Source: Tubulanus polymorphus (lineage: Eukaryota; Nemertea; Palaeonemertea; Tubulaniformes; Tubulanidae). From it: a stretch of 64,000 bases of DNA. Where the stretch lies: NCBI RefSeq assembly GCF_964204645.1, contig NC_134025.1:28364001-28428000 (forward strand), read 5' to 3'. The translations under genes were made by a program, and so were the position numbers. The notes under the pieces were generated by a model. The model was not told the origin of the DNA and searched no databases. It worked only from the letters and a program-made list of their open reading frames with translations. Below, piece after piece: positions 1 through 64,000 of the stretch. Within the stretch, counting starts at the first letter, position 1. Each line of letters starts with the position of its first letter.

Positions 1-43
1 CGTATTTCAGAAAGTATCCAGCGCTGTAATTGCGATCAACAGA

Positions 44-3000
44 ATGAAACGCGCCGTCAACAACGAGAATAATGAGCTTGAAAACTCATCTGCTCAACTC
101 GTTCAAAGCGACGGAAAAACGACGAAAAAATCCGGCGATTCGGTGAAACTGGAGGAACAAATAACGAACGAAAAACTAACGAATTTACAACAGATATTCG
201 AAGAGGCGGATGAAGATGGCGGGGGTGGGTTAGATATAGACGAATTTCGATACGCCATGAGGCAGACCATGGGTGCCGTCGATGACCACGAGTTGGAGAT
301 AGTTTTCATGAAAGTGGACACGAATTGCGATGGAACTGTCGACTGGGATGAATACCTGTCCTATATGTTGCTCGAGTACAAAGAGAAAGATCAAATGACC
401 AGTATGCTTCAAGAGAAACCGTTCCCTAAATCTCTCAAAGATGTCGAATGCAATCACAGAGATGATATAACGACGATTACGTTTTTACCATCTCTAATAA
501 ATCGACACGGTAATTCTGCCGATGATATAGATTACCTCCACGGACGATACATTACAATCAGTAAAGAAGGTGTCATCAATTTATGGTCGTTAGATATGAA
601 CCATCTGAAAACGTACCACGCAAACGGTTCGAACGAGAGAACTAGATCTATTTGGGTAACCGATTTGGTGTGTATGCCTAATGTTAGTATGGTGGCCATT
701 GCTTCAACCCAAAGAGATATCGCACTTTACGATCTTAATGCAAGTAAGTTTGAAAAGCATTACCGTATAAGTGGATTAGATCATTGTGCTTTATGCATGG
801 ATTACTGGTTTGACACTAAAGATATGAATAAAGGAATTCTCCTTTGGGGAGACGGAGGAGGTAACGTGTGCGGGGTCAAATTTAATGAGTGCATGTTGGG
901 TGGATTGTTCGGCGCATATCCCGGTAAGCAGGTGCACGGTCAACGGATACCGTTTCCCGAGTTGCTGAAGGGCCAAGCGAAGGGTGTGCAAGCGTACAGG
1001 ATGACTGGTTTACACGATGACTGGGTTAGTCAAGTGAAATATTTTCCCACGTTAGACTCTTTCATATCTTGTTCGGTATCGAGCACAAATTCGATGTATC
1101 TCGGCGATTTTGAACAGAAAAAGTCCAGTTCGTACTTCAGCGTGAAGAAAGGAATTCTATGTTTCGACTATAGTAAAATAACGAACATCATCGTCACAGG
1201 AGGAGTCGATCATTTGGTAAGATTGTGGAATCCATACGTCACCAGTAAAGCTATCGTCGTCTTCAAAGGTCACGCTAAAGCGGTCACTCACGTCATGATA
1301 AACAATGTCAGAGAACAAGTGATAAGCATCGCTAAAGATAAGACAATTAGAGTATTCAATATGGCGGATCAAAGTTGCGCGCAGGTTATACCCGGGATCA
1401 AAATACCGATGGGTCCACACGTGATCTCAGCGGCATTTTACAATCCGCAGACGCAATCTCTCATCCTTACTACCAATCAGTTAGCGTATTTTGAACGTAA
1501 AGACGAAGAAAGGCATCAGGAAATAAAATCGCACATGAAGCCAATATGTGCCGCACTTTATAACAAATTATTCAACCAGGTCGTAAGTGCGTGCCATGCG
1601 TCGGTCGTCAGTGTTTGGGATTTGGATACTGGGCAAAAGGTCATCCAATTCACAAATGCCCACAAAGTAGTGGAACGTGGAGAGGAACGAGGTGTCGAAA
1701 TAACAGCCATGGAATTCGATCCAACAGGTCGGCGATTGATAACAGGGGCCAGGGATGGAACCGTTAAAATCTGGAATTTCAACAACGGAGCCTGTCTTAG
1801 AGAGCTCGATACGCCAGGAGGTTGCGAGGTCACAGGAATCGTCTGTCCGAAGCAGAGGATTGTGATCGCTGGTTGGAACAGGCGAATATCTACATTCATC
1901 GACGCGAAAGATGCAGAAGACATCGGTAAAGTTTGGGCATCTTGGCACAAAGATGACATCCTCTCAGTAGCATTTTACCCGCGCTCGAGTATCATTGCAA
2001 CGAGTTCGTATAACGGCGATATAATAATATGGTCACTGGAAACAGCTCATGCCCTGAGTCATATCAATGTTAACGAAAGTGCCTATCCACAAACAACATC
2101 GCGACTAAGTACACAGTACTTCTCCAATAGAAGCTGCAGTAGTTTGGAATCATCGAAAACTCCGGTTAAAGGTGGTAGAGCTATCACCGTGAAAGAAATG
2201 ATAGCACTGAACACGCAAGAAGCGACTGCTGGTAGGCGATCGGGTATGTCAACCTCTCACGGTCATAGATCGGGATGGAAGACACCTGAAATCGACGGTC
2301 GTAGGACCAGTTTCGATGCCAGCAGTCCAGTGAGTAATCGCAGAGCGAGTGTAGCGGACAGAGGCAGTAGCAAGCGACGAGGGAGTAGAGTCAATACGGG
2401 AGGTAGTGATAGCCGTAAGGATAAGAGTAACCTCGAAAGTTGTGCTGAAGACAGTGAACACGACGCTACACCTCCCTCTCCAGGAATACACTCTCTCATT
2501 TCTGATGACAGTGTAAAATTAACGCAGTCACTTATTGATGCCTATAGGAATAAACACGCTGCATCAGTTGATAACATAGTTTTTTTACAAACTCGCGAAA
2601 CCGGTCCCAGTACAGCAACTTTGATGGCAGCTGGAGCGGAGGGCTGGGTTCGAGCCTGGTCTATACATCACAAAGGTGGGCTCAAAGGTCAATTCATCGC
2701 ATCCCACAAACCCGGGGAGTCAATTACTGCCATGTCGACTGACACTAAAAACCAGTTTCTCATGACCGGCGATACGTTAGGTTACGTCAAAATCTGGGAC
2801 ATTACCGAATATTGCATATCTAAAAGGCAACTAGAACAAATGAAGCCGGTCAGTCATGAGGAACTCGAAAAACTATTTCCGTATGTGCGATTTGCAAATG
2901 ATCCGATCGTCAGGAAAATCAAACGCAGAGCAATGGCGAATGTAATTAGTGTTAGTAGCGAGCCACCTCCTACAAGTAAACCGGACGAGACAATGCACGG

Positions 3001-3946
3001 TCCTCCAACACTTAATTCTTTCAAGGCTCATACTAAAGCTGTAACTCACATCGAGTTTGTTGAAGATAGAAAGCTACTCATAACCAGTAGTTTAGATTGT
3101 TCTGTTCGCTTATGGACATTGTGCGGAAGGTACATAGGTACGTTTGGCCAACCCGACCCTTGGGAAAAACTACCAAAAGTCATGAACGTAAAAGAACGAG
3201 AAGTAACGATGCCACCAGATATAAGAAAATGTGCATCTGCCGGAACACTTCAGGTTCTCAAAGGTGGAATGGCACAGAAATGGAAGATGGCAAGAAACAT
3301 CGTGTTGATTTGGTTGACTAAAGCGAGAAAGCAGCAGCAACATTTAGATAGTTTGAATGAATCGATTATAGAAACACCGCACACAGATACCGACGAAGAC
3401 GAGAGTGAGAAAGAACCGGCGTTAGAACATATACTTGGAAGACATTACAAAGCTAAAGTGAGACACAGAATTCCACCGCAGTTGCCTCCAATTCGACATA
3501 ATCAGAGTCAGGTAGCTATCTCCTGAAAAAAAGTTTTGAAAATTTGATCAGAAAATTGTAATGAGCAGTCTTATCTAAATTTACAGGTGGTTGTTTATTC
3601 AAGTCTTCCTTTTCACGATATGGTTCCAATCAACGACTTCGTACCACCACCGTTTTTACAAGAAGTGCTCGATCGACAACATGGAGGTGGAGCCGCGCAG
3701 GAAACTTCCAAATTTGGCCAAAAAGTACGAACCGTACATCCATTCAGGCGGTTGTGATTAATGCGAACGATTTCAAACATTTCAACTTTCTTTTCCTAGA
3801 TGAGAACGTTTATGTCGAAACAAAGGACTGTTCGAGCTTTGAACAGCGCTTGTGGTGCCAACAATCGCCGACGACGTACGCTTGAATCCCGCAGAAAAAC
3901 ATTGTTTCGCCACCAGTCCCCATCATCACCAGTCAGCTCTCGCTAA
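44..3946 (+). CDS. EF-hand and WD-repeat protein, WDR49/WDR64/EFCAB8-like
   Basis: The inferred protein is about 1250 residues. Two EF-hand loops stand near the N-terminus (residues about 56-67 and 92-103, the second with canonical D-x-N-x-D-G spacing). Many WD repeats follow, with recurring W-D/W-N/W-S ends and GH starts, broken by a Ser/Arg-rich low-complexity stretch (about 690-820). This order matches the WDR49/WDR64/EFCAB8 family, also annotated as WD repeat-containing protein on Y chromosome; its members are often ciliary or testis-expressed, so a ciliary role is inference only. Coding exons are 44-3511, 3587-3724 and 3800-3946; the two small introns are phase 0 and end in clean AG. If the first donor is not used, the frame stops at 3526. 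The start is the first in-frame ATG, just after an acceptor-like TTTCAG at 5-10, so a 5' exon may lie outside the window. The 3.47-kb first exon is odd beside the intron-dense neighbours. Confidence 0.87.
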
Positions 3947-4058
3947 AACTACTTAACACTCGATAATACTTACAACTGTGCTTATAAATATTAAATAATT
4001 CGTCGGTTTCTTTTATTCATTGTAATCTATCTTAGAAAAAAGTCTCTATTTTTGAGAA

Positions 4059-4064
4059 AATAAA
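4059..4064 (+). terminator. Poly(A) signal of the EF-hand/WD gene
   Basis: An AATAAA lies about 110 bases after the inferred stop at 3944-3946. The 3947-4364 stretch otherwise holds only the two convergent 3' flanks of this gene and the bZIP gene; I see no further gene in it. Confidence 0.5.
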
Positions 4065-4307
4065 ACAGCCTATCTATACTGTTGATTAACTTCTTACTAC
4101 ATTACGGTATGCATTTGTACATGATCATATTGTTTGTTACACTAAAATAAAATATCAAGAAAGGAATTGTTTAGTTTTCGATCGTTCCAATGTCGCATGG
4201 AGGATTATGATGTATAAGTATCCTAATCCAAAACACTGCTCCTTACAAGCATTTTGGGCCATGGAATTTGACTTTCATTATAGAATTGTAGGATTGGAGT
4301 ATCACTA

Positions 4308-4317
4308 TTTATTTATT
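4308..4317 (-). terminator. Poly(A) signal of the bZIP gene
   Basis: Read on the minus strand this is an overlapping double AATAAA, about 50 bases past the bZIP stop codon. The position fits a very short 3'UTR. Confidence 0.5.
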
Positions 4318-4364
4318 CAACAAACAAACATTCATTTATAGATTGTTAATTATATCTCCGCCGT

Positions 4365-5363
4365 TCACAGTCCATCTTGTTGGTTCATCGAGGGCCAAGA
4401 TGTACCAGCGGGAATAGTTTGATTATTATGAGACTGCGGTATTAATGTATTCAAACGAGATTCTAATACCGTTATTCTATCTTTGAGATAAACGTTCTCA
4501 TATTCTAGTTCGAGTGACCGTTTATAGAAACTCTTTTCTTTCACTTTCTTCGCTTGTCTCGATCGCCTAGCCGACTCGTTGTTTTTTCGTCGCTTTTCCC
4601 AGTACGCGCAATCTTTCTCATCAGTCGGAACCATGTTCTTTTTTCTTTTTCTAATAAGCTGCCGCGGTTTGTAACCACCGATAGTTGCGCCAGCGCTGAG
4701 CAACTGATCGACGTCAAGATCTAATTTACCGGTATTCAACTGGTCACTGATAATCTCTCGTGTTTTGGTACAGTAGGCTTCTTCGCCTTCTTCTGGATTT
4801 TGCGCCAAATTAACTGATGGTCCATCCAGCACAGCTTCTTGCTGTTGGAGATGTAAACCATATTCCATGTGTATATCTGGTTTCAATTCACCGTTTGGTG
4901 TCATCGAGAACTTGTTGTTATTATTTTGAGGCGGGTAAGTAGTGCCGGCATAGGTTTGGTCATTAACGTACGGTTCCATGTTTGTGAAATGAATTATACC
5001 AGCTGTTTCATCTTGATCATACGCCGTTAATGCGGCCTGTACAGTTGTTAGTTTTTCGTTTGTATATTCATCATTCGTCGGGATAATTTCACTACAACTG
5101 ACTGAACGGTTCTCTTGTCGCCAAGAGGTTGTAGTAGCACATGTATCACTAACCGGTATAAATGGCCACATATTCGGATCAATTGGTGAAACGGATAATG
5201 GATAGTTTTGGTCCGTGGAATTGACATTTTCATAAGTTCTGGTATTTAATTCATTGCTCTTGGTGCCGGTGTTTGGTGCGGTGCCGTATGTCTGAGCATC
5301 GAATGCTGTTCCTACGGCAGCCGCTGATAAACAGCTTTTGTATACGGTGTCTAATGCCATCAT
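4365..5363 (-). CDS. PAR/NFIL3-like bZIP transcription factor
   Basis: This frame encodes about 332 residues in one coding exon. The last 90 residues form a basic-leucine zipper: a YWEKRRKNNESARRSR basic region, preceded by a KPRQLIRKRKK-x-MVPTDEKD segment like the C-terminal half of the PAR domain (HLF/TEF/DBP, fly Pdp1, worm CES-2, NFIL3), then a heptad zipper. Such proteins bind TTAYGTAA-type sites as dimers and act in circadian, metabolic and cell-death programmes; that role is family knowledge. The first of the usual two alanines in the basic signature is Ser. The rest is Asn/Thr/Gln-rich and not recognisable. The start chosen is the ATG-ATG pair at 5358-5363, just after a CAG acceptor (5367-5369), so at least one upstream exon, probably 5'UTR, is expected; I could not place it. 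The gene is head-to-head with PHF10 and tail-to-tail with the WD gene. Confidence 0.85.
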   Translation of the reverse strand: MMALDTVYKSCLSAAAVGTAFDAQTYGTAPNTGTKSNELNTRTYENVNSTDQNYPLSVSPIDPNMWPFIPVSDTCATTTSWRQENRSVSCSEIIPTNDEYTNEKLTTVQAALTAYDQDETAGIIHFTNMEPYVNDQTYAGTTYPPQNNNNKFSMTPNGELKPDIHMEYGLHLQQQEAVLDGPSVNLAQNPEEGEEAYCTKTREIISDQLNTGKLDLDVDQLLSAGATIGGYKPRQLIRKRKKNMVPTDEKDCAYWEKRRKNNESARRSRQAKKVKEKSFYKRSLELEYENVYLKDRITVLESRLNTLIPQSHNNQTIPAGTSWPSMNQQDGL

Positions 5364-5366
5364 CAC

Positions 5367-6026
5367 CTGGAAAATTAAATTCACAATTCAGTAGTTATCA
5401 TCCTAGTGTAAGATTTATTCAAAATGAGTTACCAAATATTTTGATTGTCAGTTGACTCATGCCGGTGTTCATCGGCAAATAAAGCCGATGTCCGATTCCG
5501 CCAAACTACATGTATTGGTTACCCAAAGATGGAGTCGTACATCGAAGAGGACAATAAAAAATCTGAAATTCAGGTGATTATTCGAGTTACACGTCTTTAT
5601 CGTCATGGAAATTGGGTTAGAATATGAAGGAGTTGTTGGTGCTAACAGAGTCGATGAGATATTTTGGTCCTATAACGTAAATCATTCCTGAAATATTACA
5701 ATTTTGTGCCGGTGTGCAAAAAGCAGTACTCCGACTCGTCTCGTCTCCTCACTCACTGGACTGCTACACAGTCAGTCTCAGTTCACAGACACAACACTTT
5801 TAATCTTGAAATAGAATACAAAATAGATATAGTTGTGGGATTGGTTTTCACTCGATTCTTTGCTGCTGTCTAATTTGACACAGTGCTCACTTCAGTAGGA
5901 CAGAGAGGGGTAGAGGGCAGTGGGGGCTATTAGTAAGTATTATCCATTAGGGCTCATTGGAATATAGGCCCTATCATTAATGCTTATTTTGGAATTGAAC
6001 CTAAATGATAATTTTTGTGATTTCAG
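5367..6026. promoter_or_regulatory. Shared 5' region of the bZIP gene and PHF10
   Basis: This spacer separates two divergent genes. On the plus strand a GTAAGT donor at 5933 and a TTTCAG acceptor ending at 6026 bracket a likely 94-base first intron of PHF10, so part of 5700-5932 is probably its 5'UTR. No convincing TATA box is visible. Short open frames here (for example 5273-5627) have no coding character. Confidence 0.4.
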
Positions 6027-6074
6027 GAATGTATTGACTTGTCAGCAGGCAATATCGTTTCGACTGAACCGATC

Positions 6075-6839
6075 ATGAACGAACCTCAACGTATCATTGA
6101 TACACCGACAAGTTTTACTGCAAGCATGCCTTTATTACAAGGTAATAAAACTTGTTTCGAAACTGATGATAGTTTGAATACAATTTCAGCAAAAATAACA
6201 TCGAATAAAGATGATAGCAACGGAGCCGATGAATCCGATAAAACAGACGCTGATGCCGTAGTGACTAAGACTGCTGGAGAACCTGAAGCGATTAACAAGA
6301 TGTATCACAAACTTGAAAAATCTCAACAAGATGAATCTGCACCTGAGATGAATACTGATTTAACTGTAAAGAACACTGATAGTCCAGATGTTGTGAAAAG
6401 CTCAGAAGTTTCAGAGATCAATGGCAAAGAACGTGATTGCAATAATGAGAATGATAAATCCATATCGTCAAATATTGATAAGGATTCAAATGTAGATACA
6501 AACCCTGCTGCTTTTGAGCTGAAGCTGAAAGATGAAGATTTAATCGGTCCTGCAATAAAAAACTTACAGAAAACTTCACCAGAAATTACTGAGAAAACAG
6601 AATCTGAGCATAGATCAGCAAATAAAGTGAACAGCCAACTAACCACTGAAAATAACTTAGTTAATGATAAACTAAAAGATAATAGAACGGACAAAATTAC
6701 TGATTCATTATCCTTGAAAAATGATTCTATAAGTAATTCTGATTCTGTTCAAACCAAAGTACCATCCTCATTATCATCTTCATCCACTGTCGCGATTCAT
6801 CATTCTTCTCATTCATCCGCTGTTAGTAGTAGTAACATG

Positions 6840-6880
<41 letters not shown>

Positions 6881-9800
6881 TCTCATCTCTAATCATGGAA
6901 TCAATTCAGAAAATGATGAGTCATCTCATCATATTAAAACAGATCGGAATGCTGGTGAGTTAATAGTGTGTCTTGTGTGTGTGTGTTAGTAAAACTGCAT
7001 GTCGTCTACGTCTCATCAGTAGTATATCAAATTGTAGTTCTGGTCAACCCTACTTTTAACGCTGCATATATTGATAACTAATTGATAAGTAACTTAAATC
7101 GAGGCATCAAATAACTTAGGATCTTGTCATCAGTTAAGATAAAGTAACGCTTGAAATCAAGTCTGTAAGTTAAGTGAAATTAAGTCAGTAAGTAATTTTG
7201 TATTTGCACAAAAAATGTGGGTGTCCAGAACTACCATTTTTTATACCGGGGTACTGCTATCATCTCTCAATATTTTTGCATATTGCATGTAAATTTCATT
7301 TCATTTTGCTCCATTTTCATTTGAGGAGAAAGAAAATCTAAACACTTCCATTTTGTATTTCAGGTATGTTGGAAGGAGGGAAAGTGGCGCTTACGAGAAC
7401 TCCCGTACTTTCTGAAAGTCTCGTCGGTAAATGTGTCGTCGAAGAGAAAGTCGAGTCTCATTCCAACTCGCCAACAGCCGTCGTTCCGTTGAGCTTCGCC
7501 GATCAAGGATTAGGCCACGTAATCGAACATTCGTACTCAGATTCGAGTTTATTGAAATCGACGGTGCAGTCGCACGCCGGTAACGATATCGTCGCGTTTA
7601 AACCGACCGACCCCGGCGTCGTTTCGGATAGTTTATCCTCCGAACTCGAAGAACCGGTCGTGTCGTCTATTGACAAAATAATAGAATCGGTGAAAGCGAT
7701 GGGTGAGAACGCAGCTTCGCCGGCCGAATCGAGTCCTTCCGATTTCAACTCGGTATCGATGATCGCTAATTTCGACGAATCGAGTAACGTTCCGTCGTCG
7801 TTCGATCCGATCGACGAGAGCAGTAATTTGGGCGAGTGTAAAAATGATGATGAACTGAGTAATAACGATTTAAGCGTCGCGGTATCGGCCGCTGATTTGA
7901 TGGACGATACGAGTAATCTACCGAGTGAAACTGGTTCGATGATGGATACGAGCGATAGTATTCACTTCACCGTACCGAAAAATATCAACGAAGAAACGAT
8001 GATGTCCGTCGACGATACGACTAAAGACGACAGCATGGACGGTTCAACTAAAGAGACGAATAAACCGAAAAGAAGACCTAAAAGTCGACGAAGCAGCACT
8101 TGTTCCATGGCTGTTGAGCTCGGATTGGATTCGCATAAGATCGGGTAAATTAAGAAATATTTGAAATTATACCGGGTCCCTACAGATTCCTTGAAAACGG
8201 AAAAGGTGCTTAAAACTTTTAATTTGAGCAAAATGCCGCAAACTCCTTCGATTTTGAGCATAAAACAAAAAAATTTCGCTCCAGCTGTTATATAAATTTT
8301 CTTACCATTTGCAACCATTAGGCATAATCTTCCGGTGGAGAAAATATTTGAGTATCAGTGGCCGCAGGAGAAAAATGGAGAATGGTTCTTACTTCAAGAA
8401 CAATTGTCGGAATATTTAGGAATAAAATCGTTTAAGAGAAAATATCCAGGTAACTATACCATTGTTTTAGTACTAAACTAAACTTTTAGTTTAAAAAAAT
8501 GTACATCGAATCTGCTCCAATTCATCCATTCTTTCTACTGATAATTTTCAAATGATACAAGAGTTGAGTGCGGTTTTCTCAAAGGAATTTTTTTGAATTT
8601 AAGATATGACACGACACAATGTTGATATGCGAGAACGAAATTTTCTAAAAGAGACAGGAGCAGTAACAGAGACCCAGTGCGATCTAGGTGAGTCAGTATT
8701 TACATTTACCTGGCTATTAGATATTTGTTTATTCCAAAGATATTTGATGATTGCCTAAACCAGATTAAATGTGATATTAGTACGATAACCACACTCAAAC
8801 GTGGTGAACGGATAATAGGATAAAAACCCACTCTGTACAATTGAAAGAATTTAAAATCGAGATTTTAATTCTAAAATGTAAAAACAACGTTTCGATCTCA
8901 CACTAGAGATCATCGTCTAAATGTGATATGCATTGGATATCGATATTGATATTGACTCTAAGTCAGACGTTTCATAGCTGGGTTCTTGTTGAAGAATTAA
9001 AGGTTACTTACGGTATTTATAGAAGTGCCGTCCGTGCCTGTTATCTGACAACTGACGTTTAATCCACCTTTTATACATTTTATGCGCACATTTTTTTGGC
9101 TTTCGTCATTATCTGCTTATTGTCTATTTGTATCGGAAGATGTGATATTATTTCTGGCGTCTTCATCATTTAATCAACTTACGGTACGGGGGTCTGCGCA
9201 GTTCGGGATAAATACGTTTTGGTTTTCGAGTGAATCCGTCGCGAATTGTTAATCAACCGCGACCCCGGTGCGCTGCTTATAATCCACACGCTAGGTATTC
9301 TGAGTATTAATGAACAGGCAACTTCCGAACAAAGAAAAGAACAAATGATACAACCAATGTCGGTTTCCCGTTTTGCTCCCCATGAGCGAGAGGGATTACC
9401 AGTTGTTCAATATCTCTTATTACAATGGTTACTATGACATGTTTTGTTGTGTTTTGTTGCCGACCGAAGTCATGGAGTTAAAAGTCACCTTGTTGCAGCT
9501 CTTGTATTTGGCTAAAACTTTTCGAAAATCTATCAAGTTATGAAGTTGAATTGTGCATGTTGCGCGGGTTTTTTATTGATTCGAAAAAAAACTGGTTTCT
9601 ATATTCTGGTTAAAACACATTTAGAGACTGTGATGTTATTTGGATTATTGTATCCAGTGGGTCCAATTATAAAGGTCACACGTCAGACAAGTGGTTGAAA
9701 CACGCCCCCTGCTGTAGGAGGATGAATATCCCATTGTCAATCATAATCCGGTTGTGATTAAAAAAGCCCGTAGGCTCTCGGAGCTGAATGAAAACTACTA

Positions 9801-12708
9801 TTGTTACGATGAAAGTTTTTCTGAGGATACTTTTTCCTAATTGTTGTATACCAGTAGATATGAATGCGTACTATTGTTTACCGTATTTTACTACATTGTA
9901 CTATAATTTTTCCAGGATTAACTGCCATACGAACTGAAGACGTCTTAGATATGATGGCTAAAGAATATCCTGAAAAATATACTGTAAGATATTAACAGCG
10001 TCAGTCTCTTTTACGCCTATGATGACGCTCAGTTGATTTCATGATTTCTATACTATTTTAGGAATTGACTGCCATATTACATGAAAAAGAGAAGAAAAGA
10101 GCTGATGAGACAAAAAAGAAATATCAGCAGGTTCGTGTCATACCAGCATTCAATTTCTTCAGTCCCAGCATTCAATTTCTTCAGTCCCCATGATAAAAAT
10201 TTGAATAAGTTTTTCATGTGGTTTTCTTCAGCCGACTATTGAAAAAAGCAAAATGAAGGAGTTCATTCGAAAAGCTGTAAAACGATGTGCTGAATATAAT
10301 CAGAGTTTTATGAGAGAAAAACGAGAGGAACGCGCTGCTTACTTCGATCTACAAACTATGGTCAGTTTGTAGCGCAGTTGAATATTATTATCATTGCTTT
10401 ATCGGTTTATCAAATTCCATAATATATTTTATATATTCTAATTGTCAGGAAATCCACCATCCAATAACCAAGAAAATGAAACTTGAACCGAGAGCTCTCG
10501 GAGCGTATCCAGTAGCTTTACTGCCCGGCCAGTATCAAGATAGTTATAAGATGTACAAATCGGAGGAATTGAAATATTTCCCTCTGAATACCGTTATGTA
10601 TAACCCTCCGAAAAAACTGAAAACGATATACGCTGATCCTAACGAACCGACAGATTCCGAATCTGAAGACAGTGTCGCTTCGGTATGTGTTCAAAACTAT
10701 TCATAATCGATGTGTGCGTTTAAACTGATTTTAGCAGAATTAGAATTTATATCTGATTAGATTTATTAACACAACGCATGTCATTTAAAGCTTTGCCTGT
10801 TCACTTTAACTGCTTCACGTTTAAAATCAATCAACTCCTTAACAATCTATATGATACATATGATAATGAGCTAAAGACCGGAATTCCTTCCTTCTTCGTT
10901 AAAAGTCAAAACATTTCAATCGAGGTGTGAAAGTTTCTGGTTTTCTTGTCTTGCAGCGAGAAGGCTCTTCTGCAGGGTCAGACACTACTGCTAGTAAAAA
11001 TGATAGTGAAGCAAAATCAGAGATTGTCGCATCTCTGCAGACTCAAAAGGTGTGCCCCATAAGGGTTAACCTTGTTGTTACATTAAATACCATTCTCATT
11101 TACCGTTATTTCACAATATTCATAATAACATCAGTCTTTGTTTCCTAACAAAAGTTACGTTATGTATTTTTGTTGTTGAATGTTTCATTCATAACTTTGT
11201 CTTCTTAACCACAATTTGAAATTGTTTCACTAATACTGCCATTCATTTAACTTAACACTGAATTCATTCTTGCATCGAGTCACTGCGCTGTTTGTAATTT
11301 CTACTAACATATCTCATATTTCACTATGATTTCCAAAGATTAGAATTTCATTTCATGATCATCTCAATGTGTTGTGCACTTGTCTTAGCGTGTAAAGAAG
11401 TCAAAATCATTTATTTCATGTCCAATCTAAATTGTAGCTGTTGACTATTGTATCATCTGGTATGAATGACTCCATTACATTCACTAATGTAGTTTCCATT
11501 TTGTAATCTATCCTGTGACATATAAATCTTTATTTATGATAAGTGAATTTTATCGATGTTCATTTGTATAGGACTCTTCTGAAGAGACAAATAGTAAAGG
11601 AACCGATGGGCAAAACGTATCCAATGGAGGAGACGATCAGGTAGATGAATAATAGATGAAAATAATCTGACGGCATAATGGAAAATATGATGTTCTAAAA
11701 CCTTGTTTCTTTTTTAAAACATTTTAGTCGACTCCCAAGCCATCAAATTCACCCGAGTGCCGGATATGTAATGAAACAGCCGATTCAAATAACCAGGAGC
11801 AGTTTATCGTGTGTTCAGAGTGTAAGAGTGCCGGTAAGTCCCCTTAGGTTTTAATTCCAGATAGAATTTAATGAATTGATGATATTTATAACCGTTGATG
11901 GTTTATGAATATTTCAGGTCATCCTTCATGTTTGGATGTTACTGCGGATATGATACCTATAATTACTAGTTATCCGTGGCAATGTATGGAATGTAAAACA
12001 TGTGTGGAATGTATGGATCCACACGATGAGGTAATTAAATGATTTCGATCGGCGCATTTCGTAATTTGGTTTAGTTTTTTCTCATGACAATTTTGATTTA
12101 ATTCATTCCAGGATAAGATGATGTTTTGTGACAGGTGTGATCGTGGATATCATACGTTTTGCGTCGGATTGCGTTCGATTCCGAATGGAAATTGGAAGTG
12201 CCCCAGTTGTAAACCACCAACGGAAAAAACACCTGGAAAACCTGGAAGGTGAGTGAAAATATGATTACTGAACTAGAGCAGGGGTCAGATTGATATAGAA
12301 AAAATGAGAAAAATTGATGTCTGTTTAAAGATTTTTGAAAAATCTTGACAATCAAAAAAAACAATTTCCAGAAAAGTTGATGTCAAGATATTTATGCCAT
12401 AAGCTGTGGAACTCAGAATTTTGAGAAAACCCTCATTTGGCGGATTAGAATTCCTAGTCATGTTTGAAGATGAAATTTTGATGCTATGTAATTTCAGGAA
12501 GCCCAAAAATTCGAAGGATCTGAAAGCAGAACCACAAGAGGTTAAAGTGAGGAAGAAACCTGGTCCAAAACCTAAGAATAAAGACAACAAGGAACCTAAA
12601 GAGAAAAGGGAGCCAAAGAAAAAGAAGGAGGTCAAGGAAAAGGTTCCGAAAATTAAAAAAGAGAAGACACCTAAGAAGCAGGAAAAGGAAGAAGATGAAA
12701 ATGAATGA
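6075..12708 (+). CDS. PHF10: PHD finger protein 10 (BAF45A), PBAF chromatin-remodelling subunit
   Basis: PHF10 is a nuclear subunit of the SWI/SNF-family PBAF complex. Fourteen coding exons join in phase: 6075-6954, 7364-8144, 8322-8449, 8604-8687, 9916-9983, 10062-10130, 10232-10360, 10449-10682, 10957-11049, 11572-11640, 11728-11833, 11918-12030, 12112-12248, 12498-12708 (about 1033 residues). Exons 3-8 carry the SAY region, including [15 protein letters not shown] and the TETQC and YPVAL-PGQ motifs shared with human PHF10. Exons 11-13 carry tandem PHD fingers (about 856-960) with the [40 protein letters not shown] zinc ligands. A Lys-rich tail ends the protein. The region before SAY is about 550 residues of Ser/Asp/Thr-rich, low-complexity sequence, far longer than in the human protein (498 residues in all). 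The exon opening at 6027 has no upstream ATG in frame, so 6075 is the preferred start. Confidence 0.94.
6836..6881 (+). repeat. (TCA)n microsatellite coding poly-serine in PHF10
   Basis: About fourteen TCA/TCT triplets in a row encode a serine run in the first coding exon of PHF10. It is in frame, so length changes would not disrupt the protein. Confidence 0.9.
8688..9915 (+). other. Large PHF10 intron
   Basis: This 1.2-kb intron lies between the exon ending at the TETQC motif and the exon opening with a LTAIRTED-like motif; phase 1 is kept across it. I find no exon, RNA gene or clear repeat in it. A 63-codon frame at 9246-9437 has no recognisable content. Confidence 0.6.
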
Positions 12709-12950
12709 GATTGCTCTTTCTTATGTGTTCAGCTTATGTTGTAGAACATTGTAATAACAGTGCATTTAATTGATCTATCAGCATCTAATACATTAGCTTT
12801 AGTAGTGTAATGTGTGCTGGCTAAAGTATCTATCATTGATTTAAGTGTATATAGCAGTAGATTTTTTGAAAATCTATATGTGTTATTTATTTAATTTTGC
12901 AAAATGTATAGTGAATTGATTTTCTGTACCGGCAATATGCTTTATATATG

Positions 12951-12956
12951 AATAAA
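12951..12956 (+). terminator. Poly(A) signal of PHF10
   Basis: An AATAAA sits about 240 bases after the PHF10 stop, followed by T/G-rich sequence as expected of a cleavage site. Confidence 0.6.
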
Positions 12957-13412
12957 TTGTTTTATGAGGAATCATGTTTTATTCATCGTTGTCATATTTG
13001 ATCTTATCAGAGGATAGAAAATGGGCGATTCAAAATATTCAGTCGAGTATTCCAGTATCATCATCAGTGTCTTGCGAGGATAAGGGAACTGGACAGGTCT
13101 CTTAAGAGAACTTAACAGGATGAATCCGGGCAGAAAGCATGAATGCAGATCCATACCCAGGCCAAGAGAGGCTCATTCATTCGAGCCAATATAGGATGCA
13201 ATGCAAATGATGCAAGTGTGGGTCTATAGGCTATTGACATCAATGTAATACTACCGGTAAATGTCCTGTCGCCTTCTATTGCACATACCAAGAGTAACTT
13301 CTAGTGACTCCTTAAATATCACGACCATGGAGCTGTGATAATATCAACGATAAGGAATTACATACCACAATAAGTCAGTCACGACATGAGAACTACGAAT
13401 TGACTTTCATTT

Positions 13413-13418
13413 TTTATT
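13413..13418 (-). terminator. Candidate distal poly(A) signal of MRCK
   Basis: Minus-strand AATAAA near the far end of the MRCK 3' flank. It is a candidate only, because other A+T-rich hexamers occur between here and the stop codon. Confidence 0.3.
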
Positions 13419-13709
13419 CAAATAATCCTTTAACAAAAAGTTTACAGTTCTACAATATAGTATGTAAGCTTGCTGTATTTGGCAAACCTGAAGAAGCTAT
13501 TACAGTTATTGGTGACAACAGATTCCGGTTTAACTAAACACAATTTCATCTATAATATTCTTAATATTATATGAACACTGGAAATATAAATGGATAAGTA
13601 CGTGATTTAACATAGTAACTAAATGGTGCAGATTTTAATATGACTGATTCACTTATCGAATTATCAACCCTCACTGAATGTACCAATACGAATGGGAGTC
13701 AACATAAAC

Positions 13710-13902
13710 CAGGAGCGGATCCAGAGTCGGTTCAAGGACAAGGGAGCGAGAAAACAACAGAAAAGATGACGAAAATATCGAAAATCCCGATAAAACTATG
13801 GAGCCATCATTGGAGGCACCAGACCACGTAGTGACAGTGCTACAAGGGGAACTTCAGAAATGGTGATAATGTAACATCTGCTGGTATCTGAATCCACCCC
13901 TG
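13710..13902. mobile_element. Degenerate short TIR element (hAT-like ends)
   Basis: The left end CAGGAGCGGATCCAGA is matched in inverted orientation by the right end (CAGGGGTGGATTCAGA when reverse-complemented), 13 of 16 positions, 193 bp apart. CAGGGGCGGATCCAG-like ends are seen in non-autonomous DNA transposons. I see no clear target-site duplication, so this is tentative. Confidence 0.35.
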
Positions 13903-16021
13903 TCACAGCATGAAAATCGGACTAAAAATTAACGCTTATTTTTTTCTACGATTTCATGTTATTGTTCTGCAGCACCATAAACAAAGGCAAGATAAAGCAA
14001 ATAAACAACAACTTACACAAAAAGTGGAGGTAGAAGTGGATTGTGACCATACTAGGGTAAATTCGTCGAGATTCAATCAAATCAATATCAAATTTCGATT
14101 TCAATATAATGCCCCTACGCGTGCACGAAACATCCGAGTCAAATAGTATCAGTCTCCAGTAATTCAAGTACGGTAAATGCTTTTAACTGTATGCTTGTTA
14201 AGGATATATTATTACATACACACAGTTCCGAGAAAGCGTTGTACGTTAAAACGTACAGCCAGCTTCTCATGTACAGTGTCATATGTAGTAAATGATAAAA
14301 TTTACTAAAATCGTTTACAAAAAAAAAAAACAAAAATTACCAGCAGTACAAAACAAAATCAGTTAATATTGTGTTATAGAACGCTGCGTTAAGCGATATA
14401 AGTGACAGACAACCAAGCAATTTATAAAGATTTACTACTACAACAATATTATCAATGTACATGCTTAAAAACATGGATGAAAAACTTTGAATTTTTGTCC
14501 AAATTTATTTGTTGAAGGACAACACAACCATCTCAGAGGTTCATATTTCTGCATGTACAACAACTCCCTAGTTATTTGAATTAAATTTGAATCTAATAAT
14601 CTTTCAGTGAAATTTGAAACTTGAATTCCTGTATGCGATTTGACGATACAAATGTAAAGAATATACAAACATTAAAGATAAAATGGGGGTTTAAAGAATT
14701 GTAGTTCTGCACATCACTTCACACTAACGCACACATATCACATTTTTAGCAATAATTACATGACTATTTACACTGATTCTTTTTAGATAAACAGCGAGCT
14801 TTTACAAAGCTAATAACCTTTTCTATGCATGTCCAGTTATGATTTTAGACATTTTTATCTACAGAAGTACTTTATCTTGTCCGCGAGTAGTTTCGTATCT
14901 ACAAGTGCATTTCGATTGCATCTACACACAAACACTCATTTCATAAAACAAAAATCATTACACAGTAATTCTTTTTTTTTTTCTCATACTATAATTGATC
15001 AATACGACTCATCATTTATAAGGTGGTCTCGTGGTAAGAATCTATCCTATAATTTATAGTCATATGTAATTAAGTAATAACATTATTTGAAGTTAAAGAA
15101 TGATCCTAGTGTTCATTTGTTAAGGTGGAATGAAAACCACAATGATAGGCTTCATGGAACAATTAAAGTAAATGCAGTCCTTGCTTCATTTATCATTCTG
15201 AATATAGATATCTTTATGCCGACAATACTGAAGATGTATCGTAATTAATGTATAGCATCAATATCTCACGGAGTTGATGACACTCAGAGTTGTTGAACTT
15301 ATTTTTTCAGTATTTTAAGATCACATCCAGCATTATATACAGAAATCTTCCCAGTAAACATGATCATCATTAGAACATCAATAAATAACATCAAAATACT
15401 TTATACAAATTTACACTTAATAAATAAAATATAATCGATGCTGAAAAATTGTGAATAAACATCTTTTCATCGCGAGATTAGAAAAAGAACTTCGAAGCAA
15501 ATCATACAAAACTTGTTTTAAGAAAGATTGTTCAGAAGATGCAGATCTATAAATTCACGAGCACCACAGTTATCTATTCATAACCAAGAATAGCAAACAA
15601 TGAGAATATCAGGGTCGAGATATACAGATGCGGTATACTAGTAATTTGCTAGGAGCGATATCGAGGAGGGAATTTACTAGAATATCTATGATCGCGATAA
15701 TGTTATCTCTCGAAAGGTACTACTACATAATAGGTGATGTTTCTACACCAGAATTCTGTAATTGATTCAAAATCTTGTTCAGTTCTCGTAGAAATGAAAC
15801 TAATGTCCATAAATAAAGCTTCAATTAGAACATTTAAAACGACACACGCACTGACAATATTTCATAATACAACATTGTTCGAGCATTCCGATGATGTGCA
15901 GTTGTGTATCGAGGGGTAGCACCTGAGAACTCTATGTGTGTAGCAGTAGTTGTTTCACGATCAGCCTAATTAAGTGTTTATAGTAGAAATAGTTCTGAAT
16001 AGAGAACGAGCGAGTAAAGTT

Positions 16022-35105
<19,084 letters not shown>

Positions 35106-36475
35106 CTCGTTATCGTAAATCTCTTATATAATTCAACTTATACATCTGAAAATGAAAATAAAATGCAGGCGTTAATTACAGTACACAATACATGTCTCAC
35201 ACTCTACTGACTGTGTTAATTTGATTAAGGTCAAATGATCTGACTCAACGACCAGATTATAGCGCTCAGCCTAATTTCTGTGGTTTGTTAATTGCTTTGT
35301 AAGTAAACAGCTCATATTCACTGGTTCACCATGAACATAAAAACAAAGGGGGATCATTTTGAGCTTCTTGATTTATAGATTTTGAAAAAGCCAATGCACA
35401 GAATTTGTAGGCTGATCAGTGCCACTAATAGTAACTGACTGTGGGTGTCTCCCTAGTTTATTGACTCAGTATTCCATTCCATTTAAAATCTCTGGTTACA
35501 CATTAATTACAAGCTCTGACTGACAGCACCATCTGACCGTTTCCTTTCTCTCGTAAACGGGTTATCTTTTTAAGGAGTCAATTAGCTATCATCAAACAAA
35601 CAAGGCCTACCCGCGTAGTACACGTACAGTTATATACACCCCGGCTACACTTTTTAATGACGGCAGGAAAAAATACACACCCAAAGACTTCGTTTAGAGC
35701 CATACCAGGTCGAATTATCATCAGAAAATATATCCTATTCCCTGCATGTACACGATGTGCGCTTAATTCCGGTGTTAGGGGTTCATGATAATCCGTATTT
35801 GTCTTATTATTCGAGATAATGAAAGAAAGAAGAAGCGTTTAATCCACTTTATGGAAAACCGTAAAACGAAAAATGGCTGACATTCACGGAACTGTGGGTA
35901 AATCCGGTGGACTGTGGGTATTACGGGATTACGTCATTCCGGGGATTACATTTCGCCGAATATAATTTTTGTGTTCACAGAAATAACGTTAAAGAGAAAA
36001 AATCATCAGAATTTCGCATAAATTCAACATGATGTGCACAGTTTTCAAAAAGATACAAATTTGATATGAATCATGTATGCAATTAGTCTAAAGAGCTAGG
36101 ATTGATTAAAATCCAAAATTTTGAAATACGCAAATATATGATACTTTTAGTGACGTCACTTCCTCGCTACCGAATTGTTTCAAAATGGCGACGTCCATAA
36201 AATTTCGTTAAATGTCAATTTTCTGTATTTTCATCGCATTTCCATCCTTACAAAACATCGCCTGAGTAGTTATTCTGCGGGAAGATTCTCTCCATTGTAA
36301 GAATATGTTTCATGGTTCACTTTTAATGATAATCAAGTCAGTTGTTTAGGGATAGGATTCGAAAACTGGTTTGATTTATTGAACTGTGTAGGTAGTGTCA
36401 CATGACATAACTCATCTGTTGACTTTGAGAATATAGTCGAAGAAAGAAGAAAGGCAAAAAGTCAAAGAGGGAAAG
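35106..36475. promoter_or_regulatory. Divergent promoter region, MRCK and CLHC1
   Basis: Head-to-head spacer of 1.4 kb. It contains a full CRE palindrome TGACGTCA (36151-36158) followed by a CTTCCTC ETS-like core, a second CRE-like TTACGTCA next to TTCCGG (35929-35942), and an AAAATGGCGAC YY1-like site near 36182-36192. The last is a plausible CLHC1 start region. MRCK must have a 5'UTR exon here because an acceptor precedes its ATG. Factor binding is inferred from motifs only. Confidence 0.45.
36151..36158. promoter_or_regulatory. Consensus CRE (CREB/ATF site)
   Basis: The exact palindrome TGACGTCA lies about 320 bases upstream of the CLHC1 ATG. A single 8-mer can occur by chance, but a second CRE-like site lies 220 bases away. 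Confidence 0.5.
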
Positions 36476-38934
36476 ATGTTGTCTGAAACGTGTACACCTT
36501 GTTCATCTCCGCATCCTGTTTTGCCACCGATAATTCGTAATGAAAGAGATCGTTTATTTCTACAATCGTTGACAAAAGATATCGACCACGAATTGCGAAA
36601 AATATCAGACCATCATCCGGACCAGAGATACGCATTGTTCAGAAAATCATTCGATAAGGTAGGTAAATTTTCTTGACCAATATGATTAAAGAATCCAAAA
36701 ATTTCAATTCACGGTCTCCTTAATATGGCTCTTATTTTAGGTGATTGACCATGTCACTGCTTATAAACCAATACTGACAGCTATTCAGGCAGAATATGAA
36801 GAATGTATCGAAACTATCATTCGTGGAAACCAACAAGCTTTCTATCTGAATGGTAAATTGAAAGCTTTGGCTTCAGAACCGACAACAATGAGAAACTACA
36901 AAAAACGAATCGATGAATTAGAGCAAAGGTAAAAAAGACGTCTGAATGATTACAGAACATATTTACTTTATTCACTTGTATTCTACTTAATGAATAATTG
37001 TAATGAATAATTGGATTGAATTATCAATTCAGAATATCCGTTATTCGCGATAATAATCAACAATTGGCAGGAGAAATAGAAGATTTGAGTAGAATCAAAG
37101 AGGAAAGAGAATATCGTAGAAAACAGGTAGAAGAGCCACCGAAAAAAATTGTAAAGAAGGACAGCAGACAAATCCCTGGTATTTATAGGTAGTCTATTTA
37201 CTGACAGAGATTTAATTTGTATATTTGTGTAAAGGTATTGGGTAATCTTTTATTTTAGGATTAACAATTGAGCAGAATACAGATATAGAACTTTTGAAAA
37301 AAGAGCTGACAAAAGTCGACAAACAGTTGAAAGAATTGCGCCATTCGGAAAGAGCTAAATATCAACCGCGTGAAATCAAAGAATCTTTGAGAGTTCAACT
37401 TTCTTACAAAGCTGATTTGAGGGATACGTTGATTAATGATGATGAATATCTGAAAGAACGTATGAACAAATTGAAAGTAGCTCTAGAAGCAGCACGTGTT
37501 TATAATGAAATATGTCCTCCGCATCAGACTATCGGGGAAGTGATTACTGCAGCGTTACATAGAGATGTAGTTTCTGAAGCTCAGAAGAAGGACCAGGAGA
37601 GTAAAGATCAAGAGGAAAAAGGTATTTGTCAATTGATATCTTATAATTTTGATTTCTTTGAAGAAAATCCATCCTGATTTAGATGTTTGTTATTTCATTC
37701 AGCGAGACTCGGTCCCGCTCAACTGAGGCGAGATACAGTCTTGTCTGAACGCGAGACTTCGTTAGCTTCTGTTGCTACATTCGAAGATGATGATCCTGCC
37801 AGGGAACAAGAAGCTGATGTTATACTAGACTATATCGAGAAATTTAATGAACTATTCGATAACGAAAAATACGAAGCCGCTGCCATTCATGCTGCTAATA
37901 GTCCTAAAGGCATTCTTAGAAACATGGAAACACTGCTGAAGTTTAAAGGTTTGCCGATTTCCTTACATTAATATGTTTTCATTCATCGATATAATGCAAA
38001 TTTTGACTTGTTCATTATTCTATAGTTGCAGTTGCAAAAGATGGTGAAAGAGAGCCACTTTTAGCATACTGCGATGCCATCATGTCATCAGTGCTGGCTA
38101 TAGGAGTTATTCCTAGTGAAGAAATGTGTATTGAATGTGTACAAACTGCGTTAGCGAATAACAGATTAGATTTACTTTTACACTGGATTGCTCAAGATAG
38201 GTTGGTTTGATAAACTCTACAGAGAAAATTGTTTTAAAGATTTCTCGAACCTAATCTCGAACGGCGTTTATTTCTCAGGTTGAAAATGACCGAACAGGTT
38301 GGAGATCTTGTTTGTAAAAGATGCATGTGTCAAGGATTGTGTTCATGTGGCTGTCAGGGAATGGCACAGAAGGTTTATACTGCGGTAGCCGCTCATGACA
38401 AAGTTATAGGATGTATGTTACATCAGGGTAGAGTGATTAGTGCAGTAGAATACGCCGAACGTAAAGCTTCATACGATCAGAATAAATACGCTGAATTATT
38501 AGAGGCATATCCGAGTCCACAGTTAGCACAGGCGTTATTCAGACCGTTCAATGATGGAAGTCGCCATCTTCCACTAGGAGTTGTTGTCCGTATACTCCTA
38601 CATACAAACCTTTACGAACAAGGATTCCTGTTACTCAAAGATGTTATCACGAATCGAGAAGGTAGAGTTTTAATCGTGCTACAAAAATTATATCATCTTT
38701 CAATTTTTCATGAATTAAATACTCCTTTTGCTTACAGGTTCAGATGACCTGCATAACCTAATTTTTGAAGATAATGTGACAACGGAAAATGAATGGATTG
38801 ATATAGCGAATAAATGTGAAAATCATGGATTTGAGAATATCTCAGTTGAACTCCTCGCTGCAATAACTGTGACATCAGCAATGACATTAGCAGCTTCGAT
38901 TATAGACTACACTAAACGAACATTCGATGTCTGA
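36476..38934 (+). CDS. CLHC1: Clathrin heavy chain linker domain-containing protein 1
   Basis: Eight exons join in phase to about 626 residues: 36476-36658, 36741-36928, 37033-37178, 37259-37621, 37703-37948, 38026-38200, 38279-38661, 38738-38934. The N-terminal half is charged and coiled-coil-like. From about residue 332 the protein resembles the clathrin heavy-chain linker: KFNELFDNEKYEAAAIHAAN then SPKGILRNMETL, matching the clathrin KFNQLFE-x-AAK-AANAPKGILR pattern, followed by helical repeats. This arrangement and length fit CLHC1 (human about 586 residues). A Cys cluster CKRCMCQGLCSCGCQG (exon 7) looks unusual and could bind metal. The function of CLHC1 is poorly known. The gene is compact, with introns of about 75-100 bases. 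The ATG at 36476 is the first in this frame and is followed by conserved-looking sequence. Confidence 0.85.
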
Positions 38935-39502
38935 AACTAATATAATGAGGCTTCGATGTCCTTCATATGTTCTTTCTGCTGTCATGATATGGTTGATCTA
39001 CTTTTTGTCATAAATATCTGTGATTTTATTTATTTTACAAAAGATGATGATTGCCCGAGAAATCTTCTTTTGTTCTAATCTATTCGGATGTAAAAACGAA
39101 GTATATTGCACTGTTTTGTAGTATTATGAACTAATAAAGTGTCTGTAACTGCTGTTATTCTTATGGCTGTTATGTATATATTTTCGTCTCTGGGGACTCG
39201 TCCTATAGTATACTGGTAGTATAAGTCTGAAGATTCACTGATTCAGATTCAGTACAAGACACTGAATCTCCTTCGCGATTCATGATTAAATCAACACAAA
39301 CCATTTGCTTTAGAAATACATAGATAAGTTTATTTACGCAATAATGAGAATGAGTAACATCATTAAGTTACAAAATGAAGACCGCGGGATATGATTGCGG
39401 CCACATTTTTGCGAATACCCGGCAGTGACCGCGGCCGGCTTTCATGCCCGACCCTCTGTGGCATGCGAGGGGTATTCAAGGATGTGGCGCCATCTGTAAA
39501 TA
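38935..39502. other. CLHC1 3' flank and acylphosphatase 5' region
   Basis: An AATAAA at 39133-39138 is a good CLHC1 poly(A) signal. The remaining 360 bases before the acylphosphatase ATG must hold its promoter; a G+C-richer patch at 39380-39490 is the likeliest site. No coding exon is seen. Confidence 0.5.
39133..39138 (+). terminator. Poly(A) signal of CLHC1
   Basis: AATAAA about 200 bases past the CLHC1 stop, followed by T/G-rich DNA. Confidence 0.55.
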
Positions 39503-40243
39503 ATGGCTTCTGTCAGAAATGTATTGAAATCTGTCGATTTTGAGGTTTTTGGACGTGTACAAGGTATCTGTGCTATAATAATATTCACTCTTATCAGCAC
39601 TTAGGTTCATGAGATTATATAACTAGGTTTAGAGAAAATATTTGATGAAGGAAAAAGGCTTCAAGAGGGTAGCTGCTCTCATTAATTTCCAAACTTTATT
39701 GCTTCCCAACTGACTTACTTTACTTAACTGATCGTTAACCCTTTCCCAATTTTCTATCCACAGGTGTTTTCTTTAGAAAGGTGAGTTAAGCGATTATCTT
39801 TTTTCTTTCGCATAATCTATCATCCAATCTATAAGTAGTACGGTATTTTCACATAGTCAGTAGCAGGTAATCAGAGTGCACACATGCGCATAACATAGGC
39901 CTATATTGGTCCAAAATAATCTTATACATTTCTTTTCAGTATACACGGAAAACTGCTCAGCAACATGGGTTAGTTGGATGGGTGATGAATACTTCAGCTG
40001 GCACGGTCAAAGGCCAAGTTCAAGGGCCTGAAGAAAAACTCATTTTGATGTAAGTTTATTAGATACATCTAGGGTAGATCGGTCTCCTATGATTGTCTAT
40101 TTCAGACATTTTTCTATTGTAGGAAAGATTGGCTTAAAAATAAAGGAAGTCCTTCATCCTGGATTAAAGAGTGTTTATTTTCTAATGAAAGAAATATCAC
40201 AAATTTAGAATATGAAAATTTCTTTGTTAAAGGTGGCTGGTGA
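39503..40243 (+). CDS. ACYP: Acylphosphatase, isoform A (proximal last exon)
   Basis: Acylphosphatase is a small soluble enzyme that hydrolyses carboxyl-phosphate bonds of acylphosphates. Exons 39503-39563, 39764-39780, 39940-40049 and 40123-40243 give 102 residues, close to the usual 98-100. The signature GRVQGVFFRKYT spans three exons and contains the catalytic Arg. [20 protein letters not shown] contains the catalytic Asn. The second exon is only 17 bases. The last exon begins [13 protein letters not shown] and ends with a stop whose last A opens an AATAAA (40243-40249 overlap region), so it can act as its own terminal exon. A second version of the last exon follows at 40394. The start is the first ATG and gives a family-typical N-terminus. 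Confidence 0.93.
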
Positions 40244-40249
40244 AATAAA
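40244..40249 (+). terminator. Poly(A) signal of acylphosphatase isoform A
   Basis: AATAAA begins immediately after the TGA stop of the proximal last exon, leaving almost no 3'UTR before the signal. Confidence 0.45.
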
Positions 40250-40393
40250 TCCTCAAAACTAAAAATAGCATTTTGCGTTGTATAGAAATTCGCATTATCA
40301 TAAATATTTATTGTTTGAATGGAATTTGTTACACTTTTCATGTTTACATTTGTTACGATTGTTATACCATGTAGCATTTTGCATGTTTTGCAG

Positions 40394-40508
40394 GAAAACT
40401 TGGTTGAAGACGAAAGGCAGTCCTAAATCCCGTATAGATAAATGTACATTTACCAATTTAAGGACATTAACTGCACTTGAATTCTCATCATTTGACATCA
40501 AAAAGTAA
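40394..40508 (+). CDS. ACYP: Alternative last exon of acylphosphatase (isoform B)
   Basis: The exon opens after TTTTGCAG with the same phase as 40123-40243 and codes KTWLKTKGSPKSRIDKC through to a stop at 40506-40508. It aligns with the proximal exon along its whole length (WLK-x-KGSP-x-S-x-I-x-x-C, then L-x-x-LE-x-x-x-F). Spliced to 39940-40049 it gives a 100-residue enzyme with the same catalytic Arg and Asn. It has its own AATAAA at 40637-40642. The pair looks like a tandem exon duplication giving two C-termini. Splicing of one exon to the other would not make sense because each carries a stop. Confidence 0.88.
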
Positions 40509-40636
40509 TGCATATAATCAGTAAAATGTAGTGCACTTGCATGAAAAGTTCTTCATCAATTTTCCTGCCATTTCAATCCCATTTATGTGAATGAAAAAGT
40601 TTTGTTAAAAATATAATTTTATAGTTTTACTGAGAG

Positions 40637-40642
40637 AATAAA
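40637..40642 (+). terminator. Poly(A) signal of acylphosphatase isoform B
   Basis: AATAAA about 130 bases past the distal stop. The opposing YLPM1 signal lies only about 180 bases further on. Confidence 0.5.
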
Positions 40643-40817
40643 TATTTTTCGAGTAAAATTGGTTGTTGTGTTCTCTGAAGAAATCCAGGAATTTATTTCA
40701 AAATTTTCCGAATACTAAGGACCAGTAGGGAAGGTGGTGCAACTTTTGGATGGATACCAGTATAAGGAAAAAGCTCAAGACAGACCAAAACCATTACAAT
40801 TTCACAAAATTACAATA

Positions 40818-40823
40818 TTTATT
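40818..40823 (-). terminator. Candidate poly(A) signal of YLPM1
   Basis: Minus-strand AATAAA about 350 bases past the YLPM1 stop. The stretch 40643-41169 otherwise shows only 3' flank sequence. Confidence 0.4.
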
Positions 40824-41169
40824 TTACATTCAATGAATTACATGATATCATATATTCAATGGCCTTACAAGGCTAAGTGTAAACAATTTAATTAAAATCA
40901 ATTTTCATTAAAAGCCGTCTCATTTGACACGCATGTACATGTAGTTATAAAATAAATGCACATAACTGAAGTCTCAATGATTTCATTGTTTATGGAGACT
41001 GTGAAGTCCTAATGAACATCCATCTGTATGGATAGTGGGGTCGTATTATGTAACTATATTACAACTAAGATACCTAAAAGTAAATTTAAAAAAAGTCAGT
41101 TTTGACTACAAAAAATACATTTTCGGTGTTGGTTAATAAAGATTATAGGTAGCATACCTGCACGACTGA

Positions 41170-44100
41170 TCAGATAAACTTAGTTCTGTTGAGAGCCTTG
41201 TGGGCAAAATCATCATCAGTGATTTTATCCCAGTCGCTTTGTCCCATGCCGATCATGAATCCAATTTCACGTTTTCGTACTTGATCTTTGCCCTCTTCGA
41301 TATCAGCCCAACGAACCTATAAAAGTAAATCCATCATTAAGTTAACCTGAATAATCCGAAAGAGTTTGAATAATAAACATCGACCAATTCAGGAGTTCTA
41401 TGTACCCTCTTCTTTCCAGGTTCATTAGTAGATGTTCTCGACGTGTAGTCGCTTAACTTCAGAAACTCTTCAAGTCCAGCAGGAGAATCTTCACGTTTTC
41501 TCTTCATGTTGAACCCATCCAGTCGATCTGAAATTATCAAGCGCCCAATACTCAGAAACCTGTTCGCAAATTGTTTACACAAAGCAATAGATGTGTTTGA
41601 AAATTAGATAGTAATTAAATAGTTCACTTCGACAACCACAGAAGTTTTAAAGCTTTTTACAAATTATAGATTTAAGTTGAAAACAGTATCTAAATGTACG
41701 TCGATAGTAACAAATGAGCGAATAAAGTCAAATAAATCAAAACAAGCTTCTGATGCGAATTCAACAACTTTTATTTATGATAGAAATCTTATCAATGATA
41801 TACAATGTATATGTATTTTCAGATGGAAAGTCCCAAATAAAAAAGCGCGCTCATCTTTCGCTAACCAAGACGCGTATTCAGATTAAAATGTGCTCCTTCC
41901 CTAACTCCAAGCTCGCCGAAAACAACACATTATTCTCCTCTAGTTGAGCAAGTTTTTGTGATGATGCTCAGGCTCCTGTGGAGTTTCTAGCTCTTTACTG
42001 GGTATATGAATTAGTGCTCCTTAGAATCACAATTAAATAAATGATTGTTGCGCAGTACAAAAATAAATAGAACCTTTCGTTTATGTTATATATTTGCATC
42101 TTGTATAATGATTATAATCATTATACGCTGAAATTGCAGGTGGATTAACATTCCTTACAGCAATCATGATTGTTAAAAGGTATAATCACAGGGTTTTTGA
42201 GACTTGATCTCTTTGTGTCAACAGAATAGTGGCAAGAACAGCACATGGGGTCAGGTGAATTTTACACCCATAAAACTTTTTTTTTAGCCCAGAACATTAA
42301 ACTTATCGATTCATTTGCCATGAATGTAATAGGAGCATTTTAGAATGTAAAAATATAATGCGGTTATGCGATCTCTCGTGCCTGCGTGGGATCTAGGGAA
42401 CTTCGATAACCTACGCAAGTGGCAACCAGGTCATTCACCTACTGAAGATGTCCTGTGCCCATGGAGGCCACAGGTAACATACAAATAAATATATAGTGGA
42501 ATGAGAAATACATATTTCTCACACGCCAGTTGAACCTCTGTTCTATTATGTGTTAGTCATGTGCTCAATAAACATTTCTCTGCTGTATAAGGTACTATTG
42601 CCGCACTTCCCCGAAATTTGATTTTGGGGTTCACTGCAGGCCACATTATTGTTTTCAACTTACGGCACTGCCATTGTGCCAGTTCATGCAGATACCTATC
42701 AGTGTGCGAAAAATCATGAAGATACAGTAACCACTGAGTTAAATCAGCTTGTTACCGCTATTAATAACATAGATCTGCAGTACGTATGTATCATTAGAAT
42801 TAGTCTTCCTGATGAGATCGATCTTTTGCCGCCAGGATATATTTTATTCATTAAGAATATATGGTTTTTAAATGGTTTATTTGGTTTGTTTACATTACAA
42901 ACACATAATATTCCCCTGTGTTTGACAGAACAAAGAACCATTTCACAACAAAGGCATAATGTACTGGAACATCAATTAGAGCTTCATTTCGTTATAAAAC
43001 TTGACCACCTTTTTAATGTACTGGTGTGTATTTCTTATGTGATAGTGGTCTCCTTTTTTCAAGATAGAATAGTTACTTCAGACCAACCAACAAACACTGC
43101 AAATTTCACGCGAACACAATTCATAATCAACCATCAGGTAAAAACTGATGTCAAAAGTAAAATCATGAAGAAAATGCACTTTGTTTACTATGCACCAAAT
43201 ATCAGAACTAACAACATGTTCATCGTATGTAATTGTGACTGATTCACAGCACAGCTGGGTAAAGCAAGAGGAGAGGAATAGCTTTTTAAACTACCGGTAT
43301 AAATACAAAAGCTCTCAATTAAAAAACTGAGGTAAAACCTCAAAATATTTAATGAGACGAGACATCACAACATGTTTCAAATATTTGAAATTCCTTGCTT
43401 CAAGTTTCAATTGACAGTTTTCATATTTCAATATAGATTTTTCATTTTGTACATGGCTATATTAAAATCTATAACTCAAAGATCTAATACTAGATATTTC
43501 CATTTTCCTAGCCTGTACTCGTTTTATTGAAACGGTTACTTTTTCGTTGAGTAGCAATTCTCAAATTTGTTCTGAATATACAGCAGCAACCAGTATCACC
43601 GGCTTATCACAACCACCGACGGTAGGTTCTATATTCGACGTTTTAAAAACAAAATCACACTTTGCATTTCAATCTTCCTTCGAAAACATTTCAAGCACGC
43701 TTAATATTCACACTTCTGATAATGGTTTCGACTTGAAACGAACCATCGCGCAATCAGTTGTAATTTCAGTATCGTGTATATTACTGGTATATCATTTATT
43801 GTCTGTCACATCAAAATAATCGCGATTGTATTCAAACTGCTCACAAAAAACCCCCCTGATCGTGGAAACAGTGAAAGAAAAATAAAGACAGGCTTTTGAA
43901 GAGATTTATTAAATATATAAAGTGGATATAATAATTTTCTCTAATCTACTAATGATGTTGTACAACACCATAGTTATGTGGATGAAAAAAGCTGCATTTG
44001 GGTTCAGTAAAATGGTACCACTTCCTGTAAAATGTATGACAACATAATATCAATGAGTTCTACTCACCCAACTTAGCCTCTGATGTATCCAATTCCCACT

Positions 44101-47100
44101 TGCTTTTCTTCTGTATCACCTATGTATAGACGTATATATCGTACTTTCATATTATTATGTTCTATGAATATAAAGCTAGAAATCATTTGTTAGCAACAGT
44201 TCATGTTCAGCAGTGAATCTGACTCCCTGACAGGAAACAGATACCGTAACCACTCCCTGAATACAGTTACAGCATCAAAGGTTTAGGCCTTAACATAGAA
44301 ATCTAAAATGTTCACCCAAAAATTATGGCAGTGCGATGTTACATCCTTTTTCCAATAATATCATATCCTTCTTTTTAATTTGTACAACCCTTCATCCATT
44401 GGAATAAACATTCATACTTGTAGCAGGTAAAACAATCTTTTATGCATCATATAGAATAGATGATTAAAGAGACATAAAGATTAACTCACCAATGCCTTAC
44501 TTGACATCTGAAGAGCGTTTTGAACTTAATGCGCTTTAGATTAGAAACCTACCTTAGAACTGAAATGAAACTGTTTGATTAACAGAATACTGAGGAATGA
44601 GTTGTGGCGGTGTCTGAGATTTTCATGATATATCTTACATAAGACTTACCTGTAGATTTTCATCATCTTTGGATTATGCACTTATTGTATATAGTAACAA
44701 TGCGATGATTGCACCAAAGGCATCACTCACAATTTACTATGGTACATGTACGTTTAATTTGCAATGCGTCAGATAAAAGTCAACTTGACGTGAAAATGTA
44801 TATCAGCGATAAAACCAATACAAAAAACTTCTTGTAAACAGTTTCGACCAACTAGAGATGAAAAAAATCTATAAGGGGCCAGTTTGAGCCAGCCAGCAAA
44901 AAACCAAGTCACAGCATAAATGTTTTACACTACATACTATTCAAAATTGCTTAGCGTTTACTACCAAATTAAGATGTAAGGAACCCACACTTCTGGAGTT
45001 GTAATAAGTCTGTTAACTGGGTCAGCCAGATAGTTCAGCCCTAGAAATCACCAGTTGGATGCTGCGATCCATGCTCAGGCCCCTAGCGAGCCATGTCTTT
45101 GGGGGCTCAACTTACATGAAAGTGGAACTTCTTATAATGTGCCCACACAGATGTCAAGTCCTGGGAGGATAGATTAGCGCAGAAAATTTTTGAAAAGAGG
45201 AGCAATTTCACAACTTAAAACATATTTGAGGTGAAAATGTCGCTTCTTTTTCCTACAATTTGGCCTCAAATCAAGCAAGTTTGGAAGCATGTGCATATTC
45301 TGAATGAAAAAGTAATAACGCGGAAACCCCTAAATACGGTCTTGATGCTAGTAGCTACTTTTACTAACATCATTTGGCATTTACCAATATTTATCCGCTT
45401 ACATGAAATTAAAATTGCGTACTCGATTGAATGCTACAGATTTTTCAAGTAACCACTACATGTACCAGTACTTTAACAACCAAATTATCTTGTAACGCAA
45501 AAATTACGAAAATAAACTGGACACTGCAGCCTTGTTTTGTACATATATCACTTTTTACTTTCCATTTCACCTGTTTCTCTGTCTTAAACCTCCTATTACA
45601 GATCTCACAATTTTGCAAGCACCTGATATACATAACTCTAACAGTACCTCTACACTCATCCAGGTTAGTACCTGGCATTTTACATTTTGCACTGGTATAT
45701 CAAATTTTGGGAAAAATTGGTTTGAATCAACACAGAGCTGACAGTGCACAGACTACAGTGTAGGGAATGATAATATCCCTATACTGAAGTCAGCGCACTG
45801 TCAGCTCTGTGTTGCTTCAAAACAATTTTTCCCAAAATTTGATAAATGGTTTAATTTGATAGCTACACGTGTACAAACAAATAAATAGTAGAAACAGGCG
45901 CCTTATAAATGTTTATTATTATTACCATTATTATTATTAGAAAATATTTTTCAACATCTATAATATCTATAACTATACGAATATTCATTAATTGTGTGAA
46001 TCACTTGATTCCAATCAGTAAAAGTTCAATGACTCAGTTCTGACCACCACAACTTTTAACCTCAGTATTCCTACAATGTCATCAAGTCTTTACCTCACTA
46101 GCTGGATCGGAGTCATCCTCCTCATCAGCTTCATCTTTTTCATTATTTTTCACCTTACTTTCAGCTGGTTCTTCGGATATTTCTTCCATTTCAACCTACC
46201 AACAGATACAATCAAGTAAAGCATTGACTCACAGGAACAAATCTGATAAGGACAGAGATTATTCTGACTCAAGCATGTACAATGAACCTCAGTTATAGCG
46301 GCATCCTGAAGAAGTGGCCTGATATCTAATTTGATATGATGTGGCGGCATCTTCTCCATGTTTTTCAGAATCTAAAAAGAGCATTTCGAACTTTTGTTAA
46401 AATTTGCATCCAATCTTCACAGTCTTTTACCACAGATATTCATCAAAGCAAACTTACAGTTTCTATTTCTTCTTGGCTACGATTATGTGTATTCCGTTTT
46501 GCGCATATGGAAGGTTCGGCCTGTACTTCTACCGTATAAACCTAACATTTAAACAACAAAATATCTAACCATCTTGTCTTGGTCCTCTATAACCATATTC
46601 TTTGTGATGAAAATGAACTTAGAAATTACCTGGAATCCTTTTTGTTTGGCGAAGCTCCAAAATTCCTCGAAATGGATGACTTTTTCATTAACAGCGTCAA
46701 CTAAAATGAACGGGAAGTATCCATCATCGACCGTTTTCTTGAATGATTTAAGCATACTCTGTCTATAGCTTTCCTCGAGTATAGGCTCATATTCATATTC
46801 CATAACCTGCAAGTCAATAATAATATATCCCTCCGTTAAAGATTGCGACAAAATTCAAAGATACCAGCATCAGATTTAACGTGTTAATACCTTTTGTTTT
46901 ATTACACGACCAGACTCTTCATCTTTGACAGTCTTGTCAACTTCTACCATGAAATAATCGTCAAGACACAGAATTCGTGGAGCAGTGCCTCCATTTTTCA
47001 TTTCAGTTTCCTTGAAGTAACAATCAAATTACATTAACATGAAGCAAAAACGACATGAGATGTTAAAGCATGTAAAGCCTAGCGCACATCGACACTGCGA

Positions 47101-50100
47101 TTGGAGACAACTAGTTGCTACCGAACGATTACCCCGCGCACATCGAAATCTAGTTACGACCGGTCAGTTGCAGCAACTGCATGGTGCGTGTCGATCGTCG
47201 AGATCCAGAGCATATCGACGGATATGACTGCGATTGAGTACAACCAGTTGCTCAAAAGTAAAACATGGGAAACTGGCTGGAACTGGAGATAGATCGACAC
47301 TTACCAATCGTAACTGATCGTATCCAGCCAGTTCCTCTCATGCGCCGAAAACTGCCTTGCAACTAGTTGTCTCCAATCGCAGTGTCGATGTGCACTAGGC
47401 TTTATGGGTAGAAACTTACTCGGATCAGCTTACTGACATATGTTTTACCACTACCAGGAACGCCTCGTAGTATAATAACCAGCTGCGGAGGACGAGTTGC
47501 TCGACCCGGATGACTCAGTATGTCATTCACATTAACTACTTCAGGTTCAGCCGGTATTTGAGGAGGCATCGGAGATCTATGATCATCATATCTAGCAAAT
47601 GATCAAAAAATATTTTTACCGAGGTTGAGCAGAACATCTGCAAACAAAGCGACTAACATTATTGTCTATACCTATTTTTGTAACTGGTTTGATCTCTTCT
47701 ATCGCGGCTACTTCTTCCGAAATCTCTGTCTCTAGGTCCTCCTAGAAATATAACAGTTTGTACTTATTTACGCACATCAAGAAGACAGTAAAATTGGTCA
47801 AGATAGATTATATATCAATATGTCAACATATTTGATAACACAATAAAATGTTGATGTATTCAAGAAAAGTTCAGGTCACAACTGCTAGAAATATACATAC
47901 GACGATCATCTCTAGAATGAGGAGATCGATCACGTCCAGAATCTATATCTAATCGTCTATCTAGCATACGATTACGATCATTTCTACGATCGTGATCACG
48001 GTTTCTGTCTAGCGAATGAGAAAATACATCTTTCTTATCATCGGCAGACTTTCCATGACTGTAGTCAAATACTTCAGGCTGAGCTGTAAGAGTGAAAATA
48101 CAATAACAATATAGAGTATTAAATTAAATGTCATAACACCAGTTGAAAATGAAAGCATTATTTTTTTTCATGCCAACTTACACAACATACTTATTGTAGC
48201 TTCACTGGCAGTATCTGATTTACCATGACCATAATCAATAGATGCAATTGGTTCATCAAACCTACAAAACAGTACATAATATCAATAAAATAGATACATT
48301 AAACTCCAATGATTAATGTATGTAATTAAATGGACATCCAGAAGTATTTACCCAGTTCTCATAAACGGATTATTGAATGATCTGTCTTGTCGATATGCGT
48401 CAAACCTTCCACCGCCAAATGGACCTTGACGATCTGTATTTGCATGATAGGGATCAGAATCCTATGAAAACATGGTTAAATGTTGCAAATAAAGAATGAT
48501 GTTGTAATCAATGATCGAAGATGTCTATAATTCACAATACATACATCCATCTGATTTTCACTCCAGTTACTATCACCAGTCATAATTTCATCCTGTAATG
48601 ATAAATATTTAAGATATATTTGTATATAATTATTTGCCATACAATTATCTGGTTGCTACGGATCAAAATACAAATGGTATTCAAAGAAGCAAGGAGTGAT
48701 TGGGAAATATCAAGGAGTTTCAACATAGAAAATATGGAGCCATTTGACAGATTCTATACTCTTCACTTCACTAAAATTTGCCAGCTCCATATAACCAGAT
48801 GATTTAAGGACCAGGAACTTTGAAGGAGATTTCAAGGATCACAGGAGATCAAGTAATTCACATGTAGATATGATTGCCAGGAAAAATACCTCGTCTTCAT
48901 CGTAGGAGACTAAATTGTTCGTGAATCTATTATTACCACGCCCACATCCAGAAACATTCATAGGAAACTGATCAAATTGGCCTGAAAAATTACAAAAATT
49001 ATCAAGAGAAATATACAACATTGGTGCATGAAGAGAACCAGCAATATCAACTGTACCTCTTCCTCTGCCTCTAAATCTGCCTCGACCTCTACCCTGCAAT
49101 AACAAACAGTCTATCATAGAAAATGAATGCATGATTGGAGCACACTTACATTATAATAATTTGCACGAAAAGAATACACTATTGCGTCTTATGCTGTAAT
49201 GATAATGCATAAGTTGATTGAAAATGATTAATGTTTGATATTTTGTTTGAATTTGATGACGATCTAAAAGTAAGATTCACAAACTAAGCTCGATATACAA
49301 CTCATAGTACCGGCACATCAAACACATACGTGAAAATCATCCAAGTCACGTTCATCTTGACTGGATTCATCTCTCAAATGTGACTACAGTTTAAATTACA
49401 TGAATATTAGATCAGTAGAGGATGAAACATTCATCAAACGGTCCATTTACTGGTAAAATTAATTCTGAATGACATACCTGGCCACCTTCCATTTGGAATT
49501 TCCTCTGCATTTCAATCTCTGATAATCTAAGATCAGTATCGGATTCTTCCATTTGCCTGAAACATACGATTGATATGGTTATAAACTGCGCAATGAAGTT
49601 ACAATTATGAGATTTTGGTGATTTTTACCTGTTAGACATTCGGTCACCGAAGAACGCTCCTCTACCACGACCACCCCGCTGAGGCGGTCCAGCGAATGAA
49701 TCTTCACCTTCGTAATCAACATAAGGGCGACCAAATTGTCCTCTTCCTCCTCTACCACGACCTCGCATACGTTCTGCTTCACCGTGCCATCCCCCTCGAG
49801 GCTGTCTAAACCGATTGTTGTCTTCATAATTTCCTTCATCCATGCTCAGATTTCGATCAGAATCGAAGCCAGCGAAGTTACCTCTTCCCCGTCCTCTATT
49901 CTGCATGGCTCCACGCATTTGTCTGAATCCAAACTGTTGATTTTCATTTGAATTCTCATCATCTTGTCTTGATCCTCTGAAACCGAACTCAGCTCTATTA
50001 CCGAATTGCCTAGGATCATTACTCATATCATCAAAACCTCCAAAACCGCGACCTCTTCCACGCTGACCGAAGCCACGTCCTCTACCTCTTCCAAAGTCAA

Positions 50101-53100
50101 ATTCATCTTGATTTTCAGGAAATCCTTGTTCATCGCTCGTATTTTCAAAACCTCCGAAACCACGACCCCTTCCACGCTGACCAAATCCACGGCCTCGACC
50201 CCTTCCCATCATAGCATCCTGATCATCAAGAAGTCCTGGCATATCACTTGTATCATCAAACCGTCCAAATCCACGGCCTCTACCGCGCTGACCAAATCCT
50301 CGTCCACGAGCTGAAATTTGCTCCTCAGCATCTAGCATATCACCGTCATCAAACCCTCCAAATGCATGTCCCCTTCCACGCTGACCAAAGCCTCTTCCCC
50401 TTGTTCCACCCATGCTTTGCTTTTCAGTTTCTCCCGCATGCAATGATGATACATTCATATTATCAGCAGTACTACCAAACCCACGACCTCTTCCTTGTTG
50501 CTGACTAAAACCACGACCACGTGTCATACCCATGTCTCGTCTATTCAATTCATCTGATACAAGACCTGATACATTGCCCGTATCACTTCCATCGAAACTC
50601 CCCGCTCGACCACCTCTTCCAAGCAGGCCAAACCCACCCCCACGACCTCCACTTATCTCAGATTCTGTCATTTCATCTGACAATCCAGACACGTCATCAA
50701 AACTTCCTAAACGACTTCCTCTTCCACACTGTCCAAATCCACGCCCTCTTCCTCTATTACTGTCATTTGGTTCATCTGGGAGTCCTGGTATGTCATCAGT
50801 TTCAATATTTCCACCGAATCCACGTCCTCTTCCACGCTGTGCAAATCCACGCCCTCTACCTCTGTTATTATCACTTGGTTCATCCAGGAGTCCAGGCATC
50901 TCATGATCATCAACATTTCCACCAAATCCACGCCCTCTTCCACGCTGTCCAAATCCACGCCCTCTTCCTCTGTTACTGTCACTTGGTTCATCAGGAAGTC
51001 CTGGTATGTCATCAGTTTCAACATTTCCACCGAATCCACGCCCTCTTCCACGCTGTCCAAATCCACGCCCTCTACCTCTGTTATTATCACTTGGTTCATC
51101 CAGGAGTCCAGGCATCTCATGATCATCAACATTTCCACCAAATCCACGCCCTCTTCCACGCTGTCCAAATCCACGCCCTCTACCTCTGTTACTGTCACTT
51201 GGTTCATCTGGGAGTCCTGGTATATCATCAGTCTCAACATTTCCACCAAATCCACGCCCTCTTCCACGCTGTCCAAATCCACGCCCTCTACCTCGGTTAC
51301 TGTCACTTGGTTCATCTGGGAGTCCTAGTATATCATCCGTTTCAACACTTCCACCGAATCCACGCCCTCTTCCACGCTGTCCAAATCCACGCCCTCTTCC
51401 TCTGTTACTGTCACTTGGTTCATCTGGGAGTCCAGGCATATCATGATCATCAACATTTCCACCAAATCCACGCCCTCTTCCATGCTGTCCAAATCCACGC
51501 CCTCTTCCTCTATTACTGTCACTTGGTTCATCTGGGAGTCCTGGTATGTCATCAGTTTCAATATTTCCACCAAATCCACGTCCTCTTCCACGCTGTGCAA
51601 ATCCACGCCCTCTACCTCGGTTACTGTCACTTGGTTCATCCAGGAGTCCAGGCATATCATGATCATCAACATTTCCACCAAATCCACGCCCTCTTCCATG
51701 CTGTCCAAATCCACGCCCTCTACCTCTGTTACTGTCACTTGGTTTGTCTAGGAGTCCAGGCATATCATGGGTGTCAATATTTCCACTATATCCACGCCCT
51801 CTTCCACGCTGTCCAAATCCACGCCCTCTTCCACTGTAATAATCACTCGGTTCATCCGGGAGTCCTGGTATGATATCAGTTTCACTATTTCTACCAAATC
51901 CACGACCTCTTCCACGCTGTCCAAAACCACACCCTTGTCCTCTGCCAGAATCATCTGGGAGTCCTGGTATATCATCCGTTTCATCAGGATTAGAAAATTC
52001 ATGGCCCCTTTGGTGAAATCTTTGCTGATATCCTCCACCCATACTGTATGCTTCTGAGTCATCATGTTCGCCTGGAATATTATCAAAATCTCGGAATGAG
52101 CGCCCCATTCCACGCTGAGAATAACTTTGCTCCCTTCCTCTACCTAAGCCATAATCTTCGTCTGGGATTCCTGGAATGTCATCTGTATCTTTATGGCTAC
52201 TCCTGTGCTCACCGAATCCATGCCCACTACCTTCACTTATCCTAGATTCAGTATCATATGGCAGATCTTTCATTAAGCTACTAAATCTATTGCCCTGTCC
52301 AAGCAGTCCAAACCCTCGTCCACGACCTGCATTTCTTCCAGATGCTCCATCATCTGATGCGTCATTCATATCATTAAAACTGTTAAATCTATTACCTCTT
52401 CCACGGTCTCTAAAACCTTGATCATGACCCTGTTCATCATCATCTGGAAGGCCAGGCACATCACTCATATCATCATCAAAATTTCTTAACCCTTGCTGAA
52501 TACCTTGCCCCATAGTATTTTGGCCAATATTATCAAAGAGACTTGGAATTCTACTTCTGTTCATTCCCCGTCCTCTATCAAAGCGTCCGCCTTCCATCTT
52601 ATTAAATGAACTAGGCATATTATCTGAAACTCCGAAGCCCCGGCCTCTTCTACTGTTTGGAAAAAACCCACTTCCAACTGCATTTCTAGACATGAACCTG
52701 TTATCAGATTCTTCGTCATCTGGTATTCCGGGTACACCTTCGAGATCATCCTCTGTTTCCTCTTTGAAATCATCAAAATTAGCATGTAAACCAAGGGGTT
52801 TATGCTTCGATAAATCGATGTTTTTATCAACTTCTTGTTTGCTTCGATATTCTTGTGATAAAGATTGATCAGCATTACCAGAAGAGCCACTTAGTCCTCT
52901 ACTTCTTCCTCCAAATCCTCCACTCCTTTCTCCAGCGACGTCACCAAACTCTGTAGAAGAGCCACTTGTTTGGCGGAAATCTTGACTTGAAGATGCCCAC
53001 TGACCATAACCTTGACCTCGTCCACGTCCTCCACGTCCAGCTCCAGAAACATCCATCCTATTATAATTCATTCCACTCTGAGAACTATCATTACCACCTA

Positions 53101-54319
53101 AGTTTTGTCCACTGTTCTGATTAAAACCACTGTTGTTTCCAGACCATCCATAACTTTGATTACCAGTATTAGTAGGAACAGTTTGGTTAAATAGCTGACT
53201 TTTATTACTTGACCCATAACTACTCATACCATATCCGGTGAACTGCTTATTCTGTTGTTCTTGTACGGTCTTATTTTGTTCAATCAGAGGTTTACCGTCA
53301 TCCCCACCACCTGCAGCTGCTTTTTTTCTTTTGATATCAGCAAGTTTCTCTTCCATTTGTTTCTCATATAATTTCCACTGCTGTTCATACTGATGGTACT
53401 GTTCTTGATTTGGATGATCTGGAATAAGTAAACAGAAATTTTAGTTTTGCAATTCTTCAGATTGAAAATGCTATTGAAATTTAGAGGTACAATAAACAAT
53501 TACTTTTGTTTTGTTCCTTCCAGTCATCATATTGCTTTCTCCAGTCTTTATACTGAACATGAAACTCTTGTTCTTCTTTAAGGACAGCTTTTAACGCGGC
53601 ATTCTCCACAGGTTCTGTCAGAAATTACGACTAATTAGAACATTATTCAAAATTCATATATACATAACTAATCTATTGGCAAAACTTACCGGGTGGTTTG
53701 ACAGTTTGAGGTGGAGCTTGGTTCTCAGCTGGCGGTGGTGGGGGAGGAGGTGCCTCTTGTTGAAACTGATAAGAGTACCAATTTTTCTGATATTGTTCCC
53801 ACTGTTCTTGTTGACTTTTCCAATGCGCTGCATATGCGGATATTTGTGCCATTTTAGCCTGTTCTTCACTACTTGTCGGCTCCAACTTGAAAATAAATAA
53901 AATGCAACTGGAAATGATTGTCTTTAAGGAGATTTTCGAAAGTTATGACAGGTATCAATGAAACATACCTTTGGAGCAGTATTTACATCACTAGGTGGCG
54001 GATCAGGAGGTAATGGAGGTTTTTCCTCGGCCGGAGACGGAGGGACTGGAGGTGCAGGTCCAGTAGTCTTAGATTTCCCATCATCACTAGGCGGTAATGG
54101 TGGATATGCCTGCGTCATTGATGTGGTTCCCGTGCCCATCTGCTGAGGTAGCTGTGGCTGTTGTTGTTGCTGCTGCCAAATTTGCTGTTGCTGAACTTGG
54201 TTCCAGTACATTTGCGGATTGACAGCTGCGTACTGTTGCATATACTGCTGCATCGCAGGCGACTGCTGCATTGCAGGTGCTGCTGGTGCAGGACCCCATC
54301 CTTGCCAACCCTGATACAT
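41170..54319 (-). CDS. YLPM1: YLP motif-containing protein 1 (ZAP3), nuclear P-loop kinase-like protein
   Basis: Twenty-two exons join in phase to about 2083 residues: 54319-53969, 53885-53690, 53614-53504, 53418-49629, 49556-49478, 49383-49330, 49093-49057, 48981-48890, 48594-48547, 48461-48352, 48261-48191, 48083-47901, 47741-47672, 47591-47420, 47010-46891, 46806-46630, 46541-46458, 46371-46288, 46195-46094, 44119-44068, 41527-41406, 41316-41170. The N-terminus is Gln/Pro-rich. A huge exon carries an RG-rich tandem repeat. The C-terminal third is diagnostic: a Walker A loop GVPGSGKT (about 1774-1781), LCLDDYF, VMEYEYEP, DDGYFPFILVDAVN, LDIRPLLQDAA, SKWELDTSEAKL, and a final ALNRTKFI, all as in vertebrate YLPM1. 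The vertebrate protein is nuclear, linked to telomerase regulation and bound to protein phosphatase 1. The ATG at 54317-54319 has no acceptor just upstream and is taken as the start. Confidence 0.93.
42640..43242 (+). other. Unidentified open reading stretch nested in a YLPM1 intron
   Basis: An open frame of about 200 codons follows an acceptor-like CACTGCAG (ends 42639). It has no ATG near its start. Its translation includes mixed polar segments (DTYQCAKNHEDTVTTELNQL) and hydrophobic ones (LFNVLVCISYVIVVSFF), so it could be membrane-associated. Donor-like GTATGT (42784) and CAG-GTAAAA (43138) sites lie inside. I recognise no family. It may be part of a nested gene, a decayed element, or chance openness in A+T-rich DNA. 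Confidence 0.25.
43512..43822 (+). other. Second open stretch, possible last exon of a nested gene
   Basis: After a TTTTCCTAG acceptor-like site the frame reads open for about 100 codons to a stop near 43820. It ends in a hydrophobic run (SVVISVSCILLVYHLL) that could be a transmembrane helix. Its required entry phase (one base carried over) does not match the phase-0 donors I see in the upstream stretch, so the two were not joined. Confidence 0.2.
45698..45844. mobile_element. 147-bp near-perfect foldback hairpin (MITE-like)
   Basis: Two arms of roughly 70 bases are inverted copies with few mismatches; both contain TATCAAATTTTGGGAAAAAT and CAACACAGAGCTGACAGTGC. Only a few bases form the loop, around GGAATGATAATATCCC. 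It lies in a YLPM1 intron. No clear target duplication is visible. Confidence 0.75.
45895..45942 (+). mobile_element. Retroposon-like 3' tail (GCGCC-TATAAA-ATT repeats)
   Basis: GGCGCCTTATAAATGTTTAT followed by repeated ATT/ACC triplets resembles the 3' tails of CR1/L2-type LINEs and their SINEs. The body upstream cannot be recognised, and the hairpin is only about 50 bases away. Confidence 0.4.
47074..47403. mobile_element. Tc1/mariner-like MITE with about 40-bp TIRs and TA flanks
   Basis: The left terminal repeat (AAGCCTAGCGCACATCGACA and onward through ACAACTAGTTGC) is repeated inverted at the right end with about one mismatch in 40 bases. Each end abuts a TA dinucleotide (47073-47074 and 47402-47403), as expected for Tc1/mariner target duplication. 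The interior (about 250 bp) has no transposase frame. It fills most of the YLPM1 intron 47011-47419, next to the exon with the Walker A loop. Confidence 0.8.
50700..51870 (-). repeat. 108-bp tandem repeat coding RG-rich/DIPGLPD units in YLPM1
   Basis: About ten near-identical copies of a 36-codon unit: an RG patch (GRGRGFGQRGRGRGFGGN) followed by an acidic linker. The linkers come in two types, ETDDIPGLPDEP and DDHDMPGLLDEP (or DDHEM), which largely alternate. Degenerate units extend on both sides to about 49900 and 52450. The unit is a multiple of three, so copy changes keep frame. Confidence 0.92.
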
Positions 54320-55146
54320 TATCGATTACGAGGTTTTTCAACCAAATCTACTTGAAAGTCTATAAAATTCAGTAAATACTCGCTCGCTTTTAGGTATCGC
54401 AAAGGTAGCGTTCCATTGTGCACGCCATTGATTAGCTCCACATTCTCGGAGTCGGAACTTGAGCGTATGTATCTACCGAATATCCATAAAATGAACTGAA
54501 TTAACTAAATCTACTTTAATTCAATAGTATTCTATAGACATAATCGTAAAGATTTATTAATATATCATTTATTATATTTCATAGTTAATTATTAAGTAGT
54601 CTAATTAGATGAATCAATAAAAATCGATTTATATTTTGCGCATGCGCTTTTCATTTGATGTTTAGGTAGCGCCGGATTCAAACAAACAAATCAAGGCCTC
54701 AAAATACTGCCGATTTATATGTCTAAGACCCGCCGTAAGTATCGTTTACATGATAGTTTTCACGATACCATTGTCAAGATTTATGTTTGGATGATCCTCA
54801 TTACGAGTATGCTAATTAGAATCCTTTTAAAGGTGGAGGAATTGTAACCTTTTAATTTTCATAAAATGACTTCTCCCCAAAAATCAAAAAAGCTCTTGAC
54901 TTGTTTGTTAAACTGTCCCATTTTTTTGTGGTTTTCATGGCGTGCAGAGTAACCTGTTACATGTTGTATTCTTATCGAAAGCCTGTTGTCAGGATATGAG
55001 GATAATGATTGTATTTTAGTTGTACGACACTCAAGTGAATGCTAGGCAAAAACTGAAATTTGCCCCTTTACTTAGATGATGTGACTACTACACTACAACT
55101 GTCTTACCCTTGTTTAACTCATAAGATTTTTTGTTGTTGTTTTCAG
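54320..55146. promoter_or_regulatory. Divergent promoter region of YLPM1 and KNL1
   Basis: On the plus strand a GTAAGT donor at 54735 and a TTTTCAG acceptor ending at 55146 define a likely first intron of KNL1, so a 5'UTR exon ends at 54734. An NRF1 consensus palindrome GCGCATGCGC lies at 54638-54647, between the two start regions. NRF1 sites are common in bidirectional housekeeping promoters (established); its use here is inference. Confidence 0.55.
54638..54647. promoter_or_regulatory. NRF1-like palindromic site
   Basis: GCGCATGCGC is an exact match to the core of the NRF1 motif and stands out in otherwise A+T-rich DNA, about 90 bases before the inferred KNL1 first donor. Confidence 0.55.
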
Positions 55147-55155
55147 TGTATCAGA

Positions 55156-58100
55156 ATGGCGTCCAAAGAATCTCAAGGAAAAGATCGTCGTTCATCCCTA
55201 TCTGTGAGTATAATAGTCTGATAGAGGCTCACTGCGGGCCTCTGACAATCAGGCGCCAGTTGCTCACAAGTTGGTTACAGTTAACCAGTGGATAGCTGAA
55301 ATGGTGACAATTCGAAAAAAGTTCATTTTTACTATGGTATCTATCCGCTGATTGATCTTTAATGGCCGCCGCTGTCATCCCCTCAGAATATCCCTAAATA
55401 TAATTGCCATTCTTACAAAAACTGATCATGCAGACTTCTCCAGTCTAGATCAAGAATTCTATTTGAAAATTAAATCATTTTGTTACCTGACCCAAAATGC
55501 GTGGAAATTGCACCATGCATCGTGCTAAAAAGATTAATTTATTAAAACAATAAAGAGAGGGCAACCATCACTGATCGCTCTCAACTGACGATGGTGATGA
55601 TGATGAAAATGAAAATAAATTCTCCTTCATTCTTTGCAGATCCTAAAAACCCGTGAAGCACTTGGGGATATTGATGCAAATGTTTTGCCACCAAAGGTAA
55701 TATATACATGCACATTTAGAAAATTGTAATTATCTCATTGAGAAAGTCTACAGAAAGTTGAGGATTTATTTTCTTATCAATTCTATTTCTCAGGTCGATG
55801 TTCAAGTGGAGGATGATGGAAAAAAGAGAAAATCAAGAAGAGTCAGTTTTGCAGAGACGTATCAAGTGAAGTAAGACCCTCGTCAAGTAACCTCTGTAAA
55901 AAAAAAAAACGCTTGTATAACTGATATTTCAAACATGCAGATATTTATTTTGCACAGAGAGTTTCTTAAAGATTCGCAATGGGCCACATCTCAAGAAGTT
56001 GAAAATAATCTGCCACCAAATTATGATATTCCCGGTGAGTGATATTCATCAGCGTATTCTTCACACATTAATCTTTTTTATGTACAGACATTTCAATTTG
56101 CGATTTGTGAGCAGTGGTGTATGCCCTGACCACAGGTTTCAACTAACTGAGCAATAATTATAAAATCAAACGAGTTCCTGCATGATGCAATAATTGCTGT
56201 CATGTGAAGAAATGTTGAAAAAAAGTGTTGCATCAGTTATGGTAGAATCATCAGTTTCAAGAACATTTTCTTTAACAGGTTTGGAAAATTTGCTGAATGG
56301 GCCATTGGCCTCCTGTCACCAGGAAAACATAGTTACCGAGGTCAGAGTTTGAATATTTATTGATCGTCATTTCACTGGGAGCAATAGGAAAATTCTTTCT
56401 TTTTTTTCTTTTCAGGATAAACAACAGTTGACTATACCATCAAGCAGTGATGCTAATTCTTTTTTGGCGAAATTCCTCAACCAAAGGTGTGTATCGGTAT
56501 TTCAGAAATTCAATTAAACCGCAGTAAAATCCTTCATGAAGTCGCATGAAGTCAGTGGAACTGGATCCGGGGTCCTGTTCTTGAAAGAATTTCAGCTTGA
56601 AAACGTAATAGGTATTGGTAATATAGAAATTCAATAAGAACTTTTCATGAAACTGAGACTAGTTGGGTTTGAACTAATCCCACACCGAAATATTTTTTAG
56701 TTAGAATGTAGTTCAATGTTTTCCTAAATTCAATGGTAATGTTGTTGTATGATTGCAGGTGCAGTGACAGTGTTCAGCCAGTTAGCACAGAATCACCAGA
56801 TAAAACTTGTATATTCAATAACGAGTATATGGACTTCACATTCTGCGATGAACCGACGCTCAGCAAACGTCAGAGTTCTTCTTCCTCGTTTCGGCAACCG
56901 CTCGCGGATAGAACGTGCACCTTCGAAAACGAAGCGGCTGAAATGGATCTAACGCTCTGCGACCAAACGTTGAACACGGGTCCGAATCTAGCCGACTCTA
57001 AAGCCTTCCTTGCGAAATTCATCGGTTCAACAACGACTACAAATGCGACTGAAGAAATCGTTTCGCGTTTAGACCATACAACTGAACTATCGGTGATTAC
57101 ACGTCAACTAACGCATCAACAAGCCGTTATATATCCTAGCGATACTCGACAATTTCTGGAAAGTTCAGCGAATAGGAGACCGGAAAATGTGGATGTTTTC
57201 AATTTCAAACCGGTCATTATGAAGACCGATGTCGAAGGCGACGCTCGCAAGTTTTTGGATCGATGCGGAGGAGAATCATCTGAAGTTCAGGCTTGTTCTA
57301 CCGGAAATCAAAGTATCGTTCGACCCTACACATTTCAGAACATGGACGACGTTTCGATGGAATTGACGTGCGTCACTCAGGTTATTCCAGAACCCGAAGC
57401 CATAAGTCACGAATATGCAAATGTCGCGTCGTCGGCGTACAACCCGTCGTATCTCGCTGATGGGCAAATCGATAGGTTCGTCGAGAAAACTTCAATTCCG
57501 AGCTGTTTGAAATCTGAACCGATTAATGATTCTATCGATTTTGGCTGCGTGAATCCGAATGATATTCTCGATGTACAAACGCCGGAAACTGCGCAGGGGT
57601 TCGACGTCAGTCAGATGCGTAGAACAGACGTAGTTTCTCATTTAAGACCGACTGATGCATTCTTATCCAATAATGAATGTAAAATGGATGTAACTTCCGC
57701 TGATCCAAGAGAATCAGTGAAAACTATTGGTGGTGAAAAAACGGAAATTTTTACCGATGAAGAAACATCTCAAATGGAACTAACTTGCCTGGATTCTGGT
57801 GTTTTGAAAAATAGATCTATTGCTGGTGAAAAAACAAAGATTTTTGCTGATGAAGGAATGGATTTTACTCGTACAGATTCTGGAGTAAGGAACAAATCAA
57901 TCGCTGGTGAAAAGACAAAGATTTTTGCTGATGAAGGAATGGATTTTACTCGTATAGATTCTGGAGTAAGAAACAAATCAATCTCTGGTGAAAAAACCGA
58001 GATTTTTACTGATGAAGGAATGGATTTTACTCGCACAGATTCTGGAGTAAGAAAGAAATCAATCCCTGGCGAAAAAACAGAAATTTTTACTGATGAAGGA

Positions 58101-61100
58101 ATGAATTTTACTTGCGCAGATTCGGGAGTGTTAAGAAACAAATCTGTTCTTGGTGAAAAAACAGAGATTTTTACTGATGCAGGAATGGATTTTACTCGCA
58201 CAGATTCTGGAGTATTTAGAAATAAATCTATCCCTGGCGAAAAAACAAATGTTTTTATTGATGACGATACATGTAAAATGAATCTGACTTGTACTGGAAA
58301 AACTATAAATTTGGATTCAGAAACATCATTATCTGCCGGTAATTTGCCTTCGAAAGATAAACGCGCTTCTCTATTAAATAGTTTACACGAAATGACGAGA
58401 AGTTTTTCTCAGAAAAAGTCTGATGTAACCTCAACATTTGAAGCTAAGAGTACTGTACCAGAAATATTTAAAGAAAGAACATTACCGACATTCTCTTTCA
58501 AACAAAGAAATGACAACAACACATCAGTTCAGACCAATACTACTGTCGAATCTGGTATTATGATTGAGAAACTCCGCAATGAAGAAGATAAAGCTGCAAA
58601 TAAATCAACTGCACTGAAACAATCATCAATCGCTGTGACAAAACGAAAGCATGTGAAAGAGCCAAATAAAGTTGATCAAACAAATGAGGGCTTGAAGAAG
58701 CTAACGTTGCTCGATTCACCAACTCATTCTCCGTGTTCAAAGAAAGTAAAAACGCTTGATGATACTCGACTGACGATGACATTGGGTGAAATTCGCATTC
58801 CTCTGTTGGCTCGTAAATCTCTTCTGTTAAATCGTACGTTTTCGCCGGATAACAACGGCTGTGAAGGAGACACTGATAATGCGGCTACAACCGCTGGTCC
58901 AGATAGTGAACTAGTTGAAAATTCTGAAAAACAGTCAGACACCACAACAGTGTATAACACTTCCCGGGATAATCAGGATACAACTCGCTGTCTAAAAGAA
59001 GCCGGTATAAGGTATTTAGATGCTAGTGTTGTTACAGCTAGCGATAATAATTCTCCAGACTCTGCGCACGTTAAAGATGCCGATCATTTACCAGAAGAGA
59101 ACAGCGAAAAAGAGTCGAACATACAGGTAGAAAACAAATTGAATCGTACGTTTGATGTCGATGCAGAAGAAGCTTTTACTCGATCTCGAATTTCCTCCGA
59201 TGAAAATGATGGTTTCGAGAATGTCGTTCAGTGTGGGGAAATTAATTCGATAAGTTCACAGGTAAATATGTATTTTATCTGAATGAATGATAGCGTAATA
59301 ATTTCAAGAAATTCTTGTTAATTCGTGTAATACTTTGCGCATTCAGGCTATGGATATTAACAAACCTGAGGCTGTTGAAACTTCTACATCGACGTTAACT
59401 GATACCAAAGAACCGCTGGAAAAAGAATCTGTACAACAAGACATTTGTAAAACTTCAAATACGTGTAAGTATTTAGTTCTGTCAAATCATTAAAAAACTG
59501 AAACTAATTTCTGAAACTAAAACATGTTTTATTCCTTGTTATAGCGGCAACAGTTACAAACAGTGGTCCGATCCATTCTGACAGTCGCGGTATTTTATCA
59601 GAAGTGATGCCACGGATGTGCGATGACGAGAGTATGTTTGAAAGATCTGCTGCTGTATCCGTTGAATCGGTTCCTGTTATTGAACGGTCGGAGGTACTCT
59701 TAATCGAACAGCCTGAACCGGACCCTTACCACGGAGAAACTACGAATAACGCGAATAGAACATCAAGAGATGAAAATGAAGAGCTTCTCGTATCTATAGA
59801 ACAGTCTAGATCGGATAAACGTCTATCGGTATTAGATATTACTGCTGACAAAATTCAGTCAACTTCAAACACGATGAAAGATGTTTTAACTGTAAAGGTT
59901 GGTGTTTGGAAAAAAAGATATCCTGTAAGTGAGTGTTACGATTCGAGAATATATGTGTCATTGATTTTATATCATTTTAGGTATCGAGTGAAATCATGGA
60001 GACAGATCTAGATCAGCCCGCTGATGTCTCGAACCAGATCGATGATAAAGCTACTATAAGTCGCCTTCTTGATAACGACATCGAATATTATAAACAATTA
60101 ATAATTCAAATTGAAGGACAGAAGAAAGGTACGCATTTTCAAATTTTGACTTTCTTTCTAAGAAAAAAAAAGCTTGATTTCAATATGGAACGAATCGTTA
60201 TTTCAGAGAATTCGAGAATCGAAGAAATGATCGATTCTGCAGTCGTCGATTCATTGAGCGAAATTGAAATTGAGAAAAATATGAGTGAAATTTTACTATC
60301 GACAGAAGAAATAAAATATGAGCGAGAAGAGGAAACAGGAGCGACTGAAATACTGGACGAGACTGAATTACTTGAAGGGTAAATATTCGAAAATGATTGA
60401 CCGTAATTAGGCACACTTCAAATATTATGTGCATTGTGTAGTAAATATGACATTAAGCTAACCTTTGGCCAAGTGTACTGGCTCTATGGTATGATGGTGT
60501 TTTTCAGGATATTCGACTGTGAATTAGTGTCGCGCGACGATCAACGGAAAGTTTATAGATTCGGATTTTTAGATGGTTCTATAGAACTGGTCGTGACGTT
60601 TGACGAACAACTAGTCACCACTGATGTTGATTTTTTCGGATGTTTATCAGGTAAAAATAATGGTTAATCCTGGCTATCTTTACTTTTCGAATACAGACAT
60701 CTGAGCAGTCAATAATTCGTTTTGAGTTGAACAGGATCGCAGTTGTTGAATTATGTATGATTATTGTTTCAGATGATGCTCGACCATCGGCTCATTTTAT
60801 TCACTATCTGTTTGCCGTAGCTGTGGATGATATACATCATTCTAAATATCCGACCAAATCGCATTTAAAACAGGTAACTGATCACTTCTAATACGGTTAA
60901 CTCTGCTCTAAACAGAGTTGATTTCCTTTAGATAATCGCTTACCCTGGCGAAATGTGTAAAATTTCTTTCTCCAATCCATGTGATGAAGGTCCATCCCTG
61001 CTTCGACTGCTGCCCTGGAATTCACTTCCCTCGGAGATAATTGATCAGTCCCATGAGATCCGAGGCGAGCAGAGTCCACTCTTCAAGTGTATTGTAAAGA

Positions 61101-61675
61101 TATTAATTGGATTCTCTGAATTTTCTGTATCACTAATTTATTGCAGCTTCTTCAAGATGTATCGTATGTATCGTCGAATGCTATTAGTTTAGCTGATGAA
61201 CTCGAGATGTTATCAATGTTACACGATGTTCGATATTTAGATAAGAAACGGTAATTCTTTAACACACGGTGAAACACGTCTAGTTAATAGAATTATTCCT
61301 CTCATATTTCATGTCATCTTAACTTCATGTATGATTTGATTGACAGGTGTCTGATTCATTTCATCAAACTGAAGCCAATCAGCGAGTTCTCGATAGAATT
61401 TAGATGTCAGTTGAAGGATTATTCGATGAAACCATTAGATATGAGTTATACTCATATTCGAGCTAATGATATGTAAGTATTTATGTTGTGCGTCGATTAC
61501 AAACTTACCGGTATCTAAAAAAAGTAGTTGGAATACAAGAATTTAAATGATTTTGATATTTCTCCTTTGTAGGAAGGAATCTGTAATGAAAGCTGTACAA
61601 GGCGTCTGTACCGCTCATGAGTTAGCTCGCCAGGTTGATTTCGTTTTCAAACAGCAAAAGATGAAGAGTTTATGA
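55156..61675 (+). CDS. KNL1: Kinetochore scaffold 1 (KNL1/CASC5/Spc105)
   Basis: KNL1 links microtubules, the Mis12 complex and spindle-checkpoint proteins at the kinetochore. Sixteen exons join in phase to about 1420 residues: 55156-55203, 55640-55696, 55794-55870, 55958-56034, 56279-56340, 56416-56486, 56759-59261, 59347-59464, 59545-59897, 59981-60128, 60207-60378, 60508-60650, 60773-60873, 61147-61250, 61347-61472, 61573-61675. The N-terminus has SILK (about 16-19, split by the first intron) and RRVSF (about 50-54), the two PP1-docking motifs in the KNL1 order. The 2.5-kb exon carries about eleven MELT-like motifs (MDFT, MELT, MDLT). The C-terminal exons, rich in Phe/Tyr/Asp, match the position of the RWD domain that binds Mis12. 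Human KNL1 is longer (about 2340), mainly through more MELT repeats. The ATG at 55156 follows the first acceptor and is the first in frame. Confidence 0.92.
57724..58255 (+). repeat. 81-bp tandem repeat coding the MELT array of KNL1
   Basis: Six to seven units of about 27 codons, consensus GEKTEIFTDEGMDFTRTDSG plus a short V-R-N-K-S-I linker. Each carries one M-D-F-T motif, the site phosphorylated by Mps1 and bound by BUB3 in other animals. Units 2-4 are almost identical, while the first and last are diverged. Confidence 0.92.
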
Positions 61676-62458
61676 TCTGAGTGGCTACTTCTGGATTTAT
61701 CAGTGCAATAAAGAACATTCCTATTTAATCATGTTGCTGCGTGTGAATATATCACTTACAAACTGGATGTATATATACATTGAGTACGTGAATTAATATC
61801 TAATTGTTTCATAGATTCTGTAAATATTGTAAATACATATAATATAGCTTAAAAGAAAATGAAAATACCCTGGTATGTACAAAATAAAAATAAGTACTAT
61901 GGACTGTTTTTGTGCATAATTTCTGTATTAGATACTAAATGCTTGGTGAATTTAAAACAACTGTATATATGGCGGGAGGGGGTTATCCTCTTTTCTGCCT
62001 TAGTTCTTAGTTTGTTGATTATTCGCGCTTTGAAATATGAAATGAAAATATAATTTACATGTATATCTTTAAGAAAACTGTGCTTCGAAATATGAAATAA
62101 AGCGCATGGAATATTTAGATAGATATTTTTGTGTCATCCTATATGGTTGTTCCTCGTCAGTTACAAAATGGCAACACTCGGATAGAACACAGCGAGGATT
62201 TGTAGATGGAATCCCTGCTTTCCTATCTAATGCTAACGTGTAGAAGCGTGCGCAAAACAGTTGAGTCGAAGGCATTTTGAATTGTTCACACATATTGGAC
62301 AATTATTTATTTACAATCAATTGTATATCACAGCAGCAAGAATTATATGTACAGATCCCTGTATTTATAGCATAGATTCAGGGATGTGTCGAGAGTATGA
62401 ATATTTCAAAACCAAAGCCAAGAGTTTGTCAAACCGAGTCAACAGGTGCAAAGAACAC
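61676..62458. other. KNL1 3' flank and convergent 3' flank of the next gene
   Basis: AATAAA occurs at 61883-61888 and at 62096-62101 on the plus strand; either could end KNL1. I see no coding exon. Small frames here are not protein-like. Confidence 0.45.
61883..61888 (+). terminator. Candidate poly(A) signal of KNL1
   Basis: First AATAAA about 210 bases after the KNL1 stop; a second lies at 62096. Confidence 0.4.
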
Positions 62459-62464
62459 TTTATT
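62459..62464 (-). terminator. Poly(A) signal overlapping a stop codon
   Basis: Minus-strand CAATAAAG in which the TAA is the stop of the exon at 62460-62675. Confidence 0.35.
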
Positions 62465-62675
62465 GAGGCAGCGCATCCCTTCTACTCATTAAAGAGCTTT
62501 GATATCTCGATGTTGGATGATGAAACTTCGGTCTCAATAATTTACTCCTGCTCGGTAAACGGTACTTGCTGTCAACCCTGCTTCTATCTTCCACGTTGTA
62601 TTTCATTTGTTCACGTTTTTCAAGATACAAATTTTCATCGTGCTCGTAATGCGGGACTCCGCCCAACTCTGCATT
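62460..62675 (-). CDS. Probable last coding exon of an unrecognised gene
   Basis: On the minus strand TTTGTTTCCAG ends at 62676 and opens a 71-codon exon in phase 0 that ends in TAA. The translation is charged and Arg/Lys/Ser-rich (NLYLEKREQMKYNVEDRSRV, then KLLRPKFHHPTSRYQSSL), unlike translated noncoding DNA here. The stop overlaps an AATAAA (62459-62464). The opposite-strand frame (62261-62719) is longer but Cys/Phe/Ser-rich and less plausible. The upstream exons are not found in 62676-64000 and may lie beyond the window. I do not recognise the family. Confidence 0.5.
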   Translation of the reverse strand, partial: NAELGGVPHYEHDENLYLEKREQMKYNVEDRSRVDSKYRLPSRSKLLRPKFHHPTSRYQSSLMSRRDALPQ

Positions 62676-63676
62676 CTGGAAACAAAAATCATGTGATGGC
62701 ATTTCATTTTTTGCGTTGAAATATGTGACACAATTTTGAAACCTGTTGAGACAATCTGTACCTTTATAATGAGATTTCTATTTGGCATATCAGTTTTCCA
62801 TTCCATCACGCACAAACGAGGAATAATTGGATGAAGTTGAGAATGTTCCGGATTCCTAGAGTTTTATATAAATGAATAAAAACATCTTTTATTACAAATA
62901 AGGTTTTTGGCATTTTTCTTGTATTGTGATGTGATACTTTGCATTAGTGAGAATTTGAAAATAAGTCCATGAATATGAATTTTGGCTACAAAAGAAAAGA
63001 AGCATACATCATGCGAATATTTGGATTATAATTGGGACATATTACTGAACCCTTGATCGATATGTATCTACTGAAGCCTAATGAATTTGTTTACACGTTG
63101 CTATGCAACAGTAATCCAGTACTCAAAATCCCAGTAAATGGAATAATAACTGATTTACGTATTTACCAAATGGAAAATTCTATCATAAAACTCCTACCTT
63201 ACAACGCTGCATTGTTTATTTATCTTCATGGCATCTAAATGGTCTATAAACGGATCTGCTGATGGTGAATCCATGTTTACTGTTATTCAGTTCAACTGTG
63301 CGTTCTACTGTCTCTTATGTACTGTTATTTATATTTCAATGCCCTCTCGTGGTGGACAAAATGTTCTCGATTGTGCGCGCAATTTGAAATGAATACAAAT
63401 CTTCCAACTCATCGAAAAGAATATTGATAAATGGTAGCATATACAGCTGGCATATAGACATCTATAATTACGTCAAACATGCGTCAAATCCGATGATAAA
63501 ACGTCACATTCGCAGCTGATAGAGGCAAAAAGTTCATTCCATTTTTTCCGATAATTCTGATAGAATATAAATTAAAACTGATTATGGGGGGATTTTTACG
63601 GAAGGGAATTTTGCCAAGTCATTCCTATTGATGTCTACTGTGGTTTTGATAAGGGTCACATGCATTATTTCATATG
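62676..63676. other. Intron or intergenic DNA without visible genes
   Basis: A+T-rich sequence. I see no convincing exon on either strand. It is probably intron of the minus-strand gene that ends at 62460. Confidence 0.35.
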
Positions 63677-63870
63677 TGACCTCGATTATAAAAAACCGCA
63701 AAACAATCGAAGAGCAAAAACGAAAACTTTCGGTTTTGTGCCATTTTCGTATTGCTACCGCGCGAATACAAGATATTGTATAGAACAAAAACGAAATTTA
63801 ATTCGTTTTCTAGCGCAAAAACAAAGTTTGCTCTAACGTCTCGTTTTTCGTCTTTTTATAATCGAGGTCA
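63677..63870. mobile_element. 194-bp TIR element (MITE)
   Basis: TGACCTCGATTATAAAAA at the left is repeated exactly inverted at the right (63853-63870). The flanks may carry a 3-bp ATG duplication (63674-63676 and 63871-63873). The interior has CAAAAACGAAAAC and CGTTTTTCG phrases and no coding capacity. The superfamily cannot be assigned from this alone. Confidence 0.7.
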
Positions 63871-63873
63871 ATG

Positions 63874-64000
63874 AAAAATACGGCCCTTTTCGGCCATCAT
63901 GTTATTAAACTTGAGGAGCATTTTTTATCTCGAGGGATTTTTCCTGTAGTTGCCAAATCTTATCCACTGGTACTAATCGCCCGTATAAGAGCATTCAAAG
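63874..64000. other. Window end, no feature seen
   Basis: About 130 bases right of the TIR element with no exon, repeat or signal that I can support. Confidence 0.4.

Follow-up and report, generated by a model that had tools for sequence, protein, structure and literature searches.

Few enzymes are as small as acylphosphatase, which serves as a standard model in studies of folding and catalysis, yet whose physiological role is still debated. The acylphosphatase gene of the nemertean Tubulanus polymorphus raises the question of whether a single locus can encode two such enzymes by exchanging its last coding exon. The window that we analyzed comprises 64,000 nucleotides of contig NC_134025.1 (assembly GCF_964204645.1). 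On its plus strand it carries an acylphosphatase gene whose shared exons 1-3, at 39503-40049, can be completed by one or the other of a pair of homologous last exons, which we have named 4a and 4b (Table 1).

Table 1. Features of the acylphosphatase gene; positions are those of the window, and a slash marks the exon border.
Feature	Positions	Strand	Description
Coding exon 1	39503-39563	+	20 residues and the first base of G; donor AAG/GTATCT; matches the ACYP1/ACYP2 N-terminus
Microexon 2	39764-39780	+	17 nt; codes G-VFFRK including the catalytic Arg R25; acceptor CCACAG, donor AAG/GTGAGT
Exon 3	39940-40049	+	37 residues including the catalytic Asn N43; donor GAT/GTAAGT; exit phase 2
Last exon 4a	40123-40243	+	39 aa; stop TGA 40241-40243
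Last exon 4b	40394-40508	+	37 aa KTWLKTKGSPKSRIDKCTFTNLRTLTALEFSSFDIKK; stop TAA 40506-40508
Proximal AATAAA	40244-40249	+	immediately 3' of the 4a stop; GU/U-rich element of ordinary strength at ~40272-40283
Distal AATAAA	40637-40642	+	128 bases past the 4b stop; strong GU-rich element TGGTTGTTGTGT

In both spliced models the reading frame was kept at all joins and the introns showed GT...AG borders throughout, giving an isoform A (exons 1-3 and 4a) of 102 aa and an isoform B (exons 1-3 and 4b) of 100 aa. From the exon 3 donor, the intron measures 73 bases to 4a and 344 bases to 4b; both last exons are entered in phase 2, and the spacer between them is 150 bases long. A preliminary description of this DNA had reported two terminal exons of equal entry phase, each with its own acceptor, stop and AATAAA, and its coordinates proved right to the base. 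Adjacent and homologous, similar in length, entered in the same phase and each provided with its own acceptor and stop, 4a and 4b are predicted to be tandem-duplicated alternative last exons. As a separate observation, the catalytic arginine lies within the 17-nt microexon (39764-39780), whose skipping leads to the loss of the reading frame; this frameshift could provide an on/off splice control.

Regarding the encoded proteins, isoforms A and B scored 79.1 and 87.0 bits, respectively, against Pfam PF00708, both above the family cut-off of 22.5 bits, and exons 1-3 alone reached 65.2 bits. The gain given by the last exon was 13.9 bits for 4a and 21.8 bits for 4b, and the equivalent stretches of horse ACYP2 and human ACYP1 gave 19.9 and 19.7 bits. 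In a search of the PDB, each isoform matched 28 acylphosphatase chains over nearly its full length, with 1aps as the best match for both (1.8e-33 for A and 4.4e-34 for B). In the alignment, R25 and N43 correspond to R23 and N41 of the horse (muscle) AcP, to which the GxVQGVxFR phosphate loop is near-identical, and the catalytic roles of Arg-23 and Asn-41 in acylphosphatase have been described (PMC9490001). Both isoforms thus belong to the acylphosphatase family (PF00708, animal ACYP), and acylphosphatase activity is predicted for each of them. The earlier claims that both last exons complete an intact enzyme, and that its catalytic Arg and Asn come from shared exons, agree with these results.

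We then considered whether the pair of exons reflects one gene or an artefact. In a six-frame search of the whole 268-Mb assembly, the peptide of each last exon matched only itself and its partner, with 53% identity over 36 aa and an E-value of ~1e-5 in both directions. A horse ACYP2 query matched exon 3, 4a and 4b and nothing else in the assembly, and searches with Pfam and with exon 3 gave a single acylphosphatase locus. No further acylphosphatase locus was found in the 268-Mb assembly, although gaps and the exon-by-exon search may hide a very diverged second gene. Retrocopies of the gene, which would have been evidence of transcripts, were not found in the assembly either. At the DNA level, the likeness of 4a and 4b is no longer clear, so that the pair is neither a recent nor an assembly duplicate, and no similarity is left between the non-coding DNA flanking the two exons. 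The presence of two similar exons 150 bases apart could suggest a duplication of assembly or haplotype origin, but the saturated synonymous divergence and the dissimilar flanking non-coding DNA exclude alleles and duplicated reads, and we give this explanation practically no credit.

The two exons share 19 of 36 residues, and their 36 aligned codons carry differences at the first position in 16 cases, at the second in 11 and at the third in 20 (pS 0.79, which is saturated, and pN 0.35). A codon model rejected omega = 1 (2dlnL 16.5) and also omega = 0.5, which roughly represents the case of a single drifting copy (2dlnL 10.9), with the caveat that a pairwise omega is weak taken alone, as the fit runs to saturation and allows no point estimate to be quoted. 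Because of this saturation, we added simulations of neutral drift: at 1 substitution per site, 0/1000 runs kept the 19/36 identity without a stop, and at 0.5 substitution per site 0.9-1.3% did so. Besides, three vertebrate enzymes agree at 17 exon-4 residues, of which 4a keeps 14 and 4b 12. Since omega = 1 was rejected and simulated drift failed to preserve a copy this well, we conclude that both exons have been selected as protein for long. These comparisons indicate that the duplication is old and that both copies have been under protein selection for most of the time since. The proposal of two intact alternative C-terminal halves on one catalytic core is supported, with one locus in the assembly and both exons constrained.

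Such tests concern past constraint, and a recent silencing of one copy, leaving no inactivating mutations, may be compatible with them. One last exon would then be in use and the other would be a relic that recently fell out of use. Exon 4a is the one with more unusual changes, namely R74W, D76K (the Asp being common to the vertebrate enzymes) and a GGW tail, and it adds fewer Pfam bits (13.9 versus 21.8). However, frame, acceptor and stop are intact in both 4a and 4b, and long neutral drift is excluded by the simulations together with the pairwise omega tests, so we consider a relic improbable.

With both exons constrained as protein, we turned to how they would be joined to the shared exons. 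Scored with consensus weights entered by hand, the acceptors gave 8.9 bits (4a) and 9.8 bits (4b), which places both among the best 1.3% of the AGs of the window; as they score alike, neither is obviously weak. Reading from 4a on towards 4b meets the 4a stop, and the two proteins therefore exclude each other, barring the use of a donor within 4a. Two donor-like sites do lie at the end of 4a, 40232 scoring 6.4 and 40239 scoring 5.4, on the same scale that gives 5.4 for the exon 1 donor. The site at 40239 is in phase with 4b and its use would fuse both C-terminal halves. Exon 4a could accordingly be also, or only, an internal exon whose donor at 40232 or 40239 is joined to 4b, yielding either a protein with a short GKLG tail or one that carries both C-terminal halves in frame. 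We find this very unlikely: the donor-like scores are only on a par with the weakest of the constitutive donors, a duplicated half-fold would result in the fused product, and the stop of 4a comes about where the enzyme should end. Two further elements were set aside, a cryptic acceptor before 40106, whose use would leave the acylphosphatase frame, and a 76% complementary inverted repeat with one arm at the exon 3 donor (40043-40063) and the other in 4b (40483-40503), which we considered unremarkable on informal assessment.

It had also been suggested that polyadenylation governs the choice between the exons, and here the picture is mixed. The AATAAA abutting the 4a stop speaks for it, as chance would place this hexamer within 6 nt of a given point in 0.7% of cases and within 30 nt in 3.7%. 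On the other hand, by a simple score devised for this analysis, the downstream GU/U element of this proximal signal is ordinary, being matched at 16% of random positions, while that of the distal signal at 40637 is matched at 0.2%, and of the AATAAA sites in the window, the distal one belongs to roughly the best 1%. Judged from these motifs, polyadenylation control of the choice is possible.

The same signals bear on where the 4a mRNA would end. If the choice were purely one between two competing 3' splice sites, 4a transcripts would run on across the spacer and 4b, use the strong signal at 40637 and have 4b as 3' UTR. The 4a stop would in that case fall in the final exon, a position from which no decay is expected. 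The very strong distal signal and the ordinary proximal one favor a shared 3' end, as does its description for exon 10 of oyster AOX (PMC5589949), but the AATAAA stands immediately after the 4a stop, and no other AATAAA or ATTAAA occurs from 40244 to 40637. We lean towards an end of the 4a mRNA at its own AATAAA (40244) and regard the run through 4b as conceivable but less than probable. An own proximal end and a shared distal end give the same two proteins here.

According to these results, we propose that an animal acylphosphatase gene present at a single locus had its last coding exon duplicated in tandem long ago, and that the exon 3 donor (40049) would be spliced to 4a or to 4b, yielding an enzyme of 102 or 100 aa. 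The isoforms would have a common Arg/Asn core and would differ in helix 2, the helix-strand loop, strands 4 and 5 and the C-terminal end. For this reading as a whole, that is, an old last-exon duplication with alternative splicing of 4a and 4b to give two acylphosphatases, our confidence is high, and it is very likely that both mRNAs are made.

Exon 4 supplies most of helix 2, the loop between helix 2 and strand 4, and the last two strands of the acylphosphatase fold. The isoforms differ at 17 residues of the 36-residue exon overlap, five of them in the helix 2-strand 4 loop (67, 72, 74, 76 and 77), and at 74, 76 and 77 isoform A has W, K and E where isoform B has R, D and K. The last residue of isoform B is Lys, exactly where human ACYP1 has K99, and isoform A has Gly there and then a further Gly-Trp; the net charge of the exon 4 part is +1 in A and +6 in B. 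Loop 67-77 adjoins the active site (PMC9490001), and the C-terminal end of human ACYP1 lies by the active site as well (PMC3057955). When the last residue of human ACYP1, K99, is changed to Gly, the C-terminal carboxylate bridges to Arg-23, and the activation energy goes from 37.6 to 52.5 kJ/mol (PMC3057955). With the loop and C-terminal differences lying beside the active site, the hypothesis that the exon swap tunes this site, in activity or in temperature response, becomes concrete, and by analogy with human ACYP1 we infer that it may do so. A full kinetic or thermal switch, in which the exchanged loop and the exchanged residue neighboring the catalytic Arg give two acylphosphatases of different activation energy or substrate preference deployed by tissue, stage or temperature, is a speculative extension that we hold to be rather unlikely. 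One gene that swaps the half-fold bordering the active site while the catalytic Arg and Asn stay in place would amount to nature's own paired experiment on the role of the C-terminal half.

Two neighboring genes were also observed. Upstream, at 37246-38934 on the plus strand, a gene resembles, by reading of its sequence, a vesicle protein of the VPS18 type in its C-terminal part, with no Pfam match above cut-off found for this region; an AATAAA lies at 39133. Downstream, at 41170-41600 on the minus strand, there is a convergent gene with exons reading KKR...VRWADIEEGKDQVRKREIGFMIGMGQSDWDKITDDDFAHKALNRTKF, for which no Pfam match was found and which we take to resemble the C-terminus of YLPM1 (PP1-binding). 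As human YLPM1 and ACYP1 presumably both lie at 14q24.3, the YLPM1-like gene beside the acylphosphatase gene may represent an old linkage.

Vertebrate ACYP1 and ACYP2 are likewise two forms of the same enzyme family differing along the chain, but they are separate genes, whereas here one gene has two last exons. The preliminary description had equated the exchanged exon with the region of the fold that distinguishes ACYP1 from ACYP2, and this was not supported, since the divergence is about equal in the exon 1-3 part: human ACYP1 and horse ACYP2 are identical at 34/57 residues (60%) in that part and at 19/35 (54%) in the exon-4 part. Exon 4a showed 20/35 identities (57%) to horse ACYP2 and 14/35 (40%) to human ACYP1, and 4b showed 17/35 (49%) to both alike, 35 residues being too few for a tree or for ordering the exon duplication and the vertebrate gene duplication. 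We rejected 4a and 4b as one-to-one counterparts (orthologues) of the ACYP2 and ACYP1 last exons, given that 4b is equidistant and that the shared exons 1-3 are nearer ACYP2 than ACYP1.

Finally, we compared the gene with known systems. Alternative last exons that are homologous to one another form a well-known class of arrangement, and a search of an open-access library gave no earlier account of ACYP last exons in alternative or duplicated form, so acylphosphatase would be a new gene for this class within that library. A human set comprises 236 tandem duplicated exon substitution events, mostly ancient, of which 77 are C-terminal (PMC9741552); these also exchange a homologous C-terminal region through a tandem duplicated exon, and 'ACYP' is absent from the main text describing this set. 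Human CAPZB (capping protein beta) is alike in having homologous 3'-terminal exons with multiple poly(A) sites (PMC3228551), although it is a different protein and its exons come from annotation, while the acylphosphatase ones are predicted. The closest described case is exon 10 of oyster AOX (PMC5589949), where the last coding exon of a single-copy enzyme gene is likewise tandemly duplicated, with own stops. The oyster gene gives two enzymes with different C-terminal parts, as the acylphosphatase gene would, and in both the proximal copy has more unusual changes. AOX is nevertheless a different gene, and both its transcripts have been demonstrated, whereas those of the acylphosphatase gene are predicted from genomic sequence. 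The AOX copies are 63-66% alike in DNA, and 4a and 4b are more diverged. In the oyster, the choice is one of alternative 3' splice sites, upstream or downstream (PMC5589949), and the mRNA of the proximal exon includes both exons, while in the acylphosphatase gene an AATAAA follows the first stop. To these known C-terminal exon swaps, the acylphosphatase gene would add an old and constrained case.
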